Assembly: GCA_029210645.1 (NCBI GenBank)
Contig: JARGFT010000001.1
Location: forward strand, 244,883 to 308,882
Length of the DNA: 64,000 nt
Source: Anaerosomatales bacterium
GTDB lineage: Bacteria > Actinomycetota > Coriobacteriia > Anaerosomatales > SLCP01
Direction of reading: 5' to 3'
This document shows positions 1-64,000 of the stretch, in pieces (within the stretch, counting starts at the first letter, position 1; each line of letters starts with the position of its first letter). The notes under the pieces were generated by a model that saw nothing but the letters and a program-made list of their open reading frames with translations, had not been told where the DNA came from and ran no database searches. Position numbers and translations under genes: made by a program.

Positions 1-1
1 C

Positions 2-802
2 GGCGCCTTCCCGTTCCACTCGTGGGCTCTCGACGCTTTCGAATCAGCACCCCCTCACTTCTCAGCGCTCCTGGCAGGCGTTCCCAAACTCGCCGTTGTC
101 GTCTCGATGATCATCTTGTTCTCGCGCTCGGTCTTCGCCGGCCTGGACGCCGCTTACACGCTGTGGGTCTTCGCGATCCTCGCTGTCCTCTCGATGGCGT
201 TCGGCGCAACCGGGGGCCTGCTGCAGCGTTCCTACACGCGGATGCTCGCATACTCCGGAGTTGCCCAGATCGGCTATGCACTGGTGGGTGTCGCGCTCGG
301 TGCTGTCTCCATGACCTCGGTCGCGCTCCTGCTGACCGCGTATGCGCTTGCGGCAGCAGGCGCATTCCTTGCCGCCGGCGCATTTGCGGCCGCACGGCCC
401 GGATGGGACGGAACTATCGCGGGGCTGGCCGGACTGGGCAGAGAGCGTCCGTGGCTCGGTGCGGCGGTTGCAGTCGCGATGTTCTCGCTTATCGGGATGC
501 CGTTGACCGCAGGGTTCTGGGGGAAGTTCCTCGTCTTCGGTGTTGCCGTGTCCGGAGGGTACTGGTGGCTGGCACTGATCGGCGTCATCGCGTCGGTGAT
601 CTCCTTCGGGTACTACGGGGCAGTCCTGAAGTCCCTGTACTTCGAGTCAGCGCCAACGCGCGATGACGTGGCGGCGGAGGCTCGCCCCGACCGCGTCTCC
701 GAGGTGGCTGTCGTCGTCACAGCGCTGCTCGTCCTTGCTATCGGCTGCGCCCCTCTACTCTTCGGTCTGCAGCAGATCCTGAGGGTGCTGACCTTCGCGT
801 AG
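2..802 (+). CDS. nuoN: NADH-quinone oxidoreductase subunit N, C-terminal part (partial)
   Basis: This is the last 266 residues of a multi-pass membrane protein whose 5' end lies outside the window. The open frame runs from base 2, well upstream of the ATG at 107. It begins GAFPFHSWALDAFE, which resembles the PFHxWxPDxxEGAP stretch inside antiporter-like complex I subunits, and continues with several hydrophobic helices and the family-typical segment GMPLTAGFWGKF. Subunit N is one of the proton-pumping membrane subunits of complex I. NuoM or another antiporter-like subunit is possible, but the short tail after the GFWGKF helix and the position before a terminator, as last gene of a nuo operon, favour NuoN. 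Confidence 0.85.
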   Translation, partial: GAFPFHSWALDAFESAPPHFSALLAGVPKLAVVVSMIILFSRSVFAGLDAAYTLWVFAILAVLSMAFGATGGLLQRSYTRMLAYSGVAQIGYALVGVALGAVSMTSVALLLTAYALAAAGAFLAAGAFAAARPGWDGTIAGLAGLGRERPWLGAAVAVAMFSLIGMPLTAGFWGKFLVFGVAVSGGYWWLALIGVIASVISFGYYGAVLKSLYFESAPTRDDVAAEARPDRVSEVAVVVTALLVLAIGCAPLLFGLQQILRVLTFA

Positions 803-830
803 AGTCCAGAGGAAAGTATTCACAAGGGTC

Positions 831-859
831 TTGCGCGCCAGAAGAGTGGTGGTTACAAT
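831..859 (+). promoter_or_regulatory. candidate sigma70-type promoter downstream of nuoN
   Basis: TTGCGC and TACAAT are separated by exactly 17 bases. An inverted repeat, GTTGCA/TGCAAC (869-886), lies just after the expected transcription start. The promoter would serve the small gene at 1002, although a terminator-like hairpin intervenes. Confidence 0.45.
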
Positions 860-897
860 CCGTAATGAGTTGCATGCAAGTGCAACCCCTTACCCCT

Positions 898-934
898 GAG
901 CCTCAAGGTGCCGGCCTTGGGGCTCTCCCTTTTG
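898..934 (+). terminator. rho-independent terminator after nuoN
   Basis: GAGCCTCAAGG and CCTTGGGGCTC form an 11-bp stem (one mismatch) around a TGCCGG loop, followed by TCCCTTTTG. It probably ends the nuo operon. Because a good promoter lies between nuoN and this hairpin, it could also act as an attenuator for the next gene. Confidence 0.7.
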
Positions 935-1001
935 TGCGGCCGTTTTCGGGTCGATCGAAGTGGTCAAGGGGTCGACGGCCTTGGCCGATACAGAAGGTAC
1001 G

Positions 1002-1256
1002 ATGATTATCTCTGATGAGCAGGTCCGACTCGCCGTCGACTACCTGCTGACACACGACACGGATACCGACGAGACTCCGCCCTGCGAGGTCCCCGAGCAG
1101 CTTCTCAAACGCGTCAACGAGACGCTTCGGGCGCTTCCGGAGACGCGGGACGAGCGGCTCATGGAGGCGAGGGCACGGCTGGAGGCTCATCCGCCGTCGG
1201 CTCACGAGGTCGCAGCCAAGATCATCGGACGCGCCATCTCGGACTCCCTGCGCTAG
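1002..1256 (+). CDS. small hypothetical protein, weakly FlgM-like
   Basis: This is an 84-residue soluble protein. I prefer the ATG at 1002 over the track start at 960 because AGAAGG sits just upstream and the product then starts MIISDEQVRLAVDYLL. The C-terminal half (ETRDERLMEARARLEAH, then a helix around EVAAKIIGRAI) has the spacing of FlgM-type anti-sigma-28 proteins: a charged helix, a short G/P turn and a last amphipathic helix. The match is loose and there are no flagellar genes here, so the function is unknown. Confidence 0.55.
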   Translation: MIISDEQVRLAVDYLLTHDTDTDETPPCEVPEQLLKRVNETLRALPETRDERLMEARARLEAHPPSAHEVAAKIIGRAISDSLR

Positions 1257-1348
1257 ACACCGCATCTCCTCGCGCAGCGGTGCTGGCGTCGTACCTTCGT
1301 AGCCTCCATACTCGGAGTAGCGCTGTGCGTTCGATCCGGGGGGACGCG

Positions 1349-1636
1349 ATGTCAGGCTCGAGCCGATCTCACACGATTCTCACGCTCTTCATGAACGTGC
1401 TCTTCTTCGTCGCCGTCCTTATCACGGGGCGCGTCGTCATCGAGTTCTTCGGTGCACTTGCCATGACGACCGCGGGGGGTGCGATCGTCTCCGTCACAGA
1501 CATTGTCATCATCCCGGCCGGTGTCGCGGGCGTGCGCACTCCGTACGGAGGAGTGTTCGACGTGGACGCGGCGATCACCGTCGGGGTTGTGCTCGTGCTG
1601 GAGTGGGCGCTCAGCGTCGTACGGGCACGGGGATAG
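1349..1636 (+). CDS. small membrane protein, YggT-like topology
   Basis: This 95-residue protein has two hydrophobic segments (about residues 10-40 and 70-90). I chose the ATG at 1349 because GGGGGGA lies just upstream; the longer track frame adds an unlikely Arg-rich leader. The arrangement is helix, then a loop with IIPAGVAGVRTPYGGVFDVD, then helix. It recalls YggT family proteins, where a P-x-GG-x-D-x-SP loop precedes the second helix, but the SP is missing here. The role is unknown. Confidence 0.55.
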   Translation: MSGSSRSHTILTLFMNVLFFVAVLITGRVVIEFFGALAMTTAGGAIVSVTDIVIIPAGVAGVRTPYGGVFDVDAAITVGVVLVLEWALSVVRARG

Positions 1637-1732
1637 ACTGACTGAGTGCCGGAGATGATTCGTCGGGATGTGCATGCACCTGCGTGCTGAGATTGAGCCT
1701 GCGAAGGGGGCTACTGGGATGGTGACGGTGTG

Positions 1733-2923
1733 ATGAGTGAATCACGTGCGATCGTGCTCGTGCTCGACAGCGTGGGCGCAGGTGCACTTCCGGATGCTGG
1801 TGACTACGGTGACGAGGGGAGCAACACCCTCGGCAACACGGCCCGCGCAGTAGGGGGGCTCTCCATGCCCAACCTCGGTGCCATGGGTCTCGGCAATGTC
1901 ACCGACATCCTCGGCGTGCCACCAACGGGTACACCTGTGGCTTCCTGGGGTCGGAATGCGGAGGCCAGCGCGGGCAAGGACACGACGACCGGTCACTGGG
2001 AGATGATGGGTCTTCACCTGACGAGGCCGTTTCCCACCTATCCCGATGGCTTCCCCGATGAGGTGATGGTTGCATTCGAGCGTGAAGCCGGTGTGGGATG
2101 GCTCGGGAACTACCCGGCCAGCGGAACGGTCATCATCCAGGAGCTCGGTGATGAGCACGTCCGCAGCGGGAGACCGATCGTCTACACGAGCGCCGACAGT
2201 GTCTTCCAGATCGCCGCCCACGAGGATGTCATCCCGATCGAGCGGTTGTACGAGCTGTGCCTGATCGCACGCGAGAAGGTGTGTGTGGGCGAACACGCGG
2301 TCGGCAGGATCATCGCCCGTCCCTTCATAGGCCCGGATGCCGGTGGTGTCTACACGCGCACGCACCGTCGGCGGGACTTCGCGCTTGCGCCATCCGAGCC
2401 GACCGTTCTCGACCGACTGGCCGAGATCGGTGTGACGACGTATGGCATCGGAAAGATCGGTGAGATATTCGCGTGGCAGGGTGTCTGCGAGTCTCCACAC
2501 TCGGAGAACAACATGCACGGCTTCGACAATCTGGTGAAGCGCGTCGCGAGCGACACGCCCGGCTTCGTGTTCGCGAACCTGGTCGACTTCGACATGATCT
2601 GGGGTCACCGCAACGATCCGGAGGGGTACGCGCGCGGGCTCGAGGCGGTGGATGCGCGGATCCCCGACCTGCTCGACGCAATGAACGACGGGGACCTGCT
2701 CATCATCACGGCTGACCACGGATGCGACCCGACCACGCCGTCGACAGACCACAGCAGGGAGTACACGCCGCTCATCGCCAAGATCAAGGGTGTCGATGCC
2801 GGTGTGTCCCTCGGCACGCGAGCCACCTTCTCCGACATCGGGGAAACCGTGCTGGACCACTACGGTATCCCGGGTCGATGCGGGCGCGGTATCTCCTTCC
2901 GGGCGGAGGTGCAACACCGATGA
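1733..2923 (+). CDS. deoB: phosphopentomutase
   Basis: Interconverts (deoxy)ribose 1-phosphate and 5-phosphate in nucleoside salvage. It belongs to the alkaline-phosphatase-like superfamily and uses two Mn ions. The N-terminus has the family signature VLDSVGAGALPDAGDYGD with the metal-binding Asp, followed by GNTARA and GKDTTTGHWEMMG, where the Thr is the phosphorylated residue. The C-terminal metal sites are seen as VDFDMIWGHRND and ITADHGCDPT. The 396-residue length is normal. ATG 1733 directly follows an in-frame GTG (1730), so either could be used. The stop overlaps the start of deoA, so the two salvage enzymes are translationally coupled. Confidence 0.95.
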   Translation: MSESRAIVLVLDSVGAGALPDAGDYGDEGSNTLGNTARAVGGLSMPNLGAMGLGNVTDILGVPPTGTPVASWGRNAEASAGKDTTTGHWEMMGLHLTRPFPTYPDGFPDEVMVAFEREAGVGWLGNYPASGTVIIQELGDEHVRSGRPIVYTSADSVFQIAAHEDVIPIERLYELCLIAREKVCVGEHAVGRIIARPFIGPDAGGVYTRTHRRRDFALAPSEPTVLDRLAEIGVTTYGIGKIGEIFAWQGVCESPHSENNMHGFDNLVKRVASDTPGFVFANLVDFDMIWGHRNDPEGYARGLEAVDARIPDLLDAMNDGDLLIITADHGCDPTTPSTDHSREYTPLIAKIKGVDAGVSLGTRATFSDIGETVLDHYGIPGRCGRGISFRAEVQHR

Positions 2924-4218
2924 CCTTCGAAGAGCTCATAGAGGTCAAACGGGACGGCTCGGAGCATACCCGCTCTCAGATCGATCGGATCGTACTGGGA
3001 TATGCGTCCGGCGAGGTCCCGGAGTACCAGATGTCCGCCTGGCTCATGGCGGCCTATCTTAACGGGCTTTCCGCCGATGAGACCGTGTGGCTCACCGATG
3101 CGATGGTGCGCTCGGGACGGATCGTCGATCTCTCGTCGATCCCGGGCATCAAGGTGGACAAGCACTCCACGGGAGGTGTGGCGGACACGACGACTCTCGT
3201 CCTGGCGCCGCTCGTGGCCGCATGCGGAGCACCGTTCGCGAAGATGAGCGGCCGGGGACTCGGATTCACCGGCGGCACGCTCGACAAACTCGAGTCGATA
3301 CCCGGGATGCGAATAGAACTCTCAGCCGCGGACTTCCTCGATCAGGTCGTGCGGGTGGGGGTAGCAGTGATCGCCCAGTCCCCGGACATCGATCCGGCGG
3401 ACAAGAAGATGTACGCGCTTCGCGACGTCACGGCCACGGTCCCGAGCATCCCGCTCATCGTCGGATCGATCATCAGCAAGAAGGTGGCGGGGGGTGCGGA
3501 CGCCGTCCTGTTGGATGTGAAGGTCGGGTCCGGCGCGTTCATGAAGACCGAGAAGGAGGCGCGGCACCTTGCCGGGGAACTCACCCGGGTCGGCGTAGCA
3601 CTGGGCAAGGACATTCACTGCGTGATGAGCGACATGGACCAACCGCTCGGCATGGCCGTTGGCAACGCGCTCGAGGTCATCGAGGCGATCGAGACGCTGC
3701 GGTGCACGGGCCCGGTCGAGCTCACGGAGCTGTGTGTGGCCCTTGCGGGCAGGATGCTCGTGCTCGGCGGTGTGGCGGAAAGCGAGGGTGACGGCCGTTG
3801 GCAAGCCGAGCAAGCACTCTCATCCGGCGCGGCGATGAGGGTCTTCGAGCGCTGGATCGAGACTCAGGGAGGCGACCCGCGAGTGGCCGCAGACGTCTCA
3901 CGACTTCCCCGGGCGCACTTCACGCGCGAAGTGACCGCGGAAGAGGGCGGATTCGTGGTCAGGATGGATGCCGAGTGCATCGGCAGAGCTGCGATGATGC
4001 TCGGTGCCGGCCGTGCGGTCGCGGACGACGTCATCGATCCCGGCGCGGGGATGTTGCTCGATGTCCGGATCGGTCACGAGATCGCACCGGGAGACCGCCT
4101 GGCGACGCTGTACGCCTCGACGGTCGATCAGTTGGATGCCGGAGAGGAGCGCCTGAGGGCCTCTATCGAGCTGGGACCTGACCGGGTGAGCCCTCCGCCG
4201 CTCTTCCACGAGGTGTAG
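2920..4218 (+). CDS. deoA: pyrimidine-nucleoside/thymidine phosphorylase
   Basis: Phosphorolyses thymidine, and probably uridine or deoxyuridine, to base plus (deoxy)ribose 1-phosphate, which DeoB upstream then isomerises. The ATG at 2920 forms an ATGA overlap with the deoB stop and gives the typical start MTFEELIEVKRDGSEHT, whereas the track frame starts 66 codons too early. The signature KVDKHSTGGVADTTTL and the phosphate-binding KMSGRGLGFTGGTLDKLESIPG segment are intact. The length of 432 residues is normal. Whether it is a Pdp (broad) or strict thymidine phosphorylase cannot be told by eye. Confidence 0.93.
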   Translation: MTFEELIEVKRDGSEHTRSQIDRIVLGYASGEVPEYQMSAWLMAAYLNGLSADETVWLTDAMVRSGRIVDLSSIPGIKVDKHSTGGVADTTTLVLAPLVAACGAPFAKMSGRGLGFTGGTLDKLESIPGMRIELSAADFLDQVVRVGVAVIAQSPDIDPADKKMYALRDVTATVPSIPLIVGSIISKKVAGGADAVLLDVKVGSGAFMKTEKEARHLAGELTRVGVALGKDIHCVMSDMDQPLGMAVGNALEVIEAIETLRCTGPVELTELCVALAGRMLVLGGVAESEGDGRWQAEQALSSGAAMRVFERWIETQGGDPRVAADVSRLPRAHFTREVTAEEGGFVVRMDAECIGRAAMMLGAGRAVADDVIDPGAGMLLDVRIGHEIAPGDRLATLYASTVDQLDAGEERLRASIELGPDRVSPPPLFHEV

Positions 4219-4223
4219 CCGCT

Positions 4224-6863
4224 TTGGAGCTTGTCGTCGGACATGCAAACCCGGACTTCGATGCGTATGCCGCAACCGCTGCCGCCACGAAGCTCTTTCC
4301 GGGTTCACGCGGCGTGTTCCTCGGTACACAGAACTCCAACGTGCGGGCTTTTCACAACCTGCACGAGGACTTCCTCGAGTTCGTGGACTTGCGCGGACTG
4401 GACCTGGACTCAGTGACGCGGCTGATCGTCGTCGACACGCGTGACGCAGGCCGGATCGGAGAACTCGGCGAGGTGGCGCTGCGCCCCGATGTCGATGTGA
4501 TCGTGTACGACCATCACCCCCCGGCCGAGGGCGACCTCGAGGGCGTGGATGACCGTTCGCTGGAGGTCGGCGCGACGACGTCGATACTGGTGCACGAGAT
4601 CCACCGCCAGGGCATCGCGCTCACCCCGCTCGAGGCATCCTTGTTGCTGCTGGGAGTGCATGAAGACACGGGCTCGCTGACCTATCCGGGTACAACGGCG
4701 TATGATGCCGAGGCCGTCGCATACCTCATGGGCGCCGGTGCGGACATGGAGGTGCTCAACCAGTTCCTCTCCAGAGCCCTCGATGCCGAGCAGCTGCGTC
4801 TGCTCGAAGACCTCGTGGGCTCTCTGGAGGTCTGGGACGTCCACGGTCAGCAGGTGGCCGTCGGCGTCGCCCGTGCCGAGGAGTACGTGGACTCTGCCAG
4901 CGTTCTGACGCACTACATCGTCGAGGACATGGGGTACCGTGTCGCGATAGCCATCGTCGGCATGCCCGGCAGGTTGCAGTTGGTTGCACGCAGCCGGCTT
5001 CACGAGGTGGATGTCGGGGAGGTCATGAAGCGAATCGGCGGAGGCGGGCATGCTCAGGCAGCGTCGGCTGCCTTCCGCGAACTCGACACAGAGGCGGCCC
5101 TTCTGCACGTCCGGGAAGCGCTTGAACAGGTCGTGCGCCCGCCGCTGAAGGCCAAAGACATCCTGTCGGCTCCGGTTCACACCGTCCAGCCGGACGCCAC
5201 GATGGCCGAAGCCGCAACGCTCATGTCGAGCTGGGGCCACGGGGGCCTGCCCGTGGTGGAGGACGATCGCATCGTCGGGTTAGTCACCCGCAAGGACGTC
5301 GACAAGGCCGTGCGTCACCGCCTCTCGCATGCGCCGGTCAAAGGATTCATGACCCGCGAGGTTGTCACGGTTGCTCCCGGCGACGACCTCTACACGCTCG
5401 AGAACCTTCTGGCGGCAAAGGGGATCGGGCGTCTTCCGGTGGTCAGCGACGGAGCCCTCGTCGGCATCGTGACGCGCAAGGACCTTCTGGCAGCACAGCA
5501 CGGCGATGAGTACCTCGATCGCCGTCTGCCACGTGCTCGTGCGCGGTCTACCGAGCGGTTCCTGGCCTCGGTGACCTCGCTTCTGCCCGAGGAGGCCCAC
5601 GAGGCGCTGCATGAGATCGGACGTCTGGCCGAGGAGCACGGCCTGCGCGCACATGCAGTGGGCGGATTCGTTCGCGACATGCTGCTCGGCCGACGCAACC
5701 TTGACGTCGACATCGTGGTGGAGGGCGACGGGGTCGCTTTCGCGCAGGCCGCTGCCGAAGCTCTCGGTGCCCGCGTGAAGGTGCATAGGCGTTTCGGGAC
5801 GGCCGTGCTCGTGCTCTCCAAGACGCTACACCTCGACATCACCAGCGCCCGTACCGAGTACTACACGCGCCCCGGGGCCCTGCCCACGGTCGAGCGCTCA
5901 TCGCTGCGCCAGGACTTGTTCCGACGGGACTTCACCGTGAACGCCATGGCCGCATGCGTGAACGCCGAGTGCTTCGGTGCCGTCGCCGACCCGTTCGGCG
6001 GCCTGCGCGACCTCGAGCGCGGTACGCTTCGGGTGCTGCATCCGCTGTCCTTCGTCGAGGACCCGACCCGAGTCTTGCGCGCGGCCCGATTCGAGCGGCG
6101 ATTCGGGTTCAGCATGGATGGCGCGACCGAGGATCTGGCGCGACAGGCGGTGGAGATCGGCGTCATCGATGAGGTCAGCGGCGCCCGGATCCGCGAAGAG
6201 ATGCTCGATATCATCGACGAGGACGCGCCGTCGGCGGTATGCGAACGCCTGGACGACCTCGGAGTGCTCGGCGTGCTGCTGCCTGAGGGAGTAGCGGCAC
6301 ACCAGGCCATCGAGGCGCTCTTCGGTGCCGAGCGCGCGTACCGCACACTCGCAGATGCCTTTGAGCGCGCGCCGCGACGGAGCGTCTCCCTCGTGGCAGC
6401 GCTTGTGGCTGACAGCGGACGACAGGCAGGAGAGCGCTGGTTGCGCAGGATGCGCTTCGGACGCGAGTACGCCGAGTCCGCGCTCGTGCTCGCGGAGCGG
6501 TCGGCGTTTCTCGGCAAGCGGCTGAAGGACCGGCGGAAGATGCGGGATTCGCGCCTCTATCGCCTCCTCGAACCGGTGCCTCAGGAGGCGCTGGTGCATC
6601 TCTGGGCTAGCGGTGACGCACTGGCGCGCGAGCGCGTGCAGCGGTTCGTGAGCGTGCTCTCGCGCATCAAGCCCGCTGTGACCGGGGAGGACCTCATAGA
6701 GATGGGCCTAACGCCGTCTCCCGCCTTCTCCGGTATACTCGCGCAAGCGCTTGACGCTCGCCTCGACGGCAAGGCGGTCGGACGGGAGGCCGAGATGGCC
6801 AACCTCGGCCGTCTCGTTTCGCGCGCGGGACTGTCCGCAGATAACCCCCAACAGGGTCGCTAG
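4224..6863 (+). CDS. DHH phosphoesterase - twin CBS - tRNA nucleotidyltransferase/poly(A) polymerase-like fusion
   Basis: An 879-residue three-part protein. Residues 1-300 are a DHH/DHHA1 phosphoesterase (GHANPDFDAYAA, VVDTRDAG, DHHPP, and the DHHA1 motif GGGGHAQAASAAF). Residues 310-430 hold two CBS domains, each ending in a GLVTRKD/GIVTRKD motif. Residues 450-870 are a class II nucleotidyltransferase of the CCA-adding/poly(A) polymerase family (VGGFVRDMLLGRRNLDVDIV carries the GG and the catalytic Asp pair; RRDFTVNAMA follows). Aquifex-type A-adding enzymes and some other bacterial tRNA nucleotidyltransferases share this fusion. It starts with TTG five bases after the deoA stop. Both tRNAs in this window encode CCA, so a repair role on tRNA 3' ends is plausible; the DHH substrate is unknown. 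Confidence 0.88.
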   Translation: MELVVGHANPDFDAYAATAAATKLFPGSRGVFLGTQNSNVRAFHNLHEDFLEFVDLRGLDLDSVTRLIVVDTRDAGRIGELGEVALRPDVDVIVYDHHPPAEGDLEGVDDRSLEVGATTSILVHEIHRQGIALTPLEASLLLLGVHEDTGSLTYPGTTAYDAEAVAYLMGAGADMEVLNQFLSRALDAEQLRLLEDLVGSLEVWDVHGQQVAVGVARAEEYVDSASVLTHYIVEDMGYRVAIAIVGMPGRLQLVARSRLHEVDVGEVMKRIGGGGHAQAASAAFRELDTEAALLHVREALEQVVRPPLKAKDILSAPVHTVQPDATMAEAATLMSSWGHGGLPVVEDDRIVGLVTRKDVDKAVRHRLSHAPVKGFMTREVVTVAPGDDLYTLENLLAAKGIGRLPVVSDGALVGIVTRKDLLAAQHGDEYLDRRLPRARARSTERFLASVTSLLPEEAHEALHEIGRLAEEHGLRAHAVGGFVRDMLLGRRNLDVDIVVEGDGVAFAQAAAEALGARVKVHRRFGTAVLVLSKTLHLDITSARTEYYTRPGALPTVERSSLRQDLFRRDFTVNAMAACVNAECFGAVADPFGGLRDLERGTLRVLHPLSFVEDPTRVLRAARFERRFGFSMDGATEDLARQAVEIGVIDEVSGARIREEMLDIIDEDAPSAVCERLDDLGVLGVLLPEGVAAHQAIEALFGAERAYRTLADAFERAPRRSVSLVAALVADSGRQAGERWLRRMRFGREYAESALVLAERSAFLGKRLKDRRKMRDSRLYRLLEPVPQEALVHLWASGDALARERVQRFVSVLSRIKPAVTGEDLIEMGLTPSPAFSGILAQALDARLDGKAVGREAEMANLGRLVSRAGLSADNPQQGR

Positions 6864-6875
6864 GAGAACGCACAC

Positions 6876-7505
6876 GTGGACCTTACTCAGATTGCATGGC
6901 GATTCGGCCTGCTGGTGCCCGCGATCGTCATCCACGAGGTCTCGCATGGCTGGGCTGCGTACGCGCTCGGTGATACCACAGCCAAGGACAAGGGGCGTCT
7001 GAGCCTCAACCCCATTCGTCACATAGATCCGTGGGGCACCATCCTTCTGCCGCTACTGATGGTCGCCGTTCTGGGCTTTGGCTTCGGGTATGCGAAGCCC
7101 GTGCCCATCAATCCGTACCGGTTCAAGGACTACCGCAAAGGGATGTTCCTGACCGGCATCGCCGGTCCGGCATCCAATCTGGTGCTGGCTGCGGTGTCGG
7201 GATTGCTGTTTCGCGTCGTCGGCGGCGCGGGGTTGCTCGGACAGCTGCTCTTCTTCTTCACACTGATGAACCTCGTGCTGATGTTCTTCAACCTGATACC
7301 GCTTCCGCCGCTGGACGGATCGCGGGTGCTGCCGCTCTTCCTTTCCGATCGCGCTCTAGAGGCGTATCACGGAGTCGAACGGTACGGTTTCATCATTATC
7401 GTCGCTGCGCTCTGGCTGTTGCCGTCCTTCTTGAACATCGATCCTCTCGGCTGGTACCTGGGGGCTACGGTCTACCCGCTGCTCGGGCTGTTCACGGGTC
7501 TCTAG
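6876..7505 (+). CDS. site-2-protease-type M50 family metalloprotease
   Basis: A 209-residue polytopic membrane zinc protease. Its first helix carries the HExxH motif in VIHEVSHGWAAYALGD, the second conserved region is GPASNLVLA, and the third zinc ligand lies in FNLIPLPPLDGSRVL (NxxPxxxLDG). There is no PDZ domain, so it belongs to the short, PDZ-less M50 group often annotated as site-2 protease family. It starts with GTG 12 bases after the upstream fusion gene. The substrate is unknown. Confidence 0.9.
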   Translation: MDLTQIAWRFGLLVPAIVIHEVSHGWAAYALGDTTAKDKGRLSLNPIRHIDPWGTILLPLLMVAVLGFGFGYAKPVPINPYRFKDYRKGMFLTGIAGPASNLVLAAVSGLLFRVVGGAGLLGQLLFFFTLMNLVLMFFNLIPLPPLDGSRVLPLFLSDRALEAYHGVERYGFIIIVAALWLLPSFLNIDPLGWYLGATVYPLLGLFTGL

Positions 7506-7508
7506 ACC

Positions 7509-9497
7509 ATGGACGCGCTTCACGGCGTGGAGCTGGTGGTCGACGTCACCGCCGTGTTCGCGCTCTCGATCGTAGCGGTGCTGATTTGTCACCGGCTCAA
7601 GATCCCTGCCGTGGTCGGCTTCCTGATCGGCGGTGTCCTCGCAGGACCCCACGTCCTCGGGCTGATCAGCTCGGCAGCGCAGGTCGAGGTGATGGCCGAA
7701 CTCGGTATCGCGCTGCTGCTCTTCGTGATCGGGCTGGAGCTCTCCCTGCGTGATCTCGCTGAGATACGCAAGCCGTTCCTCATCGGTGGCACCATTCAGA
7801 TGGCGGGGACTGCAGCGGTCATCTCCATCGGCTCGCTGATCATGGGCAGGACTTGGGAGCAGGCGGTCTTCCTCGGTTTCGTCGTCGCCCTCTCCAGTAC
7901 TGCCGTCGTGCTGAAGCTGCTCCAGGACCGTGCCGACATCGAGAGCCCCCACGGCCGTATGGTGCTGGGGACGCTCATCTACCAGGACATCGCTGTTGTC
8001 CCGCTCATGATCGCCGCGCCGCTGTTCGCCGCCGCAGGTGGGGCGCCGGCCGAAGGCGGCTCGTCTCTCCTCGAGTTCATCGCCCGCCTGGTGATGGTCG
8101 GCGCGCTCGTCTACGTGAGCTACCGGTGGCTCGTCCCGGTTCTGATGCATCAGGTGGCACGCACTCGCAGCAGGGAGACCTTCCTCCTTGCGGTGCTGGT
8201 CATCTGTATGGTCATCGCTTTGGCGAGTGGTGCGGCCGGGCTGTCGATCGCGCTTGGCGCGTTCCTTGCCGGCCTGGTGATATCCGACTCACCCTTCAGC
8301 CATCAGGCAGTTGGCGTCATCATGCCTTTCCGCGATGTCTTCATGAGCCTCTTCTTCGTCTCGATCGGCATGCTCGTTGACCTGCGCTTCATAGCAGAAC
8401 ATCCGCTGCTAATCGCCGAGCTGACCCTCGGGATCCTGCTGATCAAGCCGTTGGTAGCCGGTTTCGCGACGCTCGTCCTCGGCTACCCGCTGCGCACTGC
8501 GATCCTCGCCGGGCTCGCTCTCGGCCAGATCGGGGAGTTCTCCTTCATCCTCGCCGAGGCGGGGGTCACTGTAGGACTGGTCGACCACGACCTGTTTCAG
8601 ATCGTGGTCGCATGTGCGGTGTTCAGTATGGTCCTCACACCTGCGCTACTCGCGGTGGCGCCGCGTGTGGCTCACCGCATGTCGGGGCTCCCACTGCCCG
8701 ACTGGCTGATACGGGGCCGCAACGCTACAGAGCTCACGGCGGAGCACGACCACCACGGGCACGTCCTCGTGATCGGGTTTGGGATCACCGGCCGCAACGT
8801 GGTCCACTCGGTCGACCACGCGGGGGTGCTCTCGACGGTCATCGAGCTCAACCCGGACGTCGTACGCACCGCCCGCGAGGAGGGCGTGGACATCCACTAC
8901 GGTGATGCGAGCAACCCGGCCGTGCTCGAGCACGTACACGCGGCTGAGGCCCGCGCGATCGTGATCGCGATCGACGACCCGATCGCCACCCGGCGCATCG
9001 TCGAACTGGCCAGGCGGATGTCTCCGGACGCGTTCATCGTGGTCCGCACGCGCTATCTTCGCGGCACCGAGGACCTGCACTCGCTCGGTGCGGACGAGGT
9101 CATCGCCGACGAGGTGGAGGTCTCCGTCGAGGTGCTCTCACGGGTGCTCGCCCGGATGCTTGTGCCCCGGGAAGACATCGAGCGGTGCATCCGTGAGATC
9201 AGGGCCGAGACGCGCGACATGGCGCGTCCGCTCTCCGACCACGCCCTGTCTGCGGGCGATCTCCGGGTTGAGGTCCCCGAGCTGCGTACGCAGACCTTCC
9301 GGGTCACCGAGGGCTCGCCGTTCGCGCACCGCACGATCGCCGAGCTCGAGCTGCGCCCGCGCTACGGAGTCACGGTGCTCGCGGTCAGACGCGGCGACCG
9401 CTCGATGCCCAACCCGCCCGGCCACACCGAGATACGCGTCGACGACGTGCTCTTCGTCATCGGACCAGAAGGCTTCGACCCCCATAAGGTCACGTAG
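7509..9497 (+). CDS. Kef-type monovalent cation:proton antiporter (CPA2) with RCK domains
   Basis: A 662-residue transporter. The first ~390 residues are about 12 hydrophobic helices of the Na+/H+ exchanger fold (for example FLIGGVLAGPHVLGL and the conserved GLALGQIGEFSFILAEAG). Next comes a cytosolic RCK-N/TrkA-N domain beginning HVLVIGFGITGRNVV with a GxGxxG nucleotide site, and then a TrkA-C-like domain at about residues 590-660. The family exchanges K+ or Na+ for H+ under nucleotide control. Ion specificity cannot be deduced. It starts 3 bases after the protease gene, so the two are likely co-transcribed. Confidence 0.9.
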   Translation: MDALHGVELVVDVTAVFALSIVAVLICHRLKIPAVVGFLIGGVLAGPHVLGLISSAAQVEVMAELGIALLLFVIGLELSLRDLAEIRKPFLIGGTIQMAGTAAVISIGSLIMGRTWEQAVFLGFVVALSSTAVVLKLLQDRADIESPHGRMVLGTLIYQDIAVVPLMIAAPLFAAAGGAPAEGGSSLLEFIARLVMVGALVYVSYRWLVPVLMHQVARTRSRETFLLAVLVICMVIALASGAAGLSIALGAFLAGLVISDSPFSHQAVGVIMPFRDVFMSLFFVSIGMLVDLRFIAEHPLLIAELTLGILLIKPLVAGFATLVLGYPLRTAILAGLALGQIGEFSFILAEAGVTVGLVDHDLFQIVVACAVFSMVLTPALLAVAPRVAHRMSGLPLPDWLIRGRNATELTAEHDHHGHVLVIGFGITGRNVVHSVDHAGVLSTVIELNPDVVRTAREEGVDIHYGDASNPAVLEHVHAAEARAIVIAIDDPIATRRIVELARRMSPDAFIVVRTRYLRGTEDLHSLGADEVIADEVEVSVEVLSRVLARMLVPREDIERCIREIRAETRDMARPLSDHALSAGDLRVEVPELRTQTFRVTEGSPFAHRTIAELELRPRYGVTVLAVRRGDRSMPNPPGHTEIRVDDVLFVIGPEGFDPHKVT

Positions 9498-9571
9498 GGT
9501 TCCCGTGCCGATGCGCTATCATACGAACCGCCGCATCCCATCCGTCGCCACCTGCGAGGAGTCTCCGTCGT

Positions 9572-10573
9572 ATGACACGTAAGCGCGCGCTCACCGGCTA
9601 TCGGCCCACCGGCAAGCTCCACCTCGGCCACTGGTTCGGCAATCTCCAGAACATGCTGACCATGCAGAACGAGTACGACGCGTTCTACTTCATCGCGGAC
9701 TGGCACGCGCTCACCAGTGATTGGGCCGACACCACACGAGTTCGCGAGTTCACCGAGGAGATGGTACTCGACTGGTGTGCCGCCGGCCTCGATCCCGCGC
9801 GGTGCACCATCTACCGCCAGTCGGATGTCCCCGAGGTCGCCGAGCTTGCGCTCTACTTCTCGATGGTCACCCCGATGTCGTGGCTCGAGCGCGTCCCCTC
9901 GTACAAGGAGCAGCGCGAGCAGGTGACCGACAAGGACCTCGGCAACCTCGGCTTCTTCATGTACCCGCTGTTGCAAGCTGCCGACATCACGATCGTGCTT
10001 GCCGACGTGGTCCCTGTGGGCGAGGACCAGCTCCCGCACCTGGAGCTCACGCGCGAGATCGTGCGGCGGTTCAACAACGCCTACGGTGAGTATCTCGTGG
10101 AGCCTGCCGCGCTCATCGCGAAGCAGGGCGCACGGGTTCCGGGTACCGACGGACGCAAGATGAGCAAGTCGTACGGCAACTCCATCTTCATCTCGGACTC
10201 TCCCGACGAGATCACCGCGAAGGTGCGTGGCATGATCACCGACCCTGCGCGCAAGCTGAAGACCGATCCGGGCGACCCGGATATCTGTCCGCTCCACCAG
10301 ATACACAAGCTGGTCAGCCCCGACCCGGCCGACATCGCCGAGTGGGATCGTTGCTGCCGCAGTGCGGAGTGCGGTTGTGTCGCTCACAAGCAGAAGATGG
10401 CCACCGACCTCGTCGAGTACCTTGCCGAGTTCCGCGCGCGTCGCGAGGAGCTTGCCGCGCGGCCGGGCTTCGCGTGGGAGGTCCTCGAGGCCGGGGCCGC
10501 CAAGGCACGGCCGGTTACCTCAGAGGTCGTCGAGACCTGTCGGCGCCTCGTGCGCATCGACAACAACGGGTAG
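9572..10573 (+). CDS. trpS: tryptophanyl-tRNA synthetase with Fe-S-like cysteine motif
   Basis: Charges tRNA-Trp. Class Ic synthetase marks are clear: the HIGH-like HLGHW near residue 19, GEDQLPHLELTREI, and the KMSKS loop GRKMSKSYG near residue 195. At 333 residues it has the usual bacterial length. Near residue 235 it carries C-x22-C-x6-C-x2-H with one extra Cys between the second and third ligands. This is almost the C-x22-C-x6-C-x2-C motif that binds a [4Fe-4S] cluster in Thermotoga maritima TrpRS, with His in the last position. The stop TAG is in frame with the next gene, scpA. Confidence 0.95.
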   Translation: MTRKRALTGYRPTGKLHLGHWFGNLQNMLTMQNEYDAFYFIADWHALTSDWADTTRVREFTEEMVLDWCAAGLDPARCTIYRQSDVPEVAELALYFSMVTPMSWLERVPSYKEQREQVTDKDLGNLGFFMYPLLQAADITIVLADVVPVGEDQLPHLELTREIVRRFNNAYGEYLVEPAALIAKQGARVPGTDGRKMSKSYGNSIFISDSPDEITAKVRGMITDPARKLKTDPGDPDICPLHQIHKLVSPDPADIAEWDRCCRSAECGCVAHKQKMATDLVEYLAEFRARREELAARPGFAWEVLEAGAAKARPVTSEVVETCRRLVRIDNNG

Positions 10574-10585
10574 GGGGCGTCCCCG

Positions 10586-11335
10586 CTGGGCTACCGGGTC
10601 AAGATCGACGCCTTCGAGGGACCGTTCGACCTCCTGCTGCACCTCGTTGCACGGCAGAAGGTCGACGTGAGCTCGATCTCCATCACCGAGGTCACGGACC
10701 AGTACCTCGCCTACATCGAGGGAATGCACGAGCTCGACCTCGATGTCGCGAGCGACTTCCTGCTCGTGGCTGCCACGCTGCTCGAGATCAAGGCAGCCAG
10801 CCTGCTTCCCACAGAGGAGCAGTATATCGGCGAGGACATCGACGACCTCTCTCCTGAAGAGGCACGCGAACTCCTCGTGACCCGTCTGCTCGCGTACAAG
10901 CAGTTCAAGAACGTCGCTGCAGAGCTCGCGGCCCGGATGGAGTCGGTCTCGCACATGCATCCGCGTCAGGCAGGCCTTGAAGAGCCCTTCGTGGGGCTCA
11001 TGCCCGACTATCTCGAGGGCCTCACTCTGCGCGGTCTTGCGGTGATCTGTGCCGACCTTCTTCACAAGCGCGAGGTCTTTCTCCTGCAGGCAGAGCACGT
11101 TGCCGCGGCACCGATCAGCCTGGAGTTGCACACCGAGAGCGTGTCGCGGACCCTGGCGCGTGCGGGTACGGTACGCTTCAGCGAACTGCTCGGCACCGAC
11201 CCCACGCCAGAGGTCCTCGTCGTGACGTTCCTCGCCATTCTCGAACTCTACAAGCGGGGACGGGTTCAGCTGCGACAGGACGAACTGTTCGACGACATCG
11301 TGGTGACAGCCACCGACGTTCAGGAGGATTCGTGA
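10586..11335 (+). CDS. scpA: segregation and condensation protein A (kleisin), CTG start
   Basis: Kleisin subunit of the bacterial SMC condensin complex, which compacts and segregates the chromosome together with Smc and ScpB (next gene). The family's N-terminal signature, FEGPFDLLLHLV, is encoded between 10613 and 10648, upstream of the first ATG/GTG/TTG in frame (GTG 10667, the track start), so that start would remove the Smc-binding helix. The only reasonable initiator is CTG 10586, preceded by GGGGG about 8 bases upstream and giving LGYRVKIDAFEG. The frame is the same as trpS and opens right after its TAG. The C-terminal winged helix (VTFLAILELYKRGRVQL) is intact. Confidence 0.85.
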   Translation: MGYRVKIDAFEGPFDLLLHLVARQKVDVSSISITEVTDQYLAYIEGMHELDLDVASDFLLVAATLLEIKAASLLPTEEQYIGEDIDDLSPEEARELLVTRLLAYKQFKNVAAELAARMESVSHMHPRQAGLEEPFVGLMPDYLEGLTLRGLAVICADLLHKREVFLLQAEHVAAAPISLELHTESVSRTLARAGTVRFSELLGTDPTPEVLVVTFLAILELYKRGRVQLRQDELFDDIVVTATDVQEDS

Positions 11336-11336
11336 C

Positions 11337-11972
11337 ATGCAAGCGGACGTGACGCTCCGCGGTGCGATCGAGGCACTGCTCTTCGTGTCGGACGAGCCGG
11401 TCTCGGCCTCGCGCATCGGCAAGATACTCGAGGCCGATGTGTCGAGCATCGCCCGGGTTCTCTCCGATCTGGCCGAGGAGTACCGCAACGACGAGCGGGG
11501 ATTTCAGCTCCGTGAGGCAGCGGGAGGATGGCGCCTCTACACGCATCCGGCCCATCACGACGCGATCGAGCAGTTCGTCCTCTCCTGGGACACGCGCCGC
11601 CTCTCCCAGGCGGCACTGGAGGCGCTTGCGGTCGTCGCGTACCACCAGCCCGTGACCAGGGCCGGTGTGAATGCCGTGCGCGGCGTGAACAGCGAGGCGG
11701 TGATCTCCTCGCTCATCGAGAAGGGCCTGGTACGCGAGGCTGGTCGCGATCGTGAAGCAAGCAACGCCATCATCTACACGACGACAAGAACGTTCCTTGA
11801 GAAGTTCGGGTTGAAGAGCCTCGACGAACTGCCGCCGCTCGAGGAGTTCGCCCCCGACGAGCGAACCGAGGCCGCCATACGCGATCGTCTGGGTGGTCCG
11901 TCTGCAGACATCGGGTTCGGAGTGGATGACGCTTCCGGGCCCGACGAGGACGACGTCACCGGGATCGACTGA
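11337..11972 (+). CDS. scpB: segregation and condensation protein B
   Basis: Kite-type subunit that dimerises and binds the ScpA kleisin in the Smc condensin. The protein has 211 residues, made of two winged-helix domains: an N-terminal one starting LRGAIEALLFVSDEPVS and a second one around LSQAALEALAVVAYHQPVTR, both family-typical, followed by GLVREAGRDREASNAI. ATG 11337 lies one base after the scpA stop (TGACATG), so the pair is coupled. The last 40 residues are acidic and probably disordered. Confidence 0.95.
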   Translation: MQADVTLRGAIEALLFVSDEPVSASRIGKILEADVSSIARVLSDLAEEYRNDERGFQLREAAGGWRLYTHPAHHDAIEQFVLSWDTRRLSQAALEALAVVAYHQPVTRAGVNAVRGVNSEAVISSLIEKGLVREAGRDREASNAIIYTTTRTFLEKFGLKSLDELPPLEEFAPDERTEAAIRDRLGGPSADIGFGVDDASGPDEDDVTGID

Positions 11973-12031
11973 CGGTGGCATCCCCTCGAACCACTGGAGC
12001 ATCGGGAGACGATGGCGGGCGTATCGTCCCC

Positions 12032-12751
12032 ATGCGCCTGCAGCGTTTCCTTGCGCGCTCCGGTGTGGCGTCGCGCCGGGGGAGCGAGGACCTGATGACC
12101 GCCGGCCGCGTGCGGGTGAACGGCGAGGTCGTGCGCGAACTCGGCTCCCGGGTCGATCCTCTCGTCGACGTGGTCGAGGTCGACGGGCGGGTCGTCACAC
12201 TGGCTTCGACACCGGTCTACATCGTGCTCAACAAGCCGGCGGGATACGTGACAACCATGAATGACCCGCAGGGGCGTCCCACGGTTGCCGATATCGTTCC
12301 ACGTGATCCCGCAGGGCTCTTCCCGGTCGGTCGGCTCGACCTTGAGACGACGGGATTACTGCTCTTCACGACGGACGGGGACCTCGCGCACCGGCTTCTG
12401 CACCCGAGATACCACGTAGAGAAGGTCTACCACGCACGGGTACAGGGCACACCCTCACCCGAGGATCTCGACACCCTGGCAGCCGGCGTCAAGCTCGAGG
12501 ACGGCATGACCGCACCGGCCCGCGTCCGCTTGCTCGATCCCGGGCCGCCTGCCTCGGTCGAGATCGCGATACGGGAAGGGCGCAAGCGACAGGTCCGGCG
12601 TATGTTCCTCGCTGTCGAGCACGCGGTCATATCGCTGCACAGAGAGTCCTTCGGTCCAATCCGCCTCGGCGATCTTGCCGCGGGTGCGCATCGCGCGCTC
12701 GGGTCCGAGGAGGTTGCCGCACTCTGGCGCGCTGCGGGGAGCGATGTGTGA
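12032..12751 (+). CDS. RluB/RsuA-family pseudouridine synthase
   Basis: Converts uridine to pseudouridine in rRNA, probably 23S rRNA as in RluB. An N-terminal S4 RNA-binding domain (RLQRFLARSGVASRRGSEDLM) is followed by the catalytic domain with GRLDLETTGLLLFTTDG, whose first Asp is the catalytic residue, and the C-terminal REGRKRQVRRMF. I chose ATG 12032 because MRLQRFLARSG is the usual family start. An in-frame GTG at 11975, two bases after scpB, would add 19 unconserved residues. The scpA-scpB-rluB order is common in bacteria. Confidence 0.92.
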   Translation: MRLQRFLARSGVASRRGSEDLMTAGRVRVNGEVVRELGSRVDPLVDVVEVDGRVVTLASTPVYIVLNKPAGYVTTMNDPQGRPTVADIVPRDPAGLFPVGRLDLETTGLLLFTTDGDLAHRLLHPRYHVEKVYHARVQGTPSPEDLDTLAAGVKLEDGMTAPARVRLLDPGPPASVEIAIREGRKRQVRRMFLAVEHAVISLHRESFGPIRLGDLAAGAHRALGSEEVAALWRAAGSDV

Positions 12752-13326
12752 TGGCGCTTGTCGTGATCACAGGAGGTGCCCGCAGCGGCAAGTCTGCGGC
12801 GGCGCAGCGAATGGCGGTTGCACGCTCGCGCGCCGGGGCAAGGGTTGTGGTGGCCGTCTTCGGAAAGGCCGACGGGGACCCCGAGTTCGCCGAACGCATC
12901 GAGAGACACCGCACCGGGCGGCCCGAGGGGTTCCGCACGCTCGAGGCGAGCGACCCGCGTTCGTGGATCGAGGATGTCGCCGAAGACGAGCTGCTTGTAC
13001 TGGAGTGCCTGGGGACTCTCACGGCCTTGGCCATGGAGGAGATCGGACAGACTGAGACGGAGGTCGCGTCATCCGACCTCCTTGACTCCTCCCTGAGCGA
13101 GTTCGTCGAGTGGGTGGTGCGCCGCCCGGGAGATACGATCGTTGTGACAAACGAGGTCGGGTGGGGCGTGGTTCCCTCATTCGCATCCGGACGGATCTTC
13201 CGCGACGCGCTCGGGCGGGCGAACGCCGCACTCGTGACCGCTGCTGACGCCTCCTATCTCGCCGTCAACGGGAGGCTCCTTGACCTGGGTTGCCTGCCGC
13301 GTGACGTGCAGTGGCCCGCCGACTGA
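12751..13326 (+). CDS. cobU: bifunctional adenosylcobinamide kinase / adenosylcobinamide-phosphate guanylyltransferase
   Basis: Phosphorylates adenosylcobinamide and then attaches GMP, preparing it for nucleotide-loop assembly of B12. The P-loop GGARSGKS is at the N-terminus. A His in ERIERHRTGRP fits the guanylylated histidine, and VTNEVGWGVVP is the family's second signature. The 191-residue length is normal. The ATG at 12751 overlaps the TGA of the pseudouridine synthase. It heads a cobU-cobT-cobS-cobC run with no corrinoid-ring genes nearby, so the run alone covers cobinamide salvage or late synthesis. Confidence 0.93.
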   Translation: MALVVITGGARSGKSAAAQRMAVARSRAGARVVVAVFGKADGDPEFAERIERHRTGRPEGFRTLEASDPRSWIEDVAEDELLVLECLGTLTALAMEEIGQTETEVASSDLLDSSLSEFVEWVVRRPGDTIVVTNEVGWGVVPSFASGRIFRDALGRANAALVTAADASYLAVNGRLLDLGCLPRDVQWPAD

Positions 13327-13341
13327 AGGAGTTTGACGCGC

Positions 13342-14412
13342 GTGGACGCTCGTGAACGGATACGTACACTCCTGGACTCGGTGAGGCCCACCGATCCGGC
13401 TGCCGAGCGGCGCGCGTGGGCGCGGCTGGACACGCTGACCAAGCCACCCCGAAGCCTTGGAAGACTCGAGGAGGTCGCGGCCGCGATCGCCCGCATTCAG
13501 GGTACCGACCGTCCCTCGGTCACGCGCAAGGCCATCATCCTCATGGCCGGGGACCACGGTGTCGTGGCCGAGGGGGTTTCGCCGTATCCTCAGTCGGTGA
13601 CGTGGCAGATGGTTGCTAACTTCGCGGCCGGTGGAGCAGCCATCAACCAGATCGCCTCCTCGGTTGGCGCTGATCTGCTCCTTTACGATCTGGGGGTAGT
13701 CGGGGACACGAGCGTCTTCACCGGTGTCAATCAAGCCAAGGTGGTCCGGGGGACCGCGAACATGCGCCTTGGACCGGCGCTGACCCGCGATCAGGCGGTG
13801 GAGGCTCTCCTCGCAGGTGCCCAAGCCGCCTCCGAGGCTGCAGATGGCGGAGTTGCGCTTCTCGGTACGGGTGAGATGGGAATCGGGAATACCACCGCGG
13901 CGGCAGCCCTTACCGCCGCGTACACGGGTGCACCCGTGGAGCGGGTCGTGGGACCGGGGACCGGCCTCGACCACACCGGCGTAGCTCACAAGATGGCCGT
14001 GGTCCGCGATGCGCTCGCACGCAATGTCACGCCGGGAAGCGACGCACTGGACATCCTCGCTGCGCTGGGCGGTGCCGAGATCGCCGGTCTTGCCGGTGTC
14101 ATGCTCGGCGGATCCGCACGGGGTGTCTGCGTGCTCGTGGACGGGTTCATCTCGGGAGCAGCCGCGCTGGCTGCCGTCGCGCTCTGCCCGTCATGCCGTG
14201 ACCACCTCCTTGCGTCACACCGGTCGCTGGAGCCGGGCCACACCGTCCAACTCGATCATCTGGGCATGGCGCCCGTGCTCGATCTCGATCTGAGACTCGG
14301 GGAGGGAACCGGCGCAGCGCTCTCCATGGGGCTTGTGGACGCAGCGTGTCGGATGCTTTCGGGTATGGCGACGTTTGAGGAGGCCGGAGTGAGCGGCTCG
14401 GAGTCCGCGTGA
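13342..14412 (+). CDS. cobT: nicotinate-nucleotide-dimethylbenzimidazole phosphoribosyltransferase
   Basis: Activates the lower-ligand base by transferring phosphoribose from nicotinate mononucleotide, giving alpha-ribazole phosphate for CobS. Start GTG 13342 is placed by AAGGAG ten bases upstream; the track's TTG 13333 is too close to that site. Family signatures include KPPRSLGRLE near the N-terminus, GDHGVVAEGVS, LLGTGEMGIGNTTAAAA, and near the C-terminus the catalytic-Glu region DLRLGEGTGAALSM. The 356-residue length is normal. Confidence 0.95.
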   Translation: MDARERIRTLLDSVRPTDPAAERRAWARLDTLTKPPRSLGRLEEVAAAIARIQGTDRPSVTRKAIILMAGDHGVVAEGVSPYPQSVTWQMVANFAAGGAAINQIASSVGADLLLYDLGVVGDTSVFTGVNQAKVVRGTANMRLGPALTRDQAVEALLAGAQAASEAADGGVALLGTGEMGIGNTTAAAALTAAYTGAPVERVVGPGTGLDHTGVAHKMAVVRDALARNVTPGSDALDILAALGGAEIAGLAGVMLGGSARGVCVLVDGFISGAAALAAVALCPSCRDHLLASHRSLEPGHTVQLDHLGMAPVLDLDLRLGEGTGAALSMGLVDAACRMLSGMATFEEAGVSGSESA

Positions 14413-15197
14413 AGGACGTGTCGACATCGCGCCCGCTGCGGGACCTCTCGCTGGCGGTGACGCTGCTGACGGCGGTCCCGCTGCCAGCGCGCTGGCCCGC
14501 CGACGAACGTCCGGATGTCGCGGGCTACTTCCCGCTGGCAGGTGCGCTGCTGGGTAGTGTCGGGTACGTTTTCCTCGCCCTTGCCGCACGGCTGGGTGTT
14601 CCGGGCGGCACTCGTGTCAGCCTCGAGTCTGTGATGCTTGCGGTGTTGCTGGTGACCATGTGGGCGATGCTCACCCGCATGCTGCACTGGGACGCGCTTG
14701 CGGATGTCGCGGACGCCTACTGGGGAGCGCATGAGCCGTCCATGCGCCTGGAGATTGCAAGCGATCCCCACGTCGGGGCGTTCGGTGTCGCCGGTATCGT
14801 GCTGGTCGCTCTCGTACAGGTTGCAGCACTCTCGCTGCTCATCGCGAACGGGTTCCTTGTCGCCGTCGCCGTCGCCGTGGTGATCGCGCGCTACGCTGCG
14901 CTTTTCGGAGCCTGGCTGGGCTCGCCTGCCAAACAGACCGGTCTCGGAGCTGTGGTCGCGGGCCGACCACGTCCGGCATCCGTTGTTGCCGCCACACTCG
15001 TGTTCCTGGCGACGTTGTCACTGTCGTGGGCCTCCGGGCCGGGTGCCTTCGCGGCCGTCGTAGTCTGTCTCGTCGTCGCGCTCGGGGTCCCGCACGTGCT
15101 CGCATCGCGTTTCGGCGGCATCACCGGAGACGTTCTCGGCGCGAGCATTCTGCTGACCGAGACCGCTTCGCTCGCGATCCTCGCATGGGTCCGGTAG
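14409..15197 (+). CDS. cobS: adenosylcobinamide-GDP ribazoletransferase (cobalamin synthase)
   Basis: Integral membrane enzyme that joins adenosylcobinamide-GDP with alpha-ribazole (phosphate) to complete cobalamin. It has 262 residues with about six hydrophobic segments. Visible family features are the N-terminal LTAVPLPARW, followed by YFPLAGALLGSVG, the acidic LHWDALADVADAYWG (family: HxDGLxDxxDxxxG) and ITGDVLGAS near the C-terminus. GTG 14409 overlaps the cobT stop (GTGA). Confidence 0.93.
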   Translation: MKDVSTSRPLRDLSLAVTLLTAVPLPARWPADERPDVAGYFPLAGALLGSVGYVFLALAARLGVPGGTRVSLESVMLAVLLVTMWAMLTRMLHWDALADVADAYWGAHEPSMRLEIASDPHVGAFGVAGIVLVALVQVAALSLLIANGFLVAVAVAVVIARYAALFGAWLGSPAKQTGLGAVVAGRPRPASVVAATLVFLATLSLSWASGPGAFAAVVVCLVVALGVPHVLASRFGGITGDVLGASILLTETASLAILAWVR

Positions 15198-15201
15198 GAC
15201 G

Positions 15202-15789
15202 ATGAGTGACACCGAATTCTTGATCGTGCGTCATCCCGAGACGTGGGCCAACGTTGAAGGCCGGTTCGTCGGCCGCGGTGAATCTCCCTACACGGAGCGC
15301 GGCAGGCGGCAGTTCGATCTCTTGGCGGCACGGATCGCAGCGTTTCGTCCGGATGCCGTCTGGTCGAGCCCGCTTGCACGTGCACATGACGTGGCCGTTG
15401 CGGCAGCAGGCGCGTGCGAGGCCACCGTGACGCTCGATGACCGGCTGTTGGAGCTGGACTTCGGGCAGGCCGAGGGGCTGACGTGGCCCGAGATCGAGGC
15501 GGCAGGACTGGAGTTCGACTACCGCTCGGTGGACACTCCGGTCGCGCCCGGAGGCGAGTCCCGTGGCCAGATAGAGACCCGGTCCGCCGCGTTCGCGGAT
15601 TCGCTTGTGACCGCGGGCGGGCGCCACGCGGTATGCACCCACGGAGGCGTGTTCCGAGCGATGCTGGTGCATCTCCTCGGCCTGTCGATCACCGACATAT
15701 GGGCCTTCCACATCCGTAACGGGGCGGTGGCGCACGTGAGCGTGACCGAAGGACACGGCATGATCGAGGAGTTCCGCGTCCACGGATGA
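15202..15789 (+). CDS. cobC: histidine phosphatase family protein, probable alpha-ribazole phosphatase
   Basis: Probably removes the phosphate from alpha-ribazole 5'-phosphate or cobalamin phosphate in the last step of nucleotide-loop assembly. This is inferred from its place four bases after cobS. The phosphoglycerate-mutase-like fold is seen from the N-terminal motif FLIVRHPETWANVEGRF, the Arg in WSSPLARAHD, and the second catalytic His in CTHGG. The usual RHGxT motif reads RHPET here, while the catalytic Arg and His remain. The length is 195 residues. Confidence 0.8.
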   Translation: MSDTEFLIVRHPETWANVEGRFVGRGESPYTERGRRQFDLLAARIAAFRPDAVWSSPLARAHDVAVAAAGACEATVTLDDRLLELDFGQAEGLTWPEIEAAGLEFDYRSVDTPVAPGGESRGQIETRSAAFADSLVTAGGRHAVCTHGGVFRAMLVHLLGLSITDIWAFHIRNGAVAHVSVTEGHGMIEEFRVHG

Positions 15790-15797
15790 GTTCCCGC

Positions 15798-15826
15798 TTG
15801 CCCGTGCGCTTCCGACCTGCGACAAT
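15798..15826 (+). promoter_or_regulatory. candidate promoter for the hisC-aroF-tyrA-aroA block
   Basis: TTGCCC and GACAAT are separated by 17 bases in the short gap after cobC. The expected start of transcription lies about 40 bases before hisC. Confidence 0.5.
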
Positions 15827-15873
15827 CCTCGGCACACCCGCACCGGGAACGCAAGGAGTGCCAGAGGGCCGAG

Positions 15874-16974
15874 ATGGACTGGGAAGCCGCCATACGAGCA
15901 GCGCTCGATCCCATGGTGCCCTACGCGCCCGGTTTGCGCGCGAGTGAGGTGCGCGAACGCTCGGGCCGGGACACGATACTGAAGCTGTCGAGCAACGAGC
16001 ACCCCTGCGGACCCTTTCCTGGAGCGGTCGCCGCGATGGAAGCGGTGCTGACCCGTTTGAACCGCTACCCCGACGGTGCCGCCCGCGCACTGCGGCGAGC
16101 ACTCTGCGAACACCTTGACGTCGCTGATGAGACTCTCGTTATCGGCAACGGTTCGAACGAGATCATCCGTCTGCTCACCCAGGCTGTCGTGCGTCCGGGC
16201 GACGAGATCGTCTTCGCGTGGCCGAGTTTCGTGGTCTACCCCATGGTCGCGCAGATGTTCGGGGCCACCGCCGTGAGGGTTCCGCTCACCGCCGATGAGA
16301 CGCACGACCTTCCCGCGATCCTCGCTGCTATCACCGAGCGGACGCGCATCGTCTTTCTGTGCAATCCCAATAACCCCACCGGCACGATCTACCGCCGTGA
16401 TGCCTTCGAACGCTTCATGGCCGAGGTCCCGGATCACGTGATCGTTGTGGCCGACGAAGCCTACTTCGAGTTCGTCACCGACGACCGGTATCCCGACGCG
16501 CTGGAGTGGTTCGATGGGCAGCGGCCCCTCGCAGTCCTGAGGACCTTCTCGAAGATCTACTCGCTTGCAGGGGTGCGCATCGGCTACGGTGTCCTGCCGG
16601 CAGCGCTGGCGCGCGCGGTCGACAAGATCCGTGAGCCCTTCAACGTGAACATCGTGGCGCAGGTCGGTGCCTACTACTCGCTCGGCGATGAGGCCGAGGT
16701 CGAGCGTCGCCGGCGCGAGAACCAGGAGCAGAAGACCTACCTCTATTCGGCCTTCGACCGGCTTGGTATGGGGTATGTCCCGTCGGAGACCAACTTCGTC
16801 TACGTCAGGACTGACCGTCCGGTCGAAGTGTTCGAGGCACTCCTCGGCGAAGGTGTCATCGTACGTGACTTCGGTACCGCACCTGCACTGCGGGTGGGCA
16901 TCGGGACACCGGACGACACCCGGGCGACGGTCGCGGCGTTCGAAGCGATCAGCACACGGCTCGGTGGCGTCTAA
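15874..16974 (+). CDS. hisC: histidinol-phosphate aminotransferase, possibly also aromatic aminotransferase
   Basis: PLP-dependent class I/II aminotransferase of the HisC group, 366 residues. It shows LKLSSNEHPCGPFPGA near the start, FLCNPNNPTGTI in the middle, and the PLP lysine in TFSKIYSLAGVRIGYG. HisC makes histidinol phosphate. No other his biosynthesis genes are adjacent, whereas aroF, tyrA and aroA follow directly. This recalls Bacillus subtilis, where hisC lies beside tyrA in the aromatic supra-operon and also transaminates prephenate-pathway products. Dual use in Tyr/Phe synthesis is therefore likely but not proven. Confidence 0.88.
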   Translation: MDWEAAIRAALDPMVPYAPGLRASEVRERSGRDTILKLSSNEHPCGPFPGAVAAMEAVLTRLNRYPDGAARALRRALCEHLDVADETLVIGNGSNEIIRLLTQAVVRPGDEIVFAWPSFVVYPMVAQMFGATAVRVPLTADETHDLPAILAAITERTRIVFLCNPNNPTGTIYRRDAFERFMAEVPDHVIVVADEAYFEFVTDDRYPDALEWFDGQRPLAVLRTFSKIYSLAGVRIGYGVLPAALARAVDKIREPFNVNIVAQVGAYYSLGDEAEVERRRRENQEQKTYLYSAFDRLGMGYVPSETNFVYVRTDRPVEVFEALLGEGVIVRDFGTAPALRVGIGTPDDTRATVAAFEAISTRLGGV

Positions 16975-17036
16975 CGCTATCTCCGTTGCCGAGGAGGCGT
17001 GACAGGGTACGCACCTAGGCGAGGGAGTGAACAGCG

Positions 17037-18065
17037 ATGCTTGTAGTGATGCGGGACCACGCGTCCCGAAGCGATATCAGTCATGTGGTCGAGGTCCTCG
17101 AGGGAGCAGGCGCACAGGCGCACCTGTCACAGGGCGAGGTCAAGACCATCATAGGTGTCATCGGAGACCGGGAGACGATCTATAGTCTGGAGCTCGAGGG
17201 ACTCCCCGGCGTCGAGAGCATTGTCAGGGTACTCAAGCCTTACAAGCTTGTAAGCAGGGAGTTTCAGCCCGAGGACACCGTCGTCACGCTTTCCCAAGGC
17301 TCGTCGATCGGCGGGGGAGCGTTCGCCGCGATCGCCGGCCCGTGCTCCGTGGAGTCGCCCGAGCAGATGACCACCGTGGCCCGGGCCGTCAGCGGATCGG
17401 GGGCGGCGATGTTGCGCGGCGGCGCCTACAAACCCCGAACGAGTCCGTACGCGTTCCAGGGCCTCGGCGTCGACGGCCTGCGGATGATGCGCGAGGCGGC
17501 CGACGAGTTCGGTCTCCCGGTGGTCACCGAGGTCCTCGACGTGCGGGATGCACAGACCGTTGCCGAGTGGGCCGACGTCCTCCAGGTCGGAGCGCGCAAC
17601 ATGCAGAACTTCATGATGCTCGACGAGCTGGGAAAGATGGGCAAGCCCGTCCTGCTCAAGCGCGGGCTCTCCGCGACTATCGAGGAGGTTCTCTCGGCTG
17701 CCGAATACGTGCTCAAAGGGGGCAACCGCGACCTCATCCTCTGCGAGCGGGGTATCCGGACGTTCGAGACGTACACGCGCAATACTCTCGATCTTGCGGC
17801 GGTCGCCGCGCTGAAGTCGCTGACCCACCTCCCGATCATTGTCGATCCCTCGCATGCGACCGGAAGACGGGAACTCGTCGCTCCCATGGCGAAGGCCGCT
17901 GTGGTAGCCGGTGCCGATGGCATCATGGTCGAGGTGCACCCCGACCCGGAGCGCGCCCGGTGTGACGGCCCGCAATCGCTCGACATGCCGGGATTCGAGG
18001 ATCTCATGAGAGGGCTTGTCCCGCTCATGGATCTTTCCGGCAAACACTCGGGGGCAGCCTCATGA
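17037..18065 (+). CDS. aroF: 3-deoxy-7-phosphoheptulonate synthase with ferredoxin-like regulatory domain
   Basis: First enzyme of the shikimate pathway, condensing PEP and erythrose 4-phosphate. The first ~75 residues form a ferredoxin-like domain (from MLVVMRDHASRSDISHVV), as in the Thermotoga maritima-type class I-beta enzyme, where it mediates Tyr/Phe feedback. The barrel follows with AIAGPCSVESPEQ, LRGGAYKPRTSPY and DPSHATGRRELV. The length is 342 residues. Its stop overlaps tyrA as ATGA, so synthesis of the two is coupled. Confidence 0.94.
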   Translation: MLVVMRDHASRSDISHVVEVLEGAGAQAHLSQGEVKTIIGVIGDRETIYSLELEGLPGVESIVRVLKPYKLVSREFQPEDTVVTLSQGSSIGGGAFAAIAGPCSVESPEQMTTVARAVSGSGAAMLRGGAYKPRTSPYAFQGLGVDGLRMMREAADEFGLPVVTEVLDVRDAQTVAEWADVLQVGARNMQNFMMLDELGKMGKPVLLKRGLSATIEEVLSAAEYVLKGGNRDLILCERGIRTFETYTRNTLDLAAVAALKSLTHLPIIVDPSHATGRRELVAPMAKAAVVAGADGIMVEVHPDPERARCDGPQSLDMPGFEDLMRGLVPLMDLSGKHSGAAS

Positions 18066-19186
18066 GATTCGAGTCAGTCGCCATCGTCGGCGTCGGCCTC
18101 ATCGGCGGCTCGTTTGCCGCTGCACTCAAGGAGCTGCCCGATGCCCCACGGGTGGTGGGCATCGATGTGGATCCGGTCGGGTTGGAGGCGGCTCGCGCGC
18201 GCGGGCTGATCGATTCCGGATCGCTTGCCGGTGGCCTCGGTGCCCAGGAGTGGCTCGGACCCGAGGGAGTCGACCTGGTCGTACTGGCAACCCCGGCCCA
18301 TCACGTGGTGTCGTGGATCGAGAGTCTGGCCTGCCTCGGGTATCGGGGTGTCGTCACCGACGTTGCCTCGACGAAGGCGGGGGTGATCTCGGCTGCGGAG
18401 TCGTGGCTGACCGGTCGCGCAGCATTCGTCGGTGGACACCCGATGGCCGGATCGGAACGCAGCGGTGTGGACGCCGCCAACGCCGACCTGTTCCGTGGCG
18501 CGTACTACGTTCTGACGCCGAGTCACTCGACAGACGTCGACGCGTATCGGCGCGTCCACGCACTCGTCAGTGAGTTCGGTTGCCGTGTCGTGTCCGTGGA
18601 CCCGACAGAGCACGATGAGGTTGTAGCCATCGTCAGCCACGTGCCGCACGTCGCGGCGAGTGCGCTCGTCGATCTCGCCGCCGATCACTCGGGAAAGGAC
18701 GGCGAGCTTCTCCGGCTCGCGGCCGGTGGCTTCAAGGACACAACGCGTATCGCCGCGGGAAGCCCTGACCTGTGGACTGGGATCTGCCTGGACAATGCGG
18801 ATGCGGTTGCAGGCGGTGTCGAGGAGCTGCGCGACGTCCTCGGACAGTTCTGCGACATGTTGCGTGTTCGGGATGTTGAGGGGCTGCGCGCGTGGCTCGC
18901 CCGCGCCGCCGAGATTCGTCGCTCGCTGCCGGCCCAGTGGGTCCCCGCCACGACGCGCCTCACGGAGATCGTGGTTCCCGTGCTCGACCGGCCCGGCGTC
19001 GTCGCCGAGGTAACGATGGCGGCAAGTCGTGCGGGCTGCAACATAGAAGCGATCGAGATCGACCACGTCTCCGAGGCGAGCGCCCACCTCGTTATCGTGA
19101 TGACGGACGAGGGAGACATCACCCGTTTCCTGGAGATGCTACGCTCGACCGGGTATGCGCCGGAGGCGCGCCCGCTCGAGAGCTGA
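18062..19186 (+). CDS. tyrA: prephenate dehydrogenase with C-terminal ACT domain
   Basis: Oxidatively decarboxylates prephenate to 4-hydroxyphenylpyruvate for tyrosine. The Rossmann motif VGVGLIGGSFAAAL is at the N-terminus, the catalytic-loop segment GGHPMAGSERSGVDAA is near residue 125, and HVPHVAASALV follows. Residues from about 300 on (EIVVPVLDRPGVVAEVTMAA) form an ACT domain, which usually senses an amino acid, here probably tyrosine. The length is 374 residues. Confidence 0.93.
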   Translation: MRFESVAIVGVGLIGGSFAAALKELPDAPRVVGIDVDPVGLEAARARGLIDSGSLAGGLGAQEWLGPEGVDLVVLATPAHHVVSWIESLACLGYRGVVTDVASTKAGVISAAESWLTGRAAFVGGHPMAGSERSGVDAANADLFRGAYYVLTPSHSTDVDAYRRVHALVSEFGCRVVSVDPTEHDEVVAIVSHVPHVAASALVDLAADHSGKDGELLRLAAGGFKDTTRIAAGSPDLWTGICLDNADAVAGGVEELRDVLGQFCDMLRVRDVEGLRAWLARAAEIRRSLPAQWVPATTRLTEIVVPVLDRPGVVAEVTMAASRAGCNIEAIEIDHVSEASAHLVIVMTDEGDITRFLEMLRSTGYAPEARPLES

Positions 19187-19202
19187 GAAGGGACGACGGT
19201 TC

Positions 19203-20513
19203 ATGCAGTATGTCTCGACGACACCCGACAGGCCGCTTGCAGGAGAGCTTGCAGTCCCCGGTGACAAGTCCCTCTCGCATCGGGCGGTTCTTTTCGCTGC
19301 GATGGCCGAGGGGACGTCACGTCTTGTCGGCGTTCTGGACAGCGAGGACGTTCGTGCCAGTATCGGGGCGGTCCGCGCGCTCGGTGCGAGCGTCGATCTC
19401 GTGACTGCCAACGACAGGGGCCTCGAGCTCGTCGTCACCGGCTGGGGCGGGGAGGGTCCACACGCCCCGGACGAGGCCATCGACTGCGGCAACAGCGGCA
19501 CGACCGCGCGCTTGCTCCTCGGTGTTCTGGCGGGATGGGAGACCGGGGCCACTCTCGTCGGAGATGCGTCCCTCTCGAAGCGTCCGATGGGACGTGTGAC
19601 GGACCCGCTCGCGAGTATGGGGGCATCATTCGAGTCACTCACGGGCACGCTTCCGATAACAGTGCGCGGTGGGGGACTGAAGGGCGTCGACTACGTCACC
19701 CCTGTCGCCAGTGCGCAGGTCAAGAGCGCCATACTCCTGGCGGGACTCCAGGCAGCGGGCAGAACGACCGTCCGTGAGCCCGCCTCGTCGCGTGACCACA
19801 CCGAGCTGCTGTTGCCTGCGTTCGGGGTGCCGGTCGGCCGCGACCGCACCACCCGCGCGGCGTGGGTTGACGGACCTGTGGTCATGAAGGCCTCCGACAT
19901 CACCGTACCCGGCGATCCGTCCTCGGCAGCGTTCATGGTCGTGGCCGGTCTGCTCGTGTCCGGCAGTCGCATCACCGTCACAGGTGTCGGGCTGAACCCG
20001 ACGAGGATCGCGTATCTCGACGTCCTCGACAGGATGGGCGCGGGAATCACGATCGAGCCGTCCGAGGTCGCGGGTGCCGAGCCGGTCGGATCGGTGCACG
20101 TCGGGTATACCCTGGGACTTCGGGCGGCAGTGGTACGCGCCGCGGAGGTCCCGGCGCTCGTGGATGAGATCCCGGTGCTCGCGCTGCTGGCAACGCAGGC
20201 AGCAGGTGAAACCCGCTTCGAGGACGTGGGGGAGCTGCGCGTGAAAGAGTCGGACCGTCTCGCAGCGGTGGTGGAGGGGCTGACACTGCTCGGTGCCTCC
20301 GCGCGCACCGAGGGCGACACCCTGGTGGTGCAGGGCCCATCCGAGCTGCGCGGAACCGGACTCGACAGCCACGGCGACCACCGCCTGGCGATGACGTGGG
20401 CGCTTGCCGGGCTTGCCGCCGATGGCCCGGTGACCGTCGCCGGATTCGAGGCGGTCGACGTCTCGTATCCGTCGTTTGCCGCCGATCTCGCAGCTCTCAG
20501 TGCCAGCGGTTGA
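19203..20513 (+). CDS. aroA: 3-phosphoshikimate 1-carboxyvinyltransferase (EPSP synthase)
   Basis: Joins PEP and shikimate 3-phosphate. ATG 19203 is preceded by GAAGGGA and gives MQYVSTTPDRPLAGELAVPGD; the track frame begins 16 codons early inside tyrA. Signatures are VPGDKSLSHRAVL, DCGNSGTTARLLLG, SKRPMGRV and the C-terminal DHRLAMTWALAGL. The 436-residue length is normal. Glyphosate sensitivity class was not judged. Confidence 0.95.
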   Translation: MQYVSTTPDRPLAGELAVPGDKSLSHRAVLFAAMAEGTSRLVGVLDSEDVRASIGAVRALGASVDLVTANDRGLELVVTGWGGEGPHAPDEAIDCGNSGTTARLLLGVLAGWETGATLVGDASLSKRPMGRVTDPLASMGASFESLTGTLPITVRGGGLKGVDYVTPVASAQVKSAILLAGLQAAGRTTVREPASSRDHTELLLPAFGVPVGRDRTTRAAWVDGPVVMKASDITVPGDPSSAAFMVVAGLLVSGSRITVTGVGLNPTRIAYLDVLDRMGAGITIEPSEVAGAEPVGSVHVGYTLGLRAAVVRAAEVPALVDEIPVLALLATQAAGETRFEDVGELRVKESDRLAAVVEGLTLLGASARTEGDTLVVQGPSELRGTGLDSHGDHRLAMTWALAGLAADGPVTVAGFEAVDVSYPSFAADLAALSASG

Positions 20514-20525
20514 TCGCCGTCCCCG

Positions 20526-20534
20526 TGCTATGAT
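20526..20534 (+). promoter_or_regulatory. extended -10 promoter upstream of cmk
   Basis: TGCTATGAT is an extended -10 (TGn plus TATGAT) in the 66-base gap between aroA and cmk. No convincing -35 is seen, as is usual for extended -10 promoters. Confidence 0.45.
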
Positions 20535-20579
20535 GCGGCGCGCATATCCACGACTACGACAGAGAGGAACCGGGGAATC

Positions 20580-21254
20580 GTGATAGTCGCTATCGACGGT
20601 CCTGCTGCCTCGGGAAAGTCCACCGTAGCCAAGGCGCTTGCACGCAGGATCGGCGCTCACTACCTCGACACCGGTGCGATGTACCGTGCGGTGGCGCTGG
20701 CCGCCCTGAAACGCGGCATTTCTCTTGCCGACGAACACTCCATCGCGCGGCTCGCTCACGAGCTGACCATCGAGTTCGTGCATGCTGGAGACTCGCCGGT
20801 CCCCACCGCCGTTCTGCTCGAGGGGGAGGATGTCACAACGGCCATCCGCACACCCTCGGTCGACGACGCAGTAAGTGCCGTCGCGCGCATGGGGCAAGTC
20901 CGCGCCGCCCTGGTCAAGCAGCAACGGCGTATCGCGGCACGGGCGTCCTCCATCGTACTCGAAGGCCGCGACATCGGAACGGTCGTCTTCCCCGACGCCG
21001 AGGTGAAGGTGTTCCTGACGGCATCTCCCGCCGAGCGGGCCCGTCGCCGGCACGTGGAGATGACCGGGCGCGGACACGAGGTGGAGGAGGGAGAGGTACT
21101 CGACAACCTGCAGCGCAGGGACGATGCAGACTCGACCCGTGAGGCGGCCCCGCTGGTGGCGGCCGACGATGCCGTACTTCTCGACACGACTGGACTCTCC
21201 ATCGACCAGGTGGTGGATTCGGTAGCTGCTCTGGTGGAGCGGGTAACGACGTGA
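20580..21254 (+). CDS. cmk: cytidylate kinase
   Basis: Phosphorylates CMP and dCMP. The P-loop IDGPAASGKSTVAKALA is at the N-terminus, followed by YLDTGAMYRAVAL, the family motif EGRDIGTVVFPDAEVKVFLTAS and a lid region with several Arg. The 224-residue length is normal. GTG 20580 is chosen because GAGAGGAA lies ten bases upstream. It overlaps plsC by four bases. The cmk-plsC-ispH-DUF512-der order is also common in Clostridia. Confidence 0.95.
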   Translation: MIVAIDGPAASGKSTVAKALARRIGAHYLDTGAMYRAVALAALKRGISLADEHSIARLAHELTIEFVHAGDSPVPTAVLLEGEDVTTAIRTPSVDDAVSAVARMGQVRAALVKQQRRIAARASSIVLEGRDIGTVVFPDAEVKVFLTASPAERARRRHVEMTGRGHEVEEGEVLDNLQRRDDADSTREAAPLVAADDAVLLDTTGLSIDQVVDSVAALVERVTT

Positions 21255-21883
21255 GCATGAGACTCGCACGCACACTCAGGGCGACGCTTGCACACGTACT
21301 GCTCGCCGCGTACCGCACCCGGTCCACGGGTGCGCAGAACGTGCCGCCCGGTGGAGCGATCCTTGCAGGGAATCATGCCTCCTACCTCGATCCGATACTC
21401 CTGTGGTGCAACGCTCCGCGGCCGGTTCACTTCATGGCCAAGGTGGAGCTATGGAACTCGCGCGTCATTGGCGGGGCCCTCGATCGCCTGTGGGCGTTTC
21501 CGGTTCACCGGGGTGCTCCCGACCGGGCGGCCGTGACCACCGCCACCGAACTGCTCTCCTCGGGCAAGCTCGTCGGGATCTTTCCCGAGGGTACCCGCCA
21601 CCGCACTGAGGGCCCGGACCTACTGGGTACGGCGAACGCAGGTGCGGCCTTCCTCGCCATGCGCGCCGGTGTGCCGGTTGTTCCGGTCGGGATACACGGT
21701 ACGGCAGAGGCACTGCCGAGAGGCGCCCGCATGCCGCGTTTCCCCCGCGTCGCGATACGCTACGGTCAGCCGGTGTATCCCGAGGAGTTCGCGGAGGGCG
21801 GGCGGAAGGAGCGTGTCGAGGCGATGACCACCGAGATCATGCGTCGGATCGCTCTAGCCATGCAACAGGCGAGAGAGGCGTAG
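21251..21883 (+). CDS. plsC: 1-acyl-sn-glycerol-3-phosphate acyltransferase
   Basis: Acylates lysophosphatidic acid to phosphatidic acid at the inner face of the membrane. The catalytic HX4D box is in GNHASYLDPILL and the substrate-binding motif is FPEGTRHRTEG. The protein has 210 residues. GTG 21251 overlaps the cmk stop (GTGA). It pairs functionally with PlsY and GpsA encoded 4 kb downstream. Confidence 0.92.
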   Translation: MSMRLARTLRATLAHVLLAAYRTRSTGAQNVPPGGAILAGNHASYLDPILLWCNAPRPVHFMAKVELWNSRVIGGALDRLWAFPVHRGAPDRAAVTTATELLSSGKLVGIFPEGTRHRTEGPDLLGTANAGAAFLAMRAGVPVVPVGIHGTAEALPRGARMPRFPRVAIRYGQPVYPEEFAEGGRKERVEAMTTEIMRRIALAMQQAREA

Positions 21884-21885
21884 AG

Positions 21886-22719
21886 ATGCAGGTACGGGTC
21901 GCCCGTCACGCAGGCGTGTGTTACGGAGTCGAGCGTGCTCTCGAACTCGCGGAAGAGGCCGCAGGCAGTGGCAGCACCGTCCGTACCCTCGGCCCGCTCA
22001 TCCACAACCCGCAAGCGGTGGCTGCCCTCAAGGAGCGCGGTGTCGAGGTGGCCGGGTGCCTCGAGAAGGTCGCAGGCGGTACGCTCGTCATACGCTCCCA
22101 CGGCGTGGACCCTGCGATCATCGAGTCGGCTCGCGAGAAGGGCCTCGACGTCGTGGATGCGACGTGCCCGTTTGTGAGCAAGGCGCACGACGCCGCGCGC
22201 GAGCTGAAGGCCGATGGCTACCTCGTGGTGATCGTCGGCGAGGCAGACCATCCCGAGGTCGAGGGGATCAGCGCGCATGCGGGTGGAGACGCGATGATCG
22301 TCCAGACACCCGACGAACTGCCCGAGCGCTTCTCGAACCGGCGTATCGGCATAGTCGTGCAGACCACGCAATCCGCCGACCGTCTTGCTGCAGTGGTGCA
22401 GGCGGTTCTCCCGCGCGTCGCCGAGCTGAGGGTATTCAACACGATCTGCTCCGCTACTGCTAAGAGGCAGCTTTCCGCCGAGGAGCTTGCCCGCGAGGTC
22501 GACGTGATGGTGGTCGTCGGCGGTCACAACTCGGGCAACACCAACCGTCTTGCGGAGATCTGCCTGCGCGCGAACCCGCGTACCTACCACGTCGAGACCT
22601 CTGACGAGCTCGATGCCGGCTGGTTCTCAGGTGCACAGGTGGTCGGGGTGACGGCTGGCGCGTCGACCCCCGACGCGCAGATGGCGGGTGTGGTCGCCGC
22701 CATCGAGTCACTCGGCTGA
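21886..22719 (+). CDS. ispH: 4-hydroxy-3-methylbut-2-enyl diphosphate reductase
   Basis: Last enzyme of the MEP isoprenoid pathway, a [4Fe-4S] protein producing IPP and DMAPP. The three cluster cysteines are in GVCYGVERAL, ATCPFVSKAH and TICSATAKRQ. The substrate-binding GGHNSGNTNRLAEIC and the C-terminal TAGASTPD are also present. The 277-residue length is normal. It starts 3 bases after plsC. Confidence 0.96.
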   Translation: MQVRVARHAGVCYGVERALELAEEAAGSGSTVRTLGPLIHNPQAVAALKERGVEVAGCLEKVAGGTLVIRSHGVDPAIIESAREKGLDVVDATCPFVSKAHDAARELKADGYLVVIVGEADHPEVEGISAHAGGDAMIVQTPDELPERFSNRRIGIVVQTTQSADRLAAVVQAVLPRVAELRVFNTICSATAKRQLSAEELAREVDVMVVVGGHNSGNTNRLAEICLRANPRTYHVETSDELDAGWFSGAQVVGVTAGASTPDAQMAGVVAAIESLG

Positions 22720-22721
22720 AG

Positions 22722-24056
22722 ATGCCCGGCATACCTACATACGGCAGCGGGTCGATCGAATCTGGCGCCGGCTCGAGGATCGAGGACGTGGAACCGGGCA
22801 CTCCGGCGGCACGTGCCGGACTCGCCGCCGGACTCACCGTCGTCCGGGCCAACGGGAGATCGTTGCGAGACGTCATCGACTGGCGGTGGGAGAGTGACGG
22901 TACATCGGTAGACCTTGAGATCTCCGATAGCGAGGGGACGCACGATGTCCGCTTGGAGCGCAACGCGGGCGAGGCATGGGGCTTCACGTTTGCCGGGGTC
23001 CTCTTCGACGGAGTCCGTACCTGTCGCAACTCGTGCACGTTCTGCTTCATGAGCCAGCTACCGCGCGGATTGCGGCGCGCCCTCTACGTGCGCGACGACG
23101 ACTACCGGCTCTCGTTTCTTCAGGGCAACTTCGTGACGTTGACGAACCTGACCCCTGCCGATGTTGACCGCATCGTGGAGCAACATCTCTCTCCACTCTA
23201 CGTGTCGCTGCATGCGGTGACGCCGGAGGTGCGTGCGACGCTCGTATGCGCGCGCGAGGACCGTGCGCCGGACGTGATCGATGAACTGCTCTCCGAGGGC
23301 ATCGAGTTACACGTGCAGATCGTGCTCGTCCCGGGCGTGAACGACGGCGATGAGCTTGAGACGTCGCTGAGGTGGCTGGCCGCGCGCGACGGCGTTCGAT
23401 CGGTCGGCATCGTGCCCCTCGGGTTCACGCGCCATCAGCAGCGATTCACTACCTCGTACGGGGCCGTGTCGGCGGCACGGGCAGTGCTCGACCAGCTCGA
23501 GCCGTGGCAGGCCGCCTTCCGGCGGCGTGACCGAATCAGCTGGGTCCACGCGGCAGACGAGTTCTACCTCAACGCCGGGCGGCCCGTGCCGCCGTCCGGG
23601 TCATACGACGGCTTTCCCCAGTACGAGAATGGCATCGGACTGCTGCGAGACTTCGAGGACGAGCTCGTCGGCGAGCTCCGCGACCGGGCGTCCGCGCCAG
23701 CCGCAGGACCCGTGAACGACATCCGCACCACGGTGGTCACGGGCACGCTCTTCGCGCCTGCCCTACGCACACTTCTGCACGCACAAGGACTGGATCGACG
23801 CGTTGACGTGCTCGCGGTCGACAACCACTTCTTCGGAGGCAACGTCTCTGTCTCCGGACTGCTGACCGGAGAGGATGTCGTGAACGCGCTCGCGACACAC
23901 GAGGGTAGCGCGAGATTCATCATGCCCCGGATCATCTTCAACGATGATGGTCTGACCCTCGACGACGTTTCCGAAGCAGGGATACGCGCCTCCTGCTCTG
24001 CGCCTGTCGACTTCGTCCACCCCAGCGCGCGTGCCCTGCTCTCTGCTATCCTCTAA
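22722..24056 (+). CDS. PDZ - radical SAM-like DUF512 protein
   Basis: A 444-residue protein. Residues 1-70 form a PDZ-like domain (VEPGTPAARAGLAAGLTVVR). Next is the cysteine motif CRNSCTFCF (C-x3-C-x2-C, as in radical SAM enzymes) near residue 102, in the segment that continues FMSQLPRGLRRALYVRDDDY. The C-terminal half is the DUF512 domain, with VDNHFFGGNVSVSGLLTG and DFVHPSA. Families of this type sit next to der/engA in many Firmicutes and Actinobacteria, but the reaction is unknown to me. It starts 2 bases after ispH. Confidence 0.85.
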   Translation: MPGIPTYGSGSIESGAGSRIEDVEPGTPAARAGLAAGLTVVRANGRSLRDVIDWRWESDGTSVDLEISDSEGTHDVRLERNAGEAWGFTFAGVLFDGVRTCRNSCTFCFMSQLPRGLRRALYVRDDDYRLSFLQGNFVTLTNLTPADVDRIVEQHLSPLYVSLHAVTPEVRATLVCAREDRAPDVIDELLSEGIELHVQIVLVPGVNDGDELETSLRWLAARDGVRSVGIVPLGFTRHQQRFTTSYGAVSAARAVLDQLEPWQAAFRRRDRISWVHAADEFYLNAGRPVPPSGSYDGFPQYENGIGLLRDFEDELVGELRDRASAPAAGPVNDIRTTVVTGTLFAPALRTLLHAQGLDRRVDVLAVDNHFFGGNVSVSGLLTGEDVVNALATHEGSARFIMPRIIFNDDGLTLDDVSEAGIRASCSAPVDFVHPSARALLSAIL

Positions 24057-24108
24057 CGCTGCAGGACGGCACGCTCCGTGTGCCGGTCTCCCTTCCGTAG
24101 GAGCATCG

Positions 24109-25416
24109 ATGCCACTCCCCATCGTCGCCGTGGTCGGCCGCCCGAATGTCGGCAAGTCCACCCTCGTCAACCGTATCGCTCAGACAGCGGACGCCATCGT
24201 GCACGAGGCACGCGGGGTCACCCGCGACCGCAGCTACCACCGTGCGGAGTGGAACGGCCGGGAGTTCATGCTGATCGACACGGGCGGCATCGAGACCGCC
24301 AAGGACGATCCCTTCGCCGAGTCGATCACCGCACAAGCGCTGGTGGCGACCGAGGAGGCCGACGTCGTCATCGTGCTCGTCGACGGGACAACGGGAGTCA
24401 CTGCCGGTGACGAGGAGGTCGCGCGCAAGCTGAAGCGGGCGCGCATCCCGGTCTTTCTCGCCGTCAACAAGATGGACACCCCCGGGCGCGACGACGCGGT
24501 ACACGAGTTCTGGGCTCTCGGCCTTGGCGACCCGTGGCCGGTATCGGCGACCCACGGCCACGGTACGGGAGATCTGCTCGACGAGATCGTCGGTTCTCTG
24601 CCCGAACCGCGCCCGGTCGTGGAGTCCGATGCGATCGACATCGCCATCATCGGCAAGCCGAACGCAGGAAAATCATCGCTTCTCAACCGGCTGACCGGTA
24701 CTGAGCGGGCGATAGTCAGCGAGGTCGCCGGTACCACACGGGACGCCCTGGATGTCGTGGTGGAACGGGACGGGCGCACGTATCGCTTCATCGATACGGC
24801 GGGTATCAGACGCAAGGCGAAGATCGACGCGGATGTCGAGTACTACGGGTTCGTGCGCGCGATGCGCGCGATCGACAACGCCGAGGTGGCCCTGCTGGTC
24901 ATCGACTCAACGCTCGGCGTGACCGATCAGGACCAGCGCGTGGCCCGATTCGCCGAGGAGCGCGGATGCGGACTCGTCATCCTGCTGAACAAGTGGGACC
25001 TGATCGACGATGCCGAGCAGCGCGAAGAGCTCTCGTACCAGATCGAAGAACGCCTCGGTTTCGTCTCGTACGCCCCGGTCATCCGCATCAGCGCACTCAC
25101 CGGGGCCAAGGTCCATCGGATCTACGCGTCACTCGATACCGTCTGGCGCAACTACACCCAGGAGATCACTACCAGTGCCCTCAACCGGATGCTGACGGAG
25201 ATGCGGGACTTCGGTCACACGGTGAGCAAGGGGGCCCGCACGCTTCGGGTGCACTACGTGACGCAGACGCGCACCAAGCCCCCCGGTTTCACCTTCTTCG
25301 CAAACCACCCGACGCTCGCCGACGACAACTTCAAGCGCTACGTGGAGAACCGCATGCGTGAGGCATTCGACTTCACCGGCACGCCGATCATGCTGAAGTT
25401 CAGACAGAAGGACTGA
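24109..25416 (+). CDS. der: ribosome biogenesis GTPase Der (EngA)
   Basis: Double-GTPase needed for 50S subunit maturation. Two G domains are seen: the first with VGRPNVGKSTLVNR, DTGGIE and NKMD; the second with IGKPNAGKSSLLNR, DTAGIR and NKWD. A C-terminal KH-like domain follows. The length of 435 residues is typical. ATG 24109 follows GTAGGAG by a few bases; the track frame begins 26 codons early. Another possible extended -10 (TGCTATCCT) overlaps the end of the preceding gene. Confidence 0.96.
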   Translation: MPLPIVAVVGRPNVGKSTLVNRIAQTADAIVHEARGVTRDRSYHRAEWNGREFMLIDTGGIETAKDDPFAESITAQALVATEEADVVIVLVDGTTGVTAGDEEVARKLKRARIPVFLAVNKMDTPGRDDAVHEFWALGLGDPWPVSATHGHGTGDLLDEIVGSLPEPRPVVESDAIDIAIIGKPNAGKSSLLNRLTGTERAIVSEVAGTTRDALDVVVERDGRTYRFIDTAGIRRKAKIDADVEYYGFVRAMRAIDNAEVALLVIDSTLGVTDQDQRVARFAEERGCGLVILLNKWDLIDDAEQREELSYQIEERLGFVSYAPVIRISALTGAKVHRIYASLDTVWRNYTQEITTSALNRMLTEMRDFGHTVSKGARTLRVHYVTQTRTKPPGFTFFANHPTLADDNFKRYVENRMREAFDFTGTPIMLKFRQKD

Positions 25417-25418
25417 GT

Positions 25419-26078
25419 ATGGAGACCGCGTTGCGGATCGCCGTGGTCCTGCTCGTCTCGTACTTCATCGGAGCGATTCCCTTCTCCGTGATCGTCGGCC
25501 GCACCTTCTACAAGGTCGACGTGCGCGAACACGGTTCGGGAAACGCCGGGGCCACCAACGTCATGCGAGTCCTCGGCTGGCAGGCGGGTGTGGCCGTCCT
25601 TCTCCTGGATGCATTGAAGGGGGTCGCTGCGGTTCTGTTCGCCATGTGGGTGCACCCGTCACACCTCGGCAGCACGGCGCACGACTGGGTGTTGATCGGC
25701 GCGTCGTTTGCGGCGGTTCTCGGACACTCCTACTCGCCGTACCTTCGCTTCGCCGGCGGCAAGGGCGTGGCCACCGCCGCGGGAGCCCTCCTCGTCGTGA
25801 TGCCTGCCGCTTGGCCGATCCTCTTCGTCACGTTCGCGGCGGTGGTGGCGATCTGGCGCATGGTGAGCCTCGGGTCGGTGGTCATCGCGACCCTCTTTCC
25901 CGTTCTGGTCCTGTTCTTCTACGCGGACCGCCCTGCGTTGATAACGTTCTCCCTCGTCGCGGCGAGTCTCGTCCTATGGCGCCACCGCTCCAACATCGCA
26001 CGCATCGCGCGAAGGGAAGAAGCTAAGATAAGCTGGAGTCGTGGCCGATCCGCAACGCACAAGGAGGACGCTCGTTGA
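25419..26078 (+). CDS. plsY: glycerol-3-phosphate acyltransferase PlsY
   Basis: Transfers acyl from acyl-phosphate to glycerol 3-phosphate, the first step of phospholipid synthesis. It is a membrane protein of 219 residues with about five hydrophobic helices. The three family loops are seen: REHGSGNAGATNVMRVLG, then GHSYSPYLRFAGGKGVATAAG, then the later arginine-rich tail. It starts 2 bases after der and overlaps gpsA, which makes its substrate. Confidence 0.95.
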   Translation: METALRIAVVLLVSYFIGAIPFSVIVGRTFYKVDVREHGSGNAGATNVMRVLGWQAGVAVLLLDALKGVAAVLFAMWVHPSHLGSTAHDWVLIGASFAAVLGHSYSPYLRFAGGKGVATAAGALLVVMPAAWPILFVTFAAVVAIWRMVSLGSVVIATLFPVLVLFFYADRPALITFSLVAASLVLWRHRSNIARIARREEAKISWSRGRSATHKEDAR

Positions 26079-27094
26079 GAAGGGCAGCAGTCATCGGCGC
26101 CGGATCGTGGGGAACAGCGGTCGCGAGCGTTCTCGGCGGCAAGGGGATACCGACCGTGCTCTGGGCGAGAAGCGCAGAGGTTGCCGAGTGCATCTCGGCC
26201 GAAGGTCGCAACCCTCGTTACCTGACCGACGTGACACTGCCGTCCGCGGTGTCCGCGACCACCGATCTCGAAGAAGCGGTCCGCGGTGTCGACGTCATCA
26301 TTCTTGCCACACCCTCGCAGGCCGTGCGAGCTGCTGCCGAGTCTCTCCGGCCCTTCTGGAACGGTGAGGCGCCCGTCGTCAGCCTGGCGAAGGGATTGGA
26401 GCGCGGCTCGCTACTTCGGATGACCGAGGTGCTTGCCGAGGTTCTCGGAACGCACACGCGGCTTGCAGCTCTCTCGGGCCCCAACCACGCCGAGGAGGTG
26501 TCGCGGGCCATCCCAACGGCAACGGTGATCGCTGCCTACGACGAGGGTGTGGGAGTCGCTCTGCGTGAGTTGTTCAGGACGCCAGCGTTCCGTCCCTACA
26601 CCAACGGCGACGTTGTCGGCGTCGAACTCGCTGCCGCATCCAAGAACGTCATCGCCGTGGCAGCCGGCATGTCCGACGGCCTCGGATTCGGAGACAACAC
26701 CAAGGCCGCCCTCATGACCCGTGGGCTGGCAGAGATGTCCCGTTTAGGACTGCGTGAAGGCGCGAATCCTCTCACGTACATGGGGCTTGCGGGCATGGGC
26801 GATCTTATCGCGACGTGTACCTCGCGCCACAGCCGCAACCGCGCTCTCGGTGAGTGCATCGCCCGGGGCGGCAGCGTGGAGCAGTACGAGACGGAGACCC
26901 ACATGGTCGCCGAGGGTGCAGTGTCGTGCCTGACCGTCGACGAGCTCGGCGCGCGCGACGGTCTCGAGATGCCCATCACGCACCAGGTGCGAGTGGTCGT
27001 TCATGACGGCGCCCCCGCAGGTGACGGGGTGGAGGCACTCATGGGACGCGAGTCGACCGATGAGTTCCACGGGATGGACCTGACCGACGAGTAG
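26075..27094 (+). CDS. gpsA: glycerol-3-phosphate dehydrogenase [NAD(P)+]
   Basis: Reduces dihydroxyacetone phosphate to glycerol 3-phosphate for PlsY. The dinucleotide fold begins VIGAGSWGTAVASVLGGKG. SGPNHAEEV, the catalytic-Lys region ASKNVIAVAAGMSDGLGFGDNTKAALMTRG and the GMGDLIATC motif are intact. The length is 339 residues. The start is TTG 26075, forming TTGA with the plsY stop and preceded by AAGGAGG. Confidence 0.95.
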   Translation: MRRAAVIGAGSWGTAVASVLGGKGIPTVLWARSAEVAECISAEGRNPRYLTDVTLPSAVSATTDLEEAVRGVDVIILATPSQAVRAAAESLRPFWNGEAPVVSLAKGLERGSLLRMTEVLAEVLGTHTRLAALSGPNHAEEVSRAIPTATVIAAYDEGVGVALRELFRTPAFRPYTNGDVVGVELAAASKNVIAVAAGMSDGLGFGDNTKAALMTRGLAEMSRLGLREGANPLTYMGLAGMGDLIATCTSRHSRNRALGECIARGGSVEQYETETHMVAEGAVSCLTVDELGARDGLEMPITHQVRVVVHDGAPAGDGVEALMGRESTDEFHGMDLTDE

Positions 27095-27105
27095 GGGGCC
27101 CGTTT

Positions 27106-27777
27106 ATGTCCGAGCGCGTGCTCATAGCTCCATCGATCCTTTCGGCGGACTTCACCGACCTCGGGAACGCGGTCCGTCTGATCCAGGACGGCGGTGCGGA
27201 CTTCGTCCACGTCGATGTCATGGACGGGCATTTCGTCCCCAACCTCACTATTGGTCCGCCGGTGGTCAAGGCGCTCAAACGTGTCGCAGAGATCCCGCTC
27301 GACGTTCACCTGATGATCGACAACGCCGAGGACACGATCGGGTGGTACCTCGATGCGGGCGCCGATTGGATCACCGTCCATGTCGAGGCCTGCAATCACC
27401 TGCACCGGGTGCTCCAGACCATCCGGGGTGCCGGTGCGCGTGCGGGCGTCAGTCTCAATCCCGGGACTCCCGTCGAGATGATCCGGGACGTCATCGCCGA
27501 TCTCGACATGGTGCTCGTCATGAGCGTCAATCCCGGCTTCGGCGGCCAGTCGTTCATCGGCCGCTCGGTCGATCGAGTCCGCCGTGTCGCTGCCATCTGT
27601 GCCGAGGAGGGTGTCAACCCCTTGATCCAGGTTGATGGAGGTATCGACCCCGCCACGGCCCCACTGGTGACAGCGGCGGGTGCGAGATGCCTGGTCGCAG
27701 GAAGCGCGGTCTTCTGTGAGGATGACCCGGTTTCTGCGATGAACGCGATCCGCGAGGCAGCAGAGCAGGTCTTGTAG
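27106..27777 (+). CDS. rpe: ribulose-phosphate 3-epimerase
   Basis: Interconverts ribulose 5-phosphate and xylulose 5-phosphate. This TIM-barrel of 223 residues has IAPSILSADFTDLG, the metal-binding and catalytic HVDVMDGHFVPNLTIGP, HLMIDNAED, MSVNPGFGGQSFI and VDGGIDPATAP. It lies 11 bases after gpsA and just before the FMN riboswitch. Its product pool feeds the ribulose 5-phosphate used by RibBA downstream, although it is outside the riboswitch-controlled unit. Confidence 0.95.
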   Translation: MSERVLIAPSILSADFTDLGNAVRLIQDGGADFVHVDVMDGHFVPNLTIGPPVVKALKRVAEIPLDVHLMIDNAEDTIGWYLDAGADWITVHVEACNHLHRVLQTIRGAGARAGVSLNPGTPVEMIRDVIADLDMVLVMSVNPGFGGQSFIGRSVDRVRRVAAICAEEGVNPLIQVDGGIDPATAPLVTAAGARCLVAGSAVFCEDDPVSAMNAIREAAEQVL

Positions 27778-27791
27778 TACACTAGCAGCGT

Positions 27792-27908
27792 CTTTCTTCA
27801 GGGCGGGGTGAAAGTCCCCACCGGCGGTGATAGCCCGCGAGCCCCCACCAGGGCTGACCCGGAGGATTCCCGGGGCCGACAGTGAGAGTCTGGATGGGAG
27901 AAGGAAGG
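27792..27908 (+). promoter_or_regulatory. FMN riboswitch (RFN element), probably translational
   Basis: The conserved RFN blocks are present in order: CAGGGCGGGGTGAAAGTCCC, ACCGGCGGTGATAGCCCGCG, GACCCGGAGGATTCCCGGGG, then CCGACAGTGAGAGTCTGGATG. The closing P1 helix pairs CTTTCTTC with GAAGGAAG, and its 3' strand is the only Shine-Dalgarno-like sequence before ribD. There is no terminator between aptamer and gene, so FMN binding probably hides the ribosome site. A -10-like TACACT lies at 27778. Confidence 0.95.
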
Positions 27909-27921
27909 ACCGCGCACGAGC

Positions 27922-29025
27922 ATGCGTCTGTTTACCGACGATTCCTCATCGATCACCGACCCGTTCTTGAGGCGCGCCTGGATTCTCGCGCGCAACGGCC
28001 TTGGCACGACGTCTCCGAACCCGATGGTCGGCTGCGTCCTGGTGCAGGGCACGGAGATCGTCGGGGAGGGGTGGCACGAGCGTGCTGGCGGTCCCCATGC
28101 AGAGGCCATCGCGCTTCGCGACGCCGGCTCTGCGGCGCGGGGCGCGACGGTCTACGTGACCCTGGAACCCTGCGCTCATCACGGTCGCACGCCTCCGTGC
28201 GTGGATGCACTGATCGAGTCCGAGGTTGCCCGCATCGTCATCGGGATGCCCGATCCGAGCATCGTGGCATCAGGAGGTGCAGAGCGTCTCAGTGCTGCCG
28301 GCATCGAAGTCATCTTCGCGGACGACCCGGCGCCGTTCGCAGCGCTCAACCGCGGCTGGCTGATGCACGTGCGGGAGTCACGGCCGTGGATCACGGTGAA
28401 GCTTGCGCTCACATTAGATGCGAGGATCGCGGCAGGTCCGGGTGTGCGGACCCGGATCTCGGGTCCCGGGGCCCACGCAGTGACGATGCGGCTGCGCGCC
28501 GCGTCCGATGCAGTCGTGATCGGCGCGCGGACTGCGATCGCCGACGACCCCGCGCTGACAGTGCGCGATTCGGCTGGTGCACCCGCTTCGCGCCAGCCGT
28601 TGCGGGTGGTACTGACGCGGCGCACAGATCCGGACGGGTGCTCGCTCTTCGGTGACGGCCACGGGCAGACCGCGGTCCTGATGCCTGACGGATGCGGGCG
28701 TGCGGCTCCGGCGGGAGCACGGGCGATCGAGTACGACTCGGCCGGCGGAGTTACCGCTGCCATGCGTGCGCTTGCCGCCGAGGGCATCGCACACGTGATG
28801 GTCGAGCCCGGGCAGACGCTGTTCACCGCTCTGTGGGACGAAGGACTGGTCGACGAGCTGGTGCTCGTTCATGCGGGCGGAGTGGGAGGAGAGGGGTGGA
28901 CGGGCAGCTACACCGGGTCCGATGGCGGCCCCGAACTCGCCTTGAGGACGAGGATGAAGGCGGTCGAGGCGGAAGTTGTGGGCGACGACGCGATCACTGT
29001 TTGGACGAGGAAGACGCAGGAGTAG
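27922..29025 (+). CDS. ribD: bifunctional riboflavin deaminase/reductase
   Basis: Deaminates the pyrimidine intermediate and reduces its ribosyl side chain. The N-terminal deaminase carries the zinc site GGPHAEAIAL and EPCAHHGRTPPC; the C-terminal half (from about residue 150, WITVKLALTLDARIA) is the NADPH-dependent reductase. The length is 367 residues. It is the first gene of ribD-ribE-ribBA-ribH and lies under the FMN riboswitch. Confidence 0.95.
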   Translation: MRLFTDDSSSITDPFLRRAWILARNGLGTTSPNPMVGCVLVQGTEIVGEGWHERAGGPHAEAIALRDAGSAARGATVYVTLEPCAHHGRTPPCVDALIESEVARIVIGMPDPSIVASGGAERLSAAGIEVIFADDPAPFAALNRGWLMHVRESRPWITVKLALTLDARIAAGPGVRTRISGPGAHAVTMRLRAASDAVVIGARTAIADDPALTVRDSAGAPASRQPLRVVLTRRTDPDGCSLFGDGHGQTAVLMPDGCGRAAPAGARAIEYDSAGGVTAAMRALAAEGIAHVMVEPGQTLFTALWDEGLVDELVLVHAGGVGGEGWTGSYTGSDGGPELALRTRMKAVEAEVVGDDAITVWTRKTQE

Positions 29026-29055
29026 TGCGGTCGCACGGGAGAGGAAGGACAGCAG

Positions 29056-29724
29056 ATGTTCACGGGACTCATCGAGTCTGAAGGGATCATCACGCGCACC
29101 GAGCGTGTCGCCGACGGGATGCGGGTCGAGGTCTACGCACCCGAGTTCGGACGCGACATGGCGATCGGTGACTCGATCGCCGTCGACGGCTCGTGCCTGA
29201 CAGTCGTCCAGTTCATCCGTGGTGCGTTCATCGCCGACGTCAGCTCCGAGACGCTCTCGCGGACCACGTTGGGTGGTCTTCGACAGGGCGCCAAGGTGAA
29301 CCTGGAGCGGGCGCTGCGTCTGTCGGACCGTCTGGGGGGTCACATCGTGACCGGGCACATCGATGACGTAGGAACGTTGGTCATGCGACATCCCGCAGGG
29401 AACTCGACGATCTACCAGTTCGCGGTGTCCCGCGCGCTGATGGAGTACATCGTGCCCAAGGGTTCTGTCGCGGTAGATGGCATCTCGCTGACGATCGCGC
29501 AGACACGCGGGGACGGGTTCGCCGCTGCTGTCGTGCCGCATACCGAGTCAGCGACCACGCTCGGCGAGAAGCCCACTGGTGCCAAGGTGAACATCGAGGT
29601 AGACATGATGGCGAAGTACGTCAAGCGGTTCGTCGAGCTCTACGCCGGCATAGACGATGACGCATCACCGCCGATCCGCCGGGGACTTGGCGATATGCTC
29701 CGCGAGATGGCCGATGGCCGATGA
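29056..29724 (+). CDS. ribE: riboflavin synthase alpha subunit
   Basis: Dismutates two 6,7-dimethyl-8-ribityllumazines to riboflavin. Two homologous lumazine-binding barrels are visible: residues 1-90 (MFTGLIESEGIITR, with GDSIAVDGSCLTV) and 98-190 (HIVTGHIDDVGTLV, with GSVAVDGISLTIA). The length of 222 residues is normal, with a slightly longer tail. AGAGGAAGG precedes the ATG, and the stop overlaps ribBA. Confidence 0.95.
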   Translation: MFTGLIESEGIITRTERVADGMRVEVYAPEFGRDMAIGDSIAVDGSCLTVVQFIRGAFIADVSSETLSRTTLGGLRQGAKVNLERALRLSDRLGGHIVTGHIDDVGTLVMRHPAGNSTIYQFAVSRALMEYIVPKGSVAVDGISLTIAQTRGDGFAAAVVPHTESATTLGEKPTGAKVNIEVDMMAKYVKRFVELYAGIDDDASPPIRRGLGDMLREMADGR

Positions 29725-30983
29725 TGACGAACACCGGGGACAGCCCGCTCTTCAGCACAGTCGAGGCAGCGATCGCCGAGATCGCTTCGGGGCGTATGGT
29801 GATCGTCGTCGATGACGAGTCGCGTGAGAACGAGGGCGATCTGGTCATGGCAGCCGAGAAGGTCACGCCACAAGCCATCAACTTCATGGCGACCCACGGT
29901 CGAGGCCTGATCTGTCTGCCGCTGACGGGAGAACGACTCGACGAGCTGCGAATACCCCCGATGACCCAGACGAACACGTCGGAGCAGGGCACCGCGTTCC
30001 ATGTGTCGATCGGCGCCAAAGGTGTCATATCGACGGGAATCTCAGCCGCCGACCGTGCGGCGACCGTATGCGTAGCGATCGACCCGCAGACCCGCCCCGA
30101 TGACATATCGATGCCCGGACACGTCTTTCCCCTGCGAGCGAAGCCGGGTGGCGTCCTCGAGCGGGCAGGCCACACCGAGACCGCTGTTGATCTGGCGCGC
30201 CTAGCGGGGCTGTATCCGGCCGGAGTCATCTGCGAGATCATGAACGCTGACGGCACCATGGCGCGCCGACCACAACTCGAGCACTTCGCTGAACAGCACG
30301 AGCTCATCATGGTCACCGTTGCCGACATCATCAGGTTTCGCAGGCGCACGGAGCGACTTGTCGAGCGCACCTCGACGGTCAATCTGCCGACCCGGCACGG
30401 AATGTTCATCGCACACGGCTATACGTCGAAGATCGACGCTTCGACGCATATCGCGCTCGTGGTCGGTGATGTCGCGGGCGCCCACGACGTGCTCGTGCGC
30501 GTCCACTCCGAGTGCCTGACCGGGGACGTGTTCCACAGTCTCAGATGCGATTGCGGGGCTCAGCTTGAAGAAGCCATGCGTCTCGTTCAGGCCGAAGGAG
30601 GGGGAGTCATCCTCTACATCGTCGGGCACGAAGGCCGCGGCATCGGGCTTGCCAACAAGCTCAAGGCCTATGAGCTTCAGGAAGCAGGCGCGGACACGGT
30701 GGAGGCCAACGAGGCACTCGGATTCGCGCCGGACCTGCGGGACTATGGCATCGGTGCGCAGATACTTGCGGACCTCGGACTCACGTCGATGCGGCTTCTG
30801 ACGAACAACCCCACCAAGATAGTCGGTCTCGAAGGATACGGTCTGCGCGTCACCGAGCAGGTCTCCCTCGAGGTTCCGGCGTGTGACGACAACCGTGCAT
30901 ACCTTATGACCAAGCGGGAGAAGATGGCGCACACGCTCCTGCTCGATGATGGTGTGACCACCGAAAGGGAGGAAGAGCGATGA
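29721..30983 (+). CDS. ribBA: 3,4-dihydroxy-2-butanone-4-phosphate synthase / GTP cyclohydrolase II
   Basis: A fused enzyme supplying both precursors of riboflavin. The first ~205 residues are the DHBP synthase ([19 protein letters not shown], acidic metal loop). The remainder is GTP cyclohydrolase II, with the zinc cysteines in [19 protein letters not shown] and the motif [16 protein letters not shown]. The length is 420 residues. ATG 29721 overlaps the ribE stop, and its own stop overlaps ribH. Confidence 0.96.
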
Positions 30984-31444
30984 GTACGTTTGAAGGCAAT
31001 CTTATCGGGACGGGGTTGAAGATAGGAATCGTCGTGAGCAGGTTCAACGAGCTCCTCTCCGGGCGTTTGCTCGCAGGGGCACAGGACGGGCTCACGCGTC
31101 ACGGGGTTGCCGTGGACGACGTGGATGTCGCCTGGGTGCCCGGCGGATTCGAGATTCCGCTCGTGGCCAAACAGATGGCCGCCTCCGGTCGCTACGACGC
31201 GATACTGGCGCTCGGGGTCGTCATCCGCGGAGGGACGCCCCATTTCGAGTACGTCGCCTCTGAGGTGGCGAAGGGCATAGCCCACGCCTCATTCGATTCC
31301 GGAGTTCCCGTCATGTTCGGTGTCATCACCGCCGACACCATCGAACAGGCCGTCGAGCGGGCGGGCACCAAGGCCGGGAACAAGGGCTGGGACGCTGCTC
31401 TCGGTGCGATCGAGATGGCGAACCTCGCCAAGGCGCTAGGCTAG
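30980..31444 (+). CDS. ribH: 6,7-dimethyl-8-ribityllumazine synthase
   Basis: Condenses the two RibBA/RibD products to lumazine, the RibE substrate, and usually forms icosahedral or pentameric shells. The protein has 154 residues with [44 protein letters not shown] and the C-terminal [16 protein letters not shown], all family-typical. ATGA overlap with ribBA. It is the last gene of the operon and is followed by a terminator. Confidence 0.96.
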
Positions 31445-31467
31445 GCGCAGAAGCGGATCGGAAAACC

Positions 31468-31499
31468 AGGAAGCCCCGGCCAGATGGTCGGGGCTTCCT
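31468..31499 (+). terminator. intrinsic terminator after the riboflavin operon
   Basis: AGGAAGCCCCGGCC and GGTCGGGGCTTCCT form a 14-bp stem (one mismatched pair) around AGAT, 24 bases after ribH. The tail (CTGCG) is not U-rich, so efficiency is uncertain. The 234 bases between it and the next gene show only a weak TAGAAT -10. Confidence 0.65.
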
Positions 31500-31733
31500 C
31501 TGCGTCCAGTGGGCTCTCGCCACCCTGTGGCTATCAGCCGTGGACCGTTGGTTCCCTTGCCGCCTCGCAAGACGGGTGTCACACAGTATCAGACAGAGAC
31601 AGCACCAACAAGAGAAGGTACGTTCGATTCGACGAGCGGTCTCCGCTGAGCGCTGAGTGGCGATGTGCGCAGCCCGTTCGGTCCGATAGAATGGGGTCAG
31701 GCCACGTTCGCGACCAGACACGGAGGAGTGACC

Positions 31734-32429
31734 ATGGTTGTCGGCGACACATCTGATGAGCCGGTCACGGACGGGCGGAGTACGGTCGTCGAGGTGTTCG
31801 GCGTCAAGCTCTCGGTAAAGAACCGCAGGCTTGCAGAGATACTCTCCATGGACGCGGCCGAGGCACTCGGTTTCGAAGGCAAGACCCCGAGGGTCCACGA
31901 CCACGAGTTCGAAACGCACGTGGTCAACGAAGCGTCTCCCTTTGCCGTGGTGGCGGCAGCCGGTCCGGACGATGCGGCCGAAGCCCAGCGACGTACTGAG
32001 CTTCGGCATCACGTGGAGGCTATCGCCGCCTCCCTCGGCTTCACGGTGGTCGCCGGCGGCAAGTGGCACTCTCCCTCGGGTCAGACGCTGCATGCGCGGG
32101 TCGTCTCCAGAGCGGTCTCTGCGGCGGCAGCTGCCGATACGGTTGAGAAGCTCGGTGGGCTCATGAAGGCTCGTCCCGCCGGGGAGTCGGTTGTGCTGAT
32201 CACACAGGACCGGTCGGCTGCTGCGACATTCATCGGCGTCATCCGGGAACGCCAGGCACACGCCACCTTCCGGGTCGTGAGCGTCGAGGACCTCGAGGCG
32301 CTCGGCGCAGTATCCGACAGCGGTCGCGCGGACCACGCTGCATTCATCGCCCTCCTGTCTCCCCAGGCGGCGGTCGACATCGGCCCCGCCATCGCTCAGA
32401 TGTGTCCGGAGTCGCCAGGGCAGCCGTAG
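31734..32429 (+). CDS. hypothetical protein
   Basis: A 231-residue soluble protein I do not recognise. ATG 31734 is preceded by CGGAGGAG at ideal spacing; the track frame begins 23 codons early. No signal peptide or membrane helix is seen. An N-terminal beta-rich part (VVEVFGVKLSVKNRRLAEIL) is followed by a conserved-looking patch (FEGKTPRVHDHEFETHVVNE) and an alpha/beta C-terminal half (VVLITQDRSAAATFIGVI). It stands alone between the rib operon and the Rrf2 regulator. TAGAAT at 31687 could be its -10. Confidence 0.7.
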   Translation: MVVGDTSDEPVTDGRSTVVEVFGVKLSVKNRRLAEILSMDAAEALGFEGKTPRVHDHEFETHVVNEASPFAVVAAAGPDDAAEAQRRTELRHHVEAIAASLGFTVVAGGKWHSPSGQTLHARVVSRAVSAAAAADTVEKLGGLMKARPAGESVVLITQDRSAAATFIGVIRERQAHATFRVVSVEDLEALGAVSDSGRADHAAFIALLSPQAAVDIGPAIAQMCPESPGQP

Positions 32430-32456
32430 GGGCTGGAGTGTCGGGGGGCGGTTCGC

Positions 32457-32485
32457 TTGACACCCTCGCAGCCGGGGACTATCGT
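32457..32485 (+). promoter_or_regulatory. sigma70-type promoter for the rrf2-nifS-nifU operon
   Basis: A perfect TTGACA is followed after 17 bases by TATCGT, 50 bases before the Rrf2-type gene. This is among the strongest promoter matches in the window. Confidence 0.7.
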
Positions 32486-32490
32486 GCTGA

Positions 32491-32514
32491 AATCATACTG
32501 TTTTGGTAAGGATT
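32491..32514 (+). promoter_or_regulatory. possible Rrf2 operator in the rrf2 leader
   Basis: An AT-rich, imperfectly dyad sequence (AATCATAC ... GTAAGGATT) stands out from the GC-rich surroundings right at the expected transcription start. Rrf2/IscR proteins often repress their own operon from such sites, but the match to a known consensus is not clear. Confidence 0.35.
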
Positions 32515-32536
32515 CCAGTCGAGGAGCCGAGACCGG

Positions 32537-32989
32537 ATGCGTCTGACCGCCAAGAGCGAGTATGGATTGCTCGCCATGATCGATCTGGCGTGCAGGGTCG
32601 ATCAGGGTCCGGTCAGCGCTCGTGAGATCTCCGACCGCCAGGGCATACCCGCCAAGTACCTCGAACAGCTCTTCGTAGGCCTTCGCAAGGCGGGTCTCGT
32701 GGGAGCGGTGCGGGGCGCTCACGGCGGGTTCGCTCTCCATCGCCCGGCCGGCGAGATCACCGTCCTCGATGTCGTCGAGGCGCTGGAGGGTTCGCTGCGT
32801 CCGACGGTCTGCGACGGGGACAGAGCCGCTGCGTGCGGACGCGGTGACGCGTGTGCCGCGGCGGGCGTGTGGGACCGGGCCACCAGTGCCGTGCGCGATG
32901 TTCTGGAGTCCACGACGCTGGATTCGCTCGCTCGCACCCAGGAAGTCCTTGACGAGTCGGGTGCTGCCCGAAGTCCTATTGAGAGGTAG
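32537..32989 (+). CDS. Rrf2 family transcriptional regulator, IscR-like
   Basis: A 150-residue winged-helix regulator. It starts MRLTAKSEYGLLAMIDLA, typical of the family, with the recognition region IPAKYLEQLFVGLRKAGLV and the wing GAHGGFALHRPAGEIT. Near residue 95 three cysteines (C-x7-C-x5-C) could hold a [2Fe-2S] cluster as in IscR, whose spacing is C-x5-C-x5-C. Directly upstream of nifS and nifU, it probably tunes Fe-S cluster assembly to need. Confidence 0.9.
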   Translation: MRLTAKSEYGLLAMIDLACRVDQGPVSAREISDRQGIPAKYLEQLFVGLRKAGLVGAVRGAHGGFALHRPAGEITVLDVVEALEGSLRPTVCDGDRAAACGRGDACAAAGVWDRATSAVRDVLESTTLDSLARTQEVLDESGAARSPIER

Positions 32990-32998
32990 GAGAGCGTG

Positions 32999-34189
32999 AT
33001 GGAAGCCCGCGACGCATATCTTGACTACGCTGCAACCACTCCGGTCGACGAGCGGGTCCTCGAAGCCATGCTGCCGTACTACACACAAGTATGGGGCAAC
33101 CCGAATAGCCTCTACCGCCGAGGACGAGAAGCGTACACCGCGCTGGAGGCGGCGCGCGAGCGGGTGGTTGGAGCCATCGGTGCAACCCACCCTAACGAGG
33201 TCATCTTCACAGCCGGGGGCACGGAGGCCGACAACGCCGCGCTCATCGGCATCACGACCAGGGCGCGCCCGGACGGCGGACACCTTGTCGTCTCCGCCTT
33301 CGAGCACCACGCTGTCCTCGAGCCCGCCCAATTCCTCGAAAAGTCCGGCTACGCGGTCACGTATCTTGCTCCGCGCCCGGCGGGCTACATCGACCCCGAG
33401 GATCTGCGCAACGCCCTGCGCGACGATACAGTCCTCGTTTCGGTGATGCACGGCAACAACGAGATCGGCACCCTTCAGCCGATCCGCGAGCTGGCCGAGG
33501 TGGCACACGAGCGCGGTGCGCTGTTCCATACCGATGCCGCCCAGACCCTCGGGAAGGTGCCATTCAACGTTGCCGATCTCGGTGTAGATGCGGCGTCATT
33601 CTCAGGGCACAAGATCTACGGCCCGAAGGGCGTTGGCGCGTTGTACCTGAAGCGTGGGACCCCGTTCGCCCCGATGGTCCGCGGCGGCGGTCAGGAGTTC
33701 AAGAAGCGCTCCGGGACGCAGAACGTGGCGGGCATCGTCGGGTTCGCCACCGCGCTCGATCTGGTCCTGGCCGAGCTTCCCGAGGAGGCAGCGCGGCTCG
33801 CATCGCTCAGAGAGCGGATCGTGAGCGGAGTGACGTCAACGATCGAGAACACGATCGAGAGCGCGAGCTACCCCGAGCGTCTCCCGAACATCGCCCACAT
33901 GATAATCAAGGGAGTCGAGGGCGAGGCCATGCTGCTGCAGCTCGATGCCAAGGGCGTTGCGGTCTCGACTGGTTCCGCGTGCTCCTCGGGTAGCCTTGAG
34001 CCCAGCCACGTCCTGCTGTCGATCGGATGCCCGCCTGAGTTGGCGCACGGTTCAGTGCGCGTCTCGGTCGGCAGGTTTACGACCGCCGAGGACGTCGAGT
34101 ACTTCCTCGAAGTGTTCCCGCCCATCGTCGAGCGGCTGAGGATGATGTCTCCGCTCTACGCGAAGATGTACGGTTCGGCAACCACGTAG
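32999..34189 (+). CDS. nifS: cysteine desulfurase (NifS/IscS)
   Basis: PLP enzyme that takes sulfur from cysteine and passes it on as persulfide. It starts YLDYAATTPVDERVLEAML. The PLP lysine is in SFSGHKIYGPKGVGALY and the persulfide cysteine in STGSACSSGSLEPSHVL. The 396-residue length is normal. ATG 32999 is favoured by AGGAGA five bases upstream, over the GTG three bases earlier. Its neighbours NifU and MnmA are the expected sulfur acceptors. Confidence 0.95.
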   Translation: MEARDAYLDYAATTPVDERVLEAMLPYYTQVWGNPNSLYRRGREAYTALEAARERVVGAIGATHPNEVIFTAGGTEADNAALIGITTRARPDGGHLVVSAFEHHAVLEPAQFLEKSGYAVTYLAPRPAGYIDPEDLRNALRDDTVLVSVMHGNNEIGTLQPIRELAEVAHERGALFHTDAAQTLGKVPFNVADLGVDAASFSGHKIYGPKGVGALYLKRGTPFAPMVRGGGQEFKKRSGTQNVAGIVGFATALDLVLAELPEEAARLASLRERIVSGVTSTIENTIESASYPERLPNIAHMIIKGVEGEAMLLQLDAKGVAVSTGSACSSGSLEPSHVLLSIGCPPELAHGSVRVSVGRFTTAEDVEYFLEVFPPIVERLRMMSPLYAKMYGSATT

Positions 34190-34236
34190 AACGACGTCAG
34201 CAGGGCCGTGCGCCCGGATTCGAGGAAGGGAGTCCC

Positions 34237-34704
34237 GTGCTCTACAGCGAGAAGGTCATGGACCACTTCAACAACCCGCGTAACGTTGGTGTCCTCGATG
34301 ATGCCGATGGCATCGGAGAGGTCGGCAACCCGGTGTGCGGTGACGTCATGAAGATCTCCATCAAGGTGGCCGACGATAAGATCGACGACATCCGCTTCCA
34401 GACCCTCGGGTGCGGGGCTGCCATCGCGACCAGTTCGATCGTGACGGAGATGGCACGCGGTATGTCTCTTGAGCAGGCGGTCGCCATCACCAAGAAGCAG
34501 GTCGCCGAGGAACTCGGTGGTCTTCCGCCCGCGAAGATGCACTGCAGCGTGCTCGCCACTGATGGCCTCAAGAAGGCGGTTGACGACTATCTCGTGACGC
34601 ACGGTCGGGACCCCATCGCGGTCGGCACGATCGCCCACGACGACCCTGAGTTCGATCCACACGCCGAGGAGCACGACGACGCGTGTGAGGTCACCGAGGA
34701 GTAG
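34237..34704 (+). CDS. nifU: Fe-S cluster scaffold protein NifU/IscU
   Basis: Scaffold on which [2Fe-2S]/[4Fe-4S] clusters are built with sulfur from NifS. The three conserved cysteines are in GNPVCGDVMKI, TLGCGAAIATSS and MHCSVLATDG. It starts MLYSEKVMDHFNNPRNVG, as in the IscU-type family. The protein has 155 residues with an acidic C-terminal tail (DPHAEEHDDACEVTEE); there is no ferredoxin-like or Nfu domain. The start is GTG, 10 bases after AAGGGAG. Confidence 0.94.
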   Translation: MLYSEKVMDHFNNPRNVGVLDDADGIGEVGNPVCGDVMKISIKVADDKIDDIRFQTLGCGAAIATSSIVTEMARGMSLEQAVAITKKQVAEELGGLPPAKMHCSVLATDGLKKAVDDYLVTHGRDPIAVGTIAHDDPEFDPHAEEHDDACEVTEE

Positions 34705-34713
34705 CGCGCGCCG

Positions 34714-35760
34714 GTGGCCTCTGTATGGGTTGCGATGAGCGGTGGTGTGGACTCATCGGTCGCTGCGGCGCGTCTTGTCGGGCAGGGACACCGCGTGACC
34801 GGCGTGACGATGCAACTGCTGCCCGAGGGTGACGAGCCGGGCAGATGCTGCTCTACCGATGCGGTGCGTGCGGCCCGACGCGTCTGCGATCTTCTCGGCA
34901 TCGAACACTACACGCTCAACATGCGCGATGCGTTCGAGGCGGACGTCGTGGATCCTTTCGTGAAGGCGTACGCCTCGGGTCGCACGCCGAACCCCTGCAT
35001 CGCATGTAACGACCGGCTCAAGTTCGCCCTGCTGCTCGCGCGCGCACGCACTCACGGGGCCGAGGCGCTTGCGACCGGTCACTACGCGCGCATCGTGAGC
35101 GACGATATCGGCGGGTGCTGGCTTCATCGCGCACGTGATCCTGCGAAGGACCAGTCCTACTTCCTCTACCGGCTCGCCGAGCCCGCGATCGAGAGCGTGT
35201 GGTTCCCGCTGGGCGACACCACCAAGGCCGAGGTACGCGCCGAGGCGCGCAGCCTGGGCCTGCCCACCGCGGAACGCCCGGAGAGCCAGGAGGTCTGCTT
35301 CGTGCCGCAGGATGCGGGCTCGTTCGTGGCTGCGCGGGTGCCTTCCGCGGGATCGTCGGGTCCTATCCTCGATGAGCACTGCGAGCGGGTCGGCACCCAT
35401 GGAGGCGTCGGCCGTTACACGATCGGACAGCGCAAGGGTCTGGGGGTCGCCGGAGGCCCCTGGTTCGTGTCGGAGATCAGGCCCGCCACGAACACGGTTG
35501 TCGTCGCCCACGGGTCCCCCGTTCCCGTGATCTCCATCGCGCTCGAGGACGTGGTCTGGCGCGATGCGGCCTGCGCCCGGGTCGCTGCGGTCGTGAGATA
35601 CCGCTCGGACCCGATCCCTGCGTCGGTCACCCCGACCTCTGACGGCGGCGCACTCGTCGAACTCGATCTGCCCGTTGCGGGGGTCGCTCCCGGTCAGGCT
35701 GTCGTATGCTACACGGGTGACCGGGTAGTGGGCGGAGGAGTGGTGAGAGCGACGCGATGA
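34714..35760 (+). CDS. mnmA: tRNA-specific 2-thiouridylase
   Basis: Puts the 2-thio group on U34 of tRNA-Glu, -Gln and -Lys, using sulfur relayed from a cysteine desulfurase. The PP-loop is AMSGGVDSSVAA near residue 8. The two reactive cysteines lie in RTPNPCIACNDRLKF and ESQEVCFVPQDAGSF, and a C-terminal beta-barrel follows. The length is 348 residues. GTG 34714 is right because the PP-loop must sit near the N-terminus. The nifS-nifU-mnmA order suggests direct sulfur relay. Confidence 0.94.
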   Translation: MASVWVAMSGGVDSSVAAARLVGQGHRVTGVTMQLLPEGDEPGRCCSTDAVRAARRVCDLLGIEHYTLNMRDAFEADVVDPFVKAYASGRTPNPCIACNDRLKFALLLARARTHGAEALATGHYARIVSDDIGGCWLHRARDPAKDQSYFLYRLAEPAIESVWFPLGDTTKAEVRAEARSLGLPTAERPESQEVCFVPQDAGSFVAARVPSAGSSGPILDEHCERVGTHGGVGRYTIGQRKGLGVAGGPWFVSEIRPATNTVVVAHGSPVPVISIALEDVVWRDAACARVAAVVRYRSDPIPASVTPTSDGGALVELDLPVAGVAPGQAVVCYTGDRVVGGGVVRATR

Positions 35761-36557
35761 TGATGGACCTGCACATCCACACCGAGCGGTGCGGCCACGC
35801 TGCGGGACGTCCGTCTGAGTACCTTGCCGAGGCACGGCGTGCGGGGCTTGCGATCGTCGCGTTCACCGACCATCTCCCGCTCCCTGACGGCTACGATCCC
35901 GACGAGGAGTACGCGATGCGTCCCGCCGAACTCGGCGAGTACGTCGCCGAGGTCCGCGAGGTGGCCCACTCATCGGGCGCTGCGCCCCGGGTGCTGCTCG
36001 GCATCGAGGCGGATTGGATTCCGCAACACCGGGCTTACACGGCCGGCCGCATCGCCTCCCACGCCTTCGACATCGTTCTCGGCTCGGTTCACTTCCTCGA
36101 CGATTGGGTGTTCGATGACCCCCGCCTCATCGACGAGTGGTCGCGCAGGGACGTCAGGGACGCGTGGACGCACTACTTCGAGACGCTCACGCAGGCTGCA
36201 TCGAGCGGGCTGTTCGACGTGATGGCCCACCCTGACCTCGTGAAGAAGTTCGGGCATGTTCCGCCGGGCGATCTGAGCGCGCTCTACGAGGAGGTGGCCG
36301 CTGCGATCGCGGATGCCGGGGTGGCCATCGAGGTGTCCTCGGCCGGACTGCGAAAGCCGTGCCGTGAGATCTACCCGTCGGACGACCTGCTCTCGGCGTT
36401 CTGCCGGGCGGGCGTGCCGGTGACCACCGCATCGGACGCGCACTCGCCCCGGGAGGTCGGCAGAGGCCTCACTGAGGTGAGAGATGCCGTCGCACGCGCG
36501 GGGTACACCAAGATCGCGTACTTCGAGGCACGGGAGATGCGGGAGGTGGCGCTGTGA
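35757..36557 (+). CDS. PHP-domain histidinol-phosphatase-like phosphoesterase
   Basis: A 266-residue PHP-fold metal phosphatase. Metal ligands are seen in MDLHIHTERCGHA, FTDHLPLPD, VLLGIEADW, GSVHFLDDW, AHPDLVKKFGH and TTASDAHSP, the pattern of HisJ/HisK-type histidinol-phosphatases. It could complete histidine synthesis with HisC, but no other his gene is near and the family has other substrates. Its ATG overlaps the mnmA stop, and its stop overlaps the next start. Confidence 0.85.
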   Translation: MMMDLHIHTERCGHAAGRPSEYLAEARRAGLAIVAFTDHLPLPDGYDPDEEYAMRPAELGEYVAEVREVAHSSGAAPRVLLGIEADWIPQHRAYTAGRIASHAFDIVLGSVHFLDDWVFDDPRLIDEWSRRDVRDAWTHYFETLTQAASSGLFDVMAHPDLVKKFGHVPPGDLSALYEEVAAAIADAGVAIEVSSAGLRKPCREIYPSDDLLSAFCRAGVPVTTASDAHSPREVGRGLTEVRDAVARAGYTKIAYFEAREMREVAL

Positions 36558-37648
36558 GCGTCCGGGTGGCCGATGTCGTGGACGCGATCCATGATGCGTT
36601 TCCTGCCGAGTGGGCAGAGTCCTGGGACCGCGTCGGGCTTCTGGCGGGCGATCCCGCGGCAGAGGTCTCGAAGGTGCTCGTCTCGCTCGATCCGACGCCT
36701 GCCGCTCTCGAGCGCGCCCGACAGGCGGGCGCTCAGGCCCTCGTGACCCATCACCCGGCGTTCCTGGAACCGCCTGCCACTCTCACACCGCGCGGCGCGG
36801 GAGTCACCTTCGCCGCCCTTGATGCGGGAATCGCGCTGATCGCGGCGCACACCAATCTCGACCGGGCACCGCGCGCAGCCGCGGCGCTGCCGCACCTTCT
36901 CGGCCTCGACCCCGGACGCCCTCTTGAAGACGCGCACCTCCCCATGTCCATGATCAGCGTCTTCGTTCCCGGGGAGGCGGAACACGCCGTCGCCGAAGCG
37001 ATGGCCCTGGCTGGTGCAGGCAGGATAGGGGAGTATCGCGGCTGCTCGTTCGCAGCTCCCGGGACGGGGGCCTTCACCCCTGCCGAGGACGCCTCTCCCC
37101 ATTCCGGCGCGCCCGGCGAAGCAAGTTCGGCACGGGAGCTGCGCCTGGAGATGGTGGCCCCACCGCCCTGCGCTGGCGCGGTCGTCCGCGCCGCGCGCGA
37201 TGCACACCCCTACGAAGAGCCGCTCATCACGGTCACGCCGGTCACTATCGCCCGCGGTAACGCCCGCATGGGTCGCATCTCTGCGCTGCGTGAACCGACA
37301 TCACTGGCGACCTTCGTCGACCACGTCTCGGACGTCTTCCGCATCACCCCGAGGGTCTGGGGTGATCCTGCCGCCCGGCTGGCGTCTGTCGCTACCGCCA
37401 CGGGTTCGGCCGGCTCGCTGGTTCCTGCGGCCCTCGAGGCTGGCGTCGATGTCCTGGTGGCCGGTGAGGTGCGCTATCATGACGCCCAGACAGCAGCCGC
37501 TGCGGGCCTGTGCGTCGTGGAGATCGGACACGACGTGTCGGAGTGGCCGCTGGTGCCGGTTCTTGCGTCCGCACTCTCCGGTGCTCCGGACCTGAGCGCG
37601 GTAACTGTACTCGTCGACCCGCCCGCCGCCGGCTGGTGGACCCCGTAG
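36554..37648 (+). CDS. Nif3-like dinuclear metal centre protein (YqfO type)
   Basis: A 364-residue protein of the Nif3/GTP cyclohydrolase I type 2 group. It shows WDRVGLLAGDP near residue 25, VTHHPAFLEPP with metal-binding His, the hallmark HTNLDRAP, and near the C-terminus GEVRYHDAQTAAAAGL with EIGHDVSEW. The central insertion (about residues 130-240) resembles the PII-like YqfO domain. Biochemical role is uncertain. The family sits next to DUF164 zinc-ribbon genes in many genomes, as here. GTG start, overlapping the PHP gene. Confidence 0.88.
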   Translation: MSVRVADVVDAIHDAFPAEWAESWDRVGLLAGDPAAEVSKVLVSLDPTPAALERARQAGAQALVTHHPAFLEPPATLTPRGAGVTFAALDAGIALIAAHTNLDRAPRAAAALPHLLGLDPGRPLEDAHLPMSMISVFVPGEAEHAVAEAMALAGAGRIGEYRGCSFAAPGTGAFTPAEDASPHSGAPGEASSARELRLEMVAPPPCAGAVVRAARDAHPYEEPLITVTPVTIARGNARMGRISALREPTSLATFVDHVSDVFRITPRVWGDPAARLASVATATGSAGSLVPAALEAGVDVLVAGEVRYHDAQTAAAAGLCVVEIGHDVSEWPLVPVLASALSGAPDLSAVTVLVDPPAAGWWTP

Positions 37649-37659
37649 AGGAGTCGCTG

Positions 37660-38388
37660 ATGGATGTGCCCACGGCACTGATCGCCCTGCAGACATGCGA
37701 CCTGGAGATCCGCCGGGCGGCAAAGCTCCTCGATGAGCTTCCGGAGAAGCGTTCGATCCTCGAGACCCGCCACAAGGCCGAGGAAGTTCGCCAGCTCAAG
37801 GGGAAGGCCGAGGAACTCGTCCACCGGCTGGAAAGAGCCATCGCCGCCAACACCGACGAAGTCTCCGCTCTCGACGAGAAGATCGCCGGGGTCCAGAAAA
37901 CCCTCGACGGTGGACAGGTGACCAAACCCAAGGAAGTCCACAACCTCTCGCGCGAGATGGATGCCCTCAAGCGGCGTGAAGACAAGCTCGACAACGACAC
38001 GCTCTCGCTCATGGAGCGGCTCGAGAAGGCCCGGGAACAGGTCGCCAAGGTGGATACCGCGCTACAACGCCTTTCGACCCGTGAGAGTGAACTTATCGCC
38101 GCGTATCGCCTCAAGGGCGGAGAGGTCCAAAGCGACCTCGAGGCGCACAAACAGCAACGCGCCGAACTAGCGGCAGCGGTCGGCGACGAGTTGCTCGCGC
38201 GCTACGAGGCCGCCGCTGCGGCCAAGGGCGGCATCGGGGCTGCGAGACTTCTCGAGGTGGCGTGTTCAGCATGCCGGGTCGAGCTCCCGTCCGAGCGACT
38301 GCGGGAGTTGCGTGAGGGTGCTGACGTCGGCGTGTGCCCGAACTGCCGGCGCCTGCTCGTTGTCCGGGGGGACGATGCGTCCGAATAG
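37660..38388 (+). CDS. coiled-coil protein with C4 zinc ribbon (DUF164-like)
   Basis: A 242-residue protein. Residues 20-180 form a long helical coiled coil rich in Glu, Lys and Arg. The C-terminus carries a zinc ribbon of two CxxC pairs, ACSACRVEL and GVCPNCRRLL. ATG 37660 is set by AGAGGAG upstream; the track's 37510 start lies inside the nif3-like gene. Family members bind nucleic acid or act as chaperone-like adaptors in other bacteria, but the function here is unknown. It overlaps the RNase H gene by 14 bases. Confidence 0.88.
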   Translation: MDVPTALIALQTCDLEIRRAAKLLDELPEKRSILETRHKAEEVRQLKGKAEELVHRLERAIAANTDEVSALDEKIAGVQKTLDGGQVTKPKEVHNLSREMDALKRREDKLDNDTLSLMERLEKAREQVAKVDTALQRLSTRESELIAAYRLKGGEVQSDLEAHKQQRAELAAAVGDELLARYEAAAAAKGGIGAARLLEVACSACRVELPSERLRELREGADVGVCPNCRRLLVVRGDDASE

Positions 38389-38851
38389 CGAAGCGCCCTG
38401 CGTGCTCTACACCGACGGCGGTTCCCGCGGGAACCCCGGCCCGGCAGGCTCCGGATTCGTCCTCTTCGATCCCTCGGGTGCCGTCATGTGCGCTGCAGGT
38501 CACTTCCTCGGCGAGGCGACCAACAACCGCGCCGAGTACGACGGTCTCATCCGGGGGCTCGAGGCGGCGCTGTCGCGGGAATGTCGGGCGCTGGAGGTCC
38601 GGATGGACAGCGAGCTGATCGTCCGGCAGATGACCGGTCGCTACCGCGTGAAGAACGAGGGTCTGAAGGAACCGTTCGCGCGCGCCCGGGCGCTCGCGAG
38701 TCGTGTCGGTGATGTGCGCTTCGTACACGTACGGCGTGCCGAGAACACCGAGGCCGACCGGCTCGCCAACGAGGCGATGGACGCACGCGCCCCGGTTGGT
38801 GATCCCGTTGAGCCCTGTGGGGACGACGGTGCGCAGGGCATGCTCTTCTGA
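38375..38851 (+). CDS. rnhA: ribonuclease HI family protein
   Basis: Cleaves RNA in RNA-DNA hybrids. All four catalytic acids are visible: D in YTDGGSRGNPGPAGSG, E in NNRAEYDGLIRGLE, D in RMDSELIVRQMTG and D in NTEADRLANEAM. At 158 residues it matches the short, archaeal/YpdQ-like RNase HI group that lacks the basic protrusion. ATG 38375 is preceded by GGGGGA; the longer track frame lies inside the zinc-ribbon gene. Confidence 0.9.
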   Translation: MRPNSEAPCVLYTDGGSRGNPGPAGSGFVLFDPSGAVMCAAGHFLGEATNNRAEYDGLIRGLEAALSRECRALEVRMDSELIVRQMTGRYRVKNEGLKEPFARARALASRVGDVRFVHVRRAENTEADRLANEAMDARAPVGDPVEPCGDDGAQGMLF

Positions 38852-38862
38852 GGAGGTCGTCC

Positions 38863-39228
38863 GTGTACGAGTTGACGGTCAAAGGACACTTCGACGCCGC
38901 TCACGCGCTGCACGGGTATCCCGGTGAGTGTCGCGAGCTTCACGGTCACACCTGGGACGTCGAGGTGACGGTTTGCGGCGATCACCTCGACGACGTCGGG
39001 ATCGTCTATGACTTCAAGCGCCTGAAGGAGGACCTCGGGGTAGTCCTCGGCAGGTACGATCACGCGTACCTCAACGAGGTTCCACCGTTCGACACGCTCA
39101 ACCCGACGGCAGAGAATCTCGCACGCATCGTGTTCGAGGAGCTCGACGGAGTCGTCGGCGATGAGGTCACTGTCGCCGAGGTGGCGGTGTGGGAGTCACC
39201 GATAGCGAGGATCGTCTACCGGGGGTAG
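38863..39228 (+). CDS. queD: 6-pyruvoyl-tetrahydropterin synthase / QueD family protein
   Basis: Probably makes 6-carboxy-5,6,7,8-tetrahydropterin for queuosine/7-deazaguanine synthesis. The zinc His residues are in HFDAAHALHGYPG and LHGHTWDVEV, and the catalytic Cys is in GECRELHGH. VYDFKRLKEDL follows. The length is 121 residues. No queC, queE or queF lies in the window, so a pterin role cannot be excluded. GTG start with GAGGAGG upstream. Confidence 0.88.
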   Translation: MYELTVKGHFDAAHALHGYPGECRELHGHTWDVEVTVCGDHLDDVGIVYDFKRLKEDLGVVLGRYDHAYLNEVPPFDTLNPTAENLARIVFEELDGVVGDEVTVAEVAVWESPIARIVYRG

Positions 39229-39268
39229 TCCGCCCGGCCGCGGGGCAGGCCGCGAAAGGGGAGCGGAC
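39228..39268 (+). repeat. inverted repeat at the 3' end of queD
   Basis: GTCCGC and GCGGAC enclose a GC-rich inner arm (CGGCC/GGCCG), starting at the last base of the queD stop codon. No U-run follows, so it is at best a weak terminator or a 3'-end-protecting structure. Confidence 0.4.
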
Positions 39269-39608
39269 AGAGAAGTGTCCCGAGAAACCTCGTCCGCGTG
39301 GTGCCTAATCCGCTGCTTCCCATTTCCCTCCATTGGAGTCCCGCTCGACCAGACCAACTCACGTTATGCCTGCTCTCGCGTTCCCCCGCCGGCGGCTACT
39401 GGTACGCAACCTTTCGGTACTCGCCAGGTCCGACTTCTCGGGACAACTGCTACGTTACAGGCACCGGGTGAGAGCGTCAAGCACGTTTTCGCAGAAATAC
39501 CGAGTAACTGACGAACGGAATCGATACGAAGCTGAACGGTCACTATCGGCGTTCGGACGGGACTTCCGCGAATCCGCATATCACCGAGGCACAGGGGCTC
39601 TCATCGCC
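39269..39608. other. 340-bp intergenic region without a recognisable gene
   Basis: This stretch between queD and the iron module is visibly less GC-rich than its surroundings. It has only short ORFs that lack convincing ribosome sites and look nothing like proteins. The one signal I see is a promoter-like sequence on the minus strand (39452-39480). It may hold a small RNA or be the remnant of a lost gene. Confidence 0.5.
39452..39480 (-). promoter_or_regulatory. candidate minus-strand promoter inside the queD-dtxR gap
   Basis: Read on the minus strand: TTGACG, 17 bases, TAACGT. A transcript would run leftwards through the gene-free stretch towards queD, antisense to its 3' end. Confidence 0.35.
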
Positions 39609-39637
39609 TTGAGACACGAGCAGTGTTAGGGTAGACT
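39609..39637 (+). promoter_or_regulatory. promoter of the dtxR-feoB iron operon
   Basis: TTGAGA and TAGACT are 17 bases apart, 48 bases before the regulator's ATG. The -10 lies within a DtxR/IdeR-type box. Confidence 0.7.
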
Positions 39638-39642
39638 AACTC
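39626..39642 (+). promoter_or_regulatory. DtxR/IdeR-type iron box
   Basis: TTAGGGTAGACTAACTC resembles the 19-bp consensus TTAGGTTAGGCTAACCTAA, agreeing at 13 of the 17 overlapping positions by my count, with the central dyad kept. It covers the -10, so the metal-loaded regulator encoded next would block transcription of itself and feoB. Confidence 0.75.
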
Positions 39643-39684
39643 CGGCTGAACTCCCGGTCTCCCTGCTCTTGTGGAGGTGCCCCG

Positions 39685-40338
39685 ATGCCCACCGAGACTC
39701 TCGAGGAGTACCTCGAAACTATCTACAAACTCGCCGAACGAGGCGCGGTGCGCCCTACGCCTATCGCCGAGTCGCTGGGCGTGTCGGGTCCGACAGTGAC
39801 GGCCACGCTGAAGCGGTTAGAATCGCGCGAGTTGATCACTCGCAGCGGTGGAGACGTCGTTCTCACGGATGCTGGCAGGACGCTCGCGGTGGACATCATC
39901 AGGCGCCATCGTCTTGCCGAACGCTTTCTGGTCGATGTACTCCGGTTGCCCTGGGAGGAAGCCCACGAGGACGCGTGTCGCCTGGAGCACGCACTCTCGC
40001 CGCGTGTGATGGAAGCGCTCGAGGAGTATCTCGACAACCCCGAGGTGTGTCCGCACGGGCATCCGATACCGAGCGCAGAGGGCGAGATCGTACCCGTGAA
40101 GGGGGTCCCGCTCTGCGACGTCGATAGTGGCCGTACCTCCGAGATCCTCCAGGTCTCCGAGGACGACGAGGCCATGCTGACCTATCTCGGTTCGCTTGGC
40201 ATGTACCCCGGTACGCCCGTGCGCGTGTGTGAGGTTGCACCGTTCAAAGGGCCACTATTGATCGAGGTGAACGGCACGACCTATGCACTGGGTCGGGACG
40301 TGGCCGAGCGCATACTCGTCAGCGCCGACCTCAGCTGA
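39685..40338 (+). CDS. DtxR-family metal-dependent repressor with C-terminal FeoA domain
   Basis: A 217-residue regulator. An N-terminal winged helix (TLEEYLETIYKLAE, then SGPTVTATLKRLESRELI) is followed by the metal-binding dimerisation domain, with HRLAERFL, the Glu/His-rich EEAHEDACRLEHALS and the IdeR-like CPHGHPIPS. Residues 140-215 form a FeoA/SH3-like domain (LGSLGMYPGTPVRVCEVAPF). No separate feoA exists, so this fusion may both repress the operon and touch FeoB. The metal, Fe2+ or Mn2+, is inferred to be iron from feoB and the Cys-Pro-His motif. Confidence 0.92.
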   Translation: MPTETLEEYLETIYKLAERGAVRPTPIAESLGVSGPTVTATLKRLESRELITRSGGDVVLTDAGRTLAVDIIRRHRLAERFLVDVLRLPWEEAHEDACRLEHALSPRVMEALEEYLDNPEVCPHGHPIPSAEGEIVPVKGVPLCDVDSGRTSEILQVSEDDEAMLTYLGSLGMYPGTPVRVCEVAPFKGPLLIEVNGTTYALGRDVAERILVSADLS

Positions 40339-40351
40339 CGGGGCACTTTCT

Positions 40352-42379
40352 ATGCCCGCGTGTCACGGCCCAGTACCGTCAGAGCTCTTCCCCGAAGGGC
40401 GTCCGGAACGCCTCATCGCCTTCGCCGGAAACCCCAACGTCGGCAAGTCGACGCTTTTTAACAGCGTGACCGGCCAAGACGTCATCACGGCGCATTACGC
40501 CGGCAAGACGGTCGACGTCAACGTCGGTCATACAGTCATCGGCGAGGAGATCGCGAACGTCATCGACCTGCCCGGGACGTACGGCCTGGACGATGCTTCC
40601 GAGGTATCGCTGACCACGCGCCGCGCCCTGCTCGACCTGAGGCCAGACGCGACGATCGTCGTGCTCGATGCGTCGAACCTTACGCACAACCTCGCGCTTG
40701 CGTTCGAAGTCCTCGACTTGGGTCTGCCGGTGGTTCTCGCCGCGAACATCGCCGACGTGGCCCGGCGTGCCGGGACTGAGGTCGACGCAGCGCGACTTGC
40801 TGCGGCAACGGGTGCACGAGTCATCGAGACCGTCGCGGTGACCGGTGAGGGTATCAGCGACCTGATGACCGCGGCGCTTGAGGTTGCCGAGGAGCCACGC
40901 CCCCTTCCGACACCGCTTCACCGGTACACGATAGACGTGGAAACGTCAGTGGCCCCGCTGATCGCCACGGTGAAAAGCCGCGGTAGCAGTGCGCTGTGTC
41001 TGGAGGGGCGTCCGCTTGCGCTGCAGCTTCTCGAGGGCAGGACGGATGTGATCGAGGCACTCGAGGAGCAGGGTGACACGGGCCTGATCCGTGTTGCCGC
41101 GGAGACCCGGGTCGCCGTCGAACACCTCTCGGGCGGGCGCCCATCGTTCGTGCTGCACCGCGAGCGGCATACGCTGGCGAAGCAGGCGGCCGACGAGTGC
41201 ATATCGCAACGGAAGGTTCGCCGGCAGATCCCCTGGGAGAAGCTGGCTACCGCGCCCCTCACCGGCATCCCGATGCTCATCGCCGCGCTCGCCTCCATCT
41301 TCCTGTTGCTCTTCTTCGTGGGCGAGTTCCTCGCGGGTCTCTTCTCCTCGGGCTGGGCCGCGTACGTCTCACCGCACATCCAGGCGCTGGTCGGGGCGAT
41401 CGCCGGTGACGGACTCATCGGAAGCACGCTGCTCTGGGGGCTCGACTCCGGTATCGAGGCTGCGCTCGGTATCGGGTTGCCCTACATCCTCACCTTCTAC
41501 TTCCTGCTCGCTATCCTCGAGGACAGCGGATACCTCAACGCGGTGGCGTTCCTGTCCGACAACATGATGCACCGGCTCGGACTTCACGGGCGGGCGATCA
41601 TCCCGCTCGTCGCCGGTGCGGGGTGCAGCGTGCCTGCCGTGCTCTCAACGCGGGTACTCTCCTCCGACCGTGAGCGGTTCATCGCGGCCACGCTCGTGTC
41701 CTTCGTGCCGTGTAGCGCGCGCACGGCGGTCATACTCGGCGCGGTGGGACATTACATCGGTATCGGGCCTGCCCTCGGGGTCTATGCGGTCACGGTAGTC
41801 GTGACGATCACGGTAGGCGCGGTGATGGCCCGCGTGGTCCCGGGGCAGACGCGGGGACTCGTGATGGAGATGTTCGCCTTCCGACGCCCGAAGGTCGCCA
41901 TCGTCGCGCGCAAGGCGTGGGGGCAGTTCGTCGAGTTCCTCGTGGTCGTCATCCCGCTGGTGGTCGTAGGGAGCATCGTGCTCGGCGGGTTGTACGAGAG
42001 CGGATGGCTGTGGAGTCTGACGACCCCGCTCGACCCGCTCGTCGTCGGTCTGCTCGGTCTGCCGTCGGTTGCCGGGCTGACGCTGCTCTTCGGTGTGCTA
42101 CGCAAGGAGTTCGCACTGCAGTTGCTCGCCACCCTGGCGATCGCAAGCATGGGGGAGGAGGCGCGCGACCTCACCGCGTTCATGAGCAGTACCGACCTCT
42201 TTGTCTATGCGCTCGTGAACACGCTCGCTGTTCCGTGCATCTCGACCATCGCGGTGCTCGGGAAGGTGCTCGGTCGGAGACGGACGGCGCTCGTCGTCGC
42301 CATCACCGTCGGGACCGCGCTTGGTGTGGGGGCCTTCTTCGCGCGGGCTATTCCAATCGTCACGAACCTGCTCGGATAA
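40352..42379 (+). CDS. feoB: ferrous iron transport protein B
   Basis: Cytoplasmic-membrane Fe2+ permease with a built-in G protein. G-domain motifs: G1 GNPNVGKSTLFN near residue 25, G3 DLPGTYGLDD, G4 NIAD. The membrane part (from about residue 300) includes the Gate motifs GAGCSVPAVLSTRVLSS and FVPCSARTAVILG with the conserved cysteines, and LLFGVLRKEFALQLL. The protein has 675 residues from ATG 40352; the track start 40283 lies inside the regulator gene. It follows the regulator by 13 bases. Confidence 0.95.
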   Translation: MPACHGPVPSELFPEGRPERLIAFAGNPNVGKSTLFNSVTGQDVITAHYAGKTVDVNVGHTVIGEEIANVIDLPGTYGLDDASEVSLTTRRALLDLRPDATIVVLDASNLTHNLALAFEVLDLGLPVVLAANIADVARRAGTEVDAARLAAATGARVIETVAVTGEGISDLMTAALEVAEEPRPLPTPLHRYTIDVETSVAPLIATVKSRGSSALCLEGRPLALQLLEGRTDVIEALEEQGDTGLIRVAAETRVAVEHLSGGRPSFVLHRERHTLAKQAADECISQRKVRRQIPWEKLATAPLTGIPMLIAALASIFLLLFFVGEFLAGLFSSGWAAYVSPHIQALVGAIAGDGLIGSTLLWGLDSGIEAALGIGLPYILTFYFLLAILEDSGYLNAVAFLSDNMMHRLGLHGRAIIPLVAGAGCSVPAVLSTRVLSSDRERFIAATLVSFVPCSARTAVILGAVGHYIGIGPALGVYAVTVVVTITVGAVMARVVPGQTRGLVMEMFAFRRPKVAIVARKAWGQFVEFLVVVIPLVVVGSIVLGGLYESGWLWSLTTPLDPLVVGLLGLPSVAGLTLLFGVLRKEFALQLLATLAIASMGEEARDLTAFMSSTDLFVYALVNTLAVPCISTIAVLGKVLGRRRTALVVAITVGTALGVGAFFARAIPIVTNLLG

Positions 42380-42414
42380 CATCTCCGGGGTTCCTGTCAG
42401 AGGGGTCATCTATC

Positions 42415-42443
42415 TTGCATACCGAACATATGTTCGGTATGCT
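42415..42443 (+). promoter_or_regulatory. SOS promoter 1 with LexA box
   Basis: TTGCAT, 17 bases, TATGCT. The spacer is filled by the Gram-positive LexA box CGAACATATGTTCG (42423-42436), the core of a perfect 26-bp palindrome (42417-42442). LexA binding would cover both promoter elements. It drives the DUF6504-like gene and perhaps the two genes after it. Confidence 0.92.
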
Positions 42444-42472
42444 CTGTTCCCCTCGACGTAAGAAGGTCTCCC

Positions 42473-42892
42473 GTGGGCCACAACGCTGCAATCAAAGAGC
42501 ATCGCGCGCTTCCTGAAGGGCTCCCGCTCGACCTGTTCGACTCTGCCGAGGGCCGGCGTCCGATCGTGCTCGATCTGCTCGCCACGCCCTGGCTTGTGCG
42601 GGCCTCAGAACTCCGGCTACCGGGTGACGGTGGGCTCGGGCGCCGGATCGGCGAGGCGGTCGCGGTCTCGTGGGACGCAGCCCGGCATTCGCCGGTTGCG
42701 TTCGCGTGGCGCGGGCGGGTCTACGACGTCACCTCGGTCGTGCAGACCTGGGCGGTCGAGCACGCGTGGTGGGACGCCGGGCAGCGGGTGAGCCGGCGCT
42801 GCTGGCGGGTGCTCGCCGGAGACGGTGGCACGTACGACCTCGCGTTCGAACGCCTCACGGGCGCGTGGGTCCTCCTCGGCATGCAGGACTGA
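42473..42892 (+). CDS. DUF6504-like protein, SOS-regulated
   Basis: A 139-residue soluble protein. The C-terminal 80 residues (VAFAWRGRVYDVTSVVQTW, then HAWWDAG and RRCWRVLAGDGGTYDLAFE) have the WRG-Y-V...WW...R-WRV-G-G-YDL pattern I associate with DUF6504, a family that accompanies DnaE2/ImuB-type mutagenesis genes in actinobacteria. This is from memory, not a search. GTG 42473 follows AAGAAGGT. The LexA box 37 bases upstream shows DNA damage control. The molecular function is unknown. Confidence 0.8.
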   Translation: MGHNAAIKEHRALPEGLPLDLFDSAEGRRPIVLDLLATPWLVRASELRLPGDGGLGRRIGEAVAVSWDAARHSPVAFAWRGRVYDVTSVVQTWAVEHAWWDAGQRVSRRCWRVLAGDGGTYDLAFERLTGAWVLLGMQD

Positions 42893-42960
42893 GGGCCGCC
42901 TACACCGGGTATCTACCGAGGGTGAAGGAACGCTCCACAGAACCGATCGGAGGGAGCGTC

Positions 42961-43569
42961 GTGAACAACCGTGCGGTCCCGACGATCGCCATCGCGCTCC
43001 TCGTCGTAGGAGTACTCGGCATAGCCGCCACGATCGTGCTCCAGCGCTCGTCGACGCCCGCGCTCCAGGGCAGAGCCCCTGACGCCATGGATGCGATGTT
43101 CATCGAGGAGATGGTCCCGCATCACCAAGACGCGATCGATATGGCCGAGATGGCGCTCGGGCGCAGCGAACGCCCGGAGATCAGGCAGCTCGCCGAGGAC
43201 GTCATCCGGACCCAGAGCGCGGAGATCGATCAGATGCGAGCGTGGTACCGCGAGTGGTACGGCGTCGATGTGCCCGAGAGTGGCGGGCGGCCGGGCATGA
43301 TGGGTCGCGGCTCGCCAGGCATGATGCGCGGCATGATGTGGCAGGGCACGGTCGACCTGGAGGCACTGGAAGAGGCCGACGAGTTCGACAAGGTCTTCCT
43401 CGAGGCGATGGTCCCGCACCACGAGATGGGGGTCATGATGTCCCGCATGGCCGGTAGCGTCACGAGCCGGCCGCAGTTGCGTGAGCTGACGCGCTCGATC
43501 GTCCGGGCTCAGAGCGAGGAGATCGCGGACATGAGACGGTGGCACGAGGAGTGGTACGGGCGCCGGTGA
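42961..43569 (+). CDS. membrane-anchored DUF305 protein with two copies of the domain
   Basis: A 202-residue protein with one N-terminal hydrophobic helix (about residues 5-25), probably a membrane anchor or signal peptide, then two similar helical halves. The first carries VPHHQDAIDMAEMAL and the second VPHHEMGVMMSRMAG, separated by a Met-rich linker (MMGRGSPGMMRGMMW). His- and Met-rich DUF305 proteins are linked to copper binding outside the cytoplasm. GTG 42961 is set by GGAGGGAG. It lies 68 bases after the SOS-controlled gene. Confidence 0.9.
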   Translation: MNNRAVPTIAIALLVVGVLGIAATIVLQRSSTPALQGRAPDAMDAMFIEEMVPHHQDAIDMAEMALGRSERPEIRQLAEDVIRTQSAEIDQMRAWYREWYGVDVPESGGRPGMMGRGSPGMMRGMMWQGTVDLEALEEADEFDKVFLEAMVPHHEMGVMMSRMAGSVTSRPQLRELTRSIVRAQSEEIADMRRWHEEWYGRR

Positions 43570-43600
43570 TCCGGCAACCGTGCAGGCGTGAAGGAGTTGA

Positions 43601-43885
43601 ATGGCCATGATGGGACCGTACGGTTGGGGATACGACATGATGGGCGGCGGCTGGTTCGGCGGCCTGTTGATGCTTCTCTTCAGCGTGGTGGTCATCGCCG
43701 GCGTCGTGCTGCTCGTGATCTGGGCGGTGCGGCAGTCGACGGGGCAGACCGGCTCACACGGGTCTCAGTCAGCCCCGCCGCAGACGAGCTCCGATGAGGC
43801 GGTCGCGATCGCGAGGAAGCGTCTTGCGGCCGGCGAGATCACGAAAGAACAGTACGAGGACCTGATCCGCGTACTGGGTGGATGA
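43601..43885 (+). CDS. small membrane protein with SHOCT domain
   Basis: A 94-residue protein. A short Gly/Met/Tyr-rich N-terminus leads into one transmembrane helix (about residues 20-45), a polar linker, and a C-terminal SHOCT motif (AIARKRLAAGEITKEQYEDLI). SHOCT modules are short helical oligomerisation tails. They often follow DUF305 and copper-efflux genes. ATG 43601 is four bases after AAGGAG. Confidence 0.88.
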   Translation: MAMMGPYGWGYDMMGGGWFGGLLMLLFSVVVIAGVVLLVIWAVRQSTGQTGSHGSQSAPPQTSSDEAVAIARKRLAAGEITKEQYEDLIRVLGG

Positions 43886-43923
43886 TCCGTGCACGGGAGC
43901 ATGAACTCACTCTAGCGGGCCCC

Positions 43924-43952
43924 TTGCCGGACGAACATATGTTCGATACTCT
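43924..43952 (+). promoter_or_regulatory. SOS promoter 2 with LexA box, upstream of dnaE2
   Basis: TTGCCG, 17 bases, TACTCT. The box CGAACATATGTTCG (43932-43945) sits in the spacer at the same place as in SOS promoter 1. The leader is also partly identical to the first one. Confidence 0.92.
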
Positions 43953-43978
43953 GGAGACCTCCGTCCGAGAGGTCTCCC

Positions 43979-47308
<3,330 letters not shown>

Positions 47309-47314
<6 letters not shown>

Positions 47315-48565
47315 CGAGCGCTCGTCTCCCTCCCGATCACCGGGAGACTGCGGGGGAGTGCCGGTGTCCCGGGCAGGATGGGCACCGTGGCGCAGGGATG
47401 TCGAGCCAAACCGTCTGTGCACCTCGTCGATGCTCTCGGCGAGTCGATCGAGTACTGGATCGGGCACGGGGGCCTCGTCGAGCAGGTCCATCTGTATCGC
47501 GCGTTCCTCGAACCCGCTCAGCCCGACCCCGATCAGGCGCACGCCCACACCCGGTGACCAGACCTCATCCAGGAGATCCAGGGTCGTCTCGACGATTCGA
47601 TCACGTGCGTCAGTGGGCGCGGGAAGCGTGCGTCGTACGGTACGGGTCGAGAAGTCACCGTAGCGGACCTTGAGCGTGACGGTTCTACCCGAGAGGTGTT
47701 TCGAGCGGAGTCGGCCTGCAACCTTGCCCGCAAGCGCGGTTATCGCAGAGCGGATATCGGCCGCGGTATGGAAATCCTCGGCAAACGTCCGCTCGTTTGA
47801 GACGGACTTCGCTGGCGGATTATCGCGGACAGGACGAAGATCGACACCCCGAGCCCGGTCGACGAGTTCCGGACCCCAGGACCCGACCACTTCCCGTGCG
47901 GTCGTCTCATCGAGGACCGCAACGTCACCAAGCGTGGTGATGCCGAGCCTTTCGAGCCGGCCAGCGGTGATCGAGCCTATGCCCGGCATGAGTCGCACCG
48001 GCAACGGGGAGAGAAAGGACGCCTCCTCTCCCGGAAGGACCATCGTGATCCCGTGGGGCTTGTCCCGGTCCGAGGCGATCTTAGCCACCGTCTTGTTGGT
48101 CGCGATTCCGATCGAGCACGACACGCCGAGGCGGTCGACCTCATCGCGGATGCGGGAGGCGATGGAGAGCGGGTGCTCCCCGGAGTGCGCACCGGGGGTG
48201 ACGTCAAGGTACGCCTCGTCTATCGATGTGGGCTGCACGTGGGGGGTGACGGAGCGGAAGATGTCCCTCACGGCGTGCGACACGTCCCCGTAGCGCTCGG
48301 CCCGCGGACGTGCCCACACGGCATCGGGACAGAGCGCGGCAGCCCGGGCGGCGGGCATCGCCGAACGGACTCCGAAACGCCGGGCCTCGTACGATGCAGC
48401 CGAGACCACTCCGCGGCGTGCGGGATCACCGCCCACGATGACCGGCCGGCCCCGCCACTCCGGATGATCGAGCTGTTCGACAGCGGCGAAGAAGGCGTCC
48501 ATGTCAACGTGGAGAACGGCCCTCCCGGACCAGTTCCTCGCGGATGTCGAATCGTGTTCGGCCAT
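47309..48565 (-). CDS. dinB: DNA polymerase IV (Y family)
   Basis: Translesion polymerase of 418 residues. The first catalytic Asp is in LHVDMDAFFAAVEQ, the YxAR element in SYEARRFGVRSAMP, and the catalytic Asp-Glu pair in QPTSIDEAYLDVT. The helix-hairpin-helix LMPGIGSITAGRLERLG and a little-finger domain follow. No beta-clamp motif is certain at the tail (GFEERAIQMDLLDE has a QxDL-like core and may serve). It converges on dnaE2 and is divergent from nfo. I see no LexA box in its own 80-base upstream gap. Confidence 0.94.
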
Positions 48566-48645
48566 AACACCACAAGTGTACCTGGCGACTCCGTCACGAG
48601 GTGAGGTCGGCTAGAATCGTTCGAGCGGTCGTCGAGAGGAGTGCC

Positions 48646-49509
48646 GTGTACATCGGTGCGCACGTGTCCGTCGCCAAGGGACTGACCTCGGCAGTGACCT
48701 ACGCGCAATCGGTCGGTTGCGAGTCGATGCAGGTCTTCGCCAAGAGCCCGCGCCGCTGGGACGGGCCTCCAACGGATGCCGATGGAGGTGTGCGGTTCGC
48801 CCGGGCACGGGAGGATGCGGGGATCGCCGCCGCCTTCACTCACACCGCCTATCTCATCAACCTGGCGTCATCCGACGACGTGCTGTGGCAGCGCTCGGTG
48901 AACGCGCTCGCCGATGAGATCACCCGGGCCCGGCTGCTGCGGGCGGACGGTGTCGCGACACACCTCGGGACACACCCGTCCGGAGAGTCGGAGGAAGCGG
49001 CGGAGAGGATCGCGACCGGCATCCGGGCAGCATTCGACCGGGCGAAGGGAGACCCGGGCTCGCCCACGAGGCTACTACTCGAGAACACGGCAGGCGGGGG
49101 AACCACCTACGGGCGCACCGTGGCCGCCATCGGCGCGGTCCTCGAGCGCTGTAAAGGAGCACGGCCGCTCCTCGGTGTGTGTCTGGATACCTGTCATGCG
49201 CATGCTGCCGGCATCGACCTTGGCACCACCGCTGCGTGGGACTCCCTTCTCGATGAGGTGGAGTCGGCGTGCGGGGCCGGTGCGATCAAGCTCATCCACG
49301 CGAACGACAGCATGTTCGAGCGGGGGTCCCATCGAGACCGGCATGCCTGGATCGGGGAGGGGACCATGGGCGTCGGAGCGTTCGAGTCGATGCTCACTCG
49401 ACCGGACCTGAAGGGCGTGTCCGTCGTGACCGAGATGCCGGGTGAGGTTCCCGAGAAGGACGTGGAGAATATCCGCAGGCTGAAGGCATTGCGGGGAGAC
49501 CAAGTGTGA
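48646..49509 (+). CDS. nfo: endonuclease IV (AP endonuclease)
   Basis: Cuts DNA at abasic sites in base excision repair. This 287-residue TIM barrel binds three zinc ions; ligand regions are seen in YIGAHVSVAKGL, HLGTHPSG, LLENTAGGG, VCLDTCHAHAAG, IHANDS and DRHAWIGEGTMG. GTG 48646 follows GAGAGGA by five bases and gives the usual start; the track start adds 15 odd residues. It is divergent from dinB. TAGAAT at 48612 may be its -10. Confidence 0.95.
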   Translation: MYIGAHVSVAKGLTSAVTYAQSVGCESMQVFAKSPRRWDGPPTDADGGVRFARAREDAGIAAAFTHTAYLINLASSDDVLWQRSVNALADEITRARLLRADGVATHLGTHPSGESEEAAERIATGIRAAFDRAKGDPGSPTRLLLENTAGGGTTYGRTVAAIGAVLERCKGARPLLGVCLDTCHAHAAGIDLGTTAAWDSLLDEVESACGAGAIKLIHANDSMFERGSHRDRHAWIGEGTMGVGAFESMLTRPDLKGVSVVTEMPGEVPEKDVENIRRLKALRGDQV

Positions 49510-49648
49510 CCTGCGTCACCGAGTCGGGCGCCCGAAGTGTCGAACTTCTCCCGTAGGGCGCGTGGGTTGCCGCCTGCCGCCATGGGTTCTAGCATAGAAT
49601 CCCGTGTAGGCCCGCTTCGAACGCCGACGACCATGCGAGGTGCACGCG

Positions 49649-50620
49649 ATGGGTTTCGTCCTGCTTCGCCGTGACGATGGTGAAGTCACGCTGATCACAC
49701 CGAGGATCTTCGCCACTCGTCGGGAAGCGCTCGACGAGGTTACGCGTGCCTCGGCAGATGGTCACTTGGCAGCCGATGAGGTCGTCCTGGTCGACCTGGA
49801 TGCCTCGACGCCCGTGCTGATCGTCACGCCGCCACCCGCGCAAGAGGAAGCCGTGCCGGAACACGACGAGGACTCGGCTGAACCTGAGGCAGGTACGGCC
49901 GCAGCGCTTATCGAGACCGCCGCCAGCGCTCCGCTCCCGCCGACGATCGATGTGGAGGACGCTATCGCCGAGGCGATCATCGCCGATGCCGAGGAGCGGG
50001 ATCTCGAGATCGCCGAGGCCCAAGCTCCGCCTGTCGGGCCCGTCAATGTGCCGTCCGATGACGCGGACGAGACTGCGGAGGCCGAAGAGCAGGCGGCGCC
50101 AGCCGCCGTCGAGGAGGTCTTCGAGCCCCTCGATGAACCCGGAGTGCCAACCACCCCCGTCGTCACTGCCGACGAGGAGCCTGCCGCGCGCACTTGGCCC
50201 TGGGAACCGGCGCCAGTCCCCCTCGAGTCGCCCGGCTCGTCGGTCGAAAGTGTGGCCGACGTGACAGACGAGTCCGAGCAAGAGGCGAGCACGCCCCCGA
50301 TCGCCGACGGGGATACGCCCGCTGACGAGCCTGCCGATGAGATGTCCGGCTTGCTGGCAGACCTCGAGGAGATCGGCGCGGAGGCTCCGACCCAGGAGTC
50401 CGCGGAGGAGAGAGCCGAATCACCGGCTGAACCAGCCGTCGCTGCATCTGACGCCATCCCTGAGGTATCCGCTGAACCGGAGTCATCGAAGGCGTACGAA
50501 GCGGGCGCTTCCGACATCACCACGCTCACGTGCGATGACTGCATCTACCTGAACACCTGCCCCAAGAAGGGGGAAAGCGACCCCACGAGTTGTGGCTCGT
50601 TCCAGTGGAAGTCGGTCTGA
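49649..50620 (+). CDS. acidic low-complexity protein with C-terminal cysteine cluster
   Basis: A 323-residue protein I do not recognise. Residues 1-63 look folded (MGFVLLRRDDGEVTLITPRI ...). Residues 64-285 are a long Ala/Glu/Pro/Asp-rich, almost Lys-free stretch, probably disordered. The last 30 residues carry C-x2-C-x5-C-x10-C (TCDDCIYLNTCPKKG ... SCGSFQWKSV), which could hold zinc or an Fe-S cluster. No signal peptide or membrane helix is seen. ATG 49649 is eight bases after GCGAGG. It converges on rnpB. Confidence 0.75.
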   Translation: MGFVLLRRDDGEVTLITPRIFATRREALDEVTRASADGHLAADEVVLVDLDASTPVLIVTPPPAQEEAVPEHDEDSAEPEAGTAAALIETAASAPLPPTIDVEDAIAEAIIADAEERDLEIAEAQAPPVGPVNVPSDDADETAEAEEQAAPAAVEEVFEPLDEPGVPTTPVVTADEEPAARTWPWEPAPVPLESPGSSVESVADVTDESEQEASTPPIADGDTPADEPADEMSGLLADLEEIGAEAPTQESAEERAESPAEPAVAASDAIPEVSAEPESSKAYEAGASDITTLTCDDCIYLNTCPKKGESDPTSCGSFQWKSV

Positions 50621-50653
50621 CCGCTGCGGTAGCAGGCTCAGGAAGCGGAAACT

Positions 50654-50680
50654 CGGGAGCGGCCGCATCGGCCGCTCCCG
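50654..50680. terminator. bidirectional-looking hairpin between the acidic gene and rnpB
   Basis: CGGGAGCGGCCG and CGGCCGCTCCCG form a perfect 12-bp stem with a 3-base loop. On the minus strand it is followed by AGTTTCCGCTTCC, so it may end rnpB; on the + strand it lies 33 bases after the acidic gene. Confidence 0.65.
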
Positions 50681-50691
50681 GTGCGATTCAG

Positions 50692-51040
50692 GTGGAGTGG
50701 GCCTGTAAGCCGGATTCTGTCGGGGATGATCATCTATCTGGGACCACGATCGCTCGTGACCTCGTGCGGGCTAACCCGAGCGTCGGTCGGGCCGACCTTA
50801 GCCGCTCCTATTCGCCCTTGCTCCGGGTGGGGTTTGCCAAGCCGCCACGTTGCCGTGACGCTGGTGCGCTCTTACCGCACCGTTTCAGCTTTTCCCCCGC
50901 TCGAGAGCGGGGGAGTCTTCTTTTCTGTGGCACTTTCCGTCGGATCGCTCCGCCCTGCCGTTAGCAGGCACCCTGCCCTGTGGAGTCCGGACTTTCCTCA
51001 CGAATCCTGAAGACCCGCGCGATCATCCAGCCCACTCCGG
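50692..51040 (-). ncRNA. rnpB: RNase P RNA, bacterial type A
   Basis: Catalytic RNA that matures tRNA 5' ends. On the minus strand the conserved 5' core GAGGAAAGTCCGGACTCC (P4 and flanks) appears soon after the start, followed by ACAGGGCAGGGTGCC and a GC-rich P12-like hairpin around CCCCCGCTCTCGAGCGGGGG. The 3' part has AGAATCCGGCTTACAGGCCC, the other P4 strand. The ends pair as GGAGTGGG/CCCACTCC. The length is about 349 nt. Ends are good to a few bases. Confidence 0.95.
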
Positions 51041-51096
51041 TGATGATTCTAGCAGGTGGCGCGCCAGGTGGGGTTCAGAGGTGGCGCTGCCGAGAC

Positions 51097-52797
51097 TCAG
51101 GCGGTGTCCTGACGTCCCTGCGACTGCAGCTTCGCCCAGGCGTCCCGCAACGTGAGTGTCCGGTTGAACACCGGTGCATCAGGTGCCGACTCGATGTCCG
51201 CGCAGAAGTAGCCGAGCCGTTCGAACTGAACGGTCTGGCCCACGGCAGGGTCTGCCAGCGCCGGTTCGACGAAGCACGTCGGCAGAACCGTCTCCGACTC
51301 GGGGTTCAAGTCTTCGAAGAGGTCGCGCCCGTCGCTACCGGGGTATGGATCGCCGAAGAGGTGGTCATACAGCCGCACCTCGGCGGGAACGGCGTGAGCA
51401 CAGGAAACCCAGTGAAGGGTGGCCTTGGGACGGCGTCCGTCAGGTGCGCTGCCGCCTCGCGTGTCGGGATCGTACGTGCAGCGCAGCTCTGTGATGGTGC
51501 CATCTGCGTCCTTGACGACGTCGGTGCAGGTGACGAAGTACGCGGACCGCAGGCGGACCTCGCGGCCGGGAGCGAGGCGGAAGAACTTCTTGGGCGGGTC
51601 CTCCATGAAGTCGTCGCGCTCGATCCAGAGTTCCCGGGTGAAGGGCACGGTGCGCGTCCCGGCCGCCGGGTCCTCGGGATTGTTGACGACGTCGAGCTCC
51701 TCGACCTGGTCCTCCGGATAGTTCTCGATGACCAGCTTGACGGGATTGAGAACCGCGAAGCGGCGCAGGGCGGTCCGGTTCAGCACGTTGCGCACCGCAT
51801 GATGGAGCATCTCGACCTCCACGATGCTGTCTGCCCGTGCGACCCCGATCATCGCCGCGAAGTCGCGGATCCCCTCGGCAGGGAATCCCCTCCGCCGCAG
51901 AGCGGAGATCGTCGGCATTCGCGGATCGTCCCATCCGCGTACGTGTCCCTCGGACACGAGACGCAGAAGCACTCGCTTGGAGAGCACGGTGTGCGTGAGG
52001 TTCAAGCGTGCGAACTCGTACTGGCGCGGCCTGGAGGGCACCGGCAGGTTCTCGACGAACCAGTCGTACAGCGGTCGGTGGTCCTGGAACTCCAGCGTGC
52101 AGATCGAGTGCGTGATGTTCTCGATGGCATCGGACTGCCCGTGAGCGAAATCGTACGACGGGTAGATGCACCACGCGTCACCCGTGCGAGGGTGTGGCGC
52201 GTGCAGGATACGGTACATCACCGGGTCGCGGAAGTTGATGTTGGGCGAGGCCATGTCGATCTTCGCGCGCAGGACTCGCGATCCGTTGGGGAACTCGCCG
52301 GCGCGCATCCTCTCGAAGAGGTCGAGGTTCTCGTCGACCGAGCGGTTTCGCCACGGACTCTCGATGCCCGGCTCGGTCAGGGTGCCCCGGTGCTCGCGGA
52401 TCTCGTCCGCGGAAAGGTCGTCGACGTAGGCCTTGCCGTCCCGGATCAGGTGGACGGCCCACGCGTAGAGCTGTTCGAAGTAGTCCGAGGCGAAGTAGAG
52501 GTGTTCGCCCCAGTCGAAACCGAGCCAGCGGACGTCCTCCTCGATCGAATCGATGAACTCCTGCTCTTCCTTGATCGGGTTCGTGTCGTCGAATCGCAGG
52601 TGGCAGCGGCCACCGAACTCCTCGGCGATACCGAAGTTCAGGCAGATCGACTTCGCATGTCCGATGTGCAGGTAGCCGTTGGGCTCCGGAGGGAATCGCG
52701 TGACGACCGACTCATGCCGGCCTTCACGCAGGTCAGCGGCGACGATCTCGCGCAGGAAGTCAGCGCGCTCGGGTGCGGGTGCGGGATTGGTGTCCAT
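51097..52797 (-). CDS. glnS: glutaminyl-tRNA synthetase
   Basis: Charges tRNA-Gln directly. Class Ib signatures are [20 protein letters not shown] (HIGH), [17 protein letters not shown], and the KMSKS-like [11 protein letters not shown]. Two beta-barrel anticodon-binding domains follow. The length of 566 residues is normal from the ATG at 52797; the 615-residue track frame runs into the tRNA-Glu gene. GlnRS is not usual in actinobacteria, most of which use GluRS with GatCAB, so horizontal acquisition is possible. It is last in the gltX-tRNA-tRNA-glnS line. Confidence 0.95.
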
Positions 52798-52826
52798 GGA
52801 GGCAGAGGATAGCACAGGAAACAGCA

Positions 52827-52857
52827 GGAGGCCCCCTCTACATGAGAGGAGGCCTCC
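52827..52857 (-). terminator. hairpin terminator after the tRNA pair
   Basis: GGAGGCC...GGCCTCC arms with an inner CCTCT/GAGAGG pairing form a long stem between tRNA-Glu and glnS. On the minus strand it is followed by TGCTGTTTCC. It would free the tRNA transcript or attenuate glnS. Confidence 0.55.
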
Positions 52858-52866
52858 GTTGTCTGT

Positions 52867-52942
52867 TGGTAGCCCGTACGGGATTCGAACCCGTGATTTC
52901 CGCCTTGAGAGGGCGGCGTCCTCACCGCTAGACCAACGGGCC
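52867..52942 (-). tRNA. tRNA-Glu (anticodon CUC)
   Basis: The minus strand reads a full 76-nt cloverleaf: acceptor GGCCCGT/ACGGGCT with the G1-U72 pair common in tRNA-Glu, anticodon arm CCGCC-CTCTCAA-GGCGG (anticodon CUC), T arm with GGTTCGAATCC, and encoded CCA. It reads GAG codons. Confidence 0.97.
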
Positions 52943-52946
52943 ATAC

Positions 52947-53022
52947 TGGCTGGGGTGCTAGGGCTCGAACCTAGACTCTCCGGAACCAGAATCCGGCGTG
53001 TTGCCAGTTACACCACACCCCA
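52947..53022 (-). tRNA. tRNA-Gln (anticodon CUG)
   Basis: The minus strand reads a 76-nt cloverleaf: acceptor TGGGGTG/CACCCCA, anticodon arm CCGGA-TTCTGGT-TCCGG (anticodon CUG), T arm with GGTTCGAGCCC, encoded CCA after G73. It reads CAG codons. Four bases separate it from tRNA-Glu, so both come from one transcript. Confidence 0.97.
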
Positions 53023-53105
53023 ACACGCACCTTCTACGCCAGGGCGCGGATAGCAATACTACGGGGGCCGCGTTCGGCCTGTCAACCCTCACAAGCCGAG
53101 AGTGT

Positions 53106-54575
53106 CTACTGCGCGAGAGAGCTCACTGCGGCGCGGATGCGATCGAGCGAGCGTTCCTTACCCAGCAGTGCAAGCGACTCGAAGAGCGGAGGACTGACAG
53201 TCGAGCCGCTCACTGCGACGCGCACCGCCTGGAAGACGATCTTTGGCTTGAGACCGGTCGTTTCCGGGACGGCGCGCAGCGCCTGCTCTATCGCGGCGGG
53301 CGAGAAGTCGGGGAGTGCATCGAGTACCTCGGCCACAGCATCCAGGGCCTCCCGGACGCCCTCCGTCTCGAGCACCTTGGCGCGCGCCGATTCCTCGATG
53401 GCAACAGTGTCCGCGAAGAAGAACGCAACCTTTGAGGCGAGTTCGTCCAGCCGCTTGACGCGCTCGGAGACGAGAGGAGCGAGCTCGACGAGCCAGAACC
53501 TCATAGCGGCAACTTCATCAGCCGAGAGCAGACCGGCATCGACGAGCCAGGGGACCATACGGTCGACGAACTCCTCGGCAGGTAGCTCACGCAGGTAGAC
53601 GCCGTTGAGCCACTCGAGCTTCTCGGCGTCGAAGACCGCAGGATTCCTTGAGACGCGTTCGAGGGAGAAACTCCCGGTAAGCGTTGCCCGGTCGATGACC
53701 GTCGTCTTGTCGTCGAGAGACCAGCCGAGCAGTGCCAGATAGTTGACGAGGGCCTCGGGCAGGTAGCCGAGCTCGCGGTAGGCTTCCACCGAGGTAGCGC
53801 CGTGCCGCTTGGAGAGGCGCTTGCCGTCGGGTCCCCATATCATCGAGAGGTGCGCGAAGACCGGTACGGTCGCGTCGAGCGCCTCGAAGACCAGGATCTG
53901 ACGCGGCGTGTTCGAGAGGTGGTCATCGCCACGGATAACGTGGGTGATCGCCATCTCGACGTCGTCGATGACGGTCGCGAAGTTGTATGTCGGGCTTCCG
54001 TCGCTGCGCGCGACGACAAAGTCGTCCATCGCGTCGATGCCGAACGTTGTCTCGCCGCGGACGGCGTCGACGAAGACGATGTCTCCGTGGTCATCCGGGA
54101 CACGCAGCCGCCACGCGTGGGGCTCGCGTGAGGCCAACCGTGCCGCAACGGTGGCCCCGTCAAGACCCAGACACGTACGATCGTAGCCGGAGAACCCACC
54201 GGCCTGGCGGGATGTCTCGCGCTTGGCCGCCAGCGTTTCAGGAGTACAGAAGCACGGATAGATGGCGCCCGACTCCTTGAGACGAGCCAGAGCCGCGTCG
54301 TACGAGGCACGGCGCTGCGTCTGGAAGTAGGGTCCATACGCTCCGTCGGCCTCGGGCCCCTCGTCCCAGTCGATGCCGAGCCAGCGAAGTGCGGAGAGTA
54401 TCGCTCTCGTGTTCTCCTCGGTCGATCGCTCGGGATCGGTATCGTCGATGCGCAGGACAAAGGCTCCGCCATGTCGCCGGGCGAACGCCCAGTTGTAGAT
54501 CGCGGTACGCGCACCGCCGATGTGAAGGTGACCCGTGGGGCTCGGGGCGAAACGAACGCGGACGGACTCGGGCAC
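53106..54575 (-). CDS. gltX: glutamyl-tRNA synthetase
   Basis: Charges tRNA-Glu. HIGH motif in FAPSPTGHLHIGGARTAIYN, KMSKS-type loop in GKRLSKRHGATS, and the zinc-site-like CFCTPE near residue 110. The 489-residue length is normal for a bacterial GluRS with its helical anticodon domain. With GlnRS encoded 300 bases downstream, it probably need not charge tRNA-Gln, but this cannot be read from the sequence. GTG start, with AAGGAG upstream. Confidence 0.95.
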   Translation of the reverse strand: MPESVRVRFAPSPTGHLHIGGARTAIYNWAFARRHGGAFVLRIDDTDPERSTEENTRAILSALRWLGIDWDEGPEADGAYGPYFQTQRRASYDAALARLKESGAIYPCFCTPETLAAKRETSRQAGGFSGYDRTCLGLDGATVAARLASREPHAWRLRVPDDHGDIVFVDAVRGETTFGIDAMDDFVVARSDGSPTYNFATVIDDVEMAITHVIRGDDHLSNTPRQILVFEALDATVPVFAHLSMIWGPDGKRLSKRHGATSVEAYRELGYLPEALVNYLALLGWSLDDKTTVIDRATLTGSFSLERVSRNPAVFDAEKLEWLNGVYLRELPAEEFVDRMVPWLVDAGLLSADEVAAMRFWLVELAPLVSERVKRLDELASKVAFFFADTVAIEESARAKVLETEGVREALDAVAEVLDALPDFSPAAIEQALRAVPETTGLKPKIVFQAVRVAVSGSTVSPPLFESLALLGKERSLDRIRAAVSSLAQ

Positions 54576-54678
54576 GGGGGACTCCTTGTCGGGATGAGAA
54601 CGGGGCGCTCTCTATGGTACCCGTATTGCGACGGTGCGCCAGTATCGTGACATCTGCGCCCTTCGCGACGTGAAATCC

Positions 54679-54707
54679 TTCCCAAGCACACACATTCGTG
54701 ATACCGT
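54679..54707 (+). promoter_or_regulatory. promoter of the SAM riboswitch-metK unit
   Basis: TTCCCA, 17 bases, TACCGT, with TG one base before the -10 (extended -10). The predicted start falls at about 54713, right at the first base pair of the aptamer. Confidence 0.5.
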
Positions 54708-54714
54708 GGCGCTG

Positions 54715-54843
54715 CTCATCAAGAGGCGGCCGCGAGACGGCCGCAGAGGGTGGAGGGACCGAGCCCCGCGAAGCCCCGGCAACCGACGCTGAAACGAGCG
54801 CACGGTGCCACATCTCGGCAGGTGTAAGAACCTGGAAGATGAG
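54715..54843 (+). promoter_or_regulatory. SAM-I (S-box) riboswitch
   Basis: The P1 helix pairs CTCATC with GATGAG. Inside are the S-box blocks: a GC-rich P2 hairpin (GCGGCCGC...GCGGCCGT-like), GGGTGGAGGGACCGAGCCC, GCCCCGGCAACC, CGGTGCCA and the final GGAAGATGAG. It senses S-adenosylmethionine and precedes metK, the gene for SAM synthesis. A terminator follows within 50 bases. Confidence 0.95.
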
Positions 54844-54882
54844 GGCATACCGTGCCGCGCCTCGGCGTCAGGTGCGAGTCAG

Positions 54883-54912
54883 GGCCCTTGTCGGACAGGC
54901 AAGGGTCTTTTT
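54883..54912 (+). terminator. expression-platform terminator of the SAM riboswitch
   Basis: GGCCCTTG and CAAGGGTC form a stem with one G-T pair, directly followed by TTTTT. High SAM would favour it and stop transcription before metK. Confidence 0.85.
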
Positions 54913-54950
54913 GTTGCGCCGGGAGACGGCGCGGATGCAAAGGAGTGCGT

Positions 54951-56210
54951 ATGTCTGACCGCGAGTACCTGTTCACTTCCGAGTCGGTGACCGAGGGCCA
55001 TCCTGACAAGATGTGCGACCAGATCTCCGACGCGATCCTCGATGCCATCGTCGCACGCGAGGCTGAGCTCGCCGAGGCCGGGTTCGTGGCGGCAACCGGT
55101 ACGAAGGCCGATCCCGAGTACGTCCGCGTCGCCTGCGAGACCCTCGTCACCACGGGGCTCGTCGTTGTCTCCGGGGAGATCCGCACCCACGCCTACGTCG
55201 ATATCCCCTCGGTGGTGCGTGATGTAGTGAAGGACATCGGATACACGCGAGCCAAGTACGGGTTCGACTACGAGACCTGCGGTGTGGTGACCACCATCCA
55301 CGAGCAGAGCTCCGACATCGCCATGGGTGTGGACGAGTCCTTCGAGGTCCAGCACGGGATGAACGGCGACCCGATCGACCTGATCGGCGCCGGAGACCAG
55401 GGCATGATGTTCGGATACGCATGCACCGAGACATCTCAGCTGATGCCGCTGCCGATCTACCTCGCTCACCGGCTTGCCGAGCGCCTCACCGCTGTTCGCA
55501 AGGCGGACGTGCTCGACTACCTGCGCCCCGACGGGAAGACCCAGGTCTCCGTGCGTTACGTCGATGACAAGCCCGTGGCGGTCGAGAAGATCCTCATCTC
55601 GACACAGCACGCCGACGGCGTGGACATCGAGGGCTTGCTGAAGCCGGACCTCATCGAGCACGTCATCAAGCCGGTCTTCGACGTCGAGGGCATCTCCTAC
55701 GACGGCGCGGATATCTACGTGAACCCCACCGGCCGCTTCGTCATCGGCGGGCCCATGGGCGACACGGGCCTGACCGGCCGCAAGATCATCGTCGACACCT
55801 ACGGCGGCATGGGCCGCCACGGCGGCGGCGCGTTCTCGGGTAAGGACTGCACCAAGGTCGACCGCTCGGCCACGTACGCCGCGCGCTGGGTCGCCAAGAA
55901 CGTCGTCGCAGCCGGTCTTGCGGAGCGCTGTGAGATACAGCTTGCCTACGCGATCGGTGTCGCCCACCCGCTCTCGGTGCTGGTCGAGACGTTCGGCACG
56001 GAGAAGGTGCCTGTAGCGACCATCGAGGCCGCCATCGGTCAGGTCTTCGACCTGCGCCCGGGTGCGATCATCCGCGACCTCGATCTCCGCCGCCCGATCT
56101 ACCGCAAGACCGCCGCATACGGCCACTTCGGTCGCTCCGACAAGGACTTCACGTGGGAGCGTGCGAACAGAGCCGCTGCACTCGCGGAGGCTGCCGGTCT
56201 GTCCGGGTAG
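54951..56210 (+). CDS. metK: S-adenosylmethionine synthase
   Basis: Makes SAM from methionine and ATP. Signatures: [32 protein letters not shown], and [17 protein letters not shown] with its P-loop-like phosphate site. The 419-residue length is slightly above average. ATG 54951 follows AAAGGAG; the track start 54852 lies in the riboswitch leader. Expression is governed by the SAM-I riboswitch. Confidence 0.96.
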
Positions 56211-56230
56211 CATCACTCGTCCGATTGCAC

Positions 56231-56263
56231 GAAGGCCGCCGGCACACGGTGTCGGTGGCCTTC
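56231..56263 (+). terminator. intrinsic terminator after metK
   Basis: GAAGGCCGCCGGCAC and GTGTCGGTGGCCTTC form a 15-bp stem with two G-T pairs around ACG. The tail TGTATGCTG is only partly U-rich. Confidence 0.7.
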
Positions 56264-56308
56264 TGTATGCTGTCTCCAGCCACCCGGGACCAACGTGAAG
56301 GAAGAGCC

Positions 56309-58531
56309 GTGACCGTCGCACGCGTGGTGCTCGACATACCGTCCAAGGAGCTCTCCTCGGCATTCGATTACGACGTCCCGGACTCTCTCCGTGAAGACGC
56401 CGTCATCGGCTGCGCGGTTCTCGTCGAGTTCGGCTCCCGCCGCGCCGTCGGTCACGTCGTGGCTGTTGCCGATTCGAGTGAGGTTGCGAATCGTAAGCCG
56501 GTGATCGCGGTGCTCGCACCTCCGCGCTTTGACGAGGTCGCCGCGGACCTCGCACGCTGGATCGCACAGGAGTACGTCGCCCCTCTTTCCGACGCGATCC
56601 GTCTGCTGCTTCCACCCGGAAGCGTGCCCGAAGTGGTCAAGAACGACTCCGGGTGGGTCCTCAAGCCCCCGCCCGTCTCCGCTGCCGAGGAACGGGTGGT
56701 GGAAGTGGTCGAGGGCCATCACTTCGCGCCGGGCACGAACGCCCATCGCCAGCGCGCGGTCCTGGACGCTCTGACCACAGGCCCTGTCACCATGGGCGAG
56801 CTCACTGCAGCACTCGGCAGTGTCGCGTCGACAGTCAAGCGACTCGAGCAAGCCGGTGCGGTGCGCGTGTCTCTGAGAAGGCGGTTCCGGGATCCCGACG
56901 TCCGTGAACGATCGGCACCCCGTCACGAGAGGCTCTCCGGTGGCCAGCGAGATGCGCTCGAGGCGATCCGGGTGGCCGGTCCGGGCGCGTGTGTGCTCTT
57001 GCACGGTGTGACGGGCTCGGGCAAGACCGAGGTCTACCTCCGTGCCATCGCTGAGGAACTCGCACGCGGGCGCTCGGCGATCGTGCTCGTTCCGGAGATA
57101 TCGCTCACGCCGCAGACGGTCGGGCGCTTTCGCTCCCGGTTCGGCGAGCAGATCGCCGTCCTGCACAGCCGTCTGTCCGCGGGCGAGCGGTTCGACCAGT
57201 GGGACCGCCTCGCCTCGGGCCAGGCGCGTGTGGCGATCGGCGCACGTTCCGCGCTCTTCGCGCCCGTGCACGACCTCGGGCTCGTCGTCATGGACGAGGA
57301 GCACGAGACCTCGTACAAGCAGTCGTCGGCTCCTCGTTACCACGCCCGGGACGCCGCGCGGCGCCTTGTGGCGGCCCGTGGCGCGAAGCTCGTCCTCGGC
57401 AGCGCGACCCCGTCGATGGAGACGCTCCATTCGTGCCGGACCGGGGAGACGGCGTGTGTGGTCCTGGACGAGCGGGTCGGCGGAGGGACTCTCCCCGAGG
57501 TCGAGGTCGTTGACATGGGTCAGGAATTCCTCAACGGGAACCGGTCGATCTTCTCAGACGGTCTCGCTCGCGAATTGCGCGGTGTCGCGGAGCGCAATGA
57601 AAAGGCCGTGCTCCTACTCAACCGTCGCGGGTTCGCATCCTTCCTGCTCTGCCGTGAGTGCGGACACGTGCCGGGATGCGATCGGTGTTCGACATCGTTG
57701 ACCTTTCACGAGTCCGGCTCACTCCTCGTGTGCCATCATTGCGGCGCCCGATCCATCGCGCCGCCTGCATGCCCCCAGTGCGGGAGTCCGTACCTCAGGC
57801 GATTCGGAGCAGGCACTCAGCGGGTGGCGGCTGAGGTCTCGGCCCTCGTGCCGGGTTTGCCGGTAGTGCGGATGGATGCCGACACGACAGCAGCCAAGGG
57901 TGGGCACGAGCATCGCCTCGCCGAGTTCGAGCTCCTCGAGTCGGCAGTGCTCGTCGGCACGCAGATGGTGGCCAAGGGGCTCGACTACCCGGAGGTGACC
58001 CTGGTGGGCGTGGTCAGTGCCGATACGACCCTTCACCTGCCCGATGTTCGCTCGGGTGAACGCACTTTCCAGCTGCTGGAGCAGGTAGCCGGACGGGCCG
58101 GGAGGGGAGAACGCCCCGGCCGGGTGATCATCCAGACATACTGGCCGGACCATCCCGCGATCACGGCTGTCGCTCGGCACGATCCCTCGCTCTTCTACAC
58201 CTCGGAGGACGCGGACCGGAGCGCGTTGACGTTCCCGCCCTACGGACGGATGGCCAACATCATCGTGACCTCTCACTCTCTGGTCGACGTGAAAGCGTGC
58301 TCCGGCCACGTCGCCCGGGCGCTCGGCGAGCGTGTTCCCGAGCGATGGGAGGTGCTAGGGCCGGTGCCGGCGCCTCTCGCGCGCGTGAAGGACCGTCACC
58401 GATGGCACGTCTTGGTCAAAGCACCGCCGGGCACGGCCCTTCCCGAGATGGTGCGGCGGGCACTGAAGGAGGTCAAGACGCCTCGGGGTGTGACGCTTGC
58501 CGTAGACATCGATCCACTCGACCTTGCCTAG
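56309..58531 (+). CDS. priA: primosomal protein N' (PriA helicase)
   Basis: Restarts stalled replication forks. A 740-residue superfamily 2 helicase: N-terminal 3'-end-binding domain (LDIPSKELSSAFDYDVPD), Walker A GVTGSGKTEVYLRAIAEE, Walker B DEEHETSYKQ, then the zinc-binding cysteines CRECGHVPGCDRCSTSL and CHHCG...CPQCGSPYL, and GTQMVAKGLDYPEVTLVGVV. All eight zinc cysteines are present, so it is likely an active helicase. GTG 56309 follows GAAGGAAGA; the track start lies in metK. Confidence 0.95.
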   Translation: MTVARVVLDIPSKELSSAFDYDVPDSLREDAVIGCAVLVEFGSRRAVGHVVAVADSSEVANRKPVIAVLAPPRFDEVAADLARWIAQEYVAPLSDAIRLLLPPGSVPEVVKNDSGWVLKPPPVSAAEERVVEVVEGHHFAPGTNAHRQRAVLDALTTGPVTMGELTAALGSVASTVKRLEQAGAVRVSLRRRFRDPDVRERSAPRHERLSGGQRDALEAIRVAGPGACVLLHGVTGSGKTEVYLRAIAEELARGRSAIVLVPEISLTPQTVGRFRSRFGEQIAVLHSRLSAGERFDQWDRLASGQARVAIGARSALFAPVHDLGLVVMDEEHETSYKQSSAPRYHARDAARRLVAARGAKLVLGSATPSMETLHSCRTGETACVVLDERVGGGTLPEVEVVDMGQEFLNGNRSIFSDGLARELRGVAERNEKAVLLLNRRGFASFLLCRECGHVPGCDRCSTSLTFHESGSLLVCHHCGARSIAPPACPQCGSPYLRRFGAGTQRVAAEVSALVPGLPVVRMDADTTAAKGGHEHRLAEFELLESAVLVGTQMVAKGLDYPEVTLVGVVSADTTLHLPDVRSGERTFQLLEQVAGRAGRGERPGRVIIQTYWPDHPAITAVARHDPSLFYTSEDADRSALTFPPYGRMANIIVTSHSLVDVKACSGHVARALGERVPERWEVLGPVPAPLARVKDRHRWHVLVKAPPGTALPEMVRRALKEVKTPRGVTLAVDIDPLDLA

Positions 58532-58629
58532 AGAGCGTTCGACCCGTTCACCTCGGGTAGAATGACGGCAGAGATATTGCTGCTAGCGGCTACGCCGAGC
58601 CTTTGAGACCGGAAGGTACCATCAGACGC

Positions 58630-59121
58630 ATGGAGATCCTCACTCATCCGAGCCCTGCTCTCAAACAACACGCTCAGGAAGTAGAGCGCTTCTCAGACCG
58701 CGAGCTGAAGTCGCTCGTCACGGCGATGGCCCACGCGATGTACGATGCGCCGGGTGTCGGTCTCGCCGCGACGCAGGTCGGGGTGCTCCGACGTGTCCTC
58801 GTCTACGACATCGACGAGGGTCTCGTTGCACTGTGTAATCCCCGGATAGTCAGCGCTTCAGAAGAGACCACCCTGTCCGAGGAGGGGTGTCTCTCGCTTC
58901 CGGGCATCGAGGTCCCGGTCGAGCGGGCCGTTTCGGTGACCTGCGAGGCGACTGACATCGACGGCGGTCCCGTGACCATCGAGGCGAGCGGGCTGCTCGC
59001 CCGCGTGCTGCAACACGAGATCGATCACCTCGACGGCATGCTCATCATCGACCGGGCTACTCCCGAGGAGCGACGCGCGGCTATTCGGCGCTACAACGAA
59101 GTAGCGCACACACTCGGCTAG
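58630..59121 (+). CDS. def: peptide deformylase
   Basis: Removes the formyl group from nascent proteins. The three metal and active-site motifs are GVGLAATQVG, EEGCLSLPG and QHEIDHLDG, all intact. The protein has 163 residues. ATG 58630 gives the usual start MEILTHPSPAL; GGAAGG lies 12 bases upstream, slightly far, and a TTG at 58603 is in frame. It is followed by fmt, the enzyme that adds the formyl group. Confidence 0.95.
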   Translation: MEILTHPSPALKQHAQEVERFSDRELKSLVTAMAHAMYDAPGVGLAATQVGVLRRVLVYDIDEGLVALCNPRIVSASEETTLSEEGCLSLPGIEVPVERAVSVTCEATDIDGGPVTIEASGLLARVLQHEIDHLDGMLIIDRATPEERRAAIRRYNEVAHTLG

Positions 59122-59143
59122 CCGACACAGGGAAGGGGTGCCG

Positions 59144-60067
59144 ATGCGGGTCGTGTTCATGGGTACTCCGTCGTTTGCCCTGCCTTCGCTGGACGCGCTG
59201 ATCGCCGCACACGAGGTGGTGACGGTCTACACGCAGCCCGACAGACCCTCCGGACGGGGGCGAACGCCGGTCCCGTCTCCGGTCAAGCGCCTGGCCACCG
59301 CACACGGCATACCCGTCCACCAGCCCGTGACGCTTCGCGAGCCCGCCGAGGTGGAGTACCTGAAGCGTCTCGTACCCGACGTCGTGTGTGTCGCTGCCTA
59401 CGGGCTGATACTGCCCCCGGAGATTCTTGCGGTCCCGCGCTTCGGATGCATCAACGTACACGCTTCGCTACTGCCGAGGTATCGGGGCGCTGCCCCGGTC
59501 CATCGCGCGATACTCGCAGGTGACGAGAGGACCGGCGTCTCGATCATGCGAATGGAGGAGGGGCTTGATACCGGACCGTACGCCCGGCAGGACGCGATGG
59601 GCCTCGACGACCTTACCGTCGACGAGGCGACCGAGCACCTGGCTGAGTTGGGAGCCGGGGCGCTCCTGAGCGTTCTCGACGCGGTAGCGACCGGCGCGGT
59701 TGAGTGGGTGGCACAGGACGAATCGGCAGCGACCTACGCCGAGAAGGTCTCGAAGGAGGACGTGGCGCTACGCCCCGGGCTCACAGTGGCCGAGGCGCTT
59801 CGCAGGATACGCGCGTCGTCGCGCAGCGCCTCCAGCAGGGCATGTGTTGACGGGCGCAATATCACCCTGGTGCGGGGCAGCTCCGTGATTCCCGGACCGC
59901 CTCCCGGAACCGCCGCAGTGACGCGTGATGCGCTCGTCCTCGGCTTCGCTGACGGGGGCGTGTCTGTCGACGAGATCCGTCCGGAGGGCAAGACCTGTAT
60001 GGACGGTGCGTGCTTCGCTCGTGGAGCACGCCTTGCTGACATGGTCACATGGGAGCCGTGTTCGTGA
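59144..60067 (+). CDS. fmt: methionyl-tRNA formyltransferase
   Basis: Formylates initiator Met-tRNA using 10-formyl-THF. Signatures: VFMGTPSFALPSLDALI, the catalytic NVHASLLPRYRGAAPVHRAI (Asn-His-SLLP), and GVSIMRMEEGLDTGP. C-terminal tRNA-binding domain. 307 residues. ATG 59144 lies five bases after GGAAGGGG; the track GTG is inside that site. The stop overlaps rsmB. Confidence 0.95.
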   Translation: MRVVFMGTPSFALPSLDALIAAHEVVTVYTQPDRPSGRGRTPVPSPVKRLATAHGIPVHQPVTLREPAEVEYLKRLVPDVVCVAAYGLILPPEILAVPRFGCINVHASLLPRYRGAAPVHRAILAGDERTGVSIMRMEEGLDTGPYARQDAMGLDDLTVDEATEHLAELGAGALLSVLDAVATGAVEWVAQDESAATYAEKVSKEDVALRPGLTVAEALRRIRASSRSASSRACVDGRNITLVRGSSVIPGPPPGTAAVTRDALVLGFADGGVSVDEIRPEGKTCMDGACFARGARLADMVTWEPCS

Positions 60068-61425
60068 GCCTGACTCCATCTCGCGCCGTCGCCTTGCGCG
60101 TTGTCAACGAGGCCCGTACCCGCGGAGCATGGGGACACGAGCTCCTCGGCACGGCGCTTGAACGATCCCGCCTCGATGAGCGCGACACTGCATTCGCGAC
60201 GCGGCTTGCCTATGGAGTGCTCTCCTCCGAGGGCACGCTCGACGAAGCGCTCGACCGGCATCTCGACCGGCCCTCGCGTGTCCATCCCAAAGTCCGCGAC
60301 GCCCTACGCCTTGCCGCGTACGAGCTGCTCTTCATGCGAACGCCCGACCGGGTTGCCGTACATCAGGGCGTGGAAGCGGTGCGCTCGGTCGAACGCCGTG
60401 CCACGGGGCTTGCCAACGCCGTTCTCAGGAGAGTAGCCGAGGAGGCGCCCTCTTTCCCCTGGGGAGACCCGGACACTGATCAGGCGGCGCTCGCCCGCCT
60501 GACATCGCACCCTGCCTGGCTCGTCACACGGCTCGTCGATGACCTCGGTCCCGAACTCGCACGAACCATGCTTGAAGCGGACAACGAGCCCGCACCGCTC
60601 TACCTGGCACACAACCCGTTTGTTGGCACGTTCGCCGATCTCATGTCGGCGCTGGAACGAGAGGGCGTCGCACCGGAGCCTGTCGGTCCCCCGGGCTGCA
60701 TCGTCGCCGGTTCTCCCTCGGCCGCGGTCAGGAGCGAGGCGCTGCGCTCGGGGGCGTGTGTCGTCGCCGATGCCGCCGCGCAGTTCGTCGCATCGCTTGC
60801 CGTCCCGCCACCGGGTGGCCGAGGAGTCGATCTCGCCGCCGGTCGCGGCACGAAGACGCTCTTGATGCAGGCAGGGTCACTCCGGACCGGCGGCGTCTCG
60901 GAACTTCTTGCAGCAGACGTGCACGCGTACAAGGTCTCCTTGCTGGCGGAGCGTCTGGAGATGCTGAAGGTCCCCGGAGTGCACGCGGTCCTTGCGGACA
61001 GCGCGGATCCGGCATCGGTTCACGCATTCGGCGGGCCGTCCTCGGCAGACGTCGTCCTCGTCGATGCTCCGTGCTCGGGGCTGGGTACACTGCGTCGTCA
61101 TCCGGAGAAGCGCTGGCGGCTCGATGCGACGATCATCGACGATCTCGCTCGCATCTCAGAAGGCATGCTGGAGACCGCCGCGCTCCTTGTCCGTCCCGGC
61201 GGTTTCGTGGTGTACTCGACCTGCACGATGACCGAGCGCGAGAACCGCGCGGTCGTAGAAGGTTTCCTGGCCACGACGCCGGGAAGCGAGTTCACGGTGA
61301 GGCCTGTCGCACAAGCGGTTCCCCACGGCTGGGAACGCTTTGTGACTGCTGAGGGGTGGTTCTGCTCGGTGCCGGAACCGGCCGGGCCGGACGGGCATTT
61401 TGCCGCGGTACTCGTGAGCGGATAG
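60064..61425 (+). CDS. rsmB: 16S rRNA m5C967 methyltransferase RsmB/Sun type
   Basis: Methylates a cytosine in 16S rRNA. An N-terminal NusB-like helical domain (residues 1-140) precedes the Rossmann methyltransferase. The SAM site reads VDLAAGRGTKTLLM (family: DxCAAPGGKT), and the two cysteines of the m5C mechanism are in VDAPCSGLGTLRRHP and VYSTCTMTERENRAVV. GTG 60064 makes a GTGA overlap with fmt; the track start adds five residues. The protein has 453 residues. def-fmt-rsmB is a common order. Confidence 0.92.
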   Translation: MSLTPSRAVALRVVNEARTRGAWGHELLGTALERSRLDERDTAFATRLAYGVLSSEGTLDEALDRHLDRPSRVHPKVRDALRLAAYELLFMRTPDRVAVHQGVEAVRSVERRATGLANAVLRRVAEEAPSFPWGDPDTDQAALARLTSHPAWLVTRLVDDLGPELARTMLEADNEPAPLYLAHNPFVGTFADLMSALEREGVAPEPVGPPGCIVAGSPSAAVRSEALRSGACVVADAAAQFVASLAVPPPGGRGVDLAAGRGTKTLLMQAGSLRTGGVSELLAADVHAYKVSLLAERLEMLKVPGVHAVLADSADPASVHAFGGPSSADVVLVDAPCSGLGTLRRHPEKRWRLDATIIDDLARISEGMLETAALLVRPGGFVVYSTCTMTERENRAVVEGFLATTPGSEFTVRPVAQAVPHGWERFVTAEGWFCSVPEPAGPDGHFAAVLVSG

Positions 61426-61461
61426 GTACGGGAGTCACGTTCTGCCTACCGAGGAGGTCGC

Positions 61462-62427
61462 ATGCGTACGACGCGGATCGTCGAGATGCTCGAGGTGACC
61501 GAGGCCGCCGCACTGGCTGCGGGTCGCTGGATGGGGAAGGGCGACAAGCACGCTGCTGACGCCGCCGCCGTCGGGGCGATGCGGCACTCGATGAACGACC
61601 TCGACATCTCGGGCGAGATAGTCATCGGGGAAGGGGAGCGTGACGAGGCGCCTATGCTCTACATCGGCGAGAAGGTCGGTGCAGGCGGGGAGGAGATCGA
61701 CATCGCCGTCGATCCGCTGGAGGGAACAAACCTCACCGCCTACGGCCAGTCCAACTCGCTTGCCGTGCTTGCTTTCGGACCCAAAGGCACACTCCTCCAC
61801 GCGCCGGATACCTACATGATGAAGGTCGCGGCCGGGCCGGTTTCTGCTCATGCGATCCACGTCGATGCGACGCCGACGGAGAACGTGCATGCGGTTGCCA
61901 AAGCGATGGGGCGCTCCCCCGAAGATATCGTGGTCTGCATCCTCGATCGTGATCGGCACATCGATCTGATCGCCGAGGTGCGACAGGCCGGAGCCCGCAT
62001 CCGGCTTATCTCCGACGGCGACGTCTTCGGTGCTGTGGCCACAGCCATCGAGGGCACTGGCATTCACCTGTTACTGGGCATCGGTGCCGCCCCGGAGGGC
62101 GTGCTCGCCGCAGCCGCCATGCGCTGCATCGGCGGCCAGTTCATGGGAAGGTTCGCCTTCCGCGACGACGATGACCGCAAGAGGGCCGAGGCGATGGCCA
62201 ACTGTGACATCGACGGAGTGCTCGACATGGACTGCCTGGTGGCAACGGACCAGGCTGCGTTCATTGCCACGGGTGTCACAGACGGTGAACTGCTTCGTGG
62301 CGTGAAGTACTTCGGCAAGGGATCCCGCACCCACTCGGTCGCGATGGATGCGTCAACCGGGACGGTGCGCTTTATAGAGACGGTCTACAAGACGGGCGAG
62401 GAGCCCTTCTGGGTGCGCAGGGAGTAG
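61462..62427 (+). CDS. glpX: class II fructose-1,6-bisphosphatase
   Basis: Hydrolyses fructose 1,6-bisphosphate in gluconeogenesis. The lithium-sensitive phosphatase fold is marked by IVIGEGERDEAPMLYIGEK, the metal-binding DIAVDPLEGTNLTAYGQ, and GGQFMGRF. 321 residues, normal. GAGGAGG precedes the ATG. Some family members also cleave sedoheptulose 1,7-bisphosphate. Confidence 0.94.
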   Translation: MRTTRIVEMLEVTEAAALAAGRWMGKGDKHAADAAAVGAMRHSMNDLDISGEIVIGEGERDEAPMLYIGEKVGAGGEEIDIAVDPLEGTNLTAYGQSNSLAVLAFGPKGTLLHAPDTYMMKVAAGPVSAHAIHVDATPTENVHAVAKAMGRSPEDIVVCILDRDRHIDLIAEVRQAGARIRLISDGDVFGAVATAIEGTGIHLLLGIGAAPEGVLAAAAMRCIGGQFMGRFAFRDDDDRKRAEAMANCDIDGVLDMDCLVATDQAAFIATGVTDGELLRGVKYFGKGSRTHSVAMDASTGTVRFIETVYKTGEEPFWVRRE

Positions 62428-62448
62428 TGCAGCAGGCAGAGCCGGGAA

Positions 62449-62721
62449 TCACTCAGCTGCAGGACATGAGGTACAGTCTGCACCGCATGCTGTGGCCGGT
62501 TTGGCCGGTGCGCTCGAGTCCGCCGGGGGAGTCTCGGGGCGCTGTGGCCGATAGTCGGTGTTGTGGAACCCGGAACCCTTGAACACGACACCCACGGGTG
62601 TGAACACCCGGCGAGCGCCGGACCCACACTCAGGGCACGACTCCCCGGCGGAAACGCCTGCAGGGCGGGTCACCTCGAACACGCAGGCACAGGATGTGCA
62701 ACGGTAGTCATACCTCGGCAT
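62449..62721 (-). CDS. FmdB-family zinc ribbon protein
   Basis: A 90-residue protein. Its N-terminal zinc ribbon has two CxxC pairs: YDYRCTSCACVFEV and SCPECGSGARRVFTPVG, the typical putative regulatory protein FmdB domain. The tail adds a second cysteine group (CGADCTSCPAAE, C-x3-C-x2-C) rarely fixed in the family. The start is the ATG at 62721 after AAGGAG. It converges on glpX. Function is unknown in most bacteria. Confidence 0.88.
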   Translation of the reverse strand: MPRYDYRCTSCACVFEVTRPAGVSAGESCPECGSGARRVFTPVGVVFKGSGFHNTDYRPQRPETPPADSSAPAKPATACGADCTSCPAAE

Positions 62722-62796
62722 GAACGGGTGCTCCTTCCGTGATGGTGGGACGAACAGGCTAGCACGATAGCGAGTGATGTGCCGCCCTGCAAGACG

Positions 62797-63984
62797 ATGA
62801 CGGATACTACACTGATGGATATGGAAGAGACGAACGAGATCACGACAGAATCCGATGCCGGCGACGCTGCGGAGACCGCCGACGTTACCCCGGTCCTTGC
62901 CGTAGAACGCGACCGGCCGCGCCGCAGGCCGCTGGTGCCGCGTGCAGTGTGGGCGGGCATCCTCGGCGTGACCGCGGTCCTCGCTCTGCTCATCGCGGTC
63001 GGCATGTGGTACGTGTCGGGTATCGGCATATCCGTTCCGGACGTCACCGGTGTCCAGGAGGGTGTCGCACGAGCCAGACTGGCCCAGGCGGGACTTGCTG
63101 TCTCGACGGTGGAACGCCGGTTCGATCTCGAGCCACAGGGCGCGGTGCTCTCCCAGAATCCGTCGTTCGGTGCACGGCTTCCCAGGGGCGGAGCGGTGGC
63201 ACTCGTGGTCTCGGCAGGCACCGAGGAGTTCGTGATGCCGGACGTGATCGGTCAGGGCATCAACGTGGCACGCGCTCAACTCGAACAGGCAGGTCTCGTG
63301 GTGCGGATCGAGGCGATCGACTCCGAGCAGCCGGCCGACACCGTGCTGGAGACCGTACCCGCTCCGGGCGTGACGGTACGGACGTCTGATGTCGTCCGGC
63401 TTCGGATCGCTTCAGACGGGACCGCTTCCTCGGCACTCCTGCCGTTTGCCCTTCAAGGCATGGTCTTCGTCATCGATCCCGAGCCCATCGAGGGCTCGGA
63501 GATCGACCCGCCCATGGAGGTATCGCGCCGGCTTCGCTCTCTTCTCGAAGCATCGGAAGCCGAGGTGCTGGTCACGCGACAGGCAGGGGAGGTCGACATC
63601 GAACTCGCCACGCGTGCACAACGGGCCGCCGGGGCCTCCGCTCCCGTCACGGTGCTCATCGGCCTCGACGTCGTGCCCCAGGCACCTGTGGGCCTCGGTG
63701 TGGTCGTCCCCGGGGAGGACACCCTGCCGGCTGCTCAGGTGGAGGCCTCGGCCCGCTTCGCCGACGCGCTCATAGAGCTGCTCGCCGAGCAGCATGACGG
63801 CGTGACCCGTGCCACGCTCGGTTCAGACCCGGTTGCTGCCGCCACCACCGCGCCAGTGGTGCGTGTGCGCCTCGGCTCCCTCGATTCGCGGGAAGATGCG
63901 GCCGCGTTTCGAGACCCGGGGTGGAGCGACTCGATCGCCCGGGCGATCTACCGGGCCATCGGCGAACGCTTCGCCGGTGAGTGA
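62797..63984 (+). CDS. membrane-anchored PASTA protein with degenerate amidase_3-like domain
   Basis: A 395-residue protein. Residues 1-48 are a polar, then basic cytoplasmic tail (DRPRRRPLVPRA); 50-73 form one membrane helix. Two PASTA repeats follow (about 78-143, VPDVTGVQEGVARARLAQAG; 144-210, MPDVIGQGINVARAQLEQAG). Residues 220-395 follow the order of an amidase_3 domain, but the zinc and catalytic positions are absent: IDPEPIEG for IDPGHGG, LIGLDV for SIHAN, and VRLGSLDS for VEVGFLSN. It probably binds peptidoglycan or a partner rather than cutting. Several in-frame ATGs exist (62797, 62815, 62821) and the ribosome site is weak. Confidence 0.82.
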   Translation: MTDTTLMDMEETNEITTESDAGDAAETADVTPVLAVERDRPRRRPLVPRAVWAGILGVTAVLALLIAVGMWYVSGIGISVPDVTGVQEGVARARLAQAGLAVSTVERRFDLEPQGAVLSQNPSFGARLPRGGAVALVVSAGTEEFVMPDVIGQGINVARAQLEQAGLVVRIEAIDSEQPADTVLETVPAPGVTVRTSDVVRLRIASDGTASSALLPFALQGMVFVIDPEPIEGSEIDPPMEVSRRLRSLLEASEAEVLVTRQAGEVDIELATRAQRAAGASAPVTVLIGLDVVPQAPVGLGVVVPGEDTLPAAQVEASARFADALIELLAEQHDGVTRATLGSDPVAAATTAPVVRVRLGSLDSREDAAAFRDPGWSDSIARAIYRAIGERFAGE

Positions 63985-64000
63985 CCGACCGATGGGCGCG

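Follow-up and report, generated by a model that had tools for sequence, protein, structure and literature searches.

The window, a 64,000-nucleotide stretch of an Anaerosomatales genome, contains a gene for a tryptophanyl-tRNA synthetase (TrpRS) in which the iron-sulfur ligand motif of the Thermotoga maritima (Tm) enzyme recurs with His in place of the fourth Cys. This raises the question of whether the site still holds a cluster and, if so, which residue completes its coordination. In the crystal structure of Tm TrpRS, C236, C259, C266 and C269 hold a [4Fe-4S] cluster, Arg224 contacts a cluster sulfide and, in a model of the complex with tRNA, anticodon residue C34 contacts the cluster through Cys266; the role of the cluster was termed unclear by its authors (PMC2954223). 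The window protein has the profile matches, signature motifs and fold of a bacterial class Ic TrpRS, scoring 277.7 bits against TIGR00233 (cut-off 176.75) and 205.7 bits against PF00579. Its top sequence match in the PDB is Tm TrpRS (2g36; phmmer, E 2e-86), and the same structure is the best match in a fold search with its AlphaFold model (pLDDT 94; TM 0.89/0.92, rmsd 1.8), the top matches of which are all TrpRS. The gene and its catalytic motifs are located as follows:

9572..10573, forward strand: trpS, tryptophanyl-tRNA synthetase, class Ic (ATG start, 333 aa; TIGR00233 and fold match)
9620..9631, forward strand: HIGH-type motif HLGH, TrpRS residues 17-20 (from the sequence)
10157..10171, forward strand: KMSKS motif, TrpRS residues 196-200 (from the sequence; invariant across the clade of His-bearing TrpRS described below)

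The source genome (2.0 Mb in 46 contigs, 100% complete) encodes a single TrpRS. Its other PF00579 match was rejected as a second copy, being 34% identical over residues 9-220 only and, at 434 aa, of the size of a TyrRS. A recoded or otherwise odd tRNA-Trp was likewise ruled out, the anticodon being CCA within an ordinary loop (CTCCAAA).

The original prediction described a C-x22-C-x6-C-x2-H motif with an extra Cys before the third ligand. This arrangement is present as C239-x22-C262-x6-C269-x2-H272, together with extra Cys at both 261 and 267, and in the phmmer alignment C239, C262, C269 and H272 fall on Tm C236, C259, C266 and C269. The residues concerned, with their occurrence in 59 relatives of the same clade and in 147 other TrpRS of the FeS type, are the following:

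10250..10252, forward strand: Arg227, equivalent of Tm Arg224 (alignment; 59/59 relatives)
10286..10288, forward strand: Cys239, ligand position 1, Tm Cys236 (59/59 clade relatives, 147/147 other FeS-type TrpRS)
10352..10354, forward strand: Cys261, extra Cys, probably not a ligand (54/59 relatives, 0/147 other FeS-type TrpRS)
10355..10357, forward strand: Cys262, ligand position 2, Tm Cys259 (alignment; 59/59 relatives)
10370..10372, forward strand: Cys267, extra Cys two residues before Cys269, candidate alternative ligand or second-shell residue (58/59 in the clade, 0/147 outside)
10376..10378, forward strand: Cys269, ligand position 3, Tm Cys266 (alignment; 59/59 relatives)
10385..10387, forward strand: His272, in place of ligand 4, Tm Cys269 (59/59 relatives plus locus L053)

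With His at the fourth position, neither the window protein nor the 60 clade members conform to the strict four-Cys motif C-x(21-24)-C-x6-C-x2-C; the three other Cys and the Arg224 equivalent, which identify the site as homologous, are retained throughout. The x22 spacing holds for the window protein but is not a constant of the family, since ligands 1 and 2 are separated by x21-22 in the His clade and by x19-22 in the other sampled FeS-type TrpRS; the x6 and x2 spacings are constant across all of them. Three predicted helices lie near the motif (240-248, 252-263 and 269-283). In the model, C239 immediately precedes the first and C262 is close to the end of the second, while C267 is in the loop between the second and the third, at the beginning of which C269 and H272 are separated by one turn. 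The window enzyme thus resembles Tm TrpRS (TM0492, 2g36) in full-length homology, fold, three ligands, x6/x2 spacing, the cluster-contacting Arg, and the HIGH-type and KMSKS motifs, and differs from it in the fourth ligand, in the extra Cys261 and Cys267 and by an overall identity of about 43%.

Conservation of the site was assessed in 230 usable TrpRS sequences: some 60 come from the order and class of the window, roughly 80 from elsewhere in the phylum and 80 from named loci in other phyla. The sample from other phyla corresponds to the best 80 loci listed, spanning about 20 phyla, so that His-type TrpRS may also occur elsewhere; the FeS-type motif was found in about 20 phyla among the loci listed, a distribution that extends beyond "mostly thermophiles and extremophiles". 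The 59 relatives represent the order of the window and three further families of the same class (f17, f20 and f21). R227, C239, C262, C269 and H272 are invariant in all 59, down to about 66% identity, and both synonymous codons are used at every ligand site (TGT and TGC for Cys; 53 CAC and 5 CAT for His272), indicating that the ligand residues are under selection. Poor conservation in close relatives, which had been named beforehand as an outcome that would count against the original prediction, was not seen: the four ligand positions are kept in 59/59 and C267 in 58/59. As 116 of the 327 alignment columns are invariant in the His clade, however, the invariance of any one site is in itself weak evidence.

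The nature of the replacements at the fourth position provides a stronger argument than invariance. The other three Cys are present in 207 of the sampled TrpRS, and in these the residue at position 272 is Cys in 135, His in 60 and Asp in 12 (L068, L070, L074, L092, L114, L115, L119, L122, L196, L201, L220 and L224); every one of them is thus a potential metal ligand. The Asp-type enzymes resemble the window TrpRS in substituting a possible Fe ligand at the same position while keeping three Cys, and differ from it in the residue chosen, in having no extra Cys and in having several independent origins, spread over different phyla. The sampled lineages that are cluster-free have lost three or all four ligands jointly, leaving patterns such as NYxDV, SYxYV, SIxxL and NYLDC. 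These site-less TrpRS come from families f48 and f75, from two Acidobacteriota and, as sampled, from f18, f19 and f23 of the window's own class. The class is thus mixed, with environmental lineages that retain the site and sampled members of those three families that have a different, cluster-free TrpRS; four f19 rows retain Cys at position 272 and no other ligand. The departure of one ligand from the defining motif could be taken to mean that the site is metal-free and its residues mere relics, but such a reading is highly improbable in view of the strict conservation across the whole order and beyond, and of the loss of at least three of four ligands wherever a lineage has lost the cluster.

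Some irregularities were observed in the sampled sequences. In two FeS-type TrpRS (L069 and L080), and in no other row, Ser replaces the first Cys and the other three are kept. The L220 record is titled as a Bifidobacterium breve MAG, and its TrpRS is almost identical in the tree to uncultured f36 sequences, so that its contig or title is probably misassigned. Six f40 genomes (G238, G251, G282, G292, G331 and G390; neighbours of L238) carry two TrpRS-like genes each, one of the FeS type and the other sharing about 38% identity with the L053 query.

Zn is bound well by Cys, His and Asp alike. Three Cys and one His that are strictly conserved fit a zinc site as well as an iron-sulfur cluster, and the residues could instead form a mononuclear Zn (or Fe) site, either Cys3-His or Cys4, serving the anticodon-binding domain as a structural knuckle. 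This alternative is nevertheless considered improbable, given that the homologous site of 2g36 is a cluster cavity, that the x6/x2 spacing and Arg227 are unchanged, and that the canonical four Cys are found in the sister and parental sequences.

The history of the substitution was reconstructed on a maximum-likelihood tree of 89 TrpRS rows from which the motif columns had been removed. All His rows form one clade in this tree (support 89/77), within which a core of 26 rows is supported at 100/100; one same-order relative, L154 from a groundwater 'Coriobacteriales' MAG, equals L024 in the columns used. The fewest changes on the tree are nine at position 272, one of them to His and the others involving Cys and Asp, and two at position 267. 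The change from Cys to His at 272 occurred once and persists in all 60 sampled descendants. Locus L053 (genome G477, family f90, outside the class), which is sister to the clade, combines His272 with Leu at 267, and L036, inside the clade, retains His272 with Val at 267. Together with the motif-free tree, these states indicate that His came first and Cys267 later, with Asp arising several times elsewhere. Since His arose once, its association with C267 amounts to one historical event rather than repeated evidence.

These observations also bear on the possibility that Cys267 is the true fourth ligand of a four-Cys site, with His272 as a second-shell or exchangeable residue. Its occurrence in the clade (58/59, versus 0/147 in other FeS-type TrpRS) and its modelled location, two residues ahead of ligand 3 in the loop that joins helices 252-263 and 269-283, would suit such a role. 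The possibility is regarded as unlikely because both L053 and L036 keep His where Cys267 is missing, which makes His272 the better candidate; H272 is, moreover, the stricter of the two (60/60), and the Asp variants tolerate a fourth residue other than Cys with no added Cys.

The substitution is accompanied by further changes around the site. When the clade was compared with the 147 other FeS-type TrpRS, the 20 most clade-specific columns included 8 (241, 242, 244, 248, 258, 261, 267 and 272) that lie within residues 236-275. This region accounts for 38 of the 322 columns (hypergeometric P 8e-4, a value that is somewhat generous because the region was picked for containing H272). At position 242 an aromatic residue gives way to His or Gln in the clade, and positions 261 and 267 become Cys. 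This pattern would fit a reworked pocket rather than a lone chance substitution.

Taken together, the most probable reading, to which we assign a probability of roughly 0.6, is that a [4Fe-4S] cluster is still bound at the site by Cys239, Cys262, Cys269 and His272, with C267 as a second-shell or back-up ligand. The earlier suggestion that a cluster may be retained, its fourth ligand being His or the extra Cys, is thereby well supported, though indirectly, by the 60 relatives, the restriction of replacements to Cys, His and Asp and the joint loss of ligands elsewhere. The swap from Cys to His took place in a common ancestor shared by one neighbouring family and the environmental clade of Coriobacteriia; later, Ile or Leu at 267 was replaced by Cys and adjacent residues were altered, which would have remodelled the pocket. 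The cluster would probably give shape to the anticodon-binding surface, as an element both structural and electrostatic. By analogy with Tm Cys266, Cys269 would adjoin anticodon residue C34, with His272 one helical turn further and Cys267 two residues before. With His, which is neutral, where a thiolate had been, the site beside the anticodon would be less negative and the potential of the cluster higher.

The genome of the organism is consistent with an anaerobe able to build clusters. An isc-type assembly cluster lies within the window itself:

32537-32989: Rrf2 regulator of the isc-type cluster
32996-34189: NifS/IscS
34237-34704: NifU/IscU
34714-35760: MnmA-like gene (named by reading its sequence)

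Assembly through SUF was considered and rejected, as the SufBD core, present in 14/14 control genomes, is absent from the source genome; the isc-type system (32537-35760) is likely its sole Fe-S assembly system. Pyruvate:ferredoxin-type oxidoreductases are present in all 31 genomes searched, including the source genome, whereas a haem-copper oxidase, found in 4 of the 31, was not found in the source genome. OPB41/Anaerosomatales isolates are anaerobes (PMC9686372). The Cys residues of the Rrf2 regulator are spaced C-x7-C-x5-C, with no His three residues past the last Cys, and the regulator thus differs from the 3Cys-1His site of IscR; its spacing recalls RirA.

A further proposal is that the site holds a cluster that is labile or of another size ([3Fe-4S], [2Fe-2S], or a [4Fe-4S] that is site-differentiated, its fourth ligand being weak) and that senses O2, redox or iron state and tunes the charging of tRNA-Trp. 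His or Asp ligation often accompanies lability or sensing, as in IscR, mitoNEET and NsrR (PMC11138216), the cluster pattern of COG0180 TrpRS is lost in aerobes (PMC5279795), and ligand 3 is near anticodon C34 in the Tm model (PMC2954223). We consider a sensor of this kind quite improbable, since redox-dependent charging was found for no TrpRS in the literature searched and the genome has a single TrpRS and an ordinary tRNA-Trp; with no second enzyme, switching TrpRS off would stop translation, a drastic switch. A related scenario, in which the fourth ligand has been re-chosen repeatedly, with C267 and His exchanging and the potential or occupancy of the cluster tuning tRNA-Trp charging to redox or iron state, is likewise doubtful.

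Coordination by three Cys and one His has natural precedents. The FS4C cluster of M3-type [FeFe]-hydrogenase is a [4Fe-4S] held by this same ligand set, although in an electron-transfer domain with unrelated fold and motif (PMC12645427). Changing His to Cys in a hydrogenase cluster moved its potential by about -65 mV (PMC12645427). The IscR and NEET sites also combine three Cys with one His, but are unrelated, carry [2Fe-2S] clusters and have known lability or sensing functions, and NsrR provides an Asp-ligated [4Fe-4S] (PMC11138216). A cluster variant with four Cys has been predicted for archaeal/CPR TrpRS (PMC5370408). The searchable literature (titles, abstracts and passages, with incomplete coverage of subscription content) yielded no account of a TrpRS whose fourth ligand position carries His or Asp. 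Cluster-type TrpRS being already known (PMC2954223), the strictly inherited His ligand swap is a real variant of it. The resulting natural series at one position (Cys, Asp, His, His with extra Cys, none) sits in orthologous, mostly single-copy enzymes, and an essential enzyme with a swapped ligand constitutes a natural experiment on the role of the cluster; comparing the variants could tell structural, anticodon-electrostatic and redox-active roles apart.

The immediate neighbours of trpS are ordinary, with a CPA2-type antiporter upstream and scpA, scpB and a pseudouridine synthase downstream, and the adjacency of trpS and scpA is found in many phyla. The start of scpA is apparently a CTG at 10586-10588, where the conserved N-terminus YRVKIDAFEGPFDLLLH begins and upstream of which there is no in-frame ATG, GTG or TTG. 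In most relatives the codon at this very position is ATG, GTG or TTG, and CTG is also found in L004 and L010; the standard ORF call for scpA begins at 10667, 27 codons too late.
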